Shown: one piece after another, positions 1-64,000 of the stretch
Position numbering within the stretch: position 1 is the stretch's first letter
Layout: each line of letters begins with the position of its first letter
Origin: Fibrobacter succinogenes
Lineage (GTDB): Bacteria > Fibrobacterota > Fibrobacteria > Fibrobacterales > Fibrobacteraceae
Length of the DNA: 64,000 nt
NCBI GenBank assembly: GCA_902762305.1
Contig: CACWNW010000001.1
Span: forward strand, 62,001-126,000
Reading direction: 5' to 3'
The notes under the pieces: generated by a model
What the model was told of the DNA's origin: nothing
The model's database searches: none
The model's input: only the letters and a program-made list of their open reading frames with translations
Position numbers and translations under genes: made by a program

Positions 1-1722
1 CTCCCCGAAATGGAGCAGAAGATTTACGACTTGGCGAAGGAACGCTTCGTGCAGGCATGGCTCAAGCCGTATGTATGGAGCGAGATGGAAATCCTCCTGA
101 GCAGCGACGTCATCCTGAGCGGCGAAGCCGCGATATACAAGACTAGGGGCTTTAGCCCCTTAGTCGCGTTAGGTTCGAAGGAGCAGGACCCAGTCCCGAA
201 CTTGTTCCGTCTGAAGCTCAAGCGCAACGAAGACTTGGGATTCCGCGCCATCGTCAAGGAAGAAGCAAAAGCCAAGAAAAAGAAAAAGGGAGATCCCCGC
301 TCGGAGGCGGGGATGACAGACGGAGGCGCCGAGGGCAAGGGTGACGGTGACGATATCACGAACCTTGTCGAAGCCTTCCCGGAATGGAACGTAGGCGATT
401 CCTCCCCCTTCGACAGCGTGGAACTGCAGAAGAAAAAGAAGAGCAAGCCCAAGTACTACACCGAGGCGACCCTCCTTGCCGCGATGAAAACCGCCGGCAA
501 GCAGATCGAGAACGAAGAACTCGCCGAGGCCATGAAGGACCGCGGGCTCGGCACTCCAGCCACGCAGGCGGGCATCATCGAGACGCTCAAGAAGCGCGGA
601 TTCATCGAGGCGCAGAAGAATTACCTGGTCAGTACCGCCCGCGGGCGCGAAGTCATCGCCTTGATGGACGAGAAGGTGAAATCGCCCGAGATGACCGGCG
701 AATGGGAGTACAAGCTCTCGCAGGTCGAAAAAGGCACCCTTTCGCCGGTAGAATTCCGTGACGGCATCGTGGAATATGTCAAGCAACTTTTTGCAGACTT
801 GCATGCCCGCTATGCCTGCCAGTTCGAGCGCGAGACCGTGACCGAAAAATTGAATTGCCCCAAATGCGGAGGCGCGCTCGAAGTAGCCCCGTGGGGCTAC
901 GTGTGCCCCAACGCGGAATGTGGCTTCAGGTTCGGGCACACCGTGGCAGGCAAGATGCTCGCCCATTCCGAAGTCAAGGCGCTCCTCGCCGGCGAAACCG
1001 TCGGACCACTTTCCGGTTTCAAGAGCAAGAAAGGCAGTGAATTCTCGGCCAAGCTCACCCTCGACAAAGATTTCAACATCCAGTTCGCCTTCGAGAGCGA
1101 CGGCAAATTCCACGGGCAAAAAACGGATTACAAGTGCCCGCTGTGCGAGAGCATCCTTGAAGAAAACAAGAACGCGATATTCTGCACGGGAGCCGCGCAG
1201 TCCGGCGAGCCCTGCAACTTCACCCTATTCAAAACAATCGCAGGCCACACGCTTACCGCAAAAGAAATCGCGGCACTATTCACGAGCGGGCACACGCCGC
1301 TCATTCAAGGCTTCAAAAGCAAGAAGGGCTCCGAATTCGCGGCCGCCCTCAAGTGGGGCGAAGGCGCCGACAAAGGCCGAGCTGTATTCGAGTTCCAGCA
1401 CAGGGACCTCCCCTGCCCCATATGCGGCGGCAACCTGCGCTTCCGCGTCAATACTTCCCAGCAAGGCGGCCCGCAGGGCACAAACGAGACCGGCGCCTAC
1501 GTGTGCCCGCAATGCAACTACGGCATCCCGCAGGTATTCTACCAGCGCAAATTCAGCGACGAAGAAGTCGAAAAACTGCTAAAAGAAAAAACGACTCCTA
1601 TTTTGGAGCCGTTCAAGAAAAACGAAACCACCTTCCGTGCAGCCTTGGAACTGCGGGAAGGTGGCAAAATCGCCTTCAACAAGTTGACCGTCGAAGTCAT
1701 CGAAAGTGCGCACGGCAACTAG
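1..1722 (+). CDS. topB: DNA topoisomerase III, C-terminal part (5' end outside window)
   Basis: Type IA topoisomerase that relaxes and decatenates DNA through single-strand passage. The reading frame is open from base 1, so the gene starts upstream and the catalytic tyrosine region is missing. Visible parts are the end of the core (YTEATLLAAMKTAG, then GLGTPATQAGIIETLKKRG), a Cys4 zinc ribbon (CPKC...CPNAEC near 855-915), and repeated topo-III-type C-terminal modules (GHTVAG, GHTLTA, then GFKSKKGSEF twice) with two further Cys-rich segments. Two low-complexity inserts stand out. One around 108-200 contains GTCATCCTGAGCGG and a hairpin at 141-165; the other at 288-317 carries a GGAGATCCCC palindrome. 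Both match repeat families seen elsewhere in the window and keep the frame. The stop codon overlaps the convergent symporter stop within CTAG. The family call is firm; whether it is TopB or a closely related type IA paralogue is less certain. Confidence 0.85.
   Translation, partial: LPEMEQKIYDLAKERFVQAWLKPYVWSEMEILLSSDVILSGEAAIYKTRGFSPLVALGSKEQDPVPNLFRLKLKRNEDLGFRAIVKEEAKAKKKKKGDPRSEAGMTDGGAEGKGDGDDITNLVEAFPEWNVGDSSPFDSVELQKKKKSKPKYYTEATLLAAMKTAGKQIENEELAEAMKDRGLGTPATQAGIIETLKKRGFIEAQKNYLVSTARGREVIALMDEKVKSPEMTGEWEYKLSQVEKGTLSPVEFRDGIVEYVKQLFADLHARYACQFERETVTEKLNCPKCGGALEVAPWGYVCPNAECGFRFGHTVAGKMLAHSEVKALLAGETVGPLSGFKSKKGSEFSAKLTLDKDFNIQFAFESDGKFHGQKTDYKCPLCESILEENKNAIFCTGAAQSGEPCNFTLFKTIAGHTLTAKEIAALFTSGHTPLIQGFKSKKGSEFAAALKWGEGADKGRAVFEFQHRDLPCPICGGNLRFRVNTSQQGGPQGTNETGAYVCPQCNYGIPQVFYQRKFSDEEVEKLLKEKTTPILEPFKKNETTFRAALELREGGKIAFNKLTVEVIESAHGN
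108..200 (+). repeat. Dispersed palindromic repeat inside topB (VILSG type with embedded hairpin)
   Basis: Starts with GTCATCCTGAGCGGCGAAGC, the same left half as the intergenic elements after stop codons. It contains an imperfect hairpin at 141-165 (GACTAGGGGC / GCCCCTTAGTC) and ends in a degenerate right half (GAAGGAGCAGGACCCAGTCC). It is translated in frame as part of topB. Confidence 0.6.
288..317 (+). repeat. GGGGAT palindrome inside topB
   Basis: GGGAGATCCCCGC followed by GCGGGGATGACA forms a hairpin. The same element in the opposite orientation occurs inside hrpA at 48353-48381. Here it reads GDPRSEAGMTD in frame. Confidence 0.65.
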
Positions 1723-3128
1723 CCAAATATACGTGCGTACAGCCCGGGCGCAAATTTCTCGATATAGCCCATCGCGAGGATAAAGACAATCACCGCGGGC
1801 AATATCCACTTGAAATAGAAGCAGAGGACGGGATTCGTCGGGAAATGGATTCCCTTGCCGAAATTCGCCTCGGTGAGAAAGTTCTTCTGGTTCCAACCGA
1901 ATCTGTGGTTACAGAAAAGCACAAACACGAGTGCACCCAGCGGCAACAACGTATTGGACACGAGGAAATCTTCCAAGTCGAGCACGCAACTGCCTGCACC
2001 GAAGGGTTCAAAGCCCGAAAGCACATTGAACCCGAGCGCACACGGAAGTGAGAGGAGCACGATGGCGATAAAATTCCAACGCACTGCACGGCTGCGTTCC
2101 ACCCCGTGGGCATCAATCCAGTAGGCAATGATGTTCTCGAACACGGCGACAAGCGTAGAGAGCGCCGCAAACGAGAGGAACAGGAAGAACGCAGCACCGC
2201 AAATACGGCCCGCGGGCATCTGCGCAAACACGTTCGGGAGCGTCGCAAAAATAAGGCCAGGACCGGCACCGGGTTCCACGCCAAACGCAAAGCAGCTCGG
2301 GATAATGATGAGGCCAGCAAGGAGCGCTACCGCCGTATCGAGCAGGCAGATGTTCGCCGCTTCCTTCGGGAGACTATGCGTCTTGCCGATGTAGCTTCCG
2401 AAAATGGTCATGGAGCCAATACCCAGGCTGAGCGTAAAGAAACTCTGGCCAAGCGCGGCAAACACGACCTTGCCAATACCCGCCTCCTTCAGTTTCGCGA
2501 AGTCGGGCTTGAGGTAGAATTCCAGACCGTCGCCCGCACCCGGTAGCGTAAGCACGCGCACCACGAGCAAGAGCATAATAATAAGCAAAGCGGACATCAT
2601 CACCTTAGTGACACCTTCGACGCCCTTCCTCAAGCCAAGTGCCACGATCGAAAGTCCCAGCGATACAGCGACAACCATCCAGAAACACAGAAGCGGACCG
2701 TTGCCGAGCATCTCGCCGAATGCAGCGCCCACCTGCGCAGGATCCATTCCCATGAGGTCGCCCATGGTCACCATGCGGTAGAAGTAATAGAGCATCCAGC
2801 CCGTGACCGTCGTGTAGAACATCATGAGCAGGTAGTTGCCAGCAATCATCGGGATGCCCGCGTAATGCCACTTGTGGCCAGGCTTTTCAAGCACTTTGAA
2901 GGCCCTGCCTACGCCCCGCTGGGAGGCGCGACCCACGGTAAATTCCATCACCAGGATCGGGAAACCGAAAATCGCAAGAAACAGCAGATAAATTAAAATA
3001 AACGCAGCACCGCCGTACTGCCCCGTAATAAACGGGAACCGCCACACGTTACCCAGGCCGATGGCACAGCCTGCAGAAACTAGAATGAACCCTAACCTAG
3101 AGCCAAAGGCCTCGCGATTGTCATTCAT
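1719..3128 (-). CDS. Sodium:neurotransmitter symporter family transporter (SNF/NSS, LeuT fold)
   Basis: 469-residue integral membrane protein of the neurotransmitter:sodium symporter family, whose bacterial members take up amino acids with Na+. The N-terminus has the family signature (FGSRLGFILVSAGCAIGLGN, then VWRFPF), the unwound TM1 region that binds Na+ and substrate in LeuT. About eleven to twelve hydrophobic segments follow. Substrate cannot be predicted. The start codon overlaps the stop of the upstream lipoprotein gene (TAATG on the minus strand), so the two are probably translationally coupled. The 3' end overlaps topB by 4 nt, the two TAG stops sharing the palindrome CTAG. Confidence 0.9.
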   Translation of the reverse strand: MNDNREAFGSRLGFILVSAGCAIGLGNVWRFPFITGQYGGAAFILIYLLFLAIFGFPILVMEFTVGRASQRGVGRAFKVLEKPGHKWHYAGIPMIAGNYLLMMFYTTVTGWMLYYFYRMVTMGDLMGMDPAQVGAAFGEMLGNGPLLCFWMVVAVSLGLSIVALGLRKGVEGVTKVMMSALLIIMLLLVVRVLTLPGAGDGLEFYLKPDFAKLKEAGIGKVVFAALGQSFFTLSLGIGSMTIFGSYIGKTHSLPKEAANICLLDTAVALLAGLIIIPSCFAFGVEPGAGPGLIFATLPNVFAQMPAGRICGAAFFLFLSFAALSTLVAVFENIIAYWIDAHGVERSRAVRWNFIAIVLLSLPCALGFNVLSGFEPFGAGSCVLDLEDFLVSNTLLPLGALVFVLFCNHRFGWNQKNFLTEANFGKGIHFPTNPVLCFYFKWILPAVIVFILAMGYIEKFAPGLYARIFG

Positions 3129-4168
3129 TACGAATTCCCGTCAAGATAGGCGTATTCTCCGTACAAGCCGTTTACCGGGTAATAGGTACGGCTGCCGTCA
3201 GCGGCAATCACGATGGCAAGGCCCTGAGCAAAGCCACACCACTGTTTGAGACTTTCGTAAGCCTTGAAGTCGACAGCCAGCTTGGTGCAGTACGCCGTAA
3301 GGGGTGCCACCACCATGTCATGAGAAATCATGATGCCGATGCGGTACTCCGGCGGGAAAGCCGGAAGAATGTGCTGCGTCAACAGGGCAACGCTCGTTTC
3401 CGTAAGGTCGTTGAACGCATCCGTGTAGAGGCCCTTGTACATCCAGCTAGCAAACGTCTGAAGCTGGTTCGTTGCAAAATCCTCTTCGGCATGGAGAGCG
3501 AGCAGCGAATCGTTTTTCACATATCCGCCACCAGCAAGCTTGGGCACGATTGTGCTTACGAACTGCGTCGTATCGCCCCCGCGGCCAGCATAGATGAACA
3601 AAGCCGTCTGACGGGTACGAACAAAGTCGGAATGCGCATAGAAAATCGGATCCGTCATATTGACAGAAGCGATAGCCGCACCAAGAGATGCAGCCTGGTC
3701 CTTTCCTGTCATATGGAGCTGGGTTTCACGACCGGTACCGCTACCGCGACGCGCATGGCGCAACACGAAAATCACACGGTCGGTAGACTGAAGAGATGCA
3801 AGCAAGTCGGCCACCGGAATAAGCGTACCATTTGCAGAACTGGCCTCGACAAAAGCGGCATCCTTCGCAATTTCTTCTTCGAGAGTACCAGCCTGGTACC
3901 CCTCGTTCGAAGCCGAGGAGCCCGGAACTGTAGTGCTGCTTTCGGGCGTGACCGCTATAGACGAAGACGATACCTCGGGGTTCGCTCCCTGCGATTCAGG
4001 AGCAACGGCCGAAGATGTCGGGACCGAGGAACTCAAGGTCTGATTGCCGGCACTGGAGTCCGGACCTACCGGCGACAAGCCATTCGAATTTCCACTGTCA
4101 CAGGCTGAAAACAAAATGGCTGTAGCAGTCGCAAAGCCGAGAATAAATTTCTGGAACGATTTTTTCAT
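3128..4168 (-). CDS. Histidine phosphatase family lipoprotein
   Basis: 346-residue lipoprotein. The signal peptide MKKSFQKFILGFATATAILF is followed by lipobox FSAC (Cys23), then a long Ser/Pro-rich linker to about residue 90. The globular part has histidine phosphatase superfamily features: FVLRHARR (catalytic His138 with flanking Arg), SDFVRTRQTA (second Arg region), and a late SHDMVVAPLTAY (second His). This suggests a phosphomonoesterase or related fold displayed on an outer-envelope membrane; the substrate is unknown. The start at 4168 was chosen because it begins the signal peptide; an upstream in-frame extension would place 23 residues before it. A paralogue lies at 62479-63573. It probably shares a transcript with the symporter gene. 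Confidence 0.8.
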   Translation of the reverse strand: MKKSFQKFILGFATATAILFSACDSGNSNGLSPVGPDSSAGNQTLSSSVPTSSAVAPESQGANPEVSSSSIAVTPESSTTVPGSSASNEGYQAGTLEEEIAKDAAFVEASSANGTLIPVADLLASLQSTDRVIFVLRHARRGSGTGRETQLHMTGKDQAASLGAAIASVNMTDPIFYAHSDFVRTRQTALFIYAGRGGDTTQFVSTIVPKLAGGGYVKNDSLLALHAEEDFATNQLQTFASWMYKGLYTDAFNDLTETSVALLTQHILPAFPPEYRIGIMISHDMVVAPLTAYCTKLAVDFKAYESLKQWCGFAQGLAIVIAADGSRTYYPVNGLYGEYAYLDGNS

Positions 4169-4247
4169 AATGTAACATCCGTATTTTTCTTTAAAATATA
4201 AAAGTTTTTTATATTTGTGCCGCAATCGAAACACCAAAAAGGTAAAA
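4169..4247. promoter_or_regulatory. Divergent promoter region between the phosphatase lipoprotein gene and sufB
   Basis: Two -10-like hexamers point outwards and lie 9 nt apart: AATATA at 4195-4200 (TATATT for the minus gene, about 26 nt before its ATG) and TATATT at 4210-4215 for sufB (about 32 nt before its ATG). No convincing -35 boxes are seen. Confidence 0.4.
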
Positions 4248-5663
4248 ATGAGCGAAAACTATAAATACGGATTCGTGACGGATATCGAAAACGAGGCCTT
4301 CGAGAAGGGCCTGAACGAAGATATCATCCGCAGGGCATCGAAGCTCCGCGGCGAACCGCAGTTCATGCTCGATTTTCGCCTGAAGGCCTACGAGAAACTC
4401 AAGACCATGGAGCAGCCGCACTGGGGCGAACTGAATTTCGCGCCGGTGGACCTGCAAGACATCGTCTACTACTCCGCCCCGAAGACCAAGAAGAGCCACG
4501 AGAAAATCGAGGACGTGGACCCGGAACTCCTGGCCACCTTCGAAAAACTCGGCATCCCGCTCGACGAGCAGAAGCGACTCGCCAACGTGGCCGTGGATGC
4601 GGTGTTCGATTCCGTCAGTATTTATACGAGCCACAAGAAGAAGCTCATGGAAATGGGCATCCTCTTCTGCTCCATCAGCGACGCCATCAAGGAATACCCC
4701 GAACTCATCGAGGAATACCTGGGAAGCGTAGTCCCGGCTGGCGACAACTACTTCGCGGCACTCAACAGCGCAGTCTTCGGTGACGGAAGCTTCGTCTACA
4801 TCCCGCCCGGAGTCAAGTGCCCGATGGACCTTTCCACCTACTTCCGCATCAACAACAAGGAAGCAGGCCAGTTCGAACGCACCCTGATTATCGCCGACGA
4901 AGGCGCGAGCGTGAGCTACATGGAAGGCTGCACCGCGCCGGAATATTCTAGCAAGCAGTTGCACAGCGCCATCGTTGAACTGGTAGCAAAGGACAACGCC
5001 AGCATCAAGTATTCCACCGTGCAGAACTGGTACGCAGGCGACCGCGAGACGGGCGCAGGCGGCGTGTACAACTTCGTGACCAAGCGCGGCAAGTGCGCCG
5101 GCAAGAACAGCCGCATCAGCTGGACGCAAGTCGAAACAGGTTCTGCCATCACCTGGAAGTACCCGAGCTGCGTACTGCTGGGCGACAATTCCGTCGGTGA
5201 ATTCTACAGCGTGGCCCTCACCAACGGGCACATGCAGGCCGATACCGGCACCAAGATGATCCACATCGGCAAGAACACCAAGAGCACGATCATCAGCAAG
5301 GGTATCAGCGCCGACTACTCAAGCAACGCCTACCGCGGCGAAGTGAGCATCCGCAAGTCGGCCACGGGCGCACGCAACTACACGCAGTGCGACAGCATGC
5401 TCGTGGGCGACAAGAGTGCGGCTCATACGTTCCCGTACATCACCGTCGCGAACGCGAATTCCACCACCGAGCACGAGGCAACCACCAGCCGCATCAGCGA
5501 AGACCAACTCTTCTACTTCGAGAGCCGCGGCATCAAGCGCGAAGACGCAATACAAGCAATGGTCGGCGGTTTCTGCAAGGACGTGTTCAAGGAACTCCCA
5601 GGCGAATTCGCGACCGAAGCAAGGCAACTGCTCACACTCAAGCTCGAACATTCTGTCGGATGA
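4248..5663 (+). CDS. sufB: Fe-S cluster assembly protein SufB
   Basis: 471-residue SufB, the scaffold of the SUF iron-sulfur assembly complex, normally acting with SufC (ATPase) and SufD. Family landmarks include [10 protein letters not shown] near the N-terminus, [40 protein letters not shown], and a beta-helix core with [15 protein letters not shown] and FYFESRGI near the C-terminus. The start at 4248 (MSENYKYG) was preferred over an upstream in-frame ATG at 4215 because it matches the family N-terminus. No sufC, sufD or sufS is adjacent: the next gene is an aldehyde dehydrogenase after a repeat element. The partners must be encoded elsewhere. Confidence 0.95.
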
Positions 5664-5674
5664 CGCTTCGTGAT

Positions 5675-5800
5675 GCGTCATCCTGAGGCGCCAGCCGAAG
5701 GATCCAGGCCAGCATCACATTCAACATAAATCATTATTTGAACTGGAATCCTTCACTACCCCTATCGCGCTTGGCGCTTCAGGGTTCGTTCAGGATGACG
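5675..5800 (+). repeat. Palindromic dispersed repeat (GTCATCCTGAG family), paired form
   Basis: Begins GCGTCATCCTGAGGCG, continues to AAGGATCCAG, then returns as GGAATCCTTC and TTCAGGATGACG, so the two ends form a terminal inverted repeat. It starts 11 nt after the sufB stop codon. Confidence 0.75.
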
Positions 5801-5894
5801 ATGTTCGGGACGACGACTCCTTTTACTATAATATCTAGCGATAAAAGTAGACACACTTGTCGCTACGCGACTGCGGTGTGACGTGGGTAAGGTA

Positions 5895-7334
5895 ATGAGC
5901 ATCGAAGAAATAAACAGCCTTTTCGAGGCACAGGGCAAAAAGCGTTGGGCAGTCGCGAACACGACTGCGAGGGAACGCATTGTCAAATTGCATAAGCTGC
6001 GCAAAGCCATCGTTGAGCGCCAGCAGGAATTCTACGATGCCGTCTGGGCAGACTTCCACAAGTCCAAGATGGAAGCCTGGCTTAGCGAAATATTCCCCAC
6101 CCTCGAAGAAATCGACTACGCCATAAACAACCTCCCGGAATGGATGGAAGACAAGTCCGCAAGCTGGACGTTCTACTTTCCGACAAACAAATGCCGCAGC
6201 CATTTTGAGCCGATGGGCCGCGTGCTCATCATGTCGCCCTGGAACTATCCGCTCCTGCTTTCCATCTCGCCCATCGTCGCGGCAATCGCGGCCGGGAACG
6301 TAGTCATTGCAAAGCCAAGCAACAAGACTCCCCATGTGGGAGCCTTCCTGAAATCGCTTTTCGAAAACCTCTTCGAAGAGGATGAAGTCGCCGTCATCCT
6401 GGGAACAGGCGTCACCCTCGGGGAAGAACTCCTTTCGCTGCCATTCGACCACATGTTCTTCACCGGGAGCCCGAAAATCGGAGCCCACGTTGCAGAATGT
6501 GCGGCCAAGGTCCATGCTGGCGTCACGCTGGAACTGGGCGGCAAATCGCCCGCAATCATCGTAGACAAGGTCAACATCAAGGACGCCGCACAGAAACTGG
6601 CGTGGGGCAAGTGCCTGAATGCAGGCCAGACATGCGTCGCACCGGACTACGCGCTCTGCCCGCGCAATCTCGTGAACGAACTTGCAAAAGGGGTTGCAGA
6701 CAACATAAAGAGGATGTACGGCGAAACCGAAGAAGCGCGCAGGTCGTGCGAGTACTTCGTGCATACCATCCGAAGCGAAGCCGTCCGGCACCACAAGGAA
6801 ATCATAGACGATGCGCTCGCGAACGGAGCCACCGCGGTAATCGGCGCGACATTCGAGGAACGCGACATAGAAGCCCGCTATACGCCCGCGACGGTGCTTA
6901 CCGGCATCAAGCCCGACATGCTCATCATGCAGTCCGAAATATTCGGCCCGATCCTCCCGATTATCGCATACGACACCCTGGACGAAGCCATCTCGTTTAT
7001 CCAGAACAGGCCCAAACCGCTCGCCCTATATATCTTCGGGAAAGACGATGCGACCATCAACCGCATCATGTCGAATACTTCGTCGGGTTCCACCTGCGTG
7101 AACCACTGCATTTTGCAAATCGAGAACCTATCCGTTCCCTTCGGGGGCGTGGGCATGAGCGGCACCGGGAATTACCACGGGTACTACGGTTTCAAGACGT
7201 TCAGCCACGAAAGGAACGTAATGGAACAGGGTTCCTTCGATACGATGCGGTTCTTTTACCCGCCCTACCACCAGGCAAGCGACAAGAGCCTCCGTGCGAG
7301 ACTCCAGCGCCTTGCGAAGAAAATATTAGGGTAA
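5895..7334 (+). CDS. Aldehyde dehydrogenase, class 3 type
   Basis: NAD(P)-dependent oxidation of an aldehyde to a carboxylate. About 479 residues, typical of the short class 3 (fatty or aromatic aldehyde) branch. The sequence shows SPWNYPLLLSISP (substrate-channel loop), the cofactor lysine in IAKPSNKTP, FTGSPKIG (Rossmann glycine motif), the catalytic glutamate in LELGGKSP, and the catalytic cysteine in NAGQTCVAPDY. An in-frame GTG at 5883 would add four residues; ATG 5895 (MSIEEINS) is the more ordinary start, but the ribosome site is weak for both. The gene is flanked on both sides by palindromic repeats and is probably monocistronic. The physiological aldehyde is unknown. Confidence 0.9.
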   Translation: MSIEEINSLFEAQGKKRWAVANTTARERIVKLHKLRKAIVERQQEFYDAVWADFHKSKMEAWLSEIFPTLEEIDYAINNLPEWMEDKSASWTFYFPTNKCRSHFEPMGRVLIMSPWNYPLLLSISPIVAAIAAGNVVIAKPSNKTPHVGAFLKSLFENLFEEDEVAVILGTGVTLGEELLSLPFDHMFFTGSPKIGAHVAECAAKVHAGVTLELGGKSPAIIVDKVNIKDAAQKLAWGKCLNAGQTCVAPDYALCPRNLVNELAKGVADNIKRMYGETEEARRSCEYFVHTIRSEAVRHHKEIIDDALANGATAVIGATFEERDIEARYTPATVLTGIKPDMLIMQSEIFGPILPIIAYDTLDEAISFIQNRPKPLALYIFGKDDATINRIMSNTSSGSTCVNHCILQIENLSVPFGGVGMSGTGNYHGYYGFKTFSHERNVMEQGSFDTMRFFYPPYHQASDKSLRARLQRLAKKILG

Positions 7335-7336
7335 CA

Positions 7337-7394
7337 GCGTCATCCTAGGGATTCTTGGCCCGCGTCATCCTGAGGCGTCAGCCGAAGGACCCAG
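7337..7394 (+). repeat. Palindromic dispersed repeat, two tandem left halves
   Basis: GCGTCATCCTAGGG at 7337 and GCGTCATCCTGAGGCG at 7362, the latter followed by CCGAAGGACCCAG. It lies directly after the aldehyde dehydrogenase stop codon in the sense orientation. Confidence 0.65.
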
Positions 7395-7403
7395 AACCGA
7401 TTT

Positions 7404-7838
7404 CTACACCCCTTCGATGTACAGCTTCTTCATCTCGTCGGAGATAGCCATGGGGCGGCCGCGGTTCAGGTCCACGAGCACCCACTGCGTCTCGGATTCA
7501 AAGATGACCTTGCCGTCGGAGATGCGCTCGAAACGACACTTGCGCAGGCTCGCCACGCGGCCGTATGCAGCCACCCAGGTGGTCCCGCGGATTTCATCGT
7601 TCAAGAACGCCTGGTTCTTGTACTCGATATGCTGCACATGAATCATCCAGCCGGCACCGATGTTCCTCATCAGTTCCGTTCCGCCCACGGAATCGGAATG
7701 TGCAATCGCGATATCCTGTATCCACTTGACCGACCACACGTTGTTGAAGTGGTGGTTGTCGTCAATCATATCGGGTGTCACCTTGAACACCTGCGTAAAC
7801 TGCATCGGGTTAACCGTTTCTTCCATTGCAAGAGCCAT
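7404..7838 (-). CDS. Acyl-CoA thioesterase, hotdog fold (YbgC/4-HBT-like)
   Basis: 144-residue single-domain protein predicted to hydrolyse an acyl-CoA or acyl-ACP thioester. It has the 4-hydroxybenzoyl-CoA thioesterase style pattern: a substrate-site motif near the N-terminus (DDNHHFNNVWSVKWIQD, related to D-x-x-G-H-x-N), a central hydrophobic helix and strands IEYKNQAFLNDEIRG and FESETQWVLVD. The start at 7838 is strongly supported by GGAGGATAAT just before the ATG; an upstream in-frame ATG lacks this. The substrate is not predictable. Confidence 0.8.
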   Translation of the reverse strand: MALAMEETVNPMQFTQVFKVTPDMIDDNHHFNNVWSVKWIQDIAIAHSDSVGGTELMRNIGAGWMIHVQHIEYKNQAFLNDEIRGTTWVAAYGRVASLRKCRFERISDGKVIFESETQWVLVDLNRGRPMAISDEMKKLYIEGV

Positions 7839-7878
7839 ATTATCCTCCAGTAGGCACAATCTAGAAAAGTTCCGAGAT

Positions 7879-7926
7879 TCACTTGTCTTTTTCGATGCAG
7901 ACGCCGTTCTTGTTTAGACTATTCAT
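7879..7926 (-). CDS. Possible 15-residue peptide upstream of the thioesterase gene
   Basis: ATG at 7926 is preceded by AGGGGATTGAA, a reasonable ribosome site, and reads MNSLNKNGVCIEKDK before a stop 40 nt upstream of the thioesterase start. It could be a leader peptide or chance; nothing else supports expression. Confidence 0.2.
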   Translation of the reverse strand: MNSLNKNGVCIEKDK

Positions 7927-7999
7927 TTCAATCCCCTAGTTTTTACCCGTCACATTTTTTTATATATATATCAAGAACATGACAAAAAAGTGAGAATGT

Positions 8000-10216
8000 A
8001 TGGATTGGAACGACTTTACTAGCCTTACCGCAGAAAACATGCAGGCTATCTGGAATTTTAATACAAAGGATCCGTTTTCTATTCTTGGCATCCATCCGCT
8101 CGAGACGGACAAAGGAATCAAGACGGTCATCCGCACTTACCAACCGCAGGCGTCCTTCGTACGCGGTGAATCCTGCGACGGTGAAGTAGAATTCGACTTC
8201 GTGAAGCTTGGCGACACGGGATTCTTCGAGGCTGTCCTCGACATGGACTACGAGCCGTTCTTCTACAACCTGGTTATCAAGCAGGGCGACGGCAACAAGT
8301 ACAAGCTTACCGACCCGTACGCTTTCCAGCCAGTCCTTTCGGAATTCGACAGGCACCTGATAGCCTCGGGCACGCACTACGAGCTCTACCGCAAGTTGGG
8401 CGCGAACCTCGTGGAACACCAGGGTTTCAAGGGTATCCAGTTCGCCGTGTGGGCCCCCAACGCGCGTTCCGTTTCTGTCGTCGGCACCTTCAACAGCTGG
8501 GACGGACGGCGCCACATGATGCGCATGCTCGGCAGTTCGGGCATCTGGGAAATTTTCATTCCGAACCTCGGTGAAGGCGAACTTTATCGTTTCGAAATCC
8601 ACGGAGCAGACGGGAACCTCCACGTGAAGGTCGACCCGCTCGCAAAACTCAGCGAGGTACGCCCCGCCACCGCATCCATCACCACGCACCTCGACGGCTA
8701 CGAATGGGGCGACGACCTCTACATGAAGACGCACTGGGCCACGAAAGTATTCGGCTCGCCCATGAACATCTACGAAGTGCATGCCGGCTCCTGGAGGCGC
8801 GACCCTTCGAACCCGGGCCGATTCCTCAACTGGGACGAACTTTCCGAGACGCTCATCCCCTACCTCAAGAAGATGGGCTACACGCACGTGGAATTCCTGC
8901 CGCTCGCAGAACACCCGCTCGACGAATCCTGGGGCTACCAGGTGACCGGGTACTACTCTCCCACGAGCCGCTACGGTACTCCCGACCAGTTCAGGCACTT
9001 TGTGGACCTGTGCCACCAGAACGAAATCGGCGTGATTCTCGACTGGGTTCCGGCGCACTTCCCGAAGGATGCGCATGCGCTCGGCCGCTTCGACGGCACC
9101 GCCTGCTACGAGCACGCCGACCCGCGCCAGGGCGAACACCCGCACTGGGGCACCTACATCTTTAACCTCGGGCGCAACGAAGTCAAGAACTTCCTCATCG
9201 CGAACGCGATGTACTGGCTCAAGGAATTCCACTGCGACGGCCTGCGCGTCGACGCCGTGGCCTCCATGCTCTACCTCGACTACGGCAAGGGTCCGGGCGA
9301 ATGGGTGCCGAACAAGGACGGCGGCAACATCAACTACGATACGCTCGAATTCCTCAAGCACCTGAACAGCATCATGGGCCGCCTCACGCCGCACGCCATC
9401 TTGATTGCCGAAGAATCCACCAGCTTCCCGAGCATCACGCGCCCGCCGGAGCAGGGCGGCCTGGGCTTCCACTACAAGTGGAACATGGGCTGGATGAACG
9501 ACTTCCTCTCCTACATCGAGCACGAACCCATTCACCGCAAGTATCACCACAACCAGCTCACGTTCAGCATGGTGTATGCGTACAGCGAGAACTTCATCCA
9601 GGTGTTCAGCCACGACGAAGTGGTGCACGGCAAGGGCTCCATGCTCGGCAAGATGCCCGGCGACAACTGGCAGAAATTTGCGAACCTGCGCCTCACCTAC
9701 GCCTTCCAGTACGCGCACCCCGGCAAGAAACTCAACTTCATGGGCAACGAGTTCGGGCAGTTCCGTGAATGGAACGAGAAGCGCTCGCTCGACTGGCACC
9801 TCATCAGCTGGGACAGCCACGGCAAGCTCCTGCAGATGATGAAAGTGTTGAACCACCTGTACAAGGAAAACGCTCCCTTCTGGGAAATCGACCACTACTA
9901 CACCGGGTTCGAATGGATCTGGTGCGACGACGCCGACAACTCCATCGTTTCGTTTGTCCGCAAAGACGACCACGGCAACCAAATCCTGTGCGTATTCAAC
10001 TTCACGCCGGTTGTCAGGAACGACTACCGCCTCGGAGCCCCAAGCTACGGCAAGTGGAAAGAAATCTTCAATACCGATTCCGAACTTTACGGCGGCTCCA
10101 ACGTCGGGAACTTCGGAGAAGTCTGGACAGAGGACATTCCCTGGCAGAACCGCCAGTGGAGCCTATCCATCCAGCTTCCGCCACTCGCGGCCGTATTCTT
10201 CAAGCTGGAACGATAG
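8000..10216 (+). CDS. glgB: 1,4-alpha-glucan branching enzyme
   Basis: Transfers alpha-1,4 glucan segments to make alpha-1,6 branches in glycogen. The 738 residues match the long two-N-domain form: an N1 module (DPFSILGIHPLE), a CBM48-like N2 domain (FAVWAPNARSVSVVGTFNSW), a GH13 barrel and a C-terminal beta domain. Catalytic residues are visible: nucleophile Asp418 in GLRVDAVASM, general acid Glu471 in LIAEESTSF, and the transition-state Asp in FSHDEVVHGKGSM. No other glycogen gene is adjacent. The upstream region has a T-rich run and TATATATATAT before 7975 as a likely promoter. A palindromic repeat follows the stop. Fibrobacter is known to store glycogen. Confidence 0.97.
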   Translation: MDWNDFTSLTAENMQAIWNFNTKDPFSILGIHPLETDKGIKTVIRTYQPQASFVRGESCDGEVEFDFVKLGDTGFFEAVLDMDYEPFFYNLVIKQGDGNKYKLTDPYAFQPVLSEFDRHLIASGTHYELYRKLGANLVEHQGFKGIQFAVWAPNARSVSVVGTFNSWDGRRHMMRMLGSSGIWEIFIPNLGEGELYRFEIHGADGNLHVKVDPLAKLSEVRPATASITTHLDGYEWGDDLYMKTHWATKVFGSPMNIYEVHAGSWRRDPSNPGRFLNWDELSETLIPYLKKMGYTHVEFLPLAEHPLDESWGYQVTGYYSPTSRYGTPDQFRHFVDLCHQNEIGVILDWVPAHFPKDAHALGRFDGTACYEHADPRQGEHPHWGTYIFNLGRNEVKNFLIANAMYWLKEFHCDGLRVDAVASMLYLDYGKGPGEWVPNKDGGNINYDTLEFLKHLNSIMGRLTPHAILIAEESTSFPSITRPPEQGGLGFHYKWNMGWMNDFLSYIEHEPIHRKYHHNQLTFSMVYAYSENFIQVFSHDEVVHGKGSMLGKMPGDNWQKFANLRLTYAFQYAHPGKKLNFMGNEFGQFREWNEKRSLDWHLISWDSHGKLLQMMKVLNHLYKENAPFWEIDHYYTGFEWIWCDDADNSIVSFVRKDDHGNQILCVFNFTPVVRNDYRLGAPSYGKWKEIFNTDSELYGGSNVGNFGEVWTEDIPWQNRQWSLSIQLPPLAAVFFKLER

Positions 10217-10218
10217 TT

Positions 10219-10237
10219 TGTCATCCTGAGCGGAGGG
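10219..10237 (+). repeat. Truncated GTCATCCTGAG repeat that supplies a ribosome binding site
   Basis: TTGTCATCCTGAGCGGAGGG is the left half of the dispersed repeat and stops at GGAGGG, which lies 6 nt before the ATG of the next gene (10244). The usual CGAAGGATCC continuation is missing. Confidence 0.6.
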
Positions 10238-10243
10238 CTTCTT

Positions 10244-10687
10244 ATGAAATTTCGGAGTTTCGCTGTTGCACTCGCTGTGGCATCCGCATTCTCACTTGGT
10301 GCCAGCGACAACTATCCAGAAGCGAAAGCTCAAGAAGCCAAAGAGCTTTCGCAAAAATGTGAATCAGGAGACATCCGTTCCTGCTTCGTATTCCTCTCTT
10401 TTATCGATACAGTCGCAGCCATGACGCCCGAAGGCAAGTTGCGGTTCGAAAATGCTGGCGGTTACGCAAGAACACCGGAAGCTCTAGCCCAGATAGCGAA
10501 AGACCTTTCCCAAAAGTGTGATTCAGGTATTATGCCTGCTTGTATCATGGCGCTCACAATTGCAGATAAAGTCGCCCACATGTCAGCCGAAGACCAGAAA
10601 CGTTTTGAAGATGCAGGCGGTTTCGACAGGCCATCTAAAGGCAAGAATAATGCCGGACAAGCCTCAGACTCGCTAAAAGAAAACTAA
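10244..10687 (+). CDS. Small exported protein with two internal repeats, unknown function
   Basis: 147 residues. A signal peptide (MKFRSFAVALAVASAFSLGA) is followed by two copies of a motif of about 42 residues: the first opens AKELSQKCESGDIRSC and ends RFENAGG, the second opens AKDLSQKCDSGIMPAC and ends RFEDAGG. Each unit has two Cys separated by seven residues and is mostly helical, weakly resembling Sel1-type repeats. A charged, low-complexity tail follows. A start at 10244 is supported by GGAGGG 6 nt upstream, part of a dispersed repeat. Function cannot be assigned. Confidence 0.65.
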   Translation: MKFRSFAVALAVASAFSLGASDNYPEAKAQEAKELSQKCESGDIRSCFVFLSFIDTVAAMTPEGKLRFENAGGYARTPEALAQIAKDLSQKCDSGIMPACIMALTIADKVAHMSAEDQKRFEDAGGFDRPSKGKNNAGQASDSLKEN

Positions 10688-10755
10688 AACGTCCTTCCCT
10701 ATACAAAGCCTCGCATCAAGTGTGGGGCAAACTCCGGCGGGAATCTAACTTAAAG

Positions 10756-10785
10756 ACGGCTCAATTCAACTGAGCCGTTTTTTGC
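10756..10785. terminator. Bidirectional intrinsic terminator
   Basis: ACGGCTCA / TGAGCCGT stem with a 7-nt loop and T-run on the plus side, AAA-rich flank on the other. It lies between two converging genes and overlaps the last codons of the minus-strand gene. Confidence 0.75.
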
Positions 10786-11348
10786 TTCGGCTTGAACAGC
10801 GGAGGCGTGACATAATGCTTGGGGCGTAATTTCTTCGGGACATCGTAGCCGAGTTTTAAAAGCATCCGGACATAATCTTCGTTCTTCATGCGCATCCTGG
10901 ACTTTTTCAGGATGTTCAAGGTTCCGTATTTCTTTTCGTTCCGCAACACATCCAGAAGCCCATAAATAGAGATGCAAGAATAAGATAACGCACAAGCAAA
11001 GGCATAAGCAAACTTATCTTGGGATGAAGGGAATCGACAAAAGAACACATAACTCAACACCATAACAGCCAACAAAACAAGCAAAATAATCAAACGGAAT
11101 TTCCAGTCGCAGCGAGCAATAAACCGTTTATCCAAGGCGGGCTCCAGCCGGCCATATATAAGCTGTTCTCCCTTGCAATGCGGGCAGACTATAATGGGAC
11201 TTCCGAACATCAATGAATTTTTATCGTATGGATACGGATGGTCTTCGCCACACAGACGACAATGGAACTCGCCCACCTGCTCGTCGACGACACATTTCAC
11301 TTCAAGTAAGTCGCGGTTACTCCACTGGGATTCTTTCTTTTGACGCAT
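10761..11348 (-). CDS. Membrane protein with N-terminal zinc ribbon, unknown function
   Basis: 195 residues. The N-terminal cytosolic part has a Cys4 pattern (CRLC at about residue 30 and CPHC at about residue 57), followed by two hydrophobic segments (RLIILLVLLAVMVLSYVFF and FAYAFACALSYSCISIYGLL) and a basic C-terminal tail. No family is recognised. A short GTG-initiated ORF ends a few nt upstream and may be cotranscribed. Confidence 0.55.
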   Translation of the reverse strand: MRQKKESQWSNRDLLEVKCVVDEQVGEFHCRLCGEDHPYPYDKNSLMFGSPIIVCPHCKGEQLIYGRLEPALDKRFIARCDWKFRLIILLVLLAVMVLSYVFFCRFPSSQDKFAYAFACALSYSCISIYGLLDVLRNEKKYGTLNILKKSRMRMKNEDYVRMLLKLGYDVPKKLRPKHYVTPPLFKPKQKTAQLN

Positions 11349-11351
11349 AAA

Positions 11352-11462
11352 TCAAGCCCTTGCCACGAAAATAGAAAAAAGAATTACATACATAAAAATG
11401 ACATTTTGCTCAATCGTGATGAGCGTGATGGTGCGCTTGCCAACCTTAATCGGCTTGCTCAC
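11352..11462 (-). CDS. Possible 36-residue membrane peptide
   Basis: A GTG at 11462 is preceded by AAGGAGGGTGTTGTC, one of the strongest ribosome sites in the window. The product is a basic N-terminus (VSKPIKVGKRTITLI) followed by a hydrophobic segment (VIFMYVILFSIFVA) and stops 3 nt before the start of the 195-residue membrane protein gene. Longer in-frame starts exist up to 11561, but these would leave no room for the divergent dapA promoter. No homologue is known to me. Confidence 0.45.
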   Translation of the reverse strand: MSKPIKVGKRTITLITIEQNVIFMYVILFSIFVARA

Positions 11463-11547
11463 GACAACACCCTCCTTGGCCCGCAAAGACCAGGCGTTTG
11501 GAGCACAAGGTGCCCAGCAGATTTTACACGCCGTTTTCTGCATTTTG

Positions 11548-11553
11548 TATATT
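11548..11553 (+). promoter_or_regulatory. -10-like TATATT before dapA
   Basis: TATATT ends 9 nt before the ATG, in the context TTTTGTATATT shared with the ureohydrolase gene. TTTACA at 11523 is a possible -35. The spacing predicts a very short or absent leader. Confidence 0.4.
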
Positions 11554-11562
11554 TTGGGCACT

Positions 11563-12519
11563 ATGCAGATTACTAACGCTTCTCAACTTACTGGTGTTTT
11601 CCCCGCGTTGTTCACCCCGCTCAAGAACGACGACCCCAAGAACCTTCGCAACTCCATCGACTACAAGAAGATGGGACAGATGATTGACGACGTGATTGCT
11701 AACGGCGCAAGTGGCGTGCTCCCTGCCGTGACCACGGGTCAGAGTGCGACGGTCTCTCCGCAGCAGCACCTGGATGTCATCAAGTTTACGCTCGACTACG
11801 TGGACGGCCGCGTGCCCGTGATTGCCGGTGCCGGTTCCAACTGCACCCGCGAATCCATCGAAATGATCGAGAACGTGCAGAAGATTGCCCCGGTGGCAGT
11901 CCTCTGCGTGACAGGCTACTACAACAACCCGCCGCAGGAAGGCCTCCTGAAGCACTACCGCACGCTCAGCAGCGAGACGGGCGCGAAGATCGTTATCTAT
12001 AACGTCCCGGGCCGCACCTCCAGCTACGTGCACCCCGACACCCTGATCGAACTTGCCGAAGACAAGAACATCATCGGCCTCAAGCAGGCCGTGGAGTTCG
12101 GCTTCGGCGAAAAGTTCCACGAAGACACGATGCGCGTGATCAAGGAAACGAAGGGCAAGGACTTCGCCGTGATGAGCGGTGAAGACGGTCTGTTCGCCGA
12201 CCTGCTCGAAATGGGCGGCACGGGCCTCATCAGCGCTTCGGGTAACATTCCCGAGGCCACGAAGACCTTCGTCGAACTGTACAAGGCTTTCCAGGCCGGC
12301 GACAAGGACAAGGCGCACAATCTGCAGAAGGACGCCCGCGACTTCATCGACATCACGTTCTGCCGCAAGAACCCGATTCCGCTCGGCACGCTGTTCAACA
12401 GCCCGCTGTTCCAGCCGCTCGTGAGCGTGAAGGATACGGCCAACGGCGCCGACGCTGTCGCCCGCATCATGAAGCTTATCGAAGAAAAGGCCCCGAGCCT
12501 GAAGAAGTATCACGTCTAG
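11563..12519 (+). CDS. dapA: 4-hydroxy-tetrahydrodipicolinate synthase
   Basis: Condenses pyruvate with aspartate semialdehyde, the first committed step to lysine and diaminopimelate. 318 residues in a TIM barrel. Schiff-base Lys174 (IIGLKQAVE), the catalytic Tyr146 (IVIYNVPGRTS) and the Thr pair (PAVTTGQSAT) are present, although the usual Thr-Thr-Gly-Glu is Thr-Thr-Gly-Gln here. The start at 11563 matches the family N-terminus (TGVFPALFTPL); in-frame ATG codons upstream would add a 55-residue tail without similarity. A -10-like box lies only 9 nt upstream. A relative acting on another 2-keto acid is possible, but the active site argues for DapA. Confidence 0.88.
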   Translation: MQITNASQLTGVFPALFTPLKNDDPKNLRNSIDYKKMGQMIDDVIANGASGVLPAVTTGQSATVSPQQHLDVIKFTLDYVDGRVPVIAGAGSNCTRESIEMIENVQKIAPVAVLCVTGYYNNPPQEGLLKHYRTLSSETGAKIVIYNVPGRTSSYVHPDTLIELAEDKNIIGLKQAVEFGFGEKFHEDTMRVIKETKGKDFAVMSGEDGLFADLLEMGGTGLISASGNIPEATKTFVELYKAFQAGDKDKAHNLQKDARDFIDITFCRKNPIPLGTLFNSPLFQPLVSVKDTANGADAVARIMKLIEEKAPSLKKYHV

Positions 12520-12599
12520 TCATTAGTCAATAGTTGTTGGTTACTAGTTAGATGTTAGGCGCCTACGGTGCGATTATAAAAGCTAATGACCTATGACTA
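12517..12599 (+). repeat. TAGTCATTAGTCAATAG-type repeat after dapA
   Basis: TAGTCATTAGTCAATAGTTG then GGTTACTAGTTA, starting at the dapA stop codon itself, with a later GCGCCTACGGTGCG and CTATGACTACTGACC. The same sequence follows hppA at 59063-59106 in the same orientation relative to the gene. Confidence 0.65.
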
Positions 12600-12633
12600 C
12601 TGACCCCTAAAGTTTAAAATAGGAGATAAAACT

Positions 12634-13308
12634 ATGGCCAAGAAATCCATTATCGACGAAATCTGCGACTACATCAAGAAGCAGAAACTCTCCCCCATTC
12701 CCGTTCAGACCCTGAACGAGGAAGCGGAATCGACCCGCTACTTCGGCGGCGACCTCAAGGAATTCATCGCTGCGGCAAAGACGCTCGGCGCAAAGGGAAT
12801 CTTCGTGGAAGAACTCTACCTCGAAGACGACGAGTTCTACTACGACAGCGGCATGGACGATGAAGAATACATGGCGCTCTACGGCAACGAGAATGTCGAA
12901 TGCCAGTGCGGCGAAGACTGCAAGTGCAAGAAGGGCAAGAAGAAGGCCAAGGACGACGACAGCGATGTCGACGCCGTCTACTTCGAACCTGAGGACCTCG
13001 ACGGTCTCGACCTCACGCTCCTCAAGCCGCAGATGGCAAAGTTCCTCGACCGCATCGGCGAAGCCTGCGGTGCACGCCTCACGGTTCCAGGTGTCGACCA
13101 CCTCGAAGTCGAAATCTTCGCAGACTGGTACGACGAATTCGCCGAACTCGTGGACGAAGCTTCCGAAGCTATCGAAATCGACCCGACCGACGCTCTCCGT
13201 CAGGCCCAGGCGGTTTACGAGGCTGCCGAGAAGGCGGACAACAGCGTGAAGAAAATCGCTGTCCATCCCCCGAAGAGTGGCAAGAAGGCCAAGAAAGGCA
13301 AGAAGTAA
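12634..13308 (+). CDS. Acidic protein with CxCxxxCxC cluster, unknown function
   Basis: 224 residues, no signal peptide. The N-terminal third is helical and basic/acidic mixed. A central acidic stretch (LEDDEFYYDSGMDDEEYM) leads into CQCGEDCKCKKGKKK, a four-Cys cluster next to a lysine run, at about residues 90-105. The C-terminal half is acidic and helical and ends in a lysine tail (GKKAKKGKK). The Cys cluster could bind a metal. TAGGAG lies upstream of the ATG. An intrinsic terminator follows. No family recognised. Confidence 0.6.
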   Translation: MAKKSIIDEICDYIKKQKLSPIPVQTLNEEAESTRYFGGDLKEFIAAAKTLGAKGIFVEELYLEDDEFYYDSGMDDEEYMALYGNENVECQCGEDCKCKKGKKKAKDDDSDVDAVYFEPEDLDGLDLTLLKPQMAKFLDRIGEACGARLTVPGVDHLEVEIFADWYDEFAELVDEASEAIEIDPTDALRQAQAVYEAAEKADNSVKKIAVHPPKSGKKAKKGKK

Positions 13309-13327
13309 TCGCTAGTTTATACGAAAG

Positions 13328-13360
13328 ATACCGGACGGCAAAACCGCCCGGTATTTTTTT
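13328..13360 (+). terminator. Intrinsic terminator of the 12634 gene
   Basis: ATACCGG / CCGGTAT stem with an ACGGC..GC inner part, followed by seven T residues. Confidence 0.85.
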
Positions 13361-13364
13361 ATAG

Positions 13365-13389
13365 AAAAAGCCCCGCTGATGTGCGGGGC
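13365..13389 (-). terminator. Intrinsic terminator of the envelope operon
   Basis: GCCCCGC / GCGGGGC stem with a 6-nt loop; on the minus strand it is followed by TTTTTC. It lies just after the beta-barrel gene. Confidence 0.85.
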
Positions 13390-13415
13390 GAAAATTTCGG
13401 TTTGTCTGCCAGTTA

Positions 13416-14435
13416 CTAGAACCAGGGCTTCAGGACAAGCTGAATCTGCCAGGCCTTGGCTTCGCTGTCGCCGAACTTATACCCGTACTTTCTCATTGTG
13501 TAATCGTGGAAACCACTGTTGAACTTGGTCATCGGGGTCATGTCGAGGATAAAGCGGATTTCGGCATCGGCAAAGTAACGGCCCATATTCAGCGTCGTAC
13601 CCATACCGAAGTTGAGCGCCACGACCATGGAATTCACGTCGAAGAACTTGTAGACGTTCTTGTCGGAACCATTGTAGTTCAGGTTCTGATGTTCGATGCC
13701 CTTGACTTCGTTGCCATCTTCATCGGAATAGCTGACGGAGGTACCGAGGTTAAACTCGAAGCTGAAACCGAGCTGCACGAAGAGGTCCTTCTTCGGGTAG
13801 TAACGGAGGAACACAGGCACCTTGAGCGCAAACATCATGGCATCCAGAGTCACATTGCTCAGGTAGTAGGAGTCATAGGTATAGTCCCAGCCATATTCAT
13901 CCGTTCCAGTGTAGGTTGTACCAATGCTGTACAAACCGAGATTTGCGCTATAGACCTTGAACTCGAAAGAGGGTTCGGCCACCACGCCCAGGCGGATGCT
14001 CGGGACAATGTTGTAGGCCATGGCGAGACCGATTTCGAAGGCACCACCGAAGAGGTCGTCACCATAGTTGGTGCATTGCTTGGTGCCGGCAGTATCCGTA
14101 CCGCAAATTTCGGTAGAAGACAGCATGGTGAAGCCAAGACCCATGTGGAGGCCGATATTGAACGGAGTATCGAAGAAGGAAGGTTCCTTCGGTTCTGCAG
14201 GCGCCTGGTTGGCATCCATGTTCTTGTACTCTACATCCGAGGAGAGCTGCTCGCCGGCAGGCGCGCTGGGCTGGTCGTAGGCGCCCTCATCGTAAGCAAC
14301 GGGAGGAGCCGGAGCCGGTTCGGAAGCGCCGTAGCCATCATCACCATAGCCATCACCATAATCGTAATCATCCTGGGCGAAGGCCATCGCAGAAACGAGG
14401 CTCATCGAGGCGAGAATCATGAACATTTTCTTCAT
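13416..14435 (-). CDS. Outer-membrane beta-barrel protein (PorT-like)
   Basis: 339 residues. Signal peptide MKKMFMILASMSLVSAMAFA, then an Asp/Tyr/Gly-rich segment (DDYDYGDGYGDDGYG) and a Pro/Ala linker to about residue 85. The rest alternates hydrophobic and polar residues in amphipathic strands (NIGLHMGLGFTML, LGVVAEPSFEFKVY, FLRYYPKKDLFVQLGFSFEF) and ends with an aromatic residue (KPWF), as in outer-membrane barrels assembled by BamA. Function is unknown. It sits 49 nt after the CsgG-like lipoprotein gene and ends at a terminator, so it is likely the last gene of that operon. AAGGAG lies 9 nt before the start. Confidence 0.7.
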   Translation of the reverse strand: MKKMFMILASMSLVSAMAFAQDDYDYGDGYGDDGYGASEPAPAPPVAYDEGAYDQPSAPAGEQLSSDVEYKNMDANQAPAEPKEPSFFDTPFNIGLHMGLGFTMLSSTEICGTDTAGTKQCTNYGDDLFGGAFEIGLAMAYNIVPSIRLGVVAEPSFEFKVYSANLGLYSIGTTYTGTDEYGWDYTYDSYYLSNVTLDAMMFALKVPVFLRYYPKKDLFVQLGFSFEFNLGTSVSYSDEDGNEVKGIEHQNLNYNGSDKNVYKFFDVNSMVVALNFGMGTTLNMGRYFADAEIRFILDMTPMTKFNSGFHDYTMRKYGYKFGDSEAKAWQIQLVLKPWF

Positions 14436-14484
14436 CTGGATTTTCTCCTTGATTAGTTAAACTGTTTTTCGTAATATAACTTAT

Positions 14485-15753
14485 TTACCGGCTATTAGAA
14501 AAATTTTTCGTAAAATCGGTGATTTCCTTGACCGCTTTTCGCACAAAATCTTTCGTCATCTGGTCCTGCATTTCGCTGCAGGGGCGGAGCGTAACCTCGG
14601 TTCGCTTGCAAATGGGCTTGTAAGCCCGCGGATCGCCGAAACAGGCCGCAACAATGTCCGAAGTCAAGACGCCCACACGCACGTCGGCCTTCTTCTTGAT
14701 TTCGCCCGTAGCAAAGTCGAGAATCTGGATGGTACCCGTAACTGCGGCCTTCTTCGTGAGCGAATCCGTAATGATTTCCGCATACACGTCATCGTACTCA
14801 TTCACGTTGAAGCACCTGCGCTTGCCGCTCACCAGCGTTTCGCACTCCTGGTGGCTCCCGACCTTCACGCGGGCAGAATTGCGCTTTTCCATGCGGGTGC
14901 GTTCGACCCCGTCTTCCTCGTCGGAACAGACCACCTTACCGATGGAACCCGCAATGAGGTATTCGGCGCTCCGGAGCTTGCCCATCATGTTTTCGCCCTC
15001 GCTGTTCTGGAAATCGCCCGAAGCCGCAAGCGTCTGCTCTTCGAGAACGCGGTCGAGGTCGGCTCGCGTCAGGAACTGCAAAAATTCCGAGGCTCCCTTG
15101 TTCTTCTGCAATTCAGCAATCAGGGCCGCATCCATCCGGGCGCTGAAATCGTTGGTGAACTTGTCCACCGCCACGCGGATGGTTCCGCGGTTCTTGCATT
15201 CCGCATAGAGCTGTCTGGAATCCTCATAATCAGCGTGGTACGTGAACGCCTTGCGAAAGTGAATGGCGGCTGCCTGCTGGGCGGCCTTCCCGCGCTCGTT
15301 CATCTTCTCGAGACCGGCGGCGTAATGCGAGGCGGCAGCGCTGTCGCGTGCCAGCTGGATAGAGAACGGGTCGACTTCCACGCTCAGTTTAATCTTGTCG
15401 TTTCGGCGGGCAATCAGCTTGAGCTGTTTCGCGTATTCCGCCTTCTGCTCCTCCATGAACACAATCTTTTCCCAGCGTCTCGGGTTCGGATCGTTGCGCT
15501 TCTTGAACATCGCAATCGTATCGTTCTTCGCAGAAATCACGTCGTCGAACGTCTTGTTCAAGAACTCGATGGCGGGCCGGTAATCGGGCTCTATCTTCAG
15601 GGCCTTGAGAGCCTCCTCAATCGCCTTGTCGTCCTTGCCGTCGTTGTAGGCGGCCTGCGCGCGCTTGAAAGCATCCACATGCGGGCCAGACGCAGCACAC
15701 GAAGCCAACACAAATGCGGCTGCGGCGATTGCGGGGAGCCAGATTTTCTTCAT
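14485..15753 (-). CDS. CsgG-like lipoprotein with TPR-like N-terminal region
   Basis: 422 residues. Signal MKKIWLPAIAAAAFVLASC with lipobox LASC, then a TPR-like helical region (AAYNDGKDDKAIEEALKALKIEPDY). The second half resembles CsgG/curli-assembly family proteins: IRVAVDKFTNDF, a DRVLEEQTLAASG segment and AEYLIAGSIGKV. CsgG proteins form outer-membrane secretion channels, but many relatives are only periplasm-facing lipoproteins. The start at 15753 begins the signal peptide and has AAGGAG 10 nt upstream. It is the middle gene of a probable three-gene operon: an exported protein upstream (23 nt gap) and a beta-barrel downstream. Confidence 0.65.
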   Translation of the reverse strand: MKKIWLPAIAAAAFVLASCAASGPHVDAFKRAQAAYNDGKDDKAIEEALKALKIEPDYRPAIEFLNKTFDDVISAKNDTIAMFKKRNDPNPRRWEKIVFMEEQKAEYAKQLKLIARRNDKIKLSVEVDPFSIQLARDSAAASHYAAGLEKMNERGKAAQQAAAIHFRKAFTYHADYEDSRQLYAECKNRGTIRVAVDKFTNDFSARMDAALIAELQKNKGASEFLQFLTRADLDRVLEEQTLAASGDFQNSEGENMMGKLRSAEYLIAGSIGKVVCSDEEDGVERTRMEKRNSARVKVGSHQECETLVSGKRRCFNVNEYDDVYAEIITDSLTKKAAVTGTIQILDFATGEIKKKADVRVGVLTSDIVAACFGDPRAYKPICKRTEVTLRPCSEMQDQMTKDFVRKAVKEITDFTKNFSNSR

Positions 15754-15776
15754 TAAGACAAAACTCCTTGCAGTAC

Positions 15777-16787
15777 TCACTTCAGGAACTCGAAGACGAC
15801 CTTGCCGTCGATATCGTGCGGGCCTTCGAAGGATTTCTCGTCGAAGCCGGGCTTGTCGCCAACCGCCTCGAGAATCGCCATCCCGAGGTCGCTCCTGCTG
15901 CCTTTGAACGTCACGGCGTAAGTCACTACGTCTTTTTGGGGCTGGGTCTGCGAATTGATGGAGACGACCGACTTCAAGGCCTTCTCGAATGGAATCTTCT
16001 GGCTACGCGCGGATTTCATCTTGCGCAGCTCCACCGTGAACTGCGAGCCGTTATCGGCCGTATTGATCCAGGCATCCATAACCTGTTCCGAAAGCGTGCT
16101 GGCCGCGACGATCGCCGCCTTGTTGATGCCGCCATTGCGGGCGACTTCCACGGAGGTCGCGACAGTGTGTACCGCATTTGAGAACGCGGCGACCACCTCG
16201 CCCGAATTCACGTCGATGACTTCGACGCCAACCTGGAGGGACGCCTTAATCTTGTTGCCACGCACCCTCTGGTACTTGAGCACGGCGACTTCACCGCGGG
16301 CAATAAAGTTCACGTTTTCCTTCTCGGCGAACTTGCGCACCGCCGCACGGTCCGACGGGTTCACCGCAGTCTTCGAAAGGCTCGGTGCAATCGCAATCTT
16401 GCGCGCCATGTCAGAGGCCTTCACGTTGAACTGCAACTTCACGAACTGCTGCTGGAACTTGTCGACAATCTGGTTGTCGGGCACCTTCTTCCACACGTCT
16501 TCGGTAAACGAACCGACAGTCGTTTCGACCTGCACGGTCTCGTTGCTCGCAGAGGCATCCGATTCCTCGTCCGAGGCCTCCTCGCTAGTCGAATTGGATT
16601 CGCTCTTCTGGTTGAGCGATGTCGTCACGATACCCTTCTTCTCCCAGGTGGTGAGGACGAACGCGATGGACGGGCGCGCCTTCTGTACGGCATCGTAACC
16701 GCTACCCGTAAGGTCGTAGGCAAAGCCCGTAGAAACCATCGCGAAAAGCGCGAAGAAGGCAACAGAAAGAGCCGTAATCTTTTTCAT
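15777..16787 (-). CDS. Exported protein of unknown function, CsgG/FlgT-like features
   Basis: 336 residues with signal peptide MKKITALSVAFFALFAMVSTGFA. It has a low-complexity acidic Ser/Glu insert (about residues 60-85), then a region with the pattern seen in CsgG and FlgT-like envelope proteins: FIARGEVAVLKY, VGVEVIDVNSGEVVAAFSN, and a duplicated alpha-beta C-terminal part (FTVELRKMKS, AVTFKGSRSDLGMAILEAV). It is the first gene of the predicted operon with the CsgG-like lipoprotein and the beta-barrel. The family assignment is tentative. Confidence 0.55.
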   Translation of the reverse strand: MKKITALSVAFFALFAMVSTGFAYDLTGSGYDAVQKARPSIAFVLTTWEKKGIVTTSLNQKSESNSTSEEASDEESDASASNETVQVETTVGSFTEDVWKKVPDNQIVDKFQQQFVKLQFNVKASDMARKIAIAPSLSKTAVNPSDRAAVRKFAEKENVNFIARGEVAVLKYQRVRGNKIKASLQVGVEVIDVNSGEVVAAFSNAVHTVATSVEVARNGGINKAAIVAASTLSEQVMDAWINTADNGSQFTVELRKMKSARSQKIPFEKALKSVVSINSQTQPQKDVVTYAVTFKGSRSDLGMAILEAVGDKPGFDEKSFEGPHDIDGKVVFEFLK

Positions 16788-16885
16788 GAGGGGACCTCAG
16801 TTGTTCGTTACATTCCAGCGTAAATATAACTTTAAAGGCAGGCATGGTCAACAGGGGCCAAAGTGCCGAAATCCGCATAAAAAAG

Positions 16886-16915
16886 GGAAAAACACCGCCA
16901 TAAGACGGTGTTTTC
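16886..16915 (-). terminator. Intrinsic terminator of the GH11-CBM6 gene
   Basis: AACACCG / CGGTGTT stem; read on the minus strand it ends in TTTTTCCC. It lies just beyond the stop of the xylanase gene at 16938. Confidence 0.8.
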
Positions 16916-16937
16916 CTCAACACTCTAAAGAGTAATA

Positions 16938-18476
16938 CTAGCGCTGGGTCACGCGGACCTTCTTAATGCCGTTTGCGCTCTTGACCATGTACACGCCAGA
17001 CTTCTGGAACTTGGCGGCAATGGATTCAGAGAGGGTCTTGCCCGGGAGGAGTTCGACCTTGCCCATGAACTTACCGGTGATGTCGAACACCTGGACGGTG
17101 CTTGCGACATTGTTCATGCGGACCACCTGGGCAATGGCATCCGGAATAGAGTCATCCGGCGGAATGACAGCACCCGGCAGGGTGAACTTCACGTAGTCCA
17201 CATTAGTATTGTCGTTGGCAATCGTAATGCGGAGGGTATGTTCACCCTTGGTGAGGGTGGCCTTGCCCGTAGCGAGTTCGTAGGTATCCCAGTCGCCTTC
17301 GACACCCGTGAAGGAGAGCGAAGCGAGAGCCTTGCCGTCGAGAGAGAGTTCGAGCGTACCCGGAGCCGTACCGTTAGAAACGTTGGCTTCGATATCGTAT
17401 TCGCCATCCTGGGCAACATTAATGGTGTATTCGAGCCATTCGTCCTTGGCCGTGTAACCGATAGCCTTGCCGGTACCGCCACCAACGATATCTACAGAAG
17501 CGTAGTCCTTGCCGCGGTATTCATGGTCGCCATCTTCACCCGAGGCCCCCTGCGTTCCGGAGTAGGTAACGCCGTAGTTGCCTTCGTCGAAGTTTTCAGC
17601 TTCAACCGTACCCGGGACAGCGATAGCCTTGCCACCGAACGGCTGACGCGGAATTTCCTTTTCCGGCTCAGGCGGCTGGCCGTCTTCGCTCATGTCAAAG
17701 TAGGTATAGTTCACAGAACCGGTAGCACCGCCACCAGCTTCGGTCATGAGCATCACTTCGGTCACGTTACCGAACTTGAGCTGGATGCTCTTCTGGCCGC
17801 CCTTGGAGCCCGGAAGGCTAGCTGTCTGGCCCTTGAAGAGTTCGTTCCACTTGTCGAAATGGGCCTGGATGCTGATATGGCCGCACTGACGCGGAGTCTG
17901 GCGGATGCTGAAGATCTGCAAGAAGGTAGACTTTCCGGTCTTGGAGTCTTCATTGTCACGGACGTAAGTATGGATGGTGTAAGTAGCGCCATCAACCGTG
18001 ATTTCGCCCTGCTTGGGGCCAACATACTGTTCGCTCGGCTTGCTGAACCAGTCGTCCACGATGTAGTATTCGACCTGCGGGTTCACAGTCCAGCCATAGA
18101 TACCGATGTAGCCGTACTGGGCGTTACCGGTCTTGGTGTACTTGTAATCGGCAGTGTACTGCATGCCAACGACACTCTTACCCGGACCATTGTCGCCGTA
18201 GCGGAAACCCACGCGGGCCAGATAGTCGTTGTTGTTGTTCCACTGGGCTTCGAAAGTACCGTTGTCGTAGTACTTCATGGAGTTGGATCCACCCGCAGAC
18301 CACTGTTCATAACCCCAGCTTGTTCCGCTGATGGAACCCGTAGAGTTGCCGTTCACGCTGTGGGCATTGCCACGAGCCTTGGGCATTTCGTCATTACAGG
18401 CATCGACTGCGTAGACAGAGGTAACGAGACCGAAAGCCAAAAGGGCTCCAGCCTTAAAAAGATTTGTTTTAAACAT
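16938..18476 (-). CDS. GH11 endo-1,4-beta-xylanase with CBM6 and C-terminal module
   Basis: Secreted 512-residue xylanase. Signal peptide (residues 1-23), GH11 jelly roll (about 24-262) with nucleophile Glu136 in VEYYIVDDW and acid/base Glu246 in MLMTEAGGGATGS, a short Pro/Glu linker, a CBM6 (about 283-415; IAVPGTVEAENFDEG to NVDYVKFTL), and a C-terminal module (about 440-512) with VFDITGKFMGKV and SGVYMVKSANG ending in basic residues. The last module recurs on the neighbouring xylanases and resembles the basic terminal domains of Fibrobacter hydrolases; it is probably used for export or anchoring. The start at 18476 begins the signal peptide and has AAGGAG 7 nt upstream. First of four adjacent xylanase genes, all on this strand. 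Confidence 0.93.
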   Translation of the reverse strand: MFKTNLFKAGALLAFGLVTSVYAVDACNDEMPKARGNAHSVNGNSTGSISGTSWGYEQWSAGGSNSMKYYDNGTFEAQWNNNNDYLARVGFRYGDNGPGKSVVGMQYTADYKYTKTGNAQYGYIGIYGWTVNPQVEYYIVDDWFSKPSEQYVGPKQGEITVDGATYTIHTYVRDNEDSKTGKSTFLQIFSIRQTPRQCGHISIQAHFDKWNELFKGQTASLPGSKGGQKSIQLKFGNVTEVMLMTEAGGGATGSVNYTYFDMSEDGQPPEPEKEIPRQPFGGKAIAVPGTVEAENFDEGNYGVTYSGTQGASGEDGDHEYRGKDYASVDIVGGGTGKAIGYTAKDEWLEYTINVAQDGEYDIEANVSNGTAPGTLELSLDGKALASLSFTGVEGDWDTYELATGKATLTKGEHTLRITIANDNTNVDYVKFTLPGAVIPPDDSIPDAIAQVVRMNNVASTVQVFDITGKFMGKVELLPGKTLSESIAAKFQKSGVYMVKSANGIKKVRVTQR

Positions 18477-18550
18477 AAATATGCTCCTTGATAAAATCTG
18501 CCCTGAAAATACTTTCCACCGTCCAAAACAGGCTAAATTCCCCATTTTTT

Positions 18551-18572
18551 GTGTTGTTGCAAAAAACAACAC
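18551..18572. promoter_or_regulatory. Inverted repeat GTGTTGTT-N6-AACAACAC, candidate operator
   Basis: Perfect 8-bp arms, 74 nt before the start codon of the GH11-CBM6 gene. Similar GTTGTT/AACAAC repeats lie at comparable distance before two other xylanase genes. Confidence 0.4.
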
Positions 18573-18617
18573 CGCAAAACCGTTCCTTTTCAGGCAAATT
18601 AGTAATCCGCCATTTTT

Positions 18618-18642
18618 GCGCAAAAAACGCAATTTTTTGCGC
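18618..18642. promoter_or_regulatory. Perfect 10-bp inverted repeat
   Basis: GCGCAAAAAA / TTTTTTGCGC around a 5-nt loop, about 142 nt before the GH11-CBM6 start codon. It could be a hairpin or a protein site. Confidence 0.35.
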
Positions 18643-18745
18643 TTTTCGAGCAGAATCGCCAGCGTTGAAAATTTTGTTTAAATATTTTTACAATATTGCT
18701 TTTAAAAAGTTTTTCGAAGGAGCCATTCTGTTCCCGGTGCGGGCA

Positions 18746-18778
18746 ATAAAAAACACCCCGGCTTGAACCGGAGTGTTC
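18746..18778 (-). terminator. Intrinsic terminator of the two-domain xylanase gene
   Basis: AACACCCCGG / CCGGAGTGTT stem with 6-nt loop; the minus strand continues TTTTTTATT. Confidence 0.85.
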
Positions 18779-18802
18779 CCTTAAGGAATCAAAAATTCCG
18801 TA

Positions 18803-20665
18803 TTAGCGCACCGAGACGCGATGCATCGTGCTGCCCTGCTTCAGGAGGTAAACTCCAGAATTCTGGAAGCGAGCCTTCAGGACGTCGTTCACAGACATGC
18901 ACGGATCAAACTCGACTGAACCGAGATGGCGGCCCTGCATATCGAACACCTGGAAGGTGCCGGTAGAGGCGTCCAGACGAACATCAGCCGGGAGAGCGAT
19001 GGTCGAACTGCTGGAACGCGGAATCGAGGCACTGGACTTCGGGGTCACAGAAGAACTGGACTTCGCGGATTCAGAAGAGCGGGGCACTTCGGCAACCGGC
19101 ATCGGATGTGCCTTGTCGAACATCTTGAAGTAGGTGACATCGAACGAACCCGTTCCACCACCCGCTTCTACGAGTACCTTGGCTTCGTACATCTTGCCCA
19201 TCCTCATGCCGATAGATTCCCACTTCTTGAAGTGAGCCGTGATGTCGATATGGCCACACTGACGGGCACTCTTACGCACGCTGAAGTACTGCGGGAAGGT
19301 CTGGTCGCCCTTGATAGAGGGGGCGTTGTAGCGGGTATTCTGGTAAATTTCGTAGGTATCGCCGTCAACCGTGAATTCACCCTTTCTCTGGCCGAGGAGG
19401 TTTGCGCCCGGCTTGTTGAACCAGTCGTCCACGATATAGTATTCTACGAGCGGGTCAACTGTCCAGCCGTAGATACCGATGTAGTTGTAACCGCCTGCGC
19501 TGCCCTGGTGGCTCCACTTGTAGTAAGCATCGATGGGACCAACCTGATCGTAAGTCTTGTCCTCGTTGTACTTGAAACCTACGCGGGCAAGGAAATCGTT
19601 TGTGCCGCTCCATTTGGCGGTGTAGGTTCCGTTGTCGTAGTAGGTCATGGAGTTGTTGCCACCCTGGTACCAGATTTCGTAATGGTAACCAGTGGAGCCG
19701 ATATTGCCCGTAGAGCTTGAGTTATTGCGGCCATTGTCCGTCTTGCTCTGGCCTTCGTGGCCCATCTTGTCCTTACAAGCGTCAATCGTAGCAGAAGCCG
19801 TGCCACCGTGAGAAGAACTGGACTTTGCCACAGAAGAGCTGGACTTAGGTGCGCTGGCAGAGCTTGTCGGAGTAGACTGAGCATTATCAGTCATGTTGAA
19901 GTAGGTGTAGTCCACGGAACCCGTAGCGTTACCACCGGCTTCGGTCATGAGCATAACTTCGGTCACGTTACCGAACTTGAGCGAAGCAGAAGCACCACCC
20001 TTCGAACCGCGGAGCTGCTTGGTCTGGCCGGTGAAGAGTTCGTCCCACTTCTTGAAGTGAGCGGAAATGTCGATATGGCCGCACTGACGCGGAGTCTCGC
20101 GGATGCTGAAGAACTGCACGAACGTGGAAGTACCCGACTTGGAGGGTTCGCTCTGGCGGAGGAACGCGTGGATGGTGTACTTGGCACCGTCGACGGTGAT
20201 TTCGCCGAACTTTTCACCCACATAGTTTTCGCTCGGCTTGCTGTACCAGTCGTCAACGATGTAGTATTCGGTTTCGGGGTTCTTGGTCCAGCCGTACACG
20301 CCAATGTACCCGTACTGGGCGTTACCAGTCTTGGAGTACTTGTAATCGACTGCGAAATTCTTGGACTTGTGGCTAATGCCGTTACCATTGTACTGGTAAC
20401 CCACGCGAGTCAAGTAGTCACCCGAGCCACTCCAGTTAGCCTTGAACGTACCATTGCTATAATACGTCATCGAGGCATTGCCACCCTGGTACCACTGTTC
20501 GTAGCCCCAAGGGGTCCCACTGATGGGACCAACCCTGTTGCCACTCACTTGCGTACCATTGCCAGAATGTCCCATGTTATCATTACAAGCATCTGCCGCG
20601 AAGGCAGACGTTGCAAAACCCATCAATACGGTTAGGCCCATTACAGCCAAATAGCTTTTTTTCAT
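18803..20665 (-). CDS. xynC: Endo-1,4-beta-xylanase with two GH11 catalytic domains (XynC-type)
   Basis: Secreted 620-residue bifunctional xylanase. Order: signal peptide (1-23), GH11 domain A (about 24-262; nucleophile Glu133 in TEYYIVDDW, acid/base Glu242 in MLMTEAGGNATGS), a Ser-rich linker, GH11 domain B (about 296-518; Glu408 in VEYYIVDDW, Glu500 in KVLVEAGGGTGS), a second Ser-rich linker, and the C-terminal module (VFDMQGRHLGSV ... SGVYLLKQGS). Both active sites look intact. This is the architecture and approximate size of F. succinogenes XynC. AAGGAG lies 5 nt before the ATG. The gene has its own terminator and a CAACAA/TTGTTG inverted repeat 65 nt upstream. Confidence 0.93.
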   Translation of the reverse strand: MKKSYLAVMGLTVLMGFATSAFAADACNDNMGHSGNGTQVSGNRVGPISGTPWGYEQWYQGGNASMTYYSNGTFKANWSGSGDYLTRVGYQYNGNGISHKSKNFAVDYKYSKTGNAQYGYIGVYGWTKNPETEYYIVDDWYSKPSENYVGEKFGEITVDGAKYTIHAFLRQSEPSKSGTSTFVQFFSIRETPRQCGHIDISAHFKKWDELFTGQTKQLRGSKGGASASLKFGNVTEVMLMTEAGGNATGSVDYTYFNMTDNAQSTPTSSASAPKSSSSVAKSSSSHGGTASATIDACKDKMGHEGQSKTDNGRNNSSSTGNIGSTGYHYEIWYQGGNNSMTYYDNGTYTAKWSGTNDFLARVGFKYNEDKTYDQVGPIDAYYKWSHQGSAGGYNYIGIYGWTVDPLVEYYIVDDWFNKPGANLLGQRKGEFTVDGDTYEIYQNTRYNAPSIKGDQTFPQYFSVRKSARQCGHIDITAHFKKWESIGMRMGKMYEAKVLVEAGGGTGSFDVTYFKMFDKAHPMPVAEVPRSSESAKSSSSVTPKSSASIPRSSSSTIALPADVRLDASTGTFQVFDMQGRHLGSVEFDPCMSVNDVLKARFQNSGVYLLKQGSTMHRVSVR

Positions 20666-20730
20666 AATAACTCCTTATATATCCCGTATTACCAAATTTA
20701 TATTTAAAAATTATCCGACTATCTATATGA

Positions 20731-20750
20731 TACAACAAAGCGTTGTTGTA
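20731..20750. promoter_or_regulatory. Inverted repeat TACAACAA-N4-TTGTTGTA, candidate operator
   Basis: Perfect 8-bp arms, 65 nt before the xynC start codon. It shares the ACAAC/GTTGT core with repeats upstream of two neighbouring xylanase genes, though the arms are in the reverse order. Confidence 0.35.
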
Positions 20751-20762
20751 AACATCAACGTC

Positions 20763-20789
20763 AAAAACACGCCAAAAAAGGCGTTTTTT
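20763..20789 (-). terminator. Intrinsic terminator of the third xylanase gene
   Basis: Short ACGCC / GGCGT stem flanked by A and T runs; on the minus strand it ends in GTTTTTGA. Confidence 0.65.
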
Positions 20790-20822
20790 GTAAACTCCCC
20801 ATATAAAACAACGGGACGGTTC

Positions 20823-21947
20823 CTATTCGCTCACGGAGAGCAAGCCAAGCTTTTCGTCGACCTTCACCATGTAAATACCAGCGACACCGAACCTCGCGAG
20901 GATGGCGCTGCCGATGGTCGAACCCGCAGGTACGAACACCTTACCGAGCACGCGGCCCTGCACGTCAAAAACCAGCAAATTGCGGTCGGACATGCTAACG
21001 CGTGCAGTCGCAGACAAGGCCAACGTCGAGCTGGAGGACTCCGCCACAGAGCTAGAAGATTCGGCGACAGAACTCGATTCCGGAGCCACAGAGCTGGAAG
21101 AGCCGGCGACAGAACTCGATTCAGGCCCCGTGGAACTGGAGGAGGTCTCGGCAGGTTTTGTCCCAAACTCAATATAGGCATAGTCGATAGAGCCCTTGGC
21201 ATTGTCAAAGGCTTCGACCGCGGCCATCACATTGTCCAAATTGCCAAATTTGAGTGCGACGTTCTTGAGGACTCCCTTAGCATTCGGAATGCTATCGGTC
21301 TGCCCCGCAAAGAGTTCGTCAAACTTTTTGAAATGGGCCGAAATATCTATATGGCCGCACTCACGCGGAGTTTCGCGAATGCTAAAGATGTGCATATAGT
21401 GAGTATATTCCCCAAAAGCCTCCCCTTCTTCGCGCAAAATGGCATGAACCGCGTATTTTGCGCCATCCACCTCAAATTCGCCAAATTTCCGCCCGACAAA
21501 CGATTCATCAATCGTACCCGTCCAATCGTCAACAATGAAATATTCGTTAAACGGCTGTTTCGTCCAGCCGTGAACACCGACAAAGACCCTTCCGGATACA
21601 ATATTCTTAGAATACCTGTAATCCAAGGTAAAATATCTGGTTTTGATGTCCACGCCATTCTTATCGTTAAAGCTGAACCCAAGACGGGCCAAGAAATCCT
21701 GGGTATCTTGCCACTCGGCCTTGAAAATTCCGTTTGGATAGAAGGTCATGCTACCGGAAGCACCCGGATCGCCATACCACAACTGGTAATCATACGCAGT
21801 TCCAGCACTACCACTCTGAGGATTCGACACGAGGTGTCCCTCCCCCGAAAGGTACGAATTTTCGACTGTACACGCATCGACCGCATATGCGGAAGCGGCT
21901 AGCGAAAAAGCAAGAAATGCGCCAAATTTCACCATTTTGCCCTTCAT
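20823..21947 (-). CDS. GH11 endo-1,4-beta-xylanase, single domain
   Basis: 374 residues: signal peptide (to about residue 22), a more divergent GH11 domain (about 24-262), a Ser-rich linker (about 265-312) and the C-terminal module (LVFDVQGRVLGKVF ... VAGIYMVKVDE). Nucleophile Glu135 in FNEYFIVDDW and a candidate acid/base Glu245 in VMAAVEAFDNAKGS are retained, but the usual EAGG is EAFD, so substrate range or activity may differ. Two ATG codons are possible: 21947 or 21935 (MVKFGAF), the latter with GAAGGG a few nt upstream. A GTTGTT-N6-AACAAC hairpin lies 75 nt upstream. Confidence 0.85.
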   Translation of the reverse strand: MKGKMVKFGAFLAFSLAASAYAVDACTVENSYLSGEGHLVSNPQSGSAGTAYDYQLWYGDPGASGSMTFYPNGIFKAEWQDTQDFLARLGFSFNDKNGVDIKTRYFTLDYRYSKNIVSGRVFVGVHGWTKQPFNEYFIVDDWTGTIDESFVGRKFGEFEVDGAKYAVHAILREEGEAFGEYTHYMHIFSIRETPRECGHIDISAHFKKFDELFAGQTDSIPNAKGVLKNVALKFGNLDNVMAAVEAFDNAKGSIDYAYIEFGTKPAETSSSSTGPESSSVAGSSSSVAPESSSVAESSSSVAESSSSTLALSATARVSMSDRNLLVFDVQGRVLGKVFVPAGSTIGSAILARFGVAGIYMVKVDEKLGLLSVSE

Positions 21948-22009
21948 TTTCTACCATTCATTATTTTTAACATACATAATATATAATACCACGCTCACGA
22001 AGGGCCATC

Positions 22010-22046
22010 ACAAAAAGAAAATGACGTTGTTCTTTAAAACAACGTC
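22010..22046. terminator. Hairpin: terminator of the fourth xylanase gene, also a possible operator of the third
   Basis: GACGTTGTT / AACAACGTC perfect 9-bp stem (22023-22046) followed on the minus strand by ATTTTCTTTTTG. It can act as terminator for the gene ending at 22071, but its GTTGTT-N6-AACAAC core also matches the repeat before the GH11-CBM6 gene. Confidence 0.6.
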
Positions 22047-22070
22047 ACAAAACTGCGTTTTCCGCAAAAA

Positions 22071-23186
22071 TTACTTCGTTACAGTGAGTGTCTGGACCTT
22101 TCCGCCGTACTTCACCATATAGACGCCAGCCTTGCCATACTTGGCGAGAAGGGCGCTATTGACGCTCGTCCCTGCCGGAACAAACACCTGACCCAGCGAA
22201 TTGCCAAGCACGTCGAAGACCATCATGTTGCGGTCCTGCGTGGCCATGCGGGCAACCATGGGCAAAGCGATTGTCGAGCTGGAGGAACCAGCAGGCATGA
22301 TCGCGCTGGAAGACGGAGGCGCAACCGCACTGGATGCCGGAGCGACAGAAGAGGAAGACGGAGCAGCCGCGCTGGAAGAAGCCACAACAGAACTAGAACT
22401 CTTGGGCAGGTCGTTCTGGACATACACCTTGGCGTAGTTAAAATCGATCTTGCCGGAGGCACCCTGCTGTTCGGGGTACTGGCCGGCTTCACCCAGGATC
22501 TTGGCTTCGTACAGGGACTTGCCGATGGCAATGCCCTTATTCTTCCAGGCCTTGAAATGTTCCGTAATGCTGATGGTACCACATTTACGGGCCGTACTTC
22601 TCAAGCTGTAAATCTGGTCGAAAGCCTTGTAACCTTCGATAGTGGCTCTGTTTGCACTCGCCGTGAAGATTTCATATTCGGCACCGTCAATAGTAACCTT
22701 GCCCTTCGACGTTCCAAGCCAATTCGGCCTGGAGGCCGGGCCCCAGTTGTCCACGATGTACCATTCAATCAGCGGATTCTGCATCCAGCCGTAAATACCG
22801 GCATAGGCATACGAAATCGACTTGTCGTTGGTAAAGGTCTTCATGCTATAGTCGGCAACGAGATTGCCCACCGTGAACGGGTCCTTGCCGCTATTCTGCC
22901 CGTAGAAAAGGCCTTCACGGCACAAAAAGTCGTCGGTGTTGGTGAACGTGCAAGAGAACGAGCCATCGGTATAAAAGTCCGTAGTAGCGCTGCCGCTCTT
23001 GGTCCACTGTTCATAGTGGTAATCACCGATATTGCCGGTTTCGCCCTTGTCCGAACCTGCGCCTACACTGAAAGACACCGTCTTTTTTGTGCCACCATGG
23101 CTCGCATTGCAGAAGTCCTGTGCAAAAGCGCCAGAAGCAGCGAAAGCCACACAAAGAGCCGAAGCCCCAAGAATCCTTACATTCAT
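22071..23186 (-). CDS. GH11 endo-1,4-beta-xylanase, single domain
   Basis: 371 residues: signal peptide MNVRILGASALCVAFAASGA (cleaved near FAQD), GH11 domain (about 24-255) with nucleophile Glu141 in IEWYIVDNWG and acid/base Glu233 in AKILGEAGQYPEQQGAS, a Ser/Ala-rich linker, and the C-terminal module (MVFDVLGNSLGQVFV ... AGVYMVKYGG). The start at 23186 begins the signal peptide and has GGAGGG 5 nt upstream; an earlier in-frame ATG would add a basic 28-residue tail with no similarity. It is transcribed first in the four-gene xylanase block. Confidence 0.9.
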   Translation of the reverse strand: MNVRILGASALCVAFAASGAFAQDFCNASHGGTKKTVSFSVGAGSDKGETGNIGDYHYEQWTKSGSATTDFYTDGSFSCTFTNTDDFLCREGLFYGQNSGKDPFTVGNLVADYSMKTFTNDKSISYAYAGIYGWMQNPLIEWYIVDNWGPASRPNWLGTSKGKVTIDGAEYEIFTASANRATIEGYKAFDQIYSLRSTARKCGTISITEHFKAWKNKGIAIGKSLYEAKILGEAGQYPEQQGASGKIDFNYAKVYVQNDLPKSSSSVVASSSAAAPSSSSVAPASSAVAPPSSSAIMPAGSSSSTIALPMVARMATQDRNMMVFDVLGNSLGQVFVPAGTSVNSALLAKYGKAGVYMVKYGGKVQTLTVTK

Positions 23187-23290
23187 TTTTCCCTCCGATT
23201 TGTAAGTTTTTTTACATATATATATTTTATTTTTGACAATTTCAACTTTTTTTACTTTCCCTGCAATCATTTTCAGGACAAAAAAACAAA

Positions 23291-23325
23291 AAAAAGGCGT
23301 TTCCGGAGTGGAAAACGCCTTTTTT
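23291..23325. terminator. Intrinsic terminator after gyrA
   Basis: AGGCGTTTCC / GGAAAACGCCT stem with A-run on one side and T-run on the other, so it can work in both directions. It ends the gyrA transcript and isolates the xylanase block. Confidence 0.85.
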
Positions 23326-23346
23326 GCACGCTATATAATACGCAGG

Positions 23347-26010
23347 CTATTCTTCGGCAGGAGCCTCAGGAGCGGATTTCTCGACGGAATCGTCATCGAC
23401 CTCGACACCCTGCACGTGGTCGAAGGTCTCCTTCGCCTCGGCGCTGTCATGCTCGATGTCTTCCACGCTCGGGAGCGCGGTGGCGTCTTGCACCATGTCG
23501 CCGTCACGCAGGCTAATCGCCTTCACGCCCTGGGCATTGCGGCCCGTAAGGCGGATGGAATCGGCCTTGATGCGGATGACCTGGCCTTCCTTACTCGTGA
23601 TAATCAAGTCGTAGTCATCGGCGACGCTGTCCACGAACACTGCCGGACCGATCTTGTCGGTAACGTTCAGGTTCTTCACGCCCTTGCTTCCACGACGGGT
23701 AACGCGGTAAGTACCCGGTTCGGAGCGCTTGCCATAACCCTTTTCGGTAATGGTGAGCACCTTGTTGCCTTCCTTGAGCCACAGGAGCGAAATCACCTCG
23801 TCGCCTTCGGCAAGCTTGATACCGCGCACGCCGTGAGTGCCACGGCCCATCGGGCGGAAGCACGTAATCGGGAACGTGACGGCCTGGCCATTGCGGGTCG
23901 CAAGCATCAGGAGGTCCTTCGCAATCGGGCGGCCTTCCAAATCTTCGGAATCATCGCCTTCCACTTCCGGAGCGTCGGTGGCATCGGCTTCGGCAGAGGA
24001 GTCATCACCCGCATTGAGCGAGGCCTTGTATTCCTCTTCGGTCATGCCCACGAGCTGCACCTTCACGAGTTCGTCACCCTCGTCGAGGGTAATGGCGTTC
24101 ACGCCGGCCTTGCGCGGGCGGCTGAACAGCGTGAGGTCCATCTTGTTGATGATACCCTTCTTGGTCGCAAACACGAGGCAGAAGTAGCCGCCGAACTTGC
24201 GCACGGGCACAATCGCCTGGACCTTTTCGCCTTCGGTGAGGCCGACAAAGTTCACAATCGGGCGGCCCTTGCCGTTGCGCGTGCCTTCGGGCAGGCGGTA
24301 GACCTTGGTCCAGTAGGCGCGTCCCTTATTGGTGAACACCAACAGGTAGCTGTGCGTGCTCGCGGTAAAGATCTGGTCGACGTCGTCTTCTTCCTTGAGG
24401 CCGGCACCGATAATGCCCTTGCCGCCACGGCTCTGGGTTTTGAAGGTGTCAATCGGGAGGCGCTTGATGTAGCCTTCCTTGCTCAAGGTAATCACCTGTT
24501 CCTCTTCGGCAATCAGGTCTTCGTAATCGCTGTCATCGACGGATTCGCCGATGGTGGTACGGCGTTCGTCGCCGAACTTGTCCACGATTTCGTCGAGACG
24601 CTTGAGGATAATCGCAATGCGGCGTTCGCGCTTGGCGAGGATATCTTCCAAGTCGGCGACAGTCAGCTTGAGTTCGTTGTACTCGGCTTCCAACTTTTCG
24701 AGGTTGAGGCCCGTGAGCTGGGAGAGTCGCATGTCGACGATAGCCTGCGACTGGATTTCGTCGAGGCTGAAGCGTTCCTGCAAGTTCTGCTTCGCGATTT
24801 CGGTCGTCTTGCTCGACTTGATAATCTGAACGACCTCGTCGATGTTCTGGGTCGCGATGCGCAAGCCTTCGATGATGTGGAGGCGAGCCTTCGCCTTCTT
24901 CAAGTCAAATTCGGTAGCGCGGGTCACCACATCGAGGCGGTGGTCGATGTAAATCTGCACCAAGTCCTTGAGGGTCAAGAGCTTAGGCAGGTTGTTCACG
25001 AGCGCCAGGTTGTAGATGCTGAACGTCGTCTGCAACTGCGTGTACTTGAACAAATTATTCAGGACAACTTCACCCACTGCATCGCGGCGTAGTTCGATCA
25101 CGATGCGGATATCCTTCGCCGATTCATCGCGGATATCGGTGATGCCGTCGACGCGCTTCTCGCGCACGAGTTCCGCAATCTTCTTGCAGAGTTCAGACTT
25201 GTTCACCATGTAGGGGATTTCGGTCACGATGATGCGCGGCTTGCCCTTGGAATCGACTTCGATGTCGGTACGGGCGCGCACGCGGACGCGGCCGTGGCCC
25301 GTAAGGTAGGCGTCGCGGATGCCCGCACGCCCGCAAATGATGGCACCCGTCGGGAAATCCGGGCCCTTCACATACTGCAAAAGTTCTTCGTCCGGAAGTT
25401 CGGGATTCTCGGCCACGGCATGGATTGCGGCAGCAATTTCACGAAGGTTATGCGGAGCCATCGAGGTCGCCATACCCACGGCGATACCCGTAGTACCATT
25501 CACCAGCATGTTCGGGAGCGCAGAAGGCAGCACCAGCGGTTCATCGAGCGTCTCGTCGAAGTTCGGGCCCATGTCGACGGTATCCTTCTCGAGGTCCTCG
25601 AGCATCAGGGCGCCCACGTTGTTCATCTTCGCTTCGGTGTAACGCATTGCAGCGGCACCGTCACCGTCGATGTTACCGAAGTTTCCCTGGCCAAAGACCA
25701 GCGGGTAACGCAGCGAGAAATCCTGCGCCATGCGGACGAGGGTCTCGTAGACGGCGGAGTCGCCATGCGGGTGGTACTTACCAATCACGTCGCCCACGAT
25801 ACGGGCGCTCTTCACGGTAGACTTGTTGGGCACAACACCCAACTTGTGCATACTGAACATCACGCGACGATGCACCGGCTTGAAGCCGTCGCGTGCATCG
25901 GGGAGCGCACGGGCGACAATCACGCTCATGGAATAGCGGAGGTAGCTATCCTGCATGTCCTGTTCGATCAGGCTCTTGAACTGCGATCCTGGTACCAATT
26001 CTTCTGACAT
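23347..26010 (-). CDS. gyrA: DNA gyrase subunit A
   Basis: Breakage-reunion subunit of DNA gyrase. 887 residues with the winged-helix/tower region, coiled coil and C-terminal beta-pinwheel. Catalytic Tyr124 is in [11 protein letters not shown]; the quinolone-resistance region reads [17 protein letters not shown], with Ser85 at the position of E. coli Ser83 and Glu89 at Asp87. A GyrA box (QSRGGKG) in the C-terminal domain marks it as gyrase rather than topoisomerase IV. An acidic insert (about residues 655-685, [20 protein letters not shown]) and an acidic tail are notable. gyrB is not nearby. It lies 6 nt after surE and is likely cotranscribed. Confidence 0.97.
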
Positions 26011-26016
26011 TCTTTC

Positions 26017-26808
26017 TTATTCCTCTAGTAATGCATTTATTTCTTTAAAACTTTCTTCGTCCGTCTGGTCGATGCGGTGCGGCGTTATGGTCGCATATCC
26101 CTTATCGAGCAGGAAGTCGTCACTATCGGAGGGCTGTTCGTTCCACAGCTTGTCTCCGTCGAGCTGCCACATTTCACCATCGTGCGCATAATGGTCGGTA
26201 AACATCCCGAGCGCCATACGGGTCGCCCGAAATCCCTTGAATGCACCACTGGCAGGCTTCGGGAAATTCACGTTCCAGAATACTCCGGCAGGAATCTTTT
26301 CGAACAGGCGCTTTTCGACCACCTTCGCGGCAAAATCGATTGCAACCTGGAGCATTCCCTGTTCTGTACCGCGCAGCGAAAGCGCGATACCCGGCACCCC
26401 CCAGAGGGCTGCCTCACGTGCGCCGGCGACCGTGCCCGAATAAAGCGACGAGACACCGGAATTTTCGCCCGCATTAATGCCCGAAAAACACACATCAAAA
26501 GGCCCCGAACCAAGCCCCGAGGTATCGCCCAAACCATAGGCTGCATAATGCCCCAAGGCAAACTTCGTGCAATCGGCCGGGGTCCCGTCGAGCGAGAACA
26601 GCTTGTAGCCCCCCTCGGAAGGCAATTCCTGGACGCGCAGTGCGCGCCGGACCGTAAAGGCGTGAGAAACACCGCTCTGTTCCACTTCGGGAGCGAACAC
26701 GAAAACCTCCCCCAACTGGGAGAGAGCGCCTGCGAGGGCGTGCATTTTTTCGCTTTTCACCCCATCATCATTCGTAACGAGGATGCGCGGTTTTCGTGCG
26801 TTCTGCAT
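26017..26808 (-). CDS. surE: 5'/3'-nucleotidase SurE
   Basis: 263-residue SurE phosphatase, which dephosphorylates nucleoside monophosphates with a divalent metal. The metal site is ILVTNDDG at the N-terminus, and the conserved SGINAGENSG and YSGTVAGAREAALWG segments follow. The start at 26808 (MQNARKPRILVTNDDG) fits the family length; an in-frame ATG at 26925 would add 39 residues running into the neighbouring gene's end. No good ribosome site is seen; a TATATT lies 9 nt upstream. gyrA follows after 6 nt. Confidence 0.92.
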   Translation of the reverse strand: MQNARKPRILVTNDDGVKSEKMHALAGALSQLGEVFVFAPEVEQSGVSHAFTVRRALRVQELPSEGGYKLFSLDGTPADCTKFALGHYAAYGLGDTSGLGSGPFDVCFSGINAGENSGVSSLYSGTVAGAREAALWGVPGIALSLRGTEQGMLQVAIDFAAKVVEKRLFEKIPAGVFWNVNFPKPASGAFKGFRATRMALGMFTDHYAHDGEMWQLDGDKLWNEQPSDSDDFLLDKGYATITPHRIDQTDEESFKEINALLEE

Positions 26809-26817
26809 GTGCTCAAA

Positions 26818-26823
26818 AATATA
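26818..26823 (-). promoter_or_regulatory. -10-like TATATT before surE
   Basis: TATATT on the minus strand, 9 nt before the ATG, no ribosome site between. Suggests a near-leaderless start. Confidence 0.35.
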
Positions 26824-26894
26824 GAAAAACTCTTTAAATTTTAAGTAAAATGAAAGCATTTTTCGCTCCAAAACGGCGAAATTCCGCAATCGGA

Positions 26895-27920
26895 TTACTG
26901 GGCTATCCACAAATCGGGATGCCACATGGAAACGCTGTCCGAATGAATAAACCGGTACACTTTTGACTGAGCATAATCAATCAGAGCAAGGTCCAGGTTT
27001 CCTACCTCCAACGTCGTCAGAGCGCCAATCTGCACCAGAATACCGGGCAGCCATTCCACATGGTCAAAGACCTGCATATCGGGCGCCATAATGGCCTTCA
27101 AGATATTCCCGGCTTCATCTTCGTAAAAGAGGTACTGGTGCCAAACACCTATAGTATCATGAGTCAATTCGCGACCCAAATCTCCTGCCGTTTCCAGAAA
27201 AGAAATCAAATTCGAGGAATCCCTGGACACCGACACATTGCAGACCTGCTGCTCGTTATAACGGTCGATGATGGTGTCTTCATCATCTTTCGCCCAATGG
27301 AAATACAAGTGCGAAGCTCCTGTAACGGCAAAGGAGAAATCGTAAGCGAAGCCCCCGTTATAACTGCGGCCAAATATTTTTTTCGGGGTGCCGAACTTAT
27401 TTCCTTTATACGAAACCTGCCATGTCGCCGACGAAGGCCATTTCTCGCCAATGTTATCTCCGGCGTAATCGACATAGGTTATCACAGTATCGCCATCAGG
27501 CAAAACATACCACCTAGGAATTGCCGCGCTTTCCACATCCAGCGAATCAATTTCTTCGGGATTTTCCAGATTCACGACATAAAGGCGCGAACCAAACGGA
27601 GCTCCCTCGTAAGCAGTGCAAAAAGCAATCTTGCCCCCATCCGGAGAAAACACCGGATGGAACGCATTCCACCCTTCGGCCAGTACCGTTTTTGTTACGG
27701 AGGTGCCGGTATAGTCCAGCAAGGCAAGATAGTTTCCATCGTCGTTGCGGAACACAACCTTAAACTTGCTGCTTCCTAAAACCTTCTCTATGGAACGCGA
27801 ATTCATCTGCAGCTTAAAATGCTTCAGGTCTCGATTCCCGTCATCCGACCCCGATGCGACATCGGGCCCGCACGCAGCAAGCAAAAATAATGCAGGAACG
27901 ATTAACCATTTAAGCGACAT
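26895..27920 (-). CDS. TolB-like beta-propeller lipoprotein (short TIGR02171 relative)
   Basis: 341 residues. Signal MSLKWLIVPALFLLAAC with lipobox LAAC (Cys17). The rest is a WD40/PD40-type propeller (FHPVFSPDGGKIAFCT, IPRWYVLPDGDTVITYVD) matching the middle domain of the two TIGR02171 proteins at 28774 and 34242 almost motif for motif, including ATWQVSYKGNKFGTPKKIF and the terminal MWHPDLWI. It lacks the FGE-like and SGNH-like domains of those proteins. AAGGAATC precedes the ATG, with TATATT about 37 nt upstream. It is divergent from the methyltransferase gene. Confidence 0.75.
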   Translation of the reverse strand: MSLKWLIVPALFLLAACGPDVASGSDDGNRDLKHFKLQMNSRSIEKVLGSSKFKVVFRNDDGNYLALLDYTGTSVTKTVLAEGWNAFHPVFSPDGGKIAFCTAYEGAPFGSRLYVVNLENPEEIDSLDVESAAIPRWYVLPDGDTVITYVDYAGDNIGEKWPSSATWQVSYKGNKFGTPKKIFGRSYNGGFAYDFSFAVTGASHLYFHWAKDDEDTIIDRYNEQQVCNVSVSRDSSNLISFLETAGDLGRELTHDTIGVWHQYLFYEDEAGNILKAIMAPDMQVFDHVEWLPGILVQIGALTTLEVGNLDLALIDYAQSKVYRFIHSDSVSMWHPDLWIAQ

Positions 27921-27991
27921 TCAGATTCCTTTTTCCGAGAAAGACACCTTTTTACAATATAGATTATTTTGGAAACCGAAGACCATATTTG

Positions 27992-27997
27992 TATATT
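27992..27997 (+). promoter_or_regulatory. -10-like TATATT before the methyltransferase gene
   Basis: TATATT in TTTGTATATTTGG, 9 nt before ATG 28007. Confidence 0.35.
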
Positions 27998-28006
27998 TGG
28001 TGTACG

Positions 28007-28762
28007 ATGTACACCGAACCGAAATTCCTCGCCATGAAGGAAACGTCCAAGGCAAAACGCATGGCCGAACTCCTGCGCGTCATCATTTTGCAACTGGGCG
28101 ACGACGTGCCCCGTGCAAAGCGCGATTTCGAAACTTATGCCGGATGGATGAAACTCCCCGAATCGGAACACCTGACCGGCAAGAACCAGGCCCAAATGAT
28201 AGACCTGTACAAGACGTTCCGCATGCGCGCTGGTCTCGGTTTCGAACGCGATGTGTACCTGGAACAGGAACCCGGCGACCGCGAAGTCGCGAACGAAAAA
28301 CCAATCCCGTTCGCTGTCCTCGTCCACAACCTGCGCAGCGCCTTCAATGTGGGTTCTATCATCAGGAGTACAGACTGCTTCGGACTCGAGGGAGTCCACC
28401 TGAGCGGATACAGCACCGGTCCCGACCACGTGACGGTAAAGAGCGCCGCCCGCGGCTGCCAGGAATGGATTCCCATCAAGCGCTGGGATAGCCCGTTCGA
28501 CTGCGTCAAATGGCACAAGGAAAACGGCTACGAGATTATCGCTCTAGAAACAGGCGAAGACATTCCCGGCATCAACGAAGTTTCTTGGCCCAAGAAAGGC
28601 CTCATCATCCTCGGGAACGAGGAGTTAGGAATTGCACCCGAACTCATGGCCGAAGCGACCATGAAGGTGACAATCCCCATGGCAGGCAGAAAGGCGAGCA
28701 TGAACGTCGCCGGAGCATTCGCCATCATGGCTTTCAAAATACGAAGCGACTATACCCCATAG
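28007..28762 (+). CDS. tRNA/rRNA methyltransferase, SpoU (TrmH) family
   Basis: 251 residues. SPOUT-fold 2'-O-ribose methyltransferase. The three SpoU motifs are clear: NVGSIIRSTDCFG (motif 1), IILGNEELGI (motif 2, SAM knot) and IPMAGRKASMNVAGAFAI (motif 3). The N-terminal 90 residues form a helical extension. The target RNA and position cannot be deduced. The start at 28007 (MYTEPKFLAMKE) is tentative; 27989 and 28034 are alternatives in the same frame, none with a ribosome site. The TIGR02171 lipoprotein gene starts 11 nt after its stop. Confidence 0.85.
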   Translation: MYTEPKFLAMKETSKAKRMAELLRVIILQLGDDVPRAKRDFETYAGWMKLPESEHLTGKNQAQMIDLYKTFRMRAGLGFERDVYLEQEPGDREVANEKPIPFAVLVHNLRSAFNVGSIIRSTDCFGLEGVHLSGYSTGPDHVTVKSAARGCQEWIPIKRWDSPFDCVKWHKENGYEIIALETGEDIPGINEVSWPKKGLIILGNEELGIAPELMAEATMKVTIPMAGRKASMNVAGAFAIMAFKIRSDYTP

Positions 28763-28773
28763 CGGCACCAACA

Positions 28774-31491
28774 ATGAAAACCCGATACCTCCTATTCTTA
28801 TTGCCGTGTTTTCTTCTCACTATCAGCTGTTCCAATAGTGAGCTTTACGCCTTCGCCGAGAACACTTCCATCACGGGCGACTTTTCCAAAGAATTCGTCA
28901 AGATAAAAGCCGAAGACAAGTCCGTCGAAATCAAGGATATAAAGACGGAGAACGATACCACCGAAGAAAAATCCATAAAGGTCACTTTCACTTACAACTT
29001 TTACATCGAAAAGCACGAGGTCACCTGCAAGGAATACTTGCAGTTCCGGAAAAACAGCGATTGCGAAAATGATTCGCTGCCGGTAACGAACGTCTCCTAC
29101 ATAGACGCCATTCTCTACGCCAACGAAAAAAGCAAATCCGAAGGTTACGATACCGCCTATTCCTACAAGTCCGTCTCTTGCAACGAGAACAACTGTACTC
29201 AAATCGAAGGCCTCTCGTTCCAGCCCAGTGTCAACGCATACCGCCTCCCCACCGAGGCCGAATGGATTTTAGTGGCGAAGAACGGCTGGAACACAAAAAA
29301 CAGCTGGAACGCAAGCAACGCCAAGTCCTCCCCGCACCCCATATGCAGCAACGGCCAAAACAAGTTCGGCGTCTGCGACATGGAGGGAAACGTATCCGAA
29401 TGGGCGAACGACTGGCTCAGTACAATACTAGACACCTCATTGACAAACTTTATCGGAGCAAACAGCGGCGGTTCTCTCGGTGAACGCGTAATCAAAGGCG
29501 GGAATTACAACTCCGCCACAAAGAACATAAGCCTTCATCTCCGCGGAGACGTCTACACCGTAACTTCATCTACAACCAGCGACTACCTCGGATTCCGACT
29601 CGCCTTCGGGAAAATTCCCGAAGCCCTATGGTACGACGAAAAGATGACATCGTCTGATCTCCCGACCTACCGCATTGCAAGCATCGGCAGCATCCGCAGC
29701 AAAACAGGAACCTTCAAGACCAGGGTCGCCTTCCGGCACGACATTACCGGGAATCTCGCCTACATCGATTACTCAAGCATCGTTCTCGCCCCGCAAGAGA
29801 TTTTCGACACCATAGATTCCTACCATCCGGAAATTTCTCCAGATGGCAGTCGAATTGCCTTCTGTACTAGCCCCGAAGGCGTAAACGCAAAATCAAAGGT
29901 TTACGTGCGTGATTTGAACAAGATTGGGGATAATTTAACCATGCTGGATGTCGATAACGCATCCATTCCCCGCTGGAAGGTCCTGAATTCTAAGGACACC
30001 GTCATCATCTACGTGACATCGGCCAGCAACAACAAATACGAACCTTCGTTCAAGAGCAAGTCCACATGGATGGTCCCGTTCTCTAACGGGAAATTCGGAG
30101 AACCGAAAAAACTCTTTGACGGAGCCTACCATGGTGGAGTCGATGACGACCTGAATTTTGCAGTAACGGGTTCCACGCTCCTGCGAGCGAGAACATCCAG
30201 CGGCAAGGACACCATCTGGTACAACTCCGAACAGGCTTGCAATGCCAGCTTGTCGAAAGACGGAAGCAAGCGGACGCTGTTCCTCGATTTCGGCAGCAAA
30301 GAAGGGCAAAAATTTGCGGGAAAGGATTACGGGATTCACGAAAGAATCCTAGTCATGGACAGCACCGGAAAGCTGATTCAGGCCATCCCCGCACCCAAGG
30401 GCTATTCGTTCGACCATACCGAATGGGTTTCCGAAAACCTGATTACAGCAATGCTCACCACACCAAACGGGACACACGAAAAATTAGTACTGGTCGATCT
30501 CGCCGATTCCTCGATTCTGGAACTTCTCAAGGGTGACGAACTGTGGCATCCGAGCATATGGATTGACGAAGTCAAGGGCACCAAGTCCCCGCTCGATCCC
30601 GATAGCGCAGCGGCCTACTGGAACGACAACGACAACGATCTTCTTGCTACAAAAATGACGGCATTCTGGGCCCTAAGCGATTCCATCGAAGTCATCGCCC
30701 TTGGGTCCTCGCGAGTCAGCCAGGGATTCTCCCCGATTATGATATCTTACGGATACACGTTCAACATGGCAACCATTCCAAACGACATGGATGTCAATCA
30801 GTACCTGTTGAGCAACTACATCTTCCCGCATTGCAAGAAACTCAAATTCATCGTGCTCTCCCTCGATCTGGACCTGTGGTCAGAAAAACCCGGAGTCAAC
30901 GTCAGCAAGAACACGCTTTCGATACCTGGATTCATCTACGACAAAAACCATGACTTCTGGAAAAAAGGCAATGTGTCGTATATTATAGAAGCCAGCAAGC
31001 AACGGATTTCGGAACAAGCGTTTTTGCAGGGATTCTACGACTCCCAAGGAGCAATCAAGAGAAGGGAAGAAAATTCCTGGACCTTCGGGGGCTACAACCC
31101 CAACATAATCCTGTACGATTCCACCTGGAGCGACAACAACGTGTACAGATTCGCGCTTCAGCAGCTCGAAGAAATCATCGTTGCAGCGAAGGAAAGGGAC
31201 GTCAAGATAATTGGGGTCGTATTCCCGCAAAGTCCAGAATATGCAAGAACCGGAGCTTTCGGTAGGCACGGCATGAGGAGGAGCACAGCAATAAAAATCC
31301 TCGACGAGATTGCCCAGCTCGACTCCACCTATTCAAACTTCACATTCATGGACGAGAACAAGATGGGCGCGCACGACTACGAAGACTGGCTCGCTTACGA
31401 TTACGACCACCTGAATGTGTTTGGATCGTTCATAATCTCCAAACGCATCGATTCGGTAATGGTCTCTACGGCTACTTCGAAAGCGCCTTAA
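28774..31491 (+). CDS. TIGR02171-type lipoprotein: FGE-like, TolB propeller and SGNH-like domains
   Basis: 905 residues. Lipobox LTISC (Cys19). Residues about 60-290 have the formylglycine-generating-enzyme (SUMF1) fold: HEVTCKEYLQF, YRLPTEAEWILVAK, CDMEGNVSEWANDW and RVIKGGNY, but the two catalytic cysteines of true FGE are absent, so it is probably a binding domain. Residues about 300-600 form a PD40/TolB-like propeller (YHPEISPDGSRIAFCT). Residues about 620-905 look like an SGNH hydrolase: IEVIALGSSRVSQG at the nucleophile position and DYDHLNVFGS as the D-x-x-H block. Function unknown. The start at 28774 gives the lipoprotein signal. It overlaps the convergent gene at 31472 by 20 nt. Confidence 0.8.
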   Translation: MKTRYLLFLLPCFLLTISCSNSELYAFAENTSITGDFSKEFVKIKAEDKSVEIKDIKTENDTTEEKSIKVTFTYNFYIEKHEVTCKEYLQFRKNSDCENDSLPVTNVSYIDAILYANEKSKSEGYDTAYSYKSVSCNENNCTQIEGLSFQPSVNAYRLPTEAEWILVAKNGWNTKNSWNASNAKSSPHPICSNGQNKFGVCDMEGNVSEWANDWLSTILDTSLTNFIGANSGGSLGERVIKGGNYNSATKNISLHLRGDVYTVTSSTTSDYLGFRLAFGKIPEALWYDEKMTSSDLPTYRIASIGSIRSKTGTFKTRVAFRHDITGNLAYIDYSSIVLAPQEIFDTIDSYHPEISPDGSRIAFCTSPEGVNAKSKVYVRDLNKIGDNLTMLDVDNASIPRWKVLNSKDTVIIYVTSASNNKYEPSFKSKSTWMVPFSNGKFGEPKKLFDGAYHGGVDDDLNFAVTGSTLLRARTSSGKDTIWYNSEQACNASLSKDGSKRTLFLDFGSKEGQKFAGKDYGIHERILVMDSTGKLIQAIPAPKGYSFDHTEWVSENLITAMLTTPNGTHEKLVLVDLADSSILELLKGDELWHPSIWIDEVKGTKSPLDPDSAAAYWNDNDNDLLATKMTAFWALSDSIEVIALGSSRVSQGFSPIMISYGYTFNMATIPNDMDVNQYLLSNYIFPHCKKLKFIVLSLDLDLWSEKPGVNVSKNTLSIPGFIYDKNHDFWKKGNVSYIIEASKQRISEQAFLQGFYDSQGAIKRREENSWTFGGYNPNIILYDSTWSDNNVYRFALQQLEEIIVAAKERDVKIIGVVFPQSPEYARTGAFGRHGMRRSTAIKILDEIAQLDSTYSNFTFMDENKMGAHDYEDWLAYDYDHLNVFGSFIISKRIDSVMVSTATSKAP

Positions 31492-32671
31492 CAGCTTCGG
31501 TCAGGCGGTCAATTGCCTGAATGAGTTCATCCATCTTGGCTTCGCTCACGCCAGCAGCAACGGCAGCAGTTGCAGCCTGGGCCGCAGTTTCGACAGCCTT
31601 CACAGGAGTTTCCTTCACGGGGAGCTTGCCGAACCAGATATCGGGCCAGCGGTCATTACCGGTATGGTACGTAATGCGGGTTGCGGTTTCCACCGGTTCG
31701 CCAATCTTCCAGATATAAAGTTCGTAGTCGAAGATATCGTGGTCGTGGCCCTTGTCAGTCGCACCCCACACGAGCCACTTTCCATCGGGAGAAAGGCGCG
31801 GGAAGTATTCATGGCTGCGGCGGCCCGGCAAATCCATGAGCTTCACGTTCTTCGGGATGCCGAAGAAGCCGACCTTCTCGATTTGCTTGCCATCCTTGGC
31901 AGAGAACCACAGGATTTCGCTCGGAGCGGCAGTACCGCCGTTACCCGTCGGGTTCACACGGTATATCTTGCTGCCGTCAAAGTTCCAGTCAATCTGGCAG
32001 CCGTCACCGGACTTGGTCCACTGGGACTTTTCCAAGTCCCACACACCCGTCTCGCGCATGGAGCCGCGCAGCGTAATCGCCACATGCTTGCCATCGGGGC
32101 TCATGTTCGGTTCCTGCAAAATCACGCCGGACTTGTTGAACGCCTTTTCGCCATCGAGAACCATCTTCTCGGCCTTGCTCGAAAGGTCCATCGTAAAGAC
32201 TTTCCCTGCGCGGCTGAACACGATGGACTTGCCATCGGGCCTCCATGTGCCCCATGTGGCATTGTCCACCACCTTGCGCTCGTTCTCGCCCGAAATATCA
32301 ACCATCCACAGGTCCCACTTTTCAGGATAGTTCGCATCGTTTTCCGGAACCCAGCCGCCCTTGCTGCGGTTGAAGAGCACCGTGGAACCATCCGGAGAAA
32401 TCCTCGGGAACCAGTCCACGTTGTCACCCTTCGTAAGGGCACGCGCATTCGTGCCGTCGGCGTTCATAATCCAGATATCGTGATGGCTGTTTGCACGGCT
32501 TGTCGCCCAGACAACCGCACCTTCGAGTTTACCCTTGAGGGCAGAAAGCGCCTTCTGTTCATCGGCGGTCGGGTCGACTGCCGCACCCGTCGGGGCACCC
32601 TGCTGGGCAAAAACGGCAGACGCAGATGCCACCAGCATCAAGCTAAACAGGGGTTTGAAAAAATTCTTCAT
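31472..32671 (-). CDS. Exported TolB-like beta-propeller protein
   Basis: 399 residues with signal peptide MKNFFKPLFSLMLVASASAVFA. Several PD40 blades are visible (DIWIMNADGTNARALT, WFPRISPDGSTVLFNR, LQEPNMSPDGKHVAIT, EYFPRLSPDGKWLVWG), then an Ala-rich linker and a short coiled-coil C-terminus (MDELIQAIDRLTEAVKALSK). It may bind polysaccharide or a partner in the periplasm or on the surface. GAGGAAG lies 4 nt before the ATG. It follows the GH8 gene by 18 nt and is likely cotranscribed. Its 3' end overlaps the TIGR02171 gene by 20 nt. Confidence 0.75.
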   Translation of the reverse strand: MKNFFKPLFSLMLVASASAVFAQQGAPTGAAVDPTADEQKALSALKGKLEGAVVWATSRANSHHDIWIMNADGTNARALTKGDNVDWFPRISPDGSTVLFNRSKGGWVPENDANYPEKWDLWMVDISGENERKVVDNATWGTWRPDGKSIVFSRAGKVFTMDLSSKAEKMVLDGEKAFNKSGVILQEPNMSPDGKHVAITLRGSMRETGVWDLEKSQWTKSGDGCQIDWNFDGSKIYRVNPTGNGGTAAPSEILWFSAKDGKQIEKVGFFGIPKNVKLMDLPGRRSHEYFPRLSPDGKWLVWGATDKGHDHDIFDYELYIWKIGEPVETATRITYHTGNDRWPDIWFGKLPVKETPVKAVETAAQAATAAVAAGVSEAKMDELIQAIDRLTEAVKALSK

Positions 32672-32689
32672 AAAACTTCCTCACTAGTT

Positions 32690-34177
32690 TTAGCGCACGT
32701 TTATCCTGCGCACGATTGTCTCACCAGATGTCTTAACCTTCACCACATACAGCCCGCTCGGAATTCCCTCGAGGGAGATTTTCACGGAGCCGCCGACCTT
32801 GCCTTCCCACAGGGTACCGACAGTAGCACCCGATACGGAGAACAGGTCTACACGCGCCGATCCTGTGCCAGAAACTTCAAGCGTACGCCCCCGCAAATGG
32901 ATTGCAGGTACGACAGGCATGCGACCCTGCGCAATGGCAATTGTCGAACTGGAACTTCGCGGGCCAACGACACTGCTGGAGCTTTCGGGCCCGACAGCGC
33001 TGGAACTCGATTCCACGGCAGAACTTGAACTCTGCGGTGCGGGAGGATCCATGAAGTTCGGCATATTGCCCGAAACCAAAAGGCCACAAAGTACTTTCAA
33101 GGACTGCTCGAAATATGCTTCTTCACCCAGAGAAACAGCCTCACTCCAAAATTCGTCCAGTTTACCCTGACGCGAAGCATCCGTAACCAACGAGGTCATC
33201 AGCGTTGCGACAAACGTGCTGTTATGTGCCGCCCAGCCTTCGGCACTGCCATTACGGTTGATATTGCCACGAATATCCTTCGCAGCCTTGCTGCTCACCC
33301 AAGTCCCGAGTTTATCGAGCATCGTCTTGGCTTTCGATTCACCGAACCAGTAGAAGTCCTGCGCCAAGCGCCACGGAGTGCGGGCAGCATCGTAACCATA
33401 GTTTCCATCCAGACCCTTTCCTTTAGCATCGGACCAGTTGTCGAAAAGGCCCGTGGAATATTCCGCAGAGTTCGCCTCCAGCAAGGCATAGTTGGCATTC
33501 ATCGCAGTCGTATTCCAGAACTCGGCATTTTCCGTATCCACCTTGGCAAAGAGTCGGTAGTAGGCAGGTGCGATGTACGAGGGGTTCTTCTTGTCGTTCC
33601 AGGCATCGCCCGGCTTATGGAGCCCGTTTTCTTCGAACTCATACTGCTTCACATTCTTCAAGAGAGTGCGAGCCTCGGTCAAGTACTTCTCGTCGCCGAA
33701 CTGGTACGATGCCATAATCAAGGCAGCCGCGACATCCATTTCGGCATCGGTCGCCGCATTGGCCTTGTTGTTCGACGGGTTCAATCCGCCAAACGACCAG
33801 TTCATGAGTCCATGCTCGTTGACACCCGCCTTGTAAAAGGCCCACAACTTATCGAACTGGGTCTGGTAACTCGTCGTGTTGTCGCTGAAGTAGACCATCA
33901 TCAGCATGCCGTAACCGATTCCTTCGGAGACGAAGGTATTGCTGCCATGGTCCTTTTCAATTGCGGCGTATTTTTCGTTTTCCTTGTACTTGTCCCTCAA
34001 GTAGTAATCAAACGCAGCCTTCAACTGGGTCGCCGCTTCGGCCTGGTTCGAAAGAACAACGCCATTTCCGCCATAGTTGGAGCTCTGCGGGAACGGGAAA
34101 TTAACCGCCGCCTGGGATAATCCGAAAGCGAGCAGCCCCCCAAAAAACACTTTTGTCACATAATTCATAGGCATCAT
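32690..34177 (-). CDS. GH8 endo-beta-1,4-glucanase with C-terminal sorting domain
   Basis: Secreted 495-residue cellulase. Signal peptide to about residue 24; GH8 (alpha/alpha)6 barrel from about 30 to 380. The proton donor Glu85 lies in FVSEGIGYGML, the GH8 signature is AATDAEMDVAAALIMASYQF with Asp144, and YGYDAARTPWRLAQD contributes further active-site residues. A Ser-rich linker and a C-terminal beta domain (VDLFSVSGATVGTL, IPSGLYVVKVKTSG) follow, similar to type IX secretion sorting domains. Chitosanase and xylanase activities also occur in GH8; endoglucanase is inferred from the organism. Start 34177 or 34168. Confidence 0.9.
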   Translation of the reverse strand: MMPMNYVTKVFFGGLLAFGLSQAAVNFPFPQSSNYGGNGVVLSNQAEAATQLKAAFDYYLRDKYKENEKYAAIEKDHGSNTFVSEGIGYGMLMMVYFSDNTTSYQTQFDKLWAFYKAGVNEHGLMNWSFGGLNPSNNKANAATDAEMDVAAALIMASYQFGDEKYLTEARTLLKNVKQYEFEENGLHKPGDAWNDKKNPSYIAPAYYRLFAKVDTENAEFWNTTAMNANYALLEANSAEYSTGLFDNWSDAKGKGLDGNYGYDAARTPWRLAQDFYWFGESKAKTMLDKLGTWVSSKAAKDIRGNINRNGSAEGWAAHNSTFVATLMTSLVTDASRQGKLDEFWSEAVSLGEEAYFEQSLKVLCGLLVSGNMPNFMDPPAPQSSSSAVESSSSAVGPESSSSVVGPRSSSSTIAIAQGRMPVVPAIHLRGRTLEVSGTGSARVDLFSVSGATVGTLWEGKVGGSVKISLEGIPSGLYVVKVKTSGETIVRRINVR

Positions 34178-34241
34178 TCTTTACACCAAATAAATAGGTT
34201 CATCCTAGTAAAAGATAGTTCATTACAGTCCAAAACAAAAA

Positions 34242-36998
34242 TTATTTCAATGTGTCTAATACCGAAACCAAGCGTGAAGTCATCTGCTCCGCACCCTTGT
34301 AGCTCAAATGATCACGATTTTGAGCCATTTCGTCGGTATAATCGTGATTTCCCATCTTATTCTCATCCATCAAGACAAAATTGGGTTTAGCCTTGGCCAG
34401 CGAATCCAGGCGGGCAATTTTCTTGAGAGCCACGCTACGCTGCAGTCCGTACAGGCCGAACGAGCCAGTATTCCTGTACTGCGGAGCCTGGGGAAATATA
34501 ATCCCAATTACATAGGCTCCCTTCTCCGAGGCTATATCCACAATGTCCATCAGGTCGTCAATTCGGGCATCCAGACATGCGTTTTCCTTTTCCGAGAAAA
34601 CGGAATCCATCAGGATTTCGATGGCTTCAGCCCCCCATCCGCGCGACGGAGGGTACAGGCCTCCCCTCTCCGAAAAGCTATTCGTCTCTTCGAAAGAAGC
34701 TGGGAACGCATTTTCGACAGCCTCGACAAAACCCTTGGGTACACCATCTTTCCAGAAACCATGGTTGGCATCGTAAACGTAGCCCGGGCCGCCAAGAAAC
34801 GCCAAAGCCAAGCGATTATCGGCACAATGCCAGCCATCCAAATCGATAGAGACAGCAATAGCTTTCAAATTTTGGGGATGGTTCAGCGCATAATTCTTGA
34901 TAAAGTAAAAATCTCTCGACGGTTCGATGTTGGTGACACCGAAATTGAGCATTTCCCATTCAGGATAAAGTTCCGGATTTACGCCCATTTCCATCCTGGA
35001 ACTGCCAGCAAGAAACACCTTGGTAACCCCAAGCCTCTTCCAGAACTTTTCCAGCTTGATACGGAAACGACCCTGATCCAACTCGTCATTATCAGAAAGG
35101 TAAGCGCCGGCACTATCCAAATCGAGCAGAGAGCCATCATCTGGCAAGACAACTGCTTTTGCCCACAGGGACGGATGCCACAATTCATCGCCTTCCAAGA
35201 GGTCAATTACCGAGCTGTCTGCAAAATTCACCAGGACAATCTTCTGATGCGCACCACCCGCATTCGTAAGCGTGGCAACAGCCAAATTCCTGCCCGATAC
35301 CCACTCGCTATGGTCGAAAAAATAACCGGCAGGCGAAGCAACCGACTGCACCAACTTTCCGGTGCTGTCCACGACAAGCAGGCGTTCGTGCGTCCCATAA
35401 TCTTCCCCGACGTACTTGCGGCCAGCCTTTCCACCGAAATCGAGGAACAGCGTGCGCTTGCTGCCATCCTTCGCGAGCGATGCATTGCAGGCCTGTGCGC
35501 TGTCGTACCAGACCGTATCGCGGGCATTCGCCATCACGTTCAAACCGGAATCCGCCACGCGGGCACGTAAAAGTCTAGCACCGGATACGGCAAGTGTCCC
35601 ATCTTCGCTGATGCCGCCATGGTACGCGCCGTCAAAAAGTTTTTCGGGTTTTCCGAAGGCTCCGTTCGCAAAGCGCACCTGCCACGTGGAGGTCGCCCTG
35701 AAAGCAACATCGTCCATGTTGTTGCCCGCATCGCTCACGTAGACAATCACCGTATCTCCGTTTTCGAGCACGCGCCAGCGCGGGATTGCGGCTCTTTCCA
35801 CATCAAGCTTCACGAGGTTCGTTCCCTCCGCATTCAAATCGCGCACATACAACGCCGACTTTCCCGAAACACCCTCGAGACCGGTGCAGAAAGCAACTTT
35901 TTCGCCATCCGGGGAAATTTCCGGGTGGTACACATCAAGCGTATCGGCAATTTCAACAACCGACATGGCCCCGTTCAAATAATCCTTGTAAGCCAGGTTT
36001 CCCGTAACATCGTTGCGAAACGCCAACTTCATCTTATACGTCCTAGTCAAGGCACGTAAAGTCGAAGAATTTGCAATCGGCACAATTTGCGATGTCTTCA
36101 CCATGCCGTTACGATCCATCCATACCGCATCGGGAATGCGGCCGAAAGCAAGACGGAAGCCGACATAGTCTGCACGGGTCGAAGACGTCACCGTATATAT
36201 GTCCCCGCGACCATAGAGCGTAACGGAAGCAGCCAGGTTCCTGTAGCTGCCGCCCTTCACGACACGTTCGCCAATCGAGCCTCCATCTGGAACGCCAACA
36301 TAATTCGTTACCGTAGTATCGCGGAAAAGGCCCATCCAGTCGTTCACCCATTCCATGGCATTCCCCGCCATATCGCAAAGGCCTTCACCGTTTCCTGTAG
36401 CCGAGCAGACCTCATGTAGTTGGTAGTCCGAGTTTTCGGCATTCCAGCCTTTAGCCGGATTCCATCCCGCATTTGCCGCCAGTACCCATTCCGCTTCCGT
36501 CGGAATGCGGTAGGCATTGACTTCAGGGTGGAAAGCATATCCTTCCAGGCCAGAACAATGGCCTTCGGAATCAAACTTTATCGAAGAATACGTATATGCC
36601 GTATCGAAGTTTTCGGACTTACTGCGTTCATTCGCAAACAGGACAATATCGTAAAACGAAACATTCGTCGCAGGGATATTTCCATTTTCACAGGCAAGAG
36701 CAAGCCCCATAAACGGGTGCATCAGCGAATCGAACTCGGCACATGTCACCTCATGGCGCCCGATAAAAAAATCATACCCGAATTTCGCCTTCATTTCTGG
36801 GCGCTCGTTGTTCCGGGCTTGAGCATTGTCCGTTCCAAGAACCACCGCCGAATTGGTTGCCGAAATCAGCATCATTCCCGAAAGCGTATCCGGCTTTATG
36901 TTTGTTTCCGAAACTCCCTGCGGAGACCCGGTTCCTGAATTGGAACAGGCGACCAGCCCAAGTAACAGCAACAAAACAAAGAGTCGTTCAAAATTCAT
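34242..36998 (-). CDS. TIGR02171-type lipoprotein: FGE-like, TolB propeller and SGNH-like domains
   Basis: 918 residues. Signal MNFERLFVLLLLLGLVAC with lipobox LVAC (Cys18). Same architecture as the 28774 protein: FGE/SUMF1-like domain (HEVTCAEFDSLM, YRIPTEAEWVLAANAGW, CDMAGNAMEWVNDW, RVVKGGSYRN), propeller (YHPEISPDGEKVAFCT, DELWHPSLW) and SGNH-like domain (KVFLAGSSRMEMG, QNRDHLSYKGAEQ near the end). The catalytic FGE cysteines are again missing. The start at 36998 begins the signal peptide; a longer in-frame start at 37211 would overlap the divergent TM2 gene. Pairwise the two TIGR02171 proteins look clearly homologous over their full length. Confidence 0.8.
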   Translation of the reverse strand: MNFERLFVLLLLLGLVACSNSGTGSPQGVSETNIKPDTLSGMMLISATNSAVVLGTDNAQARNNERPEMKAKFGYDFFIGRHEVTCAEFDSLMHPFMGLALACENGNIPATNVSFYDIVLFANERSKSENFDTAYTYSSIKFDSEGHCSGLEGYAFHPEVNAYRIPTEAEWVLAANAGWNPAKGWNAENSDYQLHEVCSATGNGEGLCDMAGNAMEWVNDWMGLFRDTTVTNYVGVPDGGSIGERVVKGGSYRNLAASVTLYGRGDIYTVTSSTRADYVGFRLAFGRIPDAVWMDRNGMVKTSQIVPIANSSTLRALTRTYKMKLAFRNDVTGNLAYKDYLNGAMSVVEIADTLDVYHPEISPDGEKVAFCTGLEGVSGKSALYVRDLNAEGTNLVKLDVERAAIPRWRVLENGDTVIVYVSDAGNNMDDVAFRATSTWQVRFANGAFGKPEKLFDGAYHGGISEDGTLAVSGARLLRARVADSGLNVMANARDTVWYDSAQACNASLAKDGSKRTLFLDFGGKAGRKYVGEDYGTHERLLVVDSTGKLVQSVASPAGYFFDHSEWVSGRNLAVATLTNAGGAHQKIVLVNFADSSVIDLLEGDELWHPSLWAKAVVLPDDGSLLDLDSAGAYLSDNDELDQGRFRIKLEKFWKRLGVTKVFLAGSSRMEMGVNPELYPEWEMLNFGVTNIEPSRDFYFIKNYALNHPQNLKAIAVSIDLDGWHCADNRLALAFLGGPGYVYDANHGFWKDGVPKGFVEAVENAFPASFEETNSFSERGGLYPPSRGWGAEAIEILMDSVFSEKENACLDARIDDLMDIVDIASEKGAYVIGIIFPQAPQYRNTGSFGLYGLQRSVALKKIARLDSLAKAKPNFVLMDENKMGNHDYTDEMAQNRDHLSYKGAEQMTSRLVSVLDTLK

Positions 36999-37136
36999 TC
37001 CGGCATCCTTAATGCGACATCCCCAATCCCACATCAATATAGCAACATCACAATAGAAAAAACAATTTCCCCCATCTCTGGAATTTGCTAAATTCATACT
37101 AGAATGACAACAAGCATTATAGACACAGGAGCCGCC

Positions 37137-37328
37137 ATGCCAGCACAAGGTGAACACAACAAATGGATTGCCCTCGCCCTCTGCATTTTGCTCGGGAACC
37201 TGGGCCTGCACCGCTTCTATGAAGGCAAAATCTGGACAGGAATCCTCTGGCTCTGCACTTTAGGCCTCTGCGGAGTGGGAGTCGTCATCGATGCCATCCT
37301 CATCGTCATGAAACCGGAACACTACTAA
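37137..37328 (+). CDS. TM2 domain membrane protein
   Basis: 63 residues with the TM2 domain: HNKWIALALCILLGNLGLHR, a FYEGKIWTGILWLCTLG second part and the acidic turn before VIDAILIVM. Two transmembrane helices. The start at 37137 has AGGAG 6 nt upstream; ATG 37104 in the same frame would add 11 polar residues. Function unknown, as for most bacterial TM2 proteins. Confidence 0.8.
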   Translation: MPAQGEHNKWIALALCILLGNLGLHRFYEGKIWTGILWLCTLGLCGVGVVIDAILIVMKPEHY

Positions 37329-37330
37329 CA

Positions 37331-37379
37331 AATGTGAAATGTGGGATGTGGGATGTGGAATGTGGGATGAGAGACATCT
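37331..37379 (+). repeat. GTGGGATGTG-type direct repeat
   Basis: AATGTGAAATGTGGGATGTG and further copies of the GTGGGAT unit. The reverse complement (CACATCTCACATTCCACATC) occurs inside the ureohydrolase gene at 39661-39699. It lies directly after the TM2 stop codon and before rdgB. Confidence 0.6.
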
Positions 37380-37382
37380 AAA

Positions 37383-38033
37383 ATGAAGCATTTATTTGTT
37401 ATCGCGACGGCTAGCGCCGGGAAAATCAGGGATTTCGCCCACATCTTGGGCACGGACCACTACGAATTCAAGACCCTGAAGGACATCGGATTCGACGAGG
37501 AAATCATCGAAAACGGCAACACATTTGCCGAAAACGCCATCATCAAGTCGAACACGACCGCACTATGGCTTGCCAAGCGCGGAATCGAGGCGACCGTACT
37601 TGCCGACGACTCGGGCCTGGAAGTTTTCGCCCTGAACGGGGAACCGGGAATCTACAGCGCCCGCTACTGCGGCGACCACGGGAATGACGACGCCAACAAC
37701 GACAAGCTGATGAAAAAGCTGGAAGGCATCGAAGACCGCAGGGCACGCTATTTCTGCGCACTCTCGTACCAGACAGTCAAGCCATCCGACACAGCAAACG
37801 GCGTCGGAACTCGGGTGGGCGACTTCGTCGTGAGCGAGCCGCAGATTTTCGAAGGCGAATGCCGCGGAAACATCAACCACGCGCCCGTAGGCGACATGGG
37901 TTTCGGCTACGACCCGCTGTTTGTCCCCGATGGCGAGACGCGCACCTTCGCGCAGATGGAACTCGAGGAGAAAAAGGCGATAAGCCACCGCGGGAATGCC
38001 ATCCGTGCATTGAAAAAAGCACTCGGGAAGTAA
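37383..38033 (+). CDS. rdgB: Non-canonical purine NTP pyrophosphatase (RdgB/HAM1)
   Basis: Hydrolyses dITP, XTP and ITP to monophosphates, keeping modified purines out of nucleic acids. 216 residues. Family motifs: ATASAGKIRDF at the N-terminus, FAENAIIKSNT, LADDSGLEVFALNGEPGIYS and MGFGYDPLFVPDG, with SHRGNAIRAL at the C-terminus. Length is slightly above the usual 195-205 because of a loop (SDTANGVGTRVGD). No ribosome site; the 5' region is a repeat. Confidence 0.93.
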   Translation: MKHLFVIATASAGKIRDFAHILGTDHYEFKTLKDIGFDEEIIENGNTFAENAIIKSNTTALWLAKRGIEATVLADDSGLEVFALNGEPGIYSARYCGDHGNDDANNDKLMKKLEGIEDRRARYFCALSYQTVKPSDTANGVGTRVGDFVVSEPQIFEGECRGNINHAPVGDMGFGYDPLFVPDGETRTFAQMELEEKKAISHRGNAIRALKKALGK

Positions 38034-38177
38034 CAGTTTCTGTGGCAAACAACCGCAAATAATTATATCATAATTATTGGACTGCACAAAGCATATTGCA
38101 TTGATTAAACTGCGACATTGCCTGATTTAAACAGCGTCAAATATATCGTTTGACTTAAACAGCGCCGGACTTGCAAA
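38034..38177. promoter_or_regulatory. Upstream region of the radical SAM gene with three direct repeats
   Basis: Contains a perfect 9-bp inverted repeat AATAATTAT/ATAATTATT at 38058-38078 and three related 15-16 nt units: TGATTAAACTGCGAC (38102), TGATTTAAACAGCGTC (38123) and TGACTTAAACAGCGCC (38151). The last ends 11 nt before the ATG. No gene was found here. Confidence 0.45.
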
Positions 38178-39140
38178 ATGAAGAGCCTCTATATCGAAAT
38201 CACGGACGCCTGCAACTTGCGTTGCAGTTTTTGCCCCAGCAGTGATTGCAAGTACGAGGCCGGTTCGGGCAAGTCGCAAAGCTCTCGGGACACGGATGCA
38301 CTTGGGGCTAACACGCGCGGGCCGCGAAACTTCATGTCGAGCACGCTTTTCAAGCAGTGCATCGCAGGCGCAGTAGAAGCGGGAATCGAGAACGTCTACC
38401 TGCATGTTCTGGGCGAGCCGACGCTTCACCCGGGATTCGCGCTGTTCCTCAAGGGAATCAAGACCGCGGGCCTTTCGCTCACGCTCGTAACGAACGGCAC
38501 GACTATTGCACGGGCGGCACACCACATACTGAATTGCCCAGCCGTACGGCAAGTGAACTTCTCGACGCATGCGTATGCGGAACTACCGCCAGATGAAGCA
38601 CGCGGGCATCTCGAAAATGTTCTCGACTTCTGCAAGATTGCACTTGCCGCACGCCCGGACATGTACGTGAATCTGCGGCTATGGAACATCGGTGACACGG
38701 CCACTGGGGACTGGAATTCGTTTGCAATTTCACGCATAAACGAAACGTTCGGGACCGATGTCCAGCCGGGCAATTTCTGCAGCAGGCACAAAAGTTTTCC
38801 CGTTACCGGAAGGCTGTACATCCACGAAGATTCCCGCTTTGAATGGCCGGTGGGTCAAGTGGACGCCCTTGCCCCTACGGGGTTGCGGCGTGACGCAGGA
38901 ACTTTTCCCGCCGGGACCTGCCATGCCCTCGATACGCATGCAGCCATCCTGCACGATGGCCGGGTGGTCGCCTGCTGCCTCGATTACAGCGGGCAAATCG
39001 CCCTCGGGAACATCGCCGACCAGAGCCTGCCCGAAATTCTCGGCTCGCCTGCCGCACGCAATATACGCGAAGGGTTCGAAAAGCGCGAACTCCGGCACCC
39101 GTTCTGCCAGAAATGCTCCTTTTGCAAACGGTTCAAGTAA
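38178..39140 (+). CDS. Radical SAM protein with C-terminal Cys cluster (SPASM-like)
   Basis: 320 residues. The [4Fe-4S] SAM motif CNLRCSFC (Cys12, Cys16, Cys19) sits right after a short beta strand. The TIM-barrel continues with LHVLGEPTLHPGF and LVTNGT. The C-terminus has HDGRVVACCLDYSGQIALGN and ends with CQKCSFCKR, matching the SPASM-type auxiliary cluster region. Such enzymes often modify peptides or act as maturases, but many are uncharacterised. A 30-residue insert after the Cys motif (KYEAGSGKSQSSRDTDALGA) is unusual. It is followed by the ureohydrolase gene; whether the pair is functionally linked is unclear. Confidence 0.8.
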   Translation: MKSLYIEITDACNLRCSFCPSSDCKYEAGSGKSQSSRDTDALGANTRGPRNFMSSTLFKQCIAGAVEAGIENVYLHVLGEPTLHPGFALFLKGIKTAGLSLTLVTNGTTIARAAHHILNCPAVRQVNFSTHAYAELPPDEARGHLENVLDFCKIALAARPDMYVNLRLWNIGDTATGDWNSFAISRINETFGTDVQPGNFCSRHKSFPVTGRLYIHEDSRFEWPVGQVDALAPTGLRRDAGTFPAGTCHALDTHAAILHDGRVVACCLDYSGQIALGNIADQSLPEILGSPAARNIREGFEKRELRHPFCQKCSFCKRFK

Positions 39141-39173
39141 AAAACGTACAGCCAACATTTTTTTCCTGTTTTG

Positions 39174-39179
39174 TATATT
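39174..39179 (+). promoter_or_regulatory. -10-like TATATT before the ureohydrolase gene
   Basis: TTTTGTATATT, with only 6 nt to the ATG at 39186. Confidence 0.35.
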
Positions 39180-39185
39180 AGGGAC

Positions 39186-39965
39186 ATGTCGCAAAATAAC
39201 AGCATCATCCAGGATTTCACGGGCGTATACGCCGAACAGCCCTTTATGCAGGGGCTGCGCGGGCGCGATGCTACCTACTATATCGACTGCGCCGACATTC
39301 CGGGTACAGACTGCTACTGCGACGACGAGGCCATCGAAATAATCCGCAGGCGCATTGCAGATGCGGGCATCTCGGATGCACACGGAATCCACTTCTTCGA
39401 CAACGGGAATTACCACTACATGAGCAAAATCTGGACCGACATGGTCCAAGAACCGTTCTCGCTCGTGGTATTCGATCACCACCCCGACATACAGGAACCG
39501 CGATTCGGGAACATCCTCAGTTGCGGAGGCTGGGTCAAAAAGGTGCTGGAAGAGAACAAGTTCGTGCAGAGCGTAACGCTTATCGGAGTTGCCGACCATC
39601 TGGTGGAGGAAATCCCGCCTCATGACAAAGTCATGATTATCCGCGAAAGCGAGATTTCCACTCACACATCTCACATTCCACATCTCACATCTTCTTACCC
39701 ACTCTACATCAGTATCGACAAGGACGCCCTCTCGACAGACTACGCCGCAACCAACTGGGACCAAGGTTCGCTCAGCCTTGAACACATGAAGGCGATTATC
39801 GAAGCCCTTGCAAAAGACAACAAGATCATCGGCGTGGACATCTGCGGGGAACGCGCACGCGACTTTGCCGGCGATGAACGGCACTCCGTCCAAGAAGCCG
39901 ACACCCTGAACGACCTCACCAACCGCGAACTGGTGGAGTTTTTAACTTCCCTCGTGTCATCCTGA
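39186..39965 (+). CDS. Arginase/agmatinase (ureohydrolase) family protein
   Basis: 259 residues with the ureohydrolase metal motifs: VVFDHHPDIQ (Asp-x-His-x-Asp type) and LYISIDKDALS (Asp-x-Asp type), plus GIHFFDNGNYHYM. Catalyses hydrolysis of a guanidino compound if active, but it is shorter and divergent compared with arginase and agmatinase, so the substrate is unknown. Residues about 158-170 (STHTSHIPHLTSS) are encoded by an inserted DNA repeat that interrupts a loop just before the second metal motif. The start at 39186 is preceded by AGGG and a -10-like box 6 nt away. Confidence 0.65.
   Translation: MSQNNSIIQDFTGVYAEQPFMQGLRGRDATYYIDCADIPGTDCYCDDEAIEIIRRRIADAGISDAHGIHFFDNGNYHYMSKIWTDMVQEPFSLVVFDHHPDIQEPRFGNILSCGGWVKKVLEENKFVQSVTLIGVADHLVEEIPPHDKVMIIRESEISTHTSHIPHLTSSYPLYISIDKDALSTDYAATNWDQGSLSLEHMKAIIEALAKDNKIIGVDICGERARDFAGDERHSVQEADTLNDLTNRELVEFLTSLVSS
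39661..39699 (+). repeat. CACATCTCACATTCC repeat inside the ureohydrolase gene
   Basis: CTCACACATCTCACATTCCA followed by further CACATC units; the inverse of the intergenic repeat at 37331-37379. Length keeps the frame and is read as THTSHIPHLTS. Confidence 0.6.
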
Positions 39966-39968
39966 TTT

Positions 39969-40559
39969 TTATTTTATTTTCAACTGGGTAAAAGTCTCAT
40001 AGTGGTCTGCGGTATAGTAGATTACGCAGTCCGGCTGATATATAAGCCGTTTGGTTCCGCGGTTCTTGGCAGAGTAATCCACGTCCGCCTCATGGTACGA
40101 ACCTTCGGGTAAAAGGCCTTCGTTGTTACCGAATTTGTCGCCACCAATCATCACGCCGATTGTTTTCCAAGGGTTAAAATTCCACTTTCCAAACGTGTTG
40201 CCCGTTTTCGATTCGTAGAGAGCGATGCCCTCGTCCTTGCCGACATAATTTGCAGGCAGTTTGTCGAACTTGCACAAGTACGCTGCCACAGAGTCCTTGG
40301 TCGTATACAGGCCGGATTCCTCAACAGCCTCGTAAACCAATGCACGGACAACACTATCCTGAACTTTGTAGATGCTGTCTATTACATCTGGCGAGGCACA
40401 TGTAGGATTGCCACATTCATCAGCCGGCCCATACGCTTCACACAAAATGCTCACACGATAATCAGGGCATGAATTTTCCGGCTCCCCCGTTGCCGTACAC
40501 GCCGAAAGGAATGCAGCCACGAGACCTGCAAGAATAACACAGAAAACAGATTTGTTCAT
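39969..40559 (-). CDS. Barnase-like ribonuclease lipoprotein
   Basis: 196 residues. Signal MNKSVFCVILAGLVAAFLSA with lipobox LSAC (Cys21). After a Cys-rich segment (residues 30-55) the C-terminal 100 residues match microbial RNases of the barnase family: KLPANYVGKDEGIAL, MIGGDKFGNNEGLLPEGSYH, EADVDY, RLIYQPD and DHYETFTQLK. Catalytic residues of barnase line up: Glu157 (Glu73), Arg167 and Arg171 (Arg83, Arg87), His186 (His102). It likely cleaves RNA at the cell envelope. No barstar-like inhibitor is adjacent. TATATT lies 6 nt before the ATG. Alternatives to a secreted RNase seem unlikely given the motif agreement. Confidence 0.82.
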   Translation of the reverse strand: MNKSVFCVILAGLVAAFLSACTATGEPENSCPDYRVSILCEAYGPADECGNPTCASPDVIDSIYKVQDSVVRALVYEAVEESGLYTTKDSVAAYLCKFDKLPANYVGKDEGIALYESKTGNTFGKWNFNPWKTIGVMIGGDKFGNNEGLLPEGSYHEADVDYSAKNRGTKRLIYQPDCVIYYTADHYETFTQLKIK

Positions 40560-40565
40560 ACAGTA

Positions 40566-40571
40566 AATATA
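40566..40571 (-). promoter_or_regulatory. -10-like TATATT before the barnase-like gene
   Basis: TATATT on the minus strand, 6 nt before ATG 40559. Confidence 0.35.
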
Positions 40572-40670
40572 CTTTTTTAAACCGCTTTTGCTATCTTTAA
40601 ACCATAAAACAACCATGGGACTAAATCCCGTGACCAGCAATTCTAAAACTAAAAACTAAGAACTATTATC

Positions 40671-41780
40671 ATGGATATTAACGAACTCGCACAAAAGCAC
40701 ATCTTGAACCAGCCGCTCTACGTGACCGGCAAGCCCATCGCCTACACCGCCCGCGAATTCGGCCTCGACCCGAAAGACATCGACAAGCTCGCGAGCAACG
40801 AGAACCCGTTCGGCCCGAGCCCGAAGGGCATGGCAGAAGCCCGCAAGGCCCTGGAAGAAGTGAACCTCTACCCGGATGGCGGCAGCTACGACCTCATCGG
40901 AAAGATTGCAGAGTTCCGTGGCGTGAAGCGCGAACAGATTGCCGTGGGTAACGGCAGCAACGAGCTCTTGGACATGATTGCCCAGGTGTTCCTCGGCCCC
41001 GGCACCGAAGCCGTCATGGGCAAGCACAGCTTCGCCGTCTACAAGCTCGCCACCATGGCGATGAACGCAAAGATTATCGAAGTCGACATGCCGGCCCCGG
41101 CCTACAACTACGACCTCAAGGCCATGCGCGCCGCCGTGAACGAGAAGACCCGCATCGTGTTCCTCGCGAACCCGAACAACCCGACGGGCTCCGACCTCAC
41201 CGCCAAGGAAATCATCGACTTCGCCGACAGCCTCCCCGAGACCTGCGTGCTCGTGATGGACGAAGCCTACACCGAATTTATCGAAGACACTCCGGAACTC
41301 GTCCCGGATTTCAAGAGCCGTATCGCCGAAGGCAGGAACATCATCTGCTGCCGCACGTTCAGCAAGATCTACGGTCTCGCCGGCCTCCGCGTGGGCTACT
41401 GCATCACCCGCCCCGAAATCGTGAACCTCATCAACCGCGTGCGTGAACCGTTCAACGTGAACAGCATCGCCCAGGCCGCCGCCATCGGCGCCATCGACGA
41501 CCAGGAATACGTGAACAAGGTTCGCGAGCTCAACAAGAAGGGCCTCGAACAGCTCAAGGCCGGTTTCCGCGAATTGGGCCTCGCCTACGTGGACAGCCAC
41601 TCGAACTTCATCGCCGTGAGCGGTTTCAGTAACCCGATGGACGCGTTCAAGTTCCTGCAAGCGAAGGGCACCATCATCCGTCCGCAGCCTGCGATGGGTG
41701 ACGTGCTCCGCATTACCGTGGGCACCGAAGCGCAGAACAAGAAATGCCTCGAAAATATCAAGGCATATCTCGGCAAATAA
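40671..41780 (+). CDS. hisC: Histidinol-phosphate aminotransferase
   Basis: PLP-dependent class I/II aminotransferase converting imidazole-acetol phosphate to histidinol phosphate in histidine synthesis. 369 residues. Visible features: LASNENPFGPSP near the N-terminus, GNGSNELLDM, LANPNNPTG, the aspartate in VLVMDEAYTEF and the PLP lysine Lys232 in TFSKIYGLAGLRVGY. No other his gene is adjacent. The 5' region is an A-rich CTAAAACTAAAAACTAAG stretch. Some HisC homologues also act on phenylalanine or tyrosine. Confidence 0.92.
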   Translation: MDINELAQKHILNQPLYVTGKPIAYTAREFGLDPKDIDKLASNENPFGPSPKGMAEARKALEEVNLYPDGGSYDLIGKIAEFRGVKREQIAVGNGSNELLDMIAQVFLGPGTEAVMGKHSFAVYKLATMAMNAKIIEVDMPAPAYNYDLKAMRAAVNEKTRIVFLANPNNPTGSDLTAKEIIDFADSLPETCVLVMDEAYTEFIEDTPELVPDFKSRIAEGRNIICCRTFSKIYGLAGLRVGYCITRPEIVNLINRVREPFNVNSIAQAAAIGAIDDQEYVNKVRELNKKGLEQLKAGFRELGLAYVDSHSNFIAVSGFSNPMDAFKFLQAKGTIIRPQPAMGDVLRITVGTEAQNKKCLENIKAYLGK

Positions 41781-41807
41781 TTAGACGGAATAAAACAATC
41801 CGCCCAA

Positions 41808-41879
41808 ACGTCATGTTGAGCGAAGCGAAACATCCAGTGCATTTTATGGATCCTTCGCTTTTCACGCTCAGGATGACGT
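41808..41879 (+). repeat. Paired palindromic dispersed repeat after hisC
   Basis: ACGTCATGTTGAGCGAAGCG at the left and TTCACGCTCAGGATGACGT at the right form terminal inverted repeats about an ATCCAG...GGATCC centre. The element is a compact full-length copy of the family. Confidence 0.75.
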
Positions 41880-41888
41880 TCTTTTTTT

Positions 41889-42713
41889 ATGAACTTCAAT
41901 AACAAAAGCAATTGGAATAAACGCCCGCAAGCCGCGAAGGAAAAACCTCACGGGATTGCACGCGTTATATCCAAGCGCGGCTTTTGCAGCCGTAGCATAG
42001 CAGAAAACCTGGTCCGCGAGGGCCGGGTTTCTTTGCGTGGCAAAATCGTGCACGACCCCGATACGCCCGCCTACGAGAACGACGAAATCGCTGTGGACGG
42101 CACGCCCGTCGAGGCCGCCCAGAAGTTCTACTTCGCGATGAACAAGCCGCGCGGCATCGTCACTACCGCAAGCGACGAGAAAAGCCGCAAGACCGTGATG
42201 GACCTGTTCCGCGAGCAATACGCCAAGATGTTCCCCGGGAAGCCCGTGCCGCACATATCGCCGGTGGGCCGCCTCGATGCCGCGAGCGAAGGCCTGCTCC
42301 TGTTCACCAACGACACGCAATGGGCCGACGCATTGTTAAACCCACAAGACCAAAGCGTCATCCTGAGCGGAGCGAAGGATCCAGTCCCGACGAAGCACAT
42401 CAAAATCTACCGCGTGCAGGTCGCGGGCAAGCCCTCCGACGCCGAGCTCGGACAGATGGAAAAAGGCTTCAAAGTCCCGCCCCGCGTCTTCGGCGAAAGC
42501 GAAGAATTCATGCACGCCGAGCGCGCCGAACTCCATAGCGAAGGCGAGAAGAACTGCTGGCTCGAAATTACTTTATCCGAAGGCAAGAACCGCGAAATCC
42601 GCCGCATGCTCGCCCACCTCGGCTACGAAGTGATACGGCTTATACGCATCCAGTTCGACAAATACACATTGGGCGACTTGAAACCCGGCGAAATCCAAAA
42701 AATCGACGTATAA
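41889..42713 (+). CDS. rRNA pseudouridine synthase (RsuA/RluB/RluE family)
   Basis: Isomerises a uridine in rRNA to pseudouridine. 274 residues: an S4 RNA-binding domain (about 22-75; RVISKRGFCSRSIAENLVREG) and the RsuA-type catalytic domain with Asp130 in SPVGRLDAASEGLLLFTND. The C-terminus has EGKNREIRRMLAHLGYEV, typical of RluB/RluF. Residues 156-168 (SVILSGAKDPVPT) come from a dispersed palindromic repeat inserted in frame between two conserved segments. RluB is the most likely member, but the site modified cannot be read from sequence. Confidence 0.88.
   Translation: MNFNNKSNWNKRPQAAKEKPHGIARVISKRGFCSRSIAENLVREGRVSLRGKIVHDPDTPAYENDEIAVDGTPVEAAQKFYFAMNKPRGIVTTASDEKSRKTVMDLFREQYAKMFPGKPVPHISPVGRLDAASEGLLLFTNDTQWADALLNPQDQSVILSGAKDPVPTKHIKIYRVQVAGKPSDAELGQMEKGFKVPPRVFGESEEFMHAERAELHSEGEKNCWLEITLSEGKNREIRRMLAHLGYEVIRLIRIQFDKYTLGDLKPGEIQKIDV
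42355..42384 (+). repeat. GTCATCCTGAGCGG repeat inside the pseudouridine synthase gene
   Basis: GCGTCATCCTGAGCGGAGCG followed by AAGGATCCAG, a left-half copy identical in style to the intergenic elements, translated as SVILSGAKDP. Confidence 0.8.
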
Positions 42714-42729
42714 TGGGGCACAAAGCCTG

Positions 42730-44412
42730 CTAGCAGCAGAAACTGAGGGCCGCAACCAGCGGGGCATTCCAGTTGATGGCCACCTCGTTGCTCGCAAACG
42801 AACAGCGTTCATCCGTGTAAGAGAAACCCGGCTGCGGGCCCGGATAATGGGCGAAACGGTGCAAATCCTGGCGGTCGGCATTGATACCGCCAACGACAAG
42901 CCCGGGAATCGGTTCCTCGATACCGTCCGAATGGCTTATGCGGTGATGAATGAACTTCGGGGAACTCCAGGCGGAGCCCGTCACAAAACAGCAGTTCACC
43001 GGATTTTTCCCGAAAATGAAATCGAGCATCCGCTTCGCGTAATCCACATAAACGGCAGACGGGAACCATTCATTCACGAGGAACAACGTAAGCGCATGGT
43101 TCGCGATTTCGCCGTTCGAGCCCCATATAAACCTGCGGATAGAAAGTCCGTACGGGTCTTCGGACGCAAGCTTCACGATTTCGTCGGCAACGACCTTCAA
43201 CGTATTACGGGCGCGGACCTGCAAATCCGGGTCCACAGACTGCAAGGCAAGCGCAATCCAGCCCAAGTTCTGCGTATCGCGCCACGTGATTCCCAAGTCC
43301 GGCGGACATTTTTCCATGTCCGAAAGCAGGCGGTTCCTGAAATGGTCACAGCCATCCCTATCGCAATCCGAACAGACCTTGACCTTTCCGCACACCTCGC
43401 GGAAAAGCATCGCCCGCGCCCAGAAGAACTCGTCATCGTAGCGCTCGTCGCCATATCCGCCGCTACCCTCGGTATTGTGCGGGTAGGTGACATCGGGATT
43501 CTCGACAGCCCAGCGGTAAGCGCGAATCGAAGCATCCAGGCACTTTTGCGCAAAAGACGGATAGACATTCGCAAACACGCGATGCGCCTGGGCGAGTACG
43601 CCGGCAAAATTCAATGTCGACGTGGTCGATTTGCCTAAAATCTGGCGTTTCTGCAAGGCATCGGACTGCGACGGAGAAACAAAACCATCCCAGCGCACCG
43701 GCGACACCTTGAAAAACACGCCGCCGTCATCGTCCTGCATGCGGAGGAAAAATTCCAGTTCGAACCGTACTTCTTCGAGCAAATTCGCGCGGAAAGAACC
43801 CGCGTCAAAAAAATCGGCATTGCTAAAAGTCACACGACGGTCGTCCGCAAATTCGGCAGCAAGCAGGAGCGATGCAACCGAGACACCGCCATTCACGATA
43901 TACTTGCCATAGTCACCCGCATCGTACCATCCGCCATGTGCATTCCACGTCCCGACACGTTCCATGCTCGGGTGGAACTCGATGCAGTCATCCAGATGAG
44001 CAGCGGGCCTCGCCCACTTTCCGGCACGGTCCGGAGTCAACTCCACACCGCTGCGCTGGAAATAGAACGACCTGAGCGTAGAAGAAAGCTGCTCCAGCAC
44101 AAGCCTGTCCGAGACTTCGAAAAACTTGGATTCGGCAAGGACATTTCCCTTCGTATCTATCACGGATATGCGGTAACGGCCCCCGCTTTCAAGCGAAGAA
44201 AAATTCCCTTCCCACACAAATTCATCCGTATACGTGCAAGGGCCCTTCTCGACCATTGCAGCACCATACACACGTTCGCCATTTTCTGCGAAAACATCAA
44301 ACCAGGGCTGCATTTCCTTTAAAGGATTGTCCGCAGCATTGCACGCCAGCAAGAAAAACTTCGGCCCCTTGGGGGCATAACCGACATGATTGTAGCGGAC
44401 GCAGAACTCCAT
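42730..44412 (-). CDS. GH9 glycoside hydrolase (cellulase/cellodextrinase), no signal peptide
   Basis: 560 residues: N-terminal Ig-like domain (about 1-100; VRYNHVGYAPKGPKFFLL to SKFFEVSD) and a GH9 (alpha/alpha)6 domain. Active-site motifs: GGWYDAGDYGKYIVNGG with the catalytic base Asp pair, PKFIHHRISHSDG and DERCSFASNEVAINWNAP with the acid Glu. There is no signal peptide or lipobox at the start, so it may act in the cytoplasm on imported cellodextrins; no in-frame upstream signal was found. The start at 44412 lies 6 nt after a TAAAAT box. A Cys-rich segment (CSDCDRDGC) lies mid-domain. Confidence 0.88.
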   Translation of the reverse strand: MEFCVRYNHVGYAPKGPKFFLLACNAADNPLKEMQPWFDVFAENGERVYGAAMVEKGPCTYTDEFVWEGNFSSLESGGRYRISVIDTKGNVLAESKFFEVSDRLVLEQLSSTLRSFYFQRSGVELTPDRAGKWARPAAHLDDCIEFHPSMERVGTWNAHGGWYDAGDYGKYIVNGGVSVASLLLAAEFADDRRVTFSNADFFDAGSFRANLLEEVRFELEFFLRMQDDDGGVFFKVSPVRWDGFVSPSQSDALQKRQILGKSTTSTLNFAGVLAQAHRVFANVYPSFAQKCLDASIRAYRWAVENPDVTYPHNTEGSGGYGDERYDDEFFWARAMLFREVCGKVKVCSDCDRDGCDHFRNRLLSDMEKCPPDLGITWRDTQNLGWIALALQSVDPDLQVRARNTLKVVADEIVKLASEDPYGLSIRRFIWGSNGEIANHALTLFLVNEWFPSAVYVDYAKRMLDFIFGKNPVNCCFVTGSAWSSPKFIHHRISHSDGIEEPIPGLVVGGINADRQDLHRFAHYPGPQPGFSYTDERCSFASNEVAINWNAPLVAALSFCC

Positions 44413-44418
44413 GCCCTA

Positions 44419-44424
44419 ATTTTA
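44419..44424 (-). promoter_or_regulatory. -10-like TAAAAT before the GH9 gene
   Basis: TAAAAT on the minus strand, 6 nt before ATG 44412. Confidence 0.3.
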
Positions 44425-44502
44425 GATTTTTAATGTCGACAGGGCACGTTTTTTCGCACAAATCCCGTTTACAGGAATAAACGGCCCCGTATACAGTGGG
44501 AC

Positions 44503-45093
44503 TCAAGGCATTCCAAAGGAGAAAAACAAGCCGAGATTCAGCATGGAGCCCCGTTCCGCATCGTACGTATTCGTGACCATATAGGAGTACGAGGCAGAAA
44601 TCAAAGCAAAACCGGCATACACGTTCAAACCCACATGCGGTCTGAAATAGAAATTCATATCCGGGCTAAACAGGAACCAATCCGCCTTATATCCAGCCGC
44701 CACAGATACAGGCACAAACCTCTTCCACAGGAAAAACTCCAGAGTCGGGTTCAATGCCGTAAGCAAGCCGAATATAGAATTCGCCTCATCAAAAAAAATA
44801 AACGGGAACGTCGCTATCGACACGAGGCTTGCAAGCCCTGTCACGCGGCTCGTGGAATCAGATTCATCGGAAACCATATGGAAATTGAATGCATCGAAAT
44901 TCAGACGTATCCTGTCCGTCAAGTCAGCACTCATGGATACTACAAAACTAAAATCAGTCATGTCCAAAAACTTGTCATCCCACACCGCGACATCGACACC
45001 CATACCGAAGCGCTTAATGTGTCTGTCCCAATCGGAGTCAGCAAAAGAGAATGACGCCCAGAGCAGCAGGCAAATCAATAATCTGTGGAGCAC
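44503..45093 (-). CDS. Exported beta-barrel-like protein, unknown function
   Basis: 196 residues starting with GTG that overlaps the ftsE stop (TAGTG). Signal peptide MLHRLLICLLLWASFSFA. The rest is rich in alternating strands (GMGVDVAVWDD, FSFVVSMSADLTDRIRLNFD, FYFRPHVGLNVYAGFALISASYSY) and ends LNLGLFFSFGMP, in the style of small outer-membrane barrels. It stands where ftsX would be expected after ftsE but shows no resemblance to FtsX. Confidence 0.6.
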   Translation of the reverse strand: MLHRLLICLLLWASFSFADSDWDRHIKRFGMGVDVAVWDDKFLDMTDFSFVVSMSADLTDRIRLNFDAFNFHMVSDESDSTSRVTGLASLVSIATFPFIFFDEANSIFGLLTALNPTLEFFLWKRFVPVSVAAGYKADWFLFSPDMNFYFRPHVGLNVYAGFALISASYSYMVTNTYDAERGSMLNLGLFFSFGMP

Positions 45094-45782
45094 TAGATTA
45101 GGTCTCTCGTCAGGAGTTCACCGTGATCAAGGACCAAGCGACGGAACGGACTGTTTAGGTAAAAGTCCGGGTTATGGGTCGCCATCACGACGGTTGTACC
45201 GCGGGCGTTGATTTCCTTGAAGATGCTGAAGACTTCTTCGGCGTTTTTCGGGTCAAGGTTACCAGTCGGTTCGTCAGCCAGGAGCACGTAAGGGTTGTGC
45301 ACCATCGCGCGGGCAATCGCCACACGCTGCTGCTCACCACCCGAAAGCGTGTAAGGCATCGCGAAACGCTTCTGGCTGATTCCCACAAGCGCGAGAGCAT
45401 CAAATACAGCCGCATTAATCTTGTTGCTCGGGGTGCCCACGATACGCAGCGCAAGCGCCACATTCTCGAACACGTTTCTGTCGGGCAAAAGCTTGAAATC
45501 CTGGAAAATGATGCCCATCTTGCGGCGGAACGCCTGAATTTTACCGTCGGGCGTACTCTTGCTGTCGTACACGCAGTCACCGGTGAATTTCACCATCACC
45601 TGGCCACCGCGTTCCGCATCCGGGCGTTCGTCCATATAAATTAACTTCAGCACGGTCGACTTGCCCGCACCCGAATGTCCCGTCAGGAACACGAACTCGC
45701 CCTTGTTGATACGGAAGGTGATGTTATTGAGCGCCTTCCAATTATCCTCGTAGGACTTCGTCACGTGGGTGAAGTGAATCAT
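45093..45782 (-). CDS. ftsE: FtsE-like ABC transporter ATP-binding protein
   Basis: 229-residue ABC ATPase. Walker A GHSGAGKST, Q-loop IIFQDFKLL, signature LSGGEQQR, Walker B VLLADEPTGNLD and the H-loop ATHNPDF are all intact. Overall pattern (FTHVTKSYEDNWKALNNITF, LLPDRNVFENVALALRI) fits FtsE, which with FtsX controls peptidoglycan hydrolysis at division. No FtsX gene follows: the next gene encodes a beta-barrel-like protein. LolD is the closest alternative. It lies 19 nt after surA. Confidence 0.82.
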   Translation of the reverse strand: MIHFTHVTKSYEDNWKALNNITFRINKGEFVFLTGHSGAGKSTVLKLIYMDERPDAERGGQVMVKFTGDCVYDSKSTPDGKIQAFRRKMGIIFQDFKLLPDRNVFENVALALRIVGTPSNKINAAVFDALALVGISQKRFAMPYTLSGGEQQRVAIARAMVHNPYVLLADEPTGNLDPKNAEEVFSIFKEINARGTTVVMATHNPDFYLNSPFRRLVLDHGELLTRDLI

Positions 45783-45801
45783 GGCAAGCGCCTTCCCGAA
45801 A

Positions 45802-47088
45802 CTACTCCGTCATGCGGATTTCGATGTGGACCTCTTCGCGCCACTTCTTGAGGAGCGCGTTCAGTTTCTCGTTCTCGAGGTGGGTCGCCGCCATGGCCTC
45901 GATCTTGCCGTAGTCCTCTTCGAGCGTGAACTCACGAATCTGGCGAGAATCGTCAAGACGGAACAGGTGATACGAGCCGTCGATTTCAACAGGTTCCGAG
46001 ACCTCGCCTACACTAAGGTTCGCGACAGGATCTACATAGGCAGGTTCCATCTCGTTCTTCTGGAACCAACCGAGCAGGCCGCCGGCAAAATTGCTCGACT
46101 TGTCGGTACTGAACTTCTTGGCTGCCGCAGCAAAATCGTCCTTCGTCTTGATAGCGGCCCTGAGCGAATCGGCAATATGCAGCACGCGGGCAGAATCAGC
46201 CGCCGTCGGAATCGTGCGCAGCAAGATATGCGCCGAACGCACGCCGTCTTCCTTACGGCCAATCACGCGGACAATATGCCAACCGCGGTCCGTCTTCACC
46301 GGAGTAGACGCGTACTGGCCGTTCTTCAGCTGGTCGAGCGTACGTTCGAAAGCCGGGTCCAAGAGGCCGCGCCTGAAGTAGCCGAGGTCACCGCCCTTCG
46401 CCGCCGAGGAATCCTGCGAATGGTTCTTGGCCAGCAGTTCAAATTTGATGCCGTGGTTCAAGCTGTCCACCAAGGCTTCGGCGACGAGCTTCACGGAATC
46501 CACGATGGCGGAATCCGGTTCAATCTTCAACTGGATATGGCTGAGCTGCACGCAGTTGTACTGACGCGGGAGCGAATCTTTGTAGGCCTTATAGAAGGCG
46601 TCGACCTCTTTCTTGGTCGGGCTCACGGCACCCACATGGCGCTGGCGAACACGCTGGACTTCCACATGGCTGCGGATTTGCTTTGCAAGCTGGTCGCGGT
46701 ACTGCGCCATGCTCACGCCGAGCTGCGAACGGATAGCCTTCTCGAGCGTCGCGAGGTTTACGTTCTGGCTAGCCGCAAGCTGGGTCAGGTGAGCCGTCAC
46801 ACGCTGGTCGATTTCAGCATCGCTCACGACAATGGAATCGCGGTCGATGCGGCTCAGGAGCACCTTTTCTTCGATAAGCTTGTCGAGCACGTACTGCTTC
46901 TGCTGATCTTCGCTCATCGCGGAGCCTTCGGGAGTCTCCTGGAAATGGTAGAGATTGTTCAGGAATTCCGAACGCATGATAGGCTTGCCATCGACAATCG
47001 CGGCAATGCCTTCCATCAGCACGGGCGCAGCAAACGCCGTAGAAATCAGGGATCCCAGAGCAAAGAACAACAATCCAAACTTCTTCAT
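45802..47088 (-). CDS. surA: Periplasmic peptidyl-prolyl isomerase/chaperone, SurA-like
   Basis: Assists folding of outer-membrane proteins. 428 residues with signal peptide MKKFGLLFFALGSLISTAFA, a SurA N-domain (about 22-165; MEGIAAIVDGKPIMRSEFL), and two parvulin-type rotamase repeats: SHIQLKI ... GGDLGYFRRGLLDPAFE and SAHILLRT ... GGLLGWFQKNEMEPAY. The upstream gene overlaps by ATGA, so they are coupled. This order (PpiC-like lipoprotein, SurA, FtsE) resembles an envelope biogenesis operon. Confidence 0.88.
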   Translation of the reverse strand: MKKFGLLFFALGSLISTAFAAPVLMEGIAAIVDGKPIMRSEFLNNLYHFQETPEGSAMSEDQQKQYVLDKLIEEKVLLSRIDRDSIVVSDAEIDQRVTAHLTQLAASQNVNLATLEKAIRSQLGVSMAQYRDQLAKQIRSHVEVQRVRQRHVGAVSPTKKEVDAFYKAYKDSLPRQYNCVQLSHIQLKIEPDSAIVDSVKLVAEALVDSLNHGIKFELLAKNHSQDSSAAKGGDLGYFRRGLLDPAFERTLDQLKNGQYASTPVKTDRGWHIVRVIGRKEDGVRSAHILLRTIPTAADSARVLHIADSLRAAIKTKDDFAAAAKKFSTDKSSNFAGGLLGWFQKNEMEPAYVDPVANLSVGEVSEPVEIDGSYHLFRLDDSRQIREFTLEEDYGKIEAMAATHLENEKLNALLKKWREEVHIEIRMTE

Positions 47089-47906
47089 TGATTTTCCTTT
47101 TCAGTAAACACGGTCGACTTCGTAAAAATGGGGCGTTTCATCTTCCATTCCTTCTTGAGTCGTTCCATAACCATATTCTTGTGTTCAAGCCATACCAGGT
47201 TCGACACATCTTCGGCAACTTCCTTGTACGGGCGAACCTCGGCAGAATCGAGCCTTTCCGTAACCACGGCAATCTTCATGCCTCCGCTGCAAAAACGCGG
47301 GGTAGAAAGCTTGCCCACAGGGAACGTCACGATATCGTGAATGAGGCAGGAATCAGGAGAGACATCGACCGTATCGAACGGGAGGATTTCCACGACAAGC
47401 GGATGTTCCGTCGGAATCTTGTTAAATACGCGAGACTTCATTTCGCGGTAGTAGGCATCAGCATTCGCCCAGGTCTTGAACCGGAGCATCGCCCCCGAAA
47501 TGGTCGTCTTCCCGCGAAGGTAAGAATCCCGATGTTCCTGATAGTAGCTAATCTTTTCCGCATCGCCCACCATCATGGTATCGGCGAACGTCTGCAGGTA
47601 GTAATCCACGACCATCTTGCGCACGGTACTTTCGATTTGCGACGAAAGAACCGTATCGTTCATAATCTTCGCATCCATGGCTTCTTGGTAAATAACTTCT
47701 TCTTCCATCCAGTGTTCCAGGAACGCGAGCTTGGAGCGGTCATCCAAGGAATCCCACTGCGGAACAAGTTTATGCACCATCGACTGCGTGAGCTTGGTAG
47801 ACCCGACCGAGACGATAACGGGGTCATCACCGCCAAAAAAGGGAACGTTACACGCGACCAAGAAAAGGAGCGATAACGAGCACAATATGCGAACTAAGGA
47901 ATTCAT
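47085..47906 (-). CDS. SurA/PpiC-related lipoprotein
   Basis: 273 residues. Signal MNSLVRILCSLSLLFLVAC with lipobox LVAC (Cys19). A SurA-type N-terminal helical domain (VSVGSTKLTQSMVHKLV, LEHWMEEEVIYQEAMD) is followed by a region where a rotamase domain would sit, but the parvulin motifs are weak (AMLRFKTWANADAYYREM), so it is probably a chaperone without isomerase activity. Overlaps surA by 4 nt (ATGA). A TAAATT box lies 8 nt before the ATG. Confidence 0.7.
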   Translation of the reverse strand: MNSLVRILCSLSLLFLVACNVPFFGGDDPVIVSVGSTKLTQSMVHKLVPQWDSLDDRSKLAFLEHWMEEEVIYQEAMDAKIMNDTVLSSQIESTVRKMVVDYYLQTFADTMMVGDAEKISYYQEHRDSYLRGKTTISGAMLRFKTWANADAYYREMKSRVFNKIPTEHPLVVEILPFDTVDVSPDSCLIHDIVTFPVGKLSTPRFCSGGMKIAVVTERLDSAEVRPYKEVAEDVSNLVWLEHKNMVMERLKKEWKMKRPIFTKSTVFTEKENQ

Positions 47907-47914
47907 CGCCCCAT

Positions 47915-47920
47915 AATTTA
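47915..47920 (-). promoter_or_regulatory. -10-like TAAATT before the PpiC-like lipoprotein gene
   Basis: TAAATT on the minus strand, 8 nt before ATG 47906. Confidence 0.3.
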
Positions 47921-47974
47921 GAAAATTTGCGGCTGGCAGCCCACAAAAAGGCCCCGAAAAACGAGCGGGAGCGA

Positions 47975-50900
47975 CTAACGCAGGCGGCCGAAGCGGCCCT
48001 TGAGCTTGGCCAAGGCATCGTCTTCAACGACTTCTTCGGCATCGTCGCCCTTGCGCTTGAACTTGAGGATTTCAAAGTCTTCGAGCATGGCCGAAGCCTG
48101 CAGGTAGAGTTCCGGATATTCCGCATCGTCCTGCGTCATGCGCTCCATCTTCGAAAGGATTTCGCGGGCGTTTTTGAGTTCGTGGTCCTTCATGAAGCGC
48201 GCCTTGAGGAAAGGCCGGAACTTTTCGCGGAGGTCCTTGACGGAGAGGTCAACCTTGTCATTGCCGGTTTGGACCGCGCCGAGCACAGCCAGTCTTTCAA
48301 ACAAAGTATTATCCTTGTGATCTGGCAAATAGAGCGCAACTATTTTTGAAATTGTCATCCCCGCGAAGGCGGGGATCTCCCTTAACACATGGTCGCCGCC
48401 CTGGCGCATCGCCACCGAGAATTCGCGGAGGATATTCCAACACTTTACAAAAGCTTCGGCACCGAGAAGGCCGGATTCGTAGGTAGCGCGCACTAGCGCA
48501 AGGCGCATTTTTTCGTCCTCACTGCGGGTGCTTGCGGCAAGGTTCCTGAAGTCGCGGATTTTCTTGCCGCGGGAAAACTCGAGGCCCGAAAAACGCACGC
48601 AACGGTTTGCATCCAGGTTGTCGGCAACAAGCGACTTCAAGACCCACGACTTAAGCGCCGTCTTGAAACCGTCGGAATAGAGACCGCCCGTCTCGAGCAT
48701 ATTCAGGCGATCAACGATAAGTGTGGAATCGGCATCGGACTGCGTACGATTTCCAGAATTGGACTGCGCACGGCCTTCCACGCGCTTGCGAAAATCTTGC
48801 CAAAAGGCGGATTCTTCATCCGTCATCAGCGCAGACTCGCCGAGCCGCCAGCCGAAACGCATGTCACCGAGAGCAAAATCGATACCGAACGTCACCAGGA
48901 CGGGGCGAACCGCCGCAAAGAGCCGGAAACTCCCCCACTCGGGATTGATTTCGCAGGGGAACTTCTCCGGGAATCCCTGCTTGAAGATTCTCGCGTGAAT
49001 CCGCAGATGGTTTTCCTTTTCGGGCGTGACCGTCGGGATATCGCAATCGAGCTGCTTCATCTCGGCAAAGACTTCGTAGAGGCTGAAGAGCGGGGCCTTG
49101 TGCGGATTCGCCTTAAGTTTGTCGCAGAAGGCGTCATCGATAAACGTACGGCGGCCTTCCAGTTGTTTTTTTGCGGCCTTGGGCATCTCGCGGATGACTG
49201 ATTCCGCCATCCATTCGCGCCACTGGTGAATCGAGAGTGCAAGAACCGCGGGCGTCATCTGCGGGAGCATGTCGTAAGGCAGGTCAAGCGTGATACCGTC
49301 ACAGTCGCGCATAGCATCGAAGACCATCTCGCCCATCAGCATACGGCTAGAACCGTCGAGACCTTCAATGCGGAACTGCTCGAGGGAACCACCTAGAGAT
49401 GAACGATTCTTGTCAACCCCGACTTGGTCGGGGTTCTCCCTTTTGTGCCGAGGATTCTTCCCCCAAAAATCGCCTAGAGATTGCCGCGCTTCGCTCGCAA
49501 TGACACCCTCTACACCAGTATCTAACTGGTCCAGCCAGAACTTCGCATCGAATTTCAGGAACTGGTCGGTATGTTCGCGAATGTAATCCTTGAGCGTCTT
49601 GATGGAATTCACCTCATGCGCAATGCGCACATAGTAATCCACCAGGGCATCTTCGCTCGGGGCAAGCCCGAATTGGCGCTTGCGGGCTTCCAGCGCATGC
49701 AAATCCTCGACGACTCGCTCGTTGTGCGTCATGAAGGCAAACGGACGCGCCATCTGACCAAGCACTACGGCCTCGCGCCAGAAAATCTCGGCGCATTCCC
49801 CAGGATTCACGCGGGCATAATCCACGCGGTGGCCACGGCTAATCACGAGCCCGCGGAAACTCACCTCTTCTACCGCTTCCACAAAACCGCGTTCCTGGTT
49901 CCACGTAGGCGCATACCAGCGACGCGTGCAGAAAGGTTCCGCCACCTGCATAATCCATTCCGGCTTGATTTCGGCGGCCTTGTTGAGGAAAATGCGGCTC
50001 GTCTCGCGCACCTCGGCACTGAATAGCCATTCCGCACTCTTGCCGTAAAGGTCGCTGCCCGGGAACACGTGCGTCTCGCGCCCGCTCACCAGGCGGTAGC
50101 AACCGTTTTCGATATCGCGGAGCGCAATGCCGCCCAGGAATCCCGAAAGCAAGGCGATGTGCAGGTTGTCGCGGTGGAAACTGTCGAGCGGGCACACGCG
50201 ATTCTCGAATTTCACGTCGAGGATGCGCCCGAACTGTTCGTACAAATCAATCCATTCGCGGCAACGTAAGAAATGCAGACTGTTCTTGTCGCAGAACTTG
50301 CGCAATTTGTTCCAGGTCTTGCCATCCCATTCGGCACAGAAAGCGTTCCACATGCAAATAAACGTGAGGAAATCGCTCTTGTGGCCCGCGAACTTGCGGT
50401 GCAGCTGGCGAATGCGGGTGCGTTCAGGTTCTTCGCTCGGTACCACACGCGGGTCCTGGATACTCAATGCCGAACAGACAATCAATGCGGGCTGCAACAC
50501 GCCGGCATCACGCGCACGCAAAAGCACTGCCGAGAGCGCCACGTCCATCGGGAGGCGCGTCATCTCGCGGCCGAGCTTGGTCACATGCCCGCTGGCATTA
50601 TCGGCGGTCAACGCGCCGAGTTCAAAAAGCGTCTTGTACGCGCCACGAAATGCCGAATGCGGCGGCGACTGCAAGAACGGGAAATTCTCGAGTTCCAGCC
50701 CGAGGCTGCGCAGTTGCAAGACAACGTTCGCGAGATTACTCCGCCGGATTTCCGGCTCCGTAAACTCGTCTCGCTTCTCGAAATCCTCAGGAGAATAAAG
50801 GCGGATACAAACACCGGGCTTTACGCGCCCCGCACGCCCTGTGCGCTGCCGGGCACTCGCCTTCGAGATGTCCTCGACAGGCAACCCCTGGATTCGGGAC

Positions 50901-52024
50901 TGCGCGTTGTACCGCGAAATGCGGGCCGTACCCGTATCCACCACATAGGCGATTCCCGGAATCGTGAGCGAAGTTTCCGCGATGTTCGTCGCGAGCACCA
51001 CGCGGGTCTTTTCCGTATGCCTAAAGATGCGGCGCTGTTCATCGGGGCTCATGCGCCCGTAAAGCGGCAGGATGTCGAAGGTCGCGAAGTCCAATTCATG
51101 TGCGAGCTCGCCCGCCAAATCTTGAATGTCGCGTTCCGTCGGTAAAAAACAAAGCAGGTGGTCGCGGTGGCGCGTTTCCAAATCGAGAATCGCATCGCGG
51201 GCCTCGTCGAGCAAGCCGGAATCGCCCTTGCCGCTGGTGTCGCGGGACCTCGAGTCTGGATCCTTCGTTCCACTCAGGATGACGTTTCCCGTACCAAAGT
51301 AATACTCGATTTCAACAGGGAATGTTCTTCCCTCGGCTTCGAGCACGCAACTGTTGTCGTAGAATTCCTCGAAAAGCTTGGCGTCAAGCGTCGCGGAGGC
51401 CACAATCAGCTTGAATTCCGGGCGTTCTAGCAAAACCGTCTTGAAAATGCCAAGCAGAATGTCGATGTTCAGCGAGCGTTCATGCGCCTCGTCAATCACG
51501 ATGGCCGAATACTGCCTAAAGAGCCTGTCGCGGCGGAATTCCTGCAACAGGATGCCGTCCGTCATCACCTTGATGGGGGCATCGCTCTGGCCCTGTTCCC
51601 AGAAGCGGATTTTCGTAGAGACGAGCGTTTCGTCCTTCAATTCTTCGCGCAGACGGTCTGCAATGGAAATCGCCGCCAAACGCCTCGGCTCCGTCACACC
51701 GATTTTAAAACCAGCCTTGTCACCCTGGCGGACAGCACTTAGAGCTCCGCTCTCTAGTGCGCATGGCCACCGCGGTGGGAGCCGCCGTGCGGCGATAGGG
51801 TCCATGCGCTCTTGGATTCTATCGGTCGCTTCGCTCCCTCCAGAATGACATTCTTTACAAGCATACCATTCCAGCAGGAACTTCGGCAACTGCGTCGACT
51901 TGCCCGAACCGGTGTCCGCCTTGACAATCACCACCTGATGCTTTTCGAGCATCTCGAAAAACTCTTCCCTATGTTCAACGACAGGAAGCTCTGGGTATGT
52001 AATGTTCAAGCTCTGGTAAGACAT
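47975..52024 (-). CDS. hrpA: ATP-dependent RNA helicase HrpA with repeat-derived insertions
   Basis: DEAH-box helicase of 1349 residues. Motifs: ADTGSGKSTQLPKF (Walker A, residues 36-49), EPRRLAAISIADR (Ia), VIDEAHERSLN (II), VASATLD (III), VLATNIAETSLTIPGI (V) and RQRTGRAGRVKPG (VI), then a helicase-associated domain and a long DUF3418-like C-terminus. Four segments do not fit the family and coincide with dispersed DNA repeats: residues about 57-103 (between motifs I and Ia), 247-270 (NVILSGTKDPDS), a block encoded around 49411-49506 (VIASEARQSLGDFWG and a CCCGACC hairpin) and one at 48353-48381 (EIPAFAGMT). All keep the frame. The upstream 52027-52098 region is an AT-rich repeat. E. coli HrpA is 1300 residues. 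Confidence 0.93.
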   Translation of the reverse strand: MSYQSLNITYPELPVVEHREEFFEMLEKHQVVIVKADTGSGKSTQLPKFLLEWYACKECHSGGSEATDRIQERMDPIAARRLPPRWPCALESGALSAVRQGDKAGFKIGVTEPRRLAAISIADRLREELKDETLVSTKIRFWEQGQSDAPIKVMTDGILLQEFRRDRLFRQYSAIVIDEAHERSLNIDILLGIFKTVLLERPEFKLIVASATLDAKLFEEFYDNSCVLEAEGRTFPVEIEYYFGTGNVILSGTKDPDSRSRDTSGKGDSGLLDEARDAILDLETRHRDHLLCFLPTERDIQDLAGELAHELDFATFDILPLYGRMSPDEQRRIFRHTEKTRVVLATNIAETSLTIPGIAYVVDTGTARISRYNAQSRIQGLPVEDISKASARQRTGRAGRVKPGVCIRLYSPEDFEKRDEFTEPEIRRSNLANVVLQLRSLGLELENFPFLQSPPHSAFRGAYKTLFELGALTADNASGHVTKLGREMTRLPMDVALSAVLLRARDAGVLQPALIVCSALSIQDPRVVPSEEPERTRIRQLHRKFAGHKSDFLTFICMWNAFCAEWDGKTWNKLRKFCDKNSLHFLRCREWIDLYEQFGRILDVKFENRVCPLDSFHRDNLHIALLSGFLGGIALRDIENGCYRLVSGRETHVFPGSDLYGKSAEWLFSAEVRETSRIFLNKAAEIKPEWIMQVAEPFCTRRWYAPTWNQERGFVEAVEEVSFRGLVISRGHRVDYARVNPGECAEIFWREAVVLGQMARPFAFMTHNERVVEDLHALEARKRQFGLAPSEDALVDYYVRIAHEVNSIKTLKDYIREHTDQFLKFDAKFWLDQLDTGVEGVIASEARQSLGDFWGKNPRHKRENPDQVGVDKNRSSLGGSLEQFRIEGLDGSSRMLMGEMVFDAMRDCDGITLDLPYDMLPQMTPAVLALSIHQWREWMAESVIREMPKAAKKQLEGRRTFIDDAFCDKLKANPHKAPLFSLYEVFAEMKQLDCDIPTVTPEKENHLRIHARIFKQGFPEKFPCEINPEWGSFRLFAAVRPVLVTFGIDFALGDMRFGWRLGESALMTDEESAFWQDFRKRVEGRAQSNSGNRTQSDADSTLIVDRLNMLETGGLYSDGFKTALKSWVLKSLVADNLDANRCVRFSGLEFSRGKKIRDFRNLAASTRSEDEKMRLALVRATYESGLLGAEAFVKCWNILREFSVAMRQGGDHVLREIPAFAGMTISKIVALYLPDHKDNTLFERLAVLGAVQTGNDKVDLSVKDLREKFRPFLKARFMKDHELKNAREILSKMERMTQDDAEYPELYLQASAMLEDFEILKFKRKGDDAEEVVEDDALAKLKGRFGRLR
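48353..48381 (-). repeat. GGGGAT palindrome inside hrpA
   Basis: GTCATCCCCGCG / GGCGGGGATCTCCC hairpin, inverse of the copy in topB, read as REIPAFAGMT. Confidence 0.8.
49411..49440 (-). repeat. CCCCGACTTGGTCGGGG hairpin inside hrpA
   Basis: AACCCCGAC / GTCGGGGTT stem within the extra HrpA segment; read as ENPDQVGVDK. Confidence 0.6.
49477..49506 (-). repeat. ATTGCGAGCGAAGCGCGGCAATC repeat inside hrpA
   Basis: GATTGCCGCGC / GCTCGCAATGAC with central TTC; read in hrpA sense as GVIASEARQSL. This sequence class is a familiar dispersed bacterial repeat. Confidence 0.75.
51256..51284 (-). repeat. GTCATCCTGAG repeat inside hrpA
   Basis: CTGGATCCTTCGTTCCACTC then AGGATGACG; in hrpA sense it reads NVILSGTKDPDS, nearly the same peptide as in the pseudouridine synthase. 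Confidence 0.8.
51735..51857 (-). repeat. Composite palindromic insert between helicase motifs I and Ia of hrpA
   Basis: Contains GTCATTCTGGAGGGAGCGAA / GAATCC (51812-51856), the hairpin GCCGCcgtGCGGC (51781-51793), a perfect CCACCGCGGTGG palindrome (51767-51778) and AGAG..CTCT. Adds about 45 residues to the protein. Confidence 0.75.
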
Positions 52025-52026
52025 TT

Positions 52027-52098
52027 GGCAATGGATAATTGATAATGGATAATGGATGATGTAAAATTATCAATCATCAATTATCAATCATCAATCAC
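52027..52098. repeat. AT-rich ATTATCAATCATC repeat
   Basis: GGATAATTGATAATGGATAA on the left and AATTATCAATCATCAATTAT on the right are inverse copies. It separates hrpA from the 46-residue gene and touches the latter's stop codon. Confidence 0.6.
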
Positions 52099-52235
52099 TC
52101 TTTAATGTGCCCGCACTTGTCGCAGGTGAGCTTGTAACTGTTGTCGGGGTCGACAACCATCACGCCGTCACATTCCGGCACTTCGCACGGGAGTTCGCCC
52201 GGCATCACTTCACGGTAAGTCTTTTTTTCTTCCAT
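52095..52235 (-). CDS. 46-residue zinc-ribbon protein
   Basis: Short gene reading MEEKKTYREVMPGELPCEVP then ECDGVMVVDPDNSYKLTCDK and CGHIKE. Four Cys are spaced C-x4-C and C-x2-C around a beta turn, the pattern of a rubredoxin-like zinc ribbon. No ribosome site is seen, but TATAAT lies 7 nt before the ATG. Codon use is normal for the window. The stop codon lies at the edge of the AT-rich repeat. Function unknown. Confidence 0.65.
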   Translation of the reverse strand: MEEKKTYREVMPGELPCEVPECDGVMVVDPDNSYKLTCDKCGHIKE

Positions 52236-52242
52236 TGGCACA

Positions 52243-52248
52243 ATTATA
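52243..52248 (-). promoter_or_regulatory. -10 box TATAAT before the zinc-ribbon gene
   Basis: Consensus TATAAT on the minus strand, 7 nt before ATG 52235. Confidence 0.4.
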
Positions 52249-52253
52249 GAAAA

Positions 52254-53549
52254 TCAATCCTTCACGCACCGCACCGAAAGTGCAAATCGCTTCGATTGTT
52301 TGTCAAAAGCCACATACGAAGAACCAAGCCTTACCTGCACAGCAAGCGTATCGTCCTCATCGGCAGTCCAAAAGTGGTCATAGCCATCCTTTCCATAGCC
52401 ACCGTCCATTCTATAGGAACGGAGCGCCACATCGTCAAATCCCAACGTGTCAACTTCCCCATCGTTATGGAGAGATACGAACATATTTACCAAGGTTCTC
52501 CATTCCGTAGTATCGGGCAAATGCCAACCTTCGGGGCACGCATTCACCGCCTCTTTCCATAAATAGTACCAATTAGAAGAATCGCACATATCAAGCATGT
52601 TCGTATGACATATTACCGAATCCGTCTTGAACCGCAAATTTTCGTCAAGCCACTCCTGATCCTTCGTAACCAGAGTCTTATAAACCTCGTTATCGCGGCT
52701 ATCCGTCATTTCGCTAAAGAAATACGGTACCTGACTCGAACTTGAAGATGACGCTACAGCATTGGAACTACTCGACGAAGCCTTTTTAGAAGCCTTCACA
52801 CAGCGAAGGGAATACGCATTTTCAAGGTCACGTGCGTTAAAATCAAACTCGTTTCTTTCGTAAAGAATGTTGAATACGTAGGCAAATCCGCCAGCGCTCG
52901 CATAATTCGTCCAAAAATAGGCGTTCGAACCACCATTAATATACTTGCCCTTCACTTTTGCCCCTGCGGGCAATGCCGAAAAGCCAATATCGTCGGTATT
53001 GTAGCCATTTCCGAGCCAGCCAGCAACCGACCTCAACTGAAACGGTTTCAGATTTTGGTTATAGAGCAAATGCTGGACCTCGGCCGAACCGGGCACGAAA
53101 AACCCCTGCGGGCAAATTCCCCTCCTCTCCAACTCAAAAAATTTGTATGTCGAATCATAATCGACAACAGCGGACCATGTGTAAAGTCTTCCGCCCTTTT
53201 TACAGTTTTCGGGCTTATCCTCATAGCACCAGGATTTCCCCTTCAGGTTCGGAGTCTGCACGCTGTCCGCATACTCCAGATTTTGCGCCATCCAAGTTAT
53301 TCCCGCTATGGTAATAGTCCTGTAAACATGATTGTCCCGTTCATCCGTTATCTCGCCATATTCGATTTCCGGATTCCGGTATTCATCAGCTTCCAAATCG
53401 TTTGCATACAGCAACAGGCCTTCTTTTTCCTGCTCTTCCAAAACAGCATCGCTTACCACATAATCGTCCTCAGCACAGGCAGTCAACACAAGGAGAACAA
53501 GAAAGGCAAACGCCAGCAAAAAATTCATTCCAGGGAGTTTCATAATCAT
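52254..53549 (-). CDS. FISUMP-domain lipoprotein (two domains)
   Basis: 431 residues. Signal with lipobox LTAC (Cys near residue 25). Two FISUMP (TIGR02145) domains: the first runs from EYGEITDERDNHVYRTITIA, with WMAQNLEYAD and GGRLYTWSAVVD, to YSLRCVKA; the second from FSEMTDSRDNEVYKTLV to SVRCVKD, with a shorter core, joined by a Ser-rich linker. The domain is a Fibrobacter-expanded relative of the FGE/C-lectin type fold; its function is unknown. ATG 53549 overlaps the upstream stop as ATGA; ATG 53543 with GAAGGA upstream is the alternative. Second gene of a pair with 53546. Confidence 0.85.
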   Translation of the reverse strand: MIMKLPGMNFLLAFAFLVLLVLTACAEDDYVVSDAVLEEQEKEGLLLYANDLEADEYRNPEIEYGEITDERDNHVYRTITIAGITWMAQNLEYADSVQTPNLKGKSWCYEDKPENCKKGGRLYTWSAVVDYDSTYKFFELERRGICPQGFFVPGSAEVQHLLYNQNLKPFQLRSVAGWLGNGYNTDDIGFSALPAGAKVKGKYINGGSNAYFWTNYASAGGFAYVFNILYERNEFDFNARDLENAYSLRCVKASKKASSSSSNAVASSSSSSQVPYFFSEMTDSRDNEVYKTLVTKDQEWLDENLRFKTDSVICHTNMLDMCDSSNWYYLWKEAVNACPEGWHLPDTTEWRTLVNMFVSLHNDGEVDTLGFDDVALRSYRMDGGYGKDGYDHFWTADEDDTLAVQVRLGSSYVAFDKQSKRFALSVRCVKD

Positions 53550-56326
53550 TCATCCTTCAGGCAACGAATGGAGGCGGCAACATCGTCATTCAAATAATGA
53601 AGTTCAATTCCCGAAGAAGAATCCGCATAAAATCCCGAGCTCACGTGCTCTGCCCTGTTACTATAGTCCCACGACCAGAAATGAACGACTCCGCCTTCCT
53701 TGTGGACCGAGCCATCCTCACGATACCAGTACCCCACCGGCGCAGCATTCCAGCCGTACGCATCGATGCCAGCATTGTCTATCCAGCCATCCGACGACTT
53801 AAGGGCATTCCAAGCTTCTCCTTGCCCACCCACAACGGCAAAAAGTTTTTTCCAATTACGCATTGAGGGTATATGCCAACCTTCAGGACATAAGCCCCGA
53901 ACTGGAGCCTTAATACCGCAAGCCAACGAACCCTCGCAACCCACAGCATTGTCGCTATATACGCCCTTGGTATCCACGGCCGAACTCCAGTAATAGAATC
54001 CCTCCGCAGGGGAATCCTCGTGGACAAGCGCCAAATTTTCAGCCATCCAAGTCTGCGTTCCGATTTTCACAGTCTTGTAGGTACGATTATCCCGTTCGTC
54101 CTTCAATGAGCCATAAGAACAATTGTCCTTCTTTCCAGCCCGACAAGGGGGAACAAGCGCCAGTTCCATTTTCTCGATTTTTACGGCTTCCGACAGCAAC
54201 GCAGAATCCTTCACGCAACGCACAGAAAAACTCTGGTCCTTGTCGTATCCGTAGCCATCGATAAACGAGAACTCATCCCCACCAAAAAAGATTCCCCGGG
54301 CGGTGCCGCTTGATACATCCGTTCCCGTCCAGAAAAAAGCCCCGCTATACTTGTACGTGAAAAAATTCCCTCCTGGATTGCGCCCTGCCGGCAAGACGCA
54401 AAAGCCATATTTGTCCAATCCGTTTCCATCATCTCTCCACCCTGCACTCGATTTAAGAGCAAGATTCGCCGACAAGGAATCCCCGACAGTTTCGACAAGT
54501 TCACCCCATTCAGCAGCCGTCGGAATATGCCAGCCCTTCGGACAAATTCCGCGATGTTCCTCGATAGACTTGCAATAGTAATCATCAATCGACGAGAATA
54601 CGCTCTTCGTATCCATAGCGACATCCCACGTGTAATACATGCCCAGCGAATCGCATTCGTCGTCATCAATTTTGTAGCACTTGGCGTTATACCCCTCAAC
54701 GGCAATGTTCAAGTTTTCGGCCATCCAAGTATTTTTCCCTATGGTCACAATCTTATAGGACTGTCCATCGCGCAAATCCTGCAGGTGGCCGTCTTCTGTA
54801 AAAGAAGAATCAACACCATCGAAAGAAGGCTTTGCATATTCCGCAGTATCGATTTTACAATGGTGATAAACAGGCTTTTCCTCCAAGATGCAACGGACAC
54901 TAGCAAGCCACGACGCATGAACCCACACGAATTTACTCTCGACGCTCCCGTTTTTAAACTGCAACGTGTAGCGGGGGCCACCATCGGACGCAAGCCAAAG
55001 ATAAGCCTCTTCACCCCTGTTAAAGAACGAGTCGACTTCCGCCCCCAACGAGCCGCGGCCTCCCGGCAAGACACCAAATCCGTAATAATCGATGCCGCTC
55101 CCGTTATAAGTTCCCGCATACCACCTCTTATTGGCACTCCAGGAATCCTGCGGCTTTACGTAATTCACCCAATAATTCTTCGATTTGAGCGTATATCCCG
55201 ACTCATCGTCATTCGTTGTCTTGCCAACCCGCTCCAGCAACATCTCATAATCGACCTTCGAAGGCAAGCGCCAGCCCGCAGGGCACGCTCCGTTTTCTGC
55301 AAAAGTATTTGTATACAGCATGCCATAAACCTTGCATATCGAATCCGCACGCGAATAGCATACCGACTCGGAATCACTTGCAAAAAAGGCCAGGTTTTCA
55401 GCCATCCAGGTCTGCGTTCCTATCTTCACAGTTGCATACTCACGACCATCGCGCTTATCCACGAACATTCCCTTTTCAACACTGGAGGGATCCATAAGTC
55501 CCGAGACATCCAGGGAATCGACCTCATCATCCAAGGTTTCCACCTTATTTTCAACGGAATCCTGCACACAGCGCACAGAATAGCCATTCCGTTTCAATCT
55601 ATTCCCAGTAACATTCTTGTCGCTATCAAAGGAATGCAAGGCAACAAAAGCTTCGTTAGAAGAATATTCTCCCGAAGTCCAGAAATAGCTATCGAAGCCA
55701 GCATTGCAAAATTTTCCATTCGCATAGAAACCAGTCGGCAATACGGTATATCCAGATGTATTGTCGCCATTTCCATCGCCACGCCACCCCTTGGTTGACT
55801 TGAAAGTCGAAGCCGTCTTACTATCCATCAAATCATGGATTTCCGTGGGGGACGGCAAATGCCAACCATCAGGACAAATGCCTTGCTGGAAAACAGAGTG
55901 AAGGTATTGCGGCGACGTTTCGTATTTTACTCCATTCCTAAATGTCGGAGAAATATTCATGGCCGCAGTCCAAGAATAAAGCCTTCCGCCCACATTGCAA
56001 AAATCAGTTTCATTGTCGTAGCACCAATTGCCGCCTTCAATGTTGGGTTCAAGCGTGCTATCCGAGAAATTAAGGTTTTCCGCCATCCAAACGCTATTCT
56101 TGATTTTCAGCGTCTTATAGACCTTTCCGTCACGAGGATCAGTCAACTTACCGTATTTCACCTTGGAATTCATATATTCCGAAGCGCTTTCTGCCTGAGT
56201 ATAGACATCAATATCGTGTATAGACGGGTCCTCTTCGTTATCCGGCTTGACAGATTCATCGTCAAAGCAGGCAACAACAAAGAGCGAAAGCAACACGAGG
56301 AACACAGGCTTTTTAAACGAAATCAT
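53546..56326 (-). CDS. FISUMP-domain lipoprotein (four tandem domains)
   Basis: 926 residues. Signal MISFKKPVFLVLLSLFVVAC with lipobox VVAC (Cys20). Four FISUMP domains, opening at KYGKLTDPRDGKVYKTLKI, MFVDKRDGREYATVKIG, GHLQDLRDGQSYKIVTIG and GSLKDERDNRTYKTVKIG, each with WMAENL and a SVRC or SIRC end. The GWHLP and FCVLPAG cores vary, suggesting four different binding sites. AAGGG precedes the ATG by 5 nt. It lies 41 nt after the HAD phosphatase gene, with no terminator seen between them. Confidence 0.88.
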   Translation of the reverse strand: MISFKKPVFLVLLSLFVVACFDDESVKPDNEEDPSIHDIDVYTQAESASEYMNSKVKYGKLTDPRDGKVYKTLKIKNSVWMAENLNFSDSTLEPNIEGGNWCYDNETDFCNVGGRLYSWTAAMNISPTFRNGVKYETSPQYLHSVFQQGICPDGWHLPSPTEIHDLMDSKTASTFKSTKGWRGDGNGDNTSGYTVLPTGFYANGKFCNAGFDSYFWTSGEYSSNEAFVALHSFDSDKNVTGNRLKRNGYSVRCVQDSVENKVETLDDEVDSLDVSGLMDPSSVEKGMFVDKRDGREYATVKIGTQTWMAENLAFFASDSESVCYSRADSICKVYGMLYTNTFAENGACPAGWRLPSKVDYEMLLERVGKTTNDDESGYTLKSKNYWVNYVKPQDSWSANKRWYAGTYNGSGIDYYGFGVLPGGRGSLGAEVDSFFNRGEEAYLWLASDGGPRYTLQFKNGSVESKFVWVHASWLASVRCILEEKPVYHHCKIDTAEYAKPSFDGVDSSFTEDGHLQDLRDGQSYKIVTIGKNTWMAENLNIAVEGYNAKCYKIDDDECDSLGMYYTWDVAMDTKSVFSSIDDYYCKSIEEHRGICPKGWHIPTAAEWGELVETVGDSLSANLALKSSAGWRDDGNGLDKYGFCVLPAGRNPGGNFFTYKYSGAFFWTGTDVSSGTARGIFFGGDEFSFIDGYGYDKDQSFSVRCVKDSALLSEAVKIEKMELALVPPCRAGKKDNCSYGSLKDERDNRTYKTVKIGTQTWMAENLALVHEDSPAEGFYYWSSAVDTKGVYSDNAVGCEGSLACGIKAPVRGLCPEGWHIPSMRNWKKLFAVVGGQGEAWNALKSSDGWIDNAGIDAYGWNAAPVGYWYREDGSVHKEGGVVHFWSWDYSNRAEHVSSGFYADSSSGIELHYLNDDVAASIRCLKDE

Positions 56327-56367
56327 TTTTCCCTTCTTATCGAAAATCATCGTTTTCCCCTAAAAAA

Positions 56368-57201
56368 TTACTGCTGCATTACAAATTTCTCAATTACCTC
56401 GGTAATTCCCGAATGGTTGTTATCGCTTACCGTCACGTAGTCGGCAATGTCCTTCGCCACCTGCGAAGCATTCGCCATCGCGACACCGACACCCGCCGCC
56501 TCTATCATGGGGCAATCGTTTTCTTCGTCGCCCACGGCAATCGTATCGGCAATAGACACCTTGTAATAATCCGCCATAAACCGCACCGCATCGCCCTTGT
56601 TGCTCTGCATATGCGAAAACTCGAGCATTTCAGGCTTGCTGAACACGTCGAACAGCTTGCCCGCCGTAGTCTTGCGCATATCGGCGCGGAAATCTACGAG
56701 GCCCGAATGTTCGAAAGGCGTAATGATGTTCACCTTGATGGGCGGCTTCACCACGACATTCACAAACTCACCGTAATACTCGCGAATGTCCTTCACCACC
56801 ACGTAATCCATCTTCATCAGGCGGCAGTAAGTCTTGAGCTGTTCCGTCTCGTATTCCGAGACAACGAGGTCGCCCGAGTAGGTGTGCGCGTGCATCCCGC
56901 GGGCGTGCGCGGCATCCATGATGGCCTTGACCTCGTCGACGGGAATGTATCGCGTGAGAATCGGTTTCTTTTCGCCGCAATCGTAGATGAGCCCGCCGTT
57001 AAAACTCACAAGGAAGAATCCCGGTTCCAGGAACCCGTACTGTTCCGCCAATTGTTTCACGCTCGTGAGCGGCCGACCCGTTGTCATCACGAACTTGTGT
57101 CCCGCATCAATCATCGTGCGAATAGAGCGCATATCGGTATCCGAGATGCGCTTGTCATCGGTCAGGAGCGTACCGTCAAGGTCTGTGAACAGAATTTTCA
57201 T
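56368..57201 (-). CDS. HAD-superfamily hydrolase, Cof type
   Basis: 277-residue sugar-phosphate or nucleotide phosphatase of the Cof/HAD-IIB subfamily. Motif I TDLDGTLLTDD with nucleophile Asp, motif II TTGRPLTSVKQL, the lysine motif SNKGDAVRFM and motif IV AVGDEENDCPMIEAAGVGVAM are intact, with a type IIB cap between. Substrate unknown. TATATT lies 8 nt before the ATG, with AGGGAAAG between. Confidence 0.87.
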   Translation of the reverse strand: MKILFTDLDGTLLTDDKRISDTDMRSIRTMIDAGHKFVMTTGRPLTSVKQLAEQYGFLEPGFFLVSFNGGLIYDCGEKKPILTRYIPVDEVKAIMDAAHARGMHAHTYSGDLVVSEYETEQLKTYCRLMKMDYVVVKDIREYYGEFVNVVVKPPIKVNIITPFEHSGLVDFRADMRKTTAGKLFDVFSKPEMLEFSHMQSNKGDAVRFMADYYKVSIADTIAVGDEENDCPMIEAAGVGVAMANASQVAKDIADYVTVSDNNHSGITEVIEKFVMQQ

Positions 57202-57209
57202 CTTTCCCT

Positions 57210-57215
57210 AATATA
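57210..57215 (-). promoter_or_regulatory. -10-like TATATT before the HAD gene
   Basis: TATATT on the minus strand, 8 nt before ATG 57201; the AGGG in between may serve as ribosome site. Confidence 0.35.
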
Positions 57216-57230
57216 GCATTCAAATAGGGA

Positions 57231-57259
57231 CAAAATAGCGGTATAACGCAAAATACCGC
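57231..57259 (-). terminator. Intrinsic terminator after the FISUMP gene at 57301
   Basis: GCGGTAT / ATACCGC stem with 8-nt loop; on the minus strand followed by TATTTTG. Confidence 0.7.
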
Positions 57260-57300
57260 CCAGCGGTCGATATCAGGCGATAAAGTGCAGAATTATGGAA

Positions 57301-58983
57301 TTAGTCCTTGACGCAGCGGACGGAGAATCCGAACGCTTTATCATCAGTCGACAGATTCGCAATATCGCGGTTATCTTCCACACTCATATGGTACACTTCT
57401 TGATTTTCCTCTGTGGAACTCCAAAAGCCTGCGACGGTCGCCTCATGATCATCGAAGCAAGGATCCCCCCAGGAACCAAACATGTATTCCCCAGGAAGCG
57501 CAGAGAAACCGGACTCATTCGTACCAGTGCCTCCCAAGTACCAGCCAAATGCAGACTTGAGCGCCGAACCGGTCTTTGAATTCCCACCGACGGCAGTCAA
57601 TAGAGTTTCAAATTCCGTTTTGCTCGGCAAGTGCCATCCATCCGGGCAAACGCCCTGAATATTCCCCGACGGCAGGGAGCACGTTTTCCCATAGCCGCAT
57701 TCCTCCTCAGATTTGCCAACCGCATCCGCCCACCAATAAAGACGGCCGTATTTCTCGCAAAATTTCGTAGAATCGATAAAGCAGTGGCTAGAGGCCGTTT
57801 CAAAATTGAGATTTTCCGCCATCCATACCTGGTCTCCAATTTTCACGGTCTTGTACGTTCGACCGTCGCGGGAATCTGTCAACTCGCCATATTCAACATT
57901 CGGGTTGAATGGACTCTCGCTAGACAGGGATGACAGTTTTTCACCCTGGAGACAACGGACAGAATAAGCATTTTGCTTGGACACTCGCCACCAAGACTCA
58001 TACGTTTCACTATAGTACAAACGCATCACGTACGTTTCATCGTCGTTGAACTCCGACGCATTCCAAAAATTAACCTCAACGCCCACACCGCCATATTTGC
58101 CATTGTCCATACCGCCAGCAGGTAATGCAGAAAAACCAGAAATATTCGTATCATCATAAGTTTGCACATAGTCAAAGTATGAACCGACTACAAGAAGAGG
58201 ATTCCAAACGGCACTAGACTTAAGCGCAACACCAGCGTAAGCTTTGTTTGAAACAGCTGTAGTCAACAAGGAATCCCATTCGGCCCAGCGTGGCAAGTGC
58301 CACCCGCTCGGGCAAGCATCCACAGCAGCAGACCAAGTGTAGAGCCGGCCAAACTTGGAGCAGCTACTTGCGGAATCTCCATAGCAATAACTATTTGCCG
58401 ATTCGTAGTTCAGATTCTCCGCCATCCACACCTGATTGCCAATTTTCACGGTCCTGTAGGTCTGGCCATCGCGGGAATCGGTCAGTTCACCATACGAAAT
58501 TTTCGGGTTAAAAATACTTACACTACTGCTAGACTCACTCGTCTCGCTTGAACTCGACTCCGGCGTGACGCTGGACGAAGAATTCACTGAACTGCTACTT
58601 GATTTTGCACTGCTGCTCGTCATGGCGGCCTCGAAGCCGCCATCTCCCTTACTGCTACTGGACACACTTGTCTCGCCATCGCTCGACTGCGGTGTGACGC
58701 TAGAGGAAGACCTGCTAGAGGAACTACTTTTCTCCTTAACCCATTTTTCGTCCAAGCACACATAGGTGGCAGAATTTTCCACCACATATGCCTCCATCCC
58801 CTCCCGTATGTCGTTACAATCGGGAAGTTCACCAAAAGTCACCACTTCCAAGGAGAGGGGGGATCCAAATATATTTTCTGTTAAGGGATCAGTTGCGTTT
58901 TTGTCGCCACAGGCAGAAAATGCGACAAGGGCAATTGTCGCCAAAAACGGCATCAGGATTTTGGACGGAAATTCCTTCGCCAT
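57301..58983 (-). CDS. FISUMP-domain lipoprotein (two domains) with N-terminal Cys module
   Basis: 560 residues. Signal MAKEFPSKILMPFLATIALV with lipobox FSAC. A short N-terminal module (ELPDCNDIREGMEAYVVENS, ATYVCLDEKW) occurs before a Ser-rich linker (about 85-155). Two FISUMP domains follow: SYGELTDSRDGQTYRTVKIG to YSVRCLQG and EYGELTDSRDGRTYKTVKIG to FSVRCVKD. AGGAGG lies 5 nt before the ATG at 58983, a strong site that fixes the start. Has its own terminator downstream. Confidence 0.88.
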   Translation of the reverse strand: MAKEFPSKILMPFLATIALVAFSACGDKNATDPLTENIFGSPLSLEVVTFGELPDCNDIREGMEAYVVENSATYVCLDEKWVKEKSSSSSRSSSSVTPQSSDGETSVSSSSKGDGGFEAAMTSSSAKSSSSSVNSSSSVTPESSSSETSESSSSVSIFNPKISYGELTDSRDGQTYRTVKIGNQVWMAENLNYESANSYCYGDSASSCSKFGRLYTWSAAVDACPSGWHLPRWAEWDSLLTTAVSNKAYAGVALKSSAVWNPLLVVGSYFDYVQTYDDTNISGFSALPAGGMDNGKYGGVGVEVNFWNASEFNDDETYVMRLYYSETYESWWRVSKQNAYSVRCLQGEKLSSLSSESPFNPNVEYGELTDSRDGRTYKTVKIGDQVWMAENLNFETASSHCFIDSTKFCEKYGRLYWWADAVGKSEEECGYGKTCSLPSGNIQGVCPDGWHLPSKTEFETLLTAVGGNSKTGSALKSAFGWYLGGTGTNESGFSALPGEYMFGSWGDPCFDDHEATVAGFWSSTEENQEVYHMSVEDNRDIANLSTDDKAFGFSVRCVKD

Positions 58984-59062
58984 AGTGACCTCCTGTACAT
59001 AAACTATACTTTTTGATTTCAAACGTCAACAGGCCGATTACTGTTTTTACCCAGAAATCGGC

Positions 59063-59106
59063 CAGTAACTAATAACTAATAACCAATGACTATTGACTAA
59101 TGACCA
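59063..59106 (-). repeat. TCATTAGTCAATAG-type repeat after hppA
   Basis: On the minus strand reads TCATTAGTCAATAGTCATTG then GGTTATTAGTTATTAG, starting just after the hppA stop, as after dapA (12517-12599). Confidence 0.65.
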
Positions 59107-61476
59107 TTAAAAAAACATATCGCCAAAGCGGACGATGACGCCGGCAAACACGACGCTCACCATGGTCATGAGCTTGATGAGGATGTTGAGCGAAGGCCCG
59201 GCGGTATCCTTGAACGGGTCGCCCACGGTATCGCCCACCACGGCAGCCTTGTGCGTATCGGAACCCTTGCCACCATAGTTGCCCTTCTCGACAAACTTCT
59301 TCGCATTATCCCAGGCACCGCCCGCGTTATTGAGCATCGTCGCAAGCGCAAAGCCGCACGCAAGTCCGCCCGCCAAAAGCCCGAACACACCGGCAACGCC
59401 CATAAACAGGCCAACCAACACAGGCACCACCACAGCAAGCACCGAAGGCAAAATCATTTCGCGCTGGGCACCCGTCGTCGAGATTTCCACGCAACGTGCA
59501 TAATCGGGTTCGCCCGTTCCTTCCATGATTCCGGGAATCTCGCGGAACTGGCGGCGGACCTCCTCCACCATCGCGCTGGCGGCACGCCCCACGGCCTTGA
59601 TAGTAAGCGCGCAGAACACGAACGTCATCATCGCACCGATGAACAAGCCTCCAAGCAGCATGGGGTTCATCAAATTCAAGTTGTAGATGTGCATGAAATC
59701 CACATAGTTCACCTTGCTCGCGACCAACCCGAGCAAGTCACCGTTCTCGGCAATCGCACGCGTACCGCCATCCAGGAACTTGACGCCCGCGATACCCGAA
59801 AGCGCGTTCGCAAGGTCGTTCGCGCCGTTCGCAAACGCGACGGAGCCCACCCTCCACACACCCTCCGCAGAGGTCGCGAGATGCCCGAGCCAAATCTTCA
59901 CTTCTTCTACGTAAGAAGCGAGAAGCGCCATCGCGGTAAGGGCGGCAGAACCGATCGCGAATCCCTTGCCCGTCGCGGCCGTGGTATTCCCGAGCATGTC
60001 GAGTTCATCGGTACGGGCGCGCACTTCAGGGTCGAGGCCCGCCATCTCGGCGTTACCGCCCGCATTGTCGGCAATCGGCCCGAACGCATCGGTCGCGAGC
60101 GTGATGCCGAGCGTACTCAGCATGCCCACCGCGGCAAAGCCCACACCGTAAAGGCCCATTGCCATATCGCCAAATCCGCCAGCACACCCGAACGCAGAAA
60201 TGATACCCACCACAATCGTCACCACCGGGAGCCCCGTGGAGAACATGCCGACAGAAATACCGTCGATAATCGTCGTTGCGGCACCGAGCTTGGCCTGGCC
60301 CGCGATACCGCGCGTGGGCTTGTACGCATCGGAAGTATAGTGCTCGGTAAACTGCCCGATAAGGATACCCGCAGCAAGGCCCGAAAGTACTGAACCGAAG
60401 ATTCCCATCGAGATGAAGTCGAACTTCACAAGCACAAGAAGCGCCACAAGTATAAGCAAGGAGGAACCGAGCGTACCCGTAAGGAGCGAACGCAAAAGCG
60501 ATTTCGTATCGGCGGTCTCCTTCGTGCGTACCGCAAATATGCCCGCGAGCGAAAGCAATATGCCGATTGCAGCCACCACCATCGGGGCAATCACGAGCTT
60601 GATACCGCCCATCGGGAGAGCCGCCCCGAGGGCCGCCGTAGAAAGAATGGAACCGCAGTAAGATTCGTAAAGGTCGGCGCCCATCCCGGCGACATCCCCC
60701 ACGTTGTCACCGACGTTATCCGCAATGGTCGCCGGGTTGCGCGGGTCATCCTCGGGGATGCCCGCCTCGACCTTGCCCACAAGGTCGGCGCCGACATCGG
60801 CCGCCTTCGTGTAGATGCCTCCACCCACGCGGGCAAAGAGAGCCTGCAGGGAAGCGCCCATGCCGAAGGTAAGCATGGTCGTGGTGATTTCCACCATCTT
60901 CGCATGCGCCCATTCTGCATTGTTCACCATGTCGGCAGTCCACGCCCCGAGAGAGAGCTTGGATGCCACATCGGCGCCAAAGTTCCACACGTTGTTATCG
61001 TAAATGTAGTTGAGCAAGAAGAACCAAGCCGAAATATCCAGGAGGCCAAAGCCCACCACCACAAGGCCCATCACGGCTCCGCTACGGAACGCGATGACAA
61101 GCCCGCGGTTCAAACTGCTGATGGCACCGTTCGCCGTGCGGGAACTCGCGTACGTCGCCGTCTTCATGCCCAAAAAGCCGCAAAGCCCGCTGAAGAAGCC
61201 GCCCGTAAGGAAGGCTACCGGCACGAACGGGTTCTGGATGCCCATGACGGCAAGCACCACGAATATAAGGAAAAGCACCGCAAAAACGATGGAAACTGTC
61301 TTGTATTGCCGCCGGAGGTAGGCAAACGCCCCTACGCGCACAAAATGCGCAATCGCCTTCATTTTCTCATTGCCGTCGGGCTGCCGCTTCATGAACCTGT
61401 AAAAGAAAAACGCCATGGCGAGCGCAAACAACGCTGCAACCGGGACCAGGAACCAATAAGCTGGAATAGTAAGCAT
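59107..61476 (-). CDS. hppA: Membrane-bound (vacuolar-type) ion-pumping pyrophosphatase
   Basis: 789-residue integral membrane enzyme that couples pyrophosphate hydrolysis to H+ or Na+ transport; about 16 helices. Catalytic motifs: the first DVGADLVGKVEAGIPEDDPR, then NPATIADNVGDNVGDVAGM, LATDAFGPIADNAGG and KAAVVGDTVGDPFKDTAGPS. GNTTAATGKG carries the Ala found in K+-dependent members in place of the Lys of K+-independent ones. Whether H+ or Na+ is pumped cannot be decided from sequence alone. AGAGG lies 8 nt before the ATG. Confidence 0.95.
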   Translation of the reverse strand: MLTIPAYWFLVPVAALFALAMAFFFYRFMKRQPDGNEKMKAIAHFVRVGAFAYLRRQYKTVSIVFAVLFLIFVVLAVMGIQNPFVPVAFLTGGFFSGLCGFLGMKTATYASSRTANGAISSLNRGLVIAFRSGAVMGLVVVGFGLLDISAWFFLLNYIYDNNVWNFGADVASKLSLGAWTADMVNNAEWAHAKMVEITTTMLTFGMGASLQALFARVGGGIYTKAADVGADLVGKVEAGIPEDDPRNPATIADNVGDNVGDVAGMGADLYESYCGSILSTAALGAALPMGGIKLVIAPMVVAAIGILLSLAGIFAVRTKETADTKSLLRSLLTGTLGSSLLILVALLVLVKFDFISMGIFGSVLSGLAAGILIGQFTEHYTSDAYKPTRGIAGQAKLGAATTIIDGISVGMFSTGLPVVTIVVGIISAFGCAGGFGDMAMGLYGVGFAAVGMLSTLGITLATDAFGPIADNAGGNAEMAGLDPEVRARTDELDMLGNTTAATGKGFAIGSAALTAMALLASYVEEVKIWLGHLATSAEGVWRVGSVAFANGANDLANALSGIAGVKFLDGGTRAIAENGDLLGLVASKVNYVDFMHIYNLNLMNPMLLGGLFIGAMMTFVFCALTIKAVGRAASAMVEEVRRQFREIPGIMEGTGEPDYARCVEISTTGAQREMILPSVLAVVVPVLVGLFMGVAGVFGLLAGGLACGFALATMLNNAGGAWDNAKKFVEKGNYGGKGSDTHKAAVVGDTVGDPFKDTAGPSLNILIKLMTMVSVVFAGVIVRFGDMFF

Positions 61477-61569
61477 TGAAACCTCTTTCTACTAAACCTT
61501 TGGCCGGCATCCGACGACCTTATAAAGAAATCTATAACGAAAATCCTAGAAAGAACGCTAAATTTTGTT

Positions 61570-61575
61570 TAAATT
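61570..61575 (+). promoter_or_regulatory. -10-like TAAATT before the membrane protein gene
   Basis: TAAATT, 8 nt before ATG 61584, no ribosome site. Confidence 0.3.
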
Positions 61576-61583
61576 TACACTCC

Positions 61584-62366
61584 ATGCTGGAAAACCTCAA
61601 TTTCCATTTCGAATTCTACGACTGGCTGCTCGTTTTCATGGTCACGGCGCTCGGAGTCTTCAGCGCCTACACCAAGGACCCCCAGCTCAAGGCCGTCGCG
61701 GCGACCATCCCCATCCCCTGCGGATTCGCCTATATCGCCGTCGGACTCCCCATGGGCACCGCGAACGCCATCTCGGGTTTCATGTGCCTCCTTTACGTGC
61801 ACATCGTACGCATTCTTCACTATAAGGTAAAGGTTCCCATAATCCCCTCCATCGCCCTCGGCCTGGCCTTCTTCGTCGCGCTCGGGACCTTCCTGATGCC
61901 CCGCATCCCGGACGGGGAAGCCTTCTTCATCGGGGCCTGCCTCTTCGACTTCACCGTGGGCGTCATCCTCTTCCAGAAGCAAAAATACAAGTCCGGAGTC
62001 CGCTACAAGACTCCCCTGCCCGTCTACATCAAGGCTCCCGCTATCGCGGGCGTCGTCGCGGGCCTCATGGTCATAAAGAGGCTCATGGGCGGGTTCTGCA
62101 CGAGCTTCCCAATGATGAACTCCATCGTGAGCTACGAATCGCGCTTTTCGCTGGGTGACCAGTGCCGGCAACTTCCGCTGTTCCTCATAGCGGGCCCGTT
62201 CATGTTCGCCGAGATGCGCTACCTCGAGATATTCCTGCACCTGAACCACTGGATTGTGCTCCTGTGCGGCTACGTGCTGTTCGCATGCATCTACTGGCCG
62301 CTGAACAAGGAACTCAAGCGCAGGAACGAGATGGCCGACGCGTCGTATTCGGACAAAAACAAGTAA
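61584..62366 (+). CDS. Integral membrane protein, unknown function
   Basis: 260 residues with about seven hydrophobic segments (WLLVFMVTALGVFSAY, IPIPCGFAYIAVGLPMG, IPSIALGLAFFVALGTFLMP, IAGVVAGLMVIKRLMGG, HWIVLLCGYVLFACIYWP). A charged cytosolic C-terminus follows. No family is recognised. The start at 61584 was preferred over an in-frame ATG 61476 that would overlap the hppA start. An intrinsic terminator follows. Confidence 0.6.
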   Translation: MLENLNFHFEFYDWLLVFMVTALGVFSAYTKDPQLKAVAATIPIPCGFAYIAVGLPMGTANAISGFMCLLYVHIVRILHYKVKVPIIPSIALGLAFFVALGTFLMPRIPDGEAFFIGACLFDFTVGVILFQKQKYKSGVRYKTPLPVYIKAPAIAGVVAGLMVIKRLMGGFCTSFPMMNSIVSYESRFSLGDQCRQLPLFLIAGPFMFAEMRYLEIFLHLNHWIVLLCGYVLFACIYWPLNKELKRRNEMADASYSDKNK

Positions 62367-62368
62367 AG

Positions 62369-62391
62369 AACGCCACATAAAAGCGTTTTTT
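62369..62391 (+). terminator. Intrinsic terminator
   Basis: AACGC / GCGTT short stem with 9-nt loop followed by TTTTTGCC, just after the membrane protein gene. Confidence 0.6.
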
Positions 62392-62478
62392 GCCCCCTTT
62401 TGCCAAATTTTTACTTGTAAATTCCGCTCCAAATAATTAGATATTCAAGAGAACTATAGATGCACCACGAGGAGCCCT

Positions 62479-63573
62479 ATGAAAAAGATTGCACTTCTTC
62501 CGATATCACTGTTTGCAGCACTCTCCATCACCGCATGCGGTGACAGCGAGTCCGGCAACCCCGTCACCCCCGAAGGCGGTAGCCAGCCCGCACTTTCTTC
62601 GGAAGCGCTCCCCGGTTCCTCGGATGCACTCCCGACATCGTCCGCGACTGTTCCTGGTTCCTCCGAAACGGTTCCGCCCGCATCTTCGGCAGCCGTCCCG
62701 GCTTCTTCCGCGACAGTCGAAGTTCCGGTTGAATTTACCACGGACGCGGTAGCCCTCCCCGACATGGGCTGCACCTCCGAGCCCCTTTCGTTCGGTTCGG
62801 GCGTGAAGCTCACCTGCAACGGCGAATATGTCGGCAACATCCTCGAAGACAGCGACACTTCCCCGTTCGACCCGAACGCGGCCGCCTACACGAGCTTCGT
62901 CGGCATCAAGAAGATTTTTGCAGCGCTGCAGCCCACCGACAAGGCCGTATTCATCTTGCGCCACGCCCACCGCACCAGCAGCACCGACGTCGACGGCGTC
63001 CTTACCGGCCTCGGATACGAACAGGCAATCACCGTCGGCAAGCAGATTGCGGGCACCGAAGAAATCAAGTACTGGCATTCCGAGATTCCGCGCACCATGC
63101 AGACCAGCATGGCAATCGCCCAGGGCCGCGGGCAAACCGAATTCTCGCATGTCGCGCTCAAGGAACTGAACGGCGGCTGGTTCGAGAAGGACCACGCCAA
63201 AGTCGAAGAATACAATGCTACCGTCTCTAGCAGCTACGACGTCGTTTCGCGCTGGGCCTACAACGAATACCCCGACCCGACCGTCAATTATAACGAAGGT
63301 TTCTACGACCTGATGGAACGCGGAGCTCAGTTCATGAACGAAGTCATCCTCGCCAAGGTCGTTCCGCAGAGCCGCATCAGCGTCGTCGTTTCGCACGACC
63401 AGATGCTCTACCCGCTCACGATTTTCGCGACAAACAGGATGCTCGAAATGAAGCACCACGAAGACAAGAGCTGGCTGAACTTCCTCGCTGGCGTCGCCGT
63501 GATTGTCCATGCGGATGGTTCCATCAAGTACGTGCCGGTCATGGGCCTCGACGAAGGCACCATGTCTAGCTAG
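62479..63573 (+). CDS. Histidine phosphatase family lipoprotein
   Basis: 364 residues. Signal MKKIALLPISLFAALSITAC with lipobox ITAC (Cys20), a Ser/Pro/Ala-rich linker to about residue 85, then the phosphatase-type domain: FILRHAHRTSS (His162), GYEQAITVGKQIAG, SEIPRTMQTSMAIA and VVSHDQMLYPLTIF. Clearly a paralogue of the 3128-4168 protein, with the same late SHD motif. GAGGAG lies 4 nt before the ATG. Substrate unknown; the trmO gene starts 8 nt after the stop. Confidence 0.82.
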   Translation: MKKIALLPISLFAALSITACGDSESGNPVTPEGGSQPALSSEALPGSSDALPTSSATVPGSSETVPPASSAAVPASSATVEVPVEFTTDAVALPDMGCTSEPLSFGSGVKLTCNGEYVGNILEDSDTSPFDPNAAAYTSFVGIKKIFAALQPTDKAVFILRHAHRTSSTDVDGVLTGLGYEQAITVGKQIAGTEEIKYWHSEIPRTMQTSMAIAQGRGQTEFSHVALKELNGGWFEKDHAKVEEYNATVSSSYDVVSRWAYNEYPDPTVNYNEGFYDLMERGAQFMNEVILAKVVPQSRISVVVSHDQMLYPLTIFATNRMLEMKHHEDKSWLNFLAGVAVIVHADGSIKYVPVMGLDEGTMSS

Positions 63574-63581
63574 TTCAGGGC

Positions 63582-64000
63582 ATGGACAGCCTTAACCTAA
63601 AAATCATCGCCCGCATAAAAAGCGACTTCCCCGAAAAGTTCGGGATACCCCGCCAGAGCGGGCTTGTCCCTTCGTTGCGTTCGACCATACGGTTCGAGCC
63701 CGAATTCAGGAACGCCGACGCACTCCGCGGGCTAGAAGGGTTCAGCCACCTGTGGCTCATCTGGATTTTTTCGGAAAACGTGCGAGGCACATGGCACCCG
63801 ACTGTGCGCCCACCGCGCCTCGGAGGGAACACCAGGCTCGGGGTTTTCGCCACAAGGAGCAGTTTCCGCCCGAACCCCATCGCAATGAGTTGCGTGAAAA
63901 TTGAAGACGTTCGCATGGACGGGCCTGAGGGGCCTGAAATTATCGTGAGCGGAGCCGACCTCATGGACGGCACCCCCATCGTCGACATCAAACCCTACCT
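63582..64000 (+). CDS. tRNA (N6-threonylcarbamoyladenosine37-N6)-methyltransferase TrmO-like (3' end outside window)
   Basis: 139 codons up to the window edge, no stop reached. TsaA/YaeB family features: LEGFSHLWLIWIFSEN, RPPRLGGNTRLGVFATRSSF and RPNPIAMSCVKIE, the SAM-binding core that methylates t6A37 of tRNA in E. coli TrmO. The 5' part (MDSLNLKIIARIKSDFPEKF) is typical. No ribosome site is seen. The gene is truncated by the end of the window. Confidence 0.85.
   Translation, partial: MDSLNLKIIARIKSDFPEKFGIPRQSGLVPSLRSTIRFEPEFRNADALRGLEGFSHLWLIWIFSENVRGTWHPTVRPPRLGGNTRLGVFATRSSFRPNPIAMSCVKIEDVRMDGPEGPEIIVSGADLMDGTPIVDIKPY

Follow-up and report, generated by a model that had tools for sequence, protein, structure and literature searches.

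Fibrobacter is a plant-fibre-digesting gut bacterium that attacks lignocellulose without cellulosomes. Among the described systems with which the present locus can be compared, PorK has an FGE-like fold in which the cysteines are absent and which serves as a docking hub (PMC12421860), while several accepted SGNH families lack the block III Asn and many SGNH esterases of family CE2 are thought to work by a Ser–His dyad (PMC9487903). In F. succinogenes S85, the GH8 protein FSU_3149 was less abundant on cellulose (PMC6851124), so that induction by cellulose is not suggested. The locus described here, located in a window of 64,000 nucleotides of an F. succinogenes genome (the whole stretch of DNA that was analysed), encodes proteins of TIGR02171, a known yet uncharacterised family. 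Our literature search found no paper naming TIGR02171, and the literature on Fibrobacter with FGE or SGNH yielded nothing concerning its proteins.

Two TIGR02171 Lipoproteins and Their Locus

Two genes of the window encode full-length TIGR02171 lipoproteins, here called protein 1 and protein 2, and both scored far above the curated NCBIfam cut-off of 544.35 bits, which upholds the positions and family membership given for them in a preliminary description of this DNA. That description had overlooked a third relative of the family on the minus strand.

28774..31491, plus strand: protein 1 (P0001, 905 aa), full-length TIGR02171 lipoprotein, NCBIfam 1087.9 bits
28828..28830, plus strand: lipobox Cys19 of protein 1, Cys in 40/40 homologues
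34242..36998, minus strand: protein 2 (P0002, 918 aa), full-length TIGR02171 lipoprotein, NCBIfam 1237 bits
36945..36947, minus strand: lipobox Cys18 of protein 2, Cys in 40/40 homologues
26895..27920, minus strand: propeller-only lipoprotein (P0005, 341 aa), third TIGR02171 relative, profile positions 291–609, E 1.4e-75, below the cut-off

The two full-length proteins, which were 45% identical overall, covered positions 3–908 (protein 1) and 4–912 (protein 2) of the 912 in the TIGR02171 profile. The lipobox Cys did not vary among the 40 homologues; given this invariant residue and the link of the locus to a T9SS-tailed GH8 enzyme, the proteins may be located on the outer-membrane surface. Another propeller-only gene related to TIGR02171 was found on contig C2 of the same genome (L057).

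The two genes enclose one for GH8 and one for a TolB-like protein, a flanking arrangement that had been claimed before and that the Pfam matches confirmed.

31472..32671, minus strand: TolB-like protein with a PD40 propeller (P0003, 399 aa) and a signal-like sequence at the N-terminus, PF07676 E 6.2e-15
32690..34177, minus strand: GH8 glycoside hydrolase (P0004, 495 aa), PF01270 E 1.1e-28
32696..32881, minus strand: T9SS C-terminal sorting domain of the GH8 protein (residues 433–494), TIGR04183 30.2 bits, cut-off 23

The genes for protein 2, GH8 and the TolB-like protein are consecutive on the minus strand, and the short gaps between them (64 and 18 bases) suggest that they are probably co-transcribed; promoter and terminator scans returned site numbers no higher than in shuffles. 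In the Fibrobacter arrays whose GH8 and TolB-like partners fell inside the fetched stretch, two to six tandem TIGR02171 genes were followed by GH8 and then by the TolB-like gene, all on one strand, and the inverted first copy seen in the window recurred with the same layout in two related genomes (L227, L228). The TolB-like gene was present in 62 of the 80 genus genomes at 79–96% identity; at least 35 of these 62 genes had a listed TIGR02171 gene no more than 15 kb away, as did at least 32 of the 51 contigs carrying GH8. The 13 genomes of the genus that had no strong match to protein 1 also lacked the TolB-like gene (13/13), a joint absence that may reflect clade membership. Full-length TIGR02171 proteins and the TolB-like gene were jointly absent from G073, G074, G088 and other genomes of the genus, which kept the T9SS.

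Paralogs in the Genome and the Phylum

This genome contained 10 TIGR02171 matches above the cut-off, plus partial relatives. One of the 10 genes is cut by a contig end and apparently split over two contigs, since the copy on contig C12 (genome G000, L053) lacks its C-terminus and contig C42 (L058) ends in a matching, overlapping C-terminal piece. Across the phylum, the family was detected in 134 of 167 genomes at E values up to 1e-20, in 86 of them above the cut-off, and the named relatives belonged to Fibrobacter and other Fibrobacterota. In two genomes (G098:C2:110042-115534 and G120:C59), two neighbouring copies occupied one open frame of about 1841–1843 aa, possibly through in-frame fusion or read-through. 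The other paralogs of this genome are found next to glycosyltransferase genes or housekeeping genes instead of hemicellulase clusters, which weighs against the function favoured below. One paralog (L050) is preceded by glycosyltransferase-like genes and followed by a CotH-like lipoprotein and a lipoprotein resembling the Fibrobacter major paralogous domain (1735–3969 and 3–1670, both minus strand), the names of the two lipoproteins being read from sequence. An MBOAT partnership in this genome was considered and rejected, as its two MBOAT genes are situated elsewhere, one of them beside a GDSL/SGNH-like neighbour of its own.

Predicted SGNH Fold of the C-Terminal Domain

The C-terminal domains, referred to below as tips, are located as follows.

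30586..31461, plus strand: predicted SGNH-fold domain of protein 1 (residues 605–896), model m4df3cb3da7fd, pLDDT 85
34254..35126, minus strand: predicted SGNH-fold domain of protein 2 (residues 625–915), modelled in the full-length protein and homologous to the protein 1 domain

When folded alone with 42 sequences, the tip of protein 1 gave a model (pLDDT 85.1, pTM 0.88) with the five-stranded alpha/beta/alpha SGNH fold (strands 44–47, 66–68, 96–100, 215–220 and 260–264). The structure search, which covered the protein 1 tip alone, returned DltD as the best Foldseek match (E 2.6e-5, Z 13.8, 250 residues), and the same domain matched platelet-activating-factor acetylhydrolase (Z 14.2), sialate O-acetylesterase (Z 13.6) and, less closely, a CE2 enzyme (Z 11.6). 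Sequence families were less informative: among 27 C-terminal domains, Pfam gave no SGNH family and no DUF1574 (PF07611) above the gathering score, DUF1574 appeared as a weak Pfam match in an intermediate relative only, and a profile of the C-terminal domain run against PDB sequences returned chance-level matches only. The same profile picked up DUF1574/SGNH-type proteins of distant Fibrobacterota, and for three of the four DUF1574 matches of the phylum, the gene immediately upstream encodes an MBOAT acyltransferase. Pfam provides no assignment, and the SGNH identity is based on the predicted fold together with this profile link; the earlier suggestion that the domain is of SGNH type is backed by the predicted fold and by the invariant Ser and His described below.

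The DUF1574/SGNH-type genes directly 3′ of AlgI/DltB-like MBOAT genes (L186, the same gene as L193 and L199; L197; L198) form apparent acyltransferase pairs in distant Fibrobacterota, and at least two of them are distant relatives of the TIGR02171 tip. A further tip relative, a minus-strand frame of 422 aa (L185), stands alone without FGE or propeller domain and has a true GDSR block I and an NFDH block V.

These relationships bear on the substrate. The main rival to a plant-polymer substrate is that the tip acts on the cell's own envelope glycans, which it would acylate or deacylate in the manner of DltD, PatB or AlgX. DltD heads the Foldseek list for the tip, by sequence the tip comes closest to DUF1574/SGNH proteins, which mostly sit beside MBOAT acyltransferase genes, and one paralog adjoins glycosyltransferase genes. 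However, the stretches fetched around the TIGR02171 genes of this genome contained no MBOAT gene, and one of the two MBOAT genes elsewhere has a GDSL/SGNH-like neighbour of its own; moreover, a multicopy, diversified set is a poor fit to one housekeeping polymer, and a secreted GH8 is encoded at the locus. We consider this role rather unlikely, and a putative substrate among plant polymers remains the reading that we follow.

Predicted Active-Site Residues of the Tips

Residues expected to form the active site were assessed in a set of 203 unique C-terminal domains, of which 197 could be aligned at these positions; on average, the aligned domains were about 35–40% identical.

30709..30711, plus strand: predicted nucleophile Ser646 of protein 1 (second Ser of GSSR), Ser in 197/197
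31399..31410, plus strand: block V D876-Y-D-H879 of protein 1, His in 197/197
34998..35000, minus strand: predicted nucleophile Ser667 of protein 2, Ser in 197/197 aligned domains
34308..34319, minus strand: block V N894-R-D-H897 of protein 2, Asn at the expected catalytic Asp

The block I Ser (the second of GSS), which sits at the start of the helix following strand 44–47 in the model of the protein 1 tip, and the block V His were each found in 197/197 domains. Both proteins had been credited with GSSR and D-x-x-H motifs; the former was present in both, and the latter in protein 1 (DYDH) and not in protein 2 (NRDH). Consequently, a full Ser–His–Asp set can be read from the sequence of protein 1 only. 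The position three residues before the His was occupied by Asp in 114 and by Asn in 81 of the 197 domains (Asp or Asn in 195/197), with at least 17 changes between the two on a FastTree tree, and 6/197 domains had no acid at either position −3 or −1. The block III Asn (GxND) was absent, strand 3 bearing sequences of the LDLD or SPDF type, and the presumed block II Gly position varied among A, G, S and T. Orthologs of protein 1 retained DYDH, and dN/dS values of about 0.06–0.20 in all three domains of this protein, where synonymous change could be estimated, indicated purifying selection. An exchange of the acid between positions −3 and −1 was also considered and dropped, as 11 independent pairs showed no correlated change and the other site was mostly unchanged.

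Some of these observations would agree with tips that are pseudo-enzymes, that is, ligand-binding modules with the fold but no useful catalysis, in which Asn in place of Asp marks the loss. The frequency of Asn at position −3 (81/197), its repeated toggling on the tree, the missing block III Asn and the six domains without acid point in this direction. Against it, Ser and His are fixed despite the low average identity of the domains, and the near-constant Asp or Asn at position −3 argues for a retained hydrogen-bond role. In addition, many CE2 esterases manage without the Asp (PMC9487903), a precedent by which its absence does not exclude activity of the TIGR02171 tip. We regard loss of catalysis as improbable, and the tips are treated below as putative Ser–His enzymes.

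FGE-Fold and Propeller Domains

Upstream of the tip, each protein carries two further domains.

28894..29616, plus strand: FGE-fold domain of protein 1 (residues 41–281), PF03781 E 3.8e-25
29671..30564, plus strand: TolB-type beta-propeller of protein 1 (residues 300–597), homologous model, TolB Z 22.3
36129..36878, minus strand: FGE-fold domain of protein 2 (residues 41–290), PF03781 E 7.5e-25
35160..36080, minus strand: TolB-type propeller of protein 2 (residues 307–613), TolB Z 22.3

The predicted structure of mature protein 2 (mdf0dcb47008f) had a mean pLDDT of 84.9. Its FGE domain matched TvpA (Z 24.9), PvdO (Z 20.8), human and bacterial FGE (Z about 18.5–19.2) and PorK (Z 18.3), and the fold of the corresponding domain of protein 1 was read from this homologous model. 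In both proteins, the stretch corresponding to the catalytic-Cys segment of FGE reads GFRL, and among 40 homologues it was GFRL in 39 and GFRI in 1. Because GFRL replaces the catalytic-Cys motif, the first domain of TIGR02171 is not an active FGE. The Pfam match, this motif and the predicted fold confirmed the FGE fold without catalytic cysteines that had been proposed, and the predicted structure likewise agreed with the proposed TolB-like propeller (Z 22.3 to TolB, rmsd 3.4, 261 residues). Since the FGE fold resembles TvpA as well as the docking fold of PorK, it does not point specifically to the lectin-like use that had been suggested.

A place for TIGR02171 proteins in the type IX secretion apparatus, as structural or docking components like PorK or GldK, is very improbable. 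The PorK fold match, GldK as the best other NCBIfam equivalog for the FGE domain and the T9SS tail on the GH8 partner would point to it, but the GldK score was 36 bits, with the cut-off at 350, a better GldK-like match is found elsewhere in the genome (C41, 90.7 bits), and G073, G074 and G088, which lack full-length TIGR02171, keep SprA and 11–19 T9SS-tailed proteins, making a T9SS-core role unlikely.

Probable Recombination at the Propeller/SGNH Junction

The domains differed in how their identities were distributed among paralogs. Among 136 full-length TIGR02171 proteins, 155 pairs had propellers at least 75% identical, and in 56 of these pairs the SGNH domains were at most 45% identical; the reverse pattern (tips at least 65%, propellers at most 62%) was found in no pair of this set. 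A second comparison covered 74 proteins of 20 arrays, chosen for being tandem. Array neighbours had propellers up to 95% identical, with a dS of about 0.5, and the tips of those neighbours were about 38–40% identical as proteins and about 50% at the nucleotide level. The change occurs at residue ~600, the junction between propeller and SGNH domain, where nucleotide identity falls from about 90% to 30–60%. Furthermore, 11 of the 74 array proteins had a propeller nearer to that of a neighbour in the same genome and a tip nearer to a protein of another genome. Synonymous divergence that is unequal across the junction is hard to obtain by protein-level selection alone, and the break is most simply explained by recombination, in the form of gene conversion or an exchange of cassettes. 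The alternative of rapid tip divergence following a recent duplication was rejected, because tips with about 50% nucleotide identity do not match an upstream dS of about 0.5; it is also contradicted by tip counterparts in other genomes that are 51–89% identical.

Proteins 1 and 2 were 48% identical in the FGE domain, 60% in the propeller and 34% in the SGNH domain, and are old paralogs without recent conversion between them. Compared with its positional counterparts, protein 2 was 72–81% identical in the propeller and 41–42% in the SGNH domain, and so displays the contrast between propeller and tip described above. We see an even chance that the arrays work as chassis and cassette, with recombination at the junction homogenising or exchanging the anchoring two-thirds of the protein while old, divergent tips of the Ser–His ester-enzyme kind are kept. 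If so, a fibre degrader would diversify the specificity of its envelope esterases with the docking parts unaltered.

Proposed Function

Taken together, we favour, with some reserve, a reading in which these proteins are interchangeable lipoprotein chassis bearing diversified Ser–His acyl-ester enzyme tips. The chassis would consist of the catalytically dead FGE fold and the TolB-type propeller on a lipid-anchored envelope protein. By analogy with PorK and TolB, the two domains are probably protein-docking parts that would dock to locus partners, and the chassis perhaps holds the tip near one shared at the locus, either the TolB-like protein or the secreted GH8. For the tip, the modelled fold suggests a putative SGNH-type activity, either hydrolysis or transfer of acyl esters, in which the invariant Ser and His would be used and the third triad position may be filled by Asp, as in protein 1, or by Asn, as in protein 2. 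Recombination between tandem copies would keep the chassis alike and the tips different, thereby providing enzymes of varied specificity on one mount. The putative substrates are O-acyl glycans, most likely plant hemicellulose or pectin; a plant polymer is plausible given the organism and the GH8 linkage.

As far as our analysis reaches, the new elements are the predicted SGNH assignment with its affinity to DltD and DUF1574, the conservation of gene order at the locus, the Asp/Asn polymorphism next to a Ser and a His that never vary, and the recombination that leaves a constant chassis and a variable tip. A modular multi-copy set of probable acyl-ester enzymes tied to a secreted GH8 offers candidates for stripping ester groups that shield cellulose, and with one standard holder the cell may be able to display a range of related enzymes. 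Toggling between Asp and Asn next to a fixed Ser and His also constitutes a natural test of the importance of the SGNH acid.

Comparison with Known Systems

The GH8 protein of the window resembles FSU_3149 of strain S85 in size and T9SS tail, and may be its counterpart. With CE2 and other SGNH carbohydrate acetylesterases, in which a Ser–His mechanism without the block V Asp is known (PMC9487903), the TIGR02171 tip may share such a mechanism where Asn replaces the Asp; in contrast to them, it has neither a Pfam SGNH match nor the block III Asn, and its activity is putative. PorK, GldK, GldJ and Treponema TvpA carry the FGE fold without cysteines, as TIGR02171 does, whereas the FGE domain of TIGR02171 belongs to the conserved parts of the protein and is not hypervariable. 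Finally, DltD, DUF1574 and MBOAT-associated SGNH proteins have in common with the TIGR02171 tip an SGNH core with a D-x-D-H or N-x-D-H block V. The TIGR02171 tip differs from this group in that the examined loci contain no MBOAT partner and in that it is fused to an FGE domain and a propeller in a lipoprotein.
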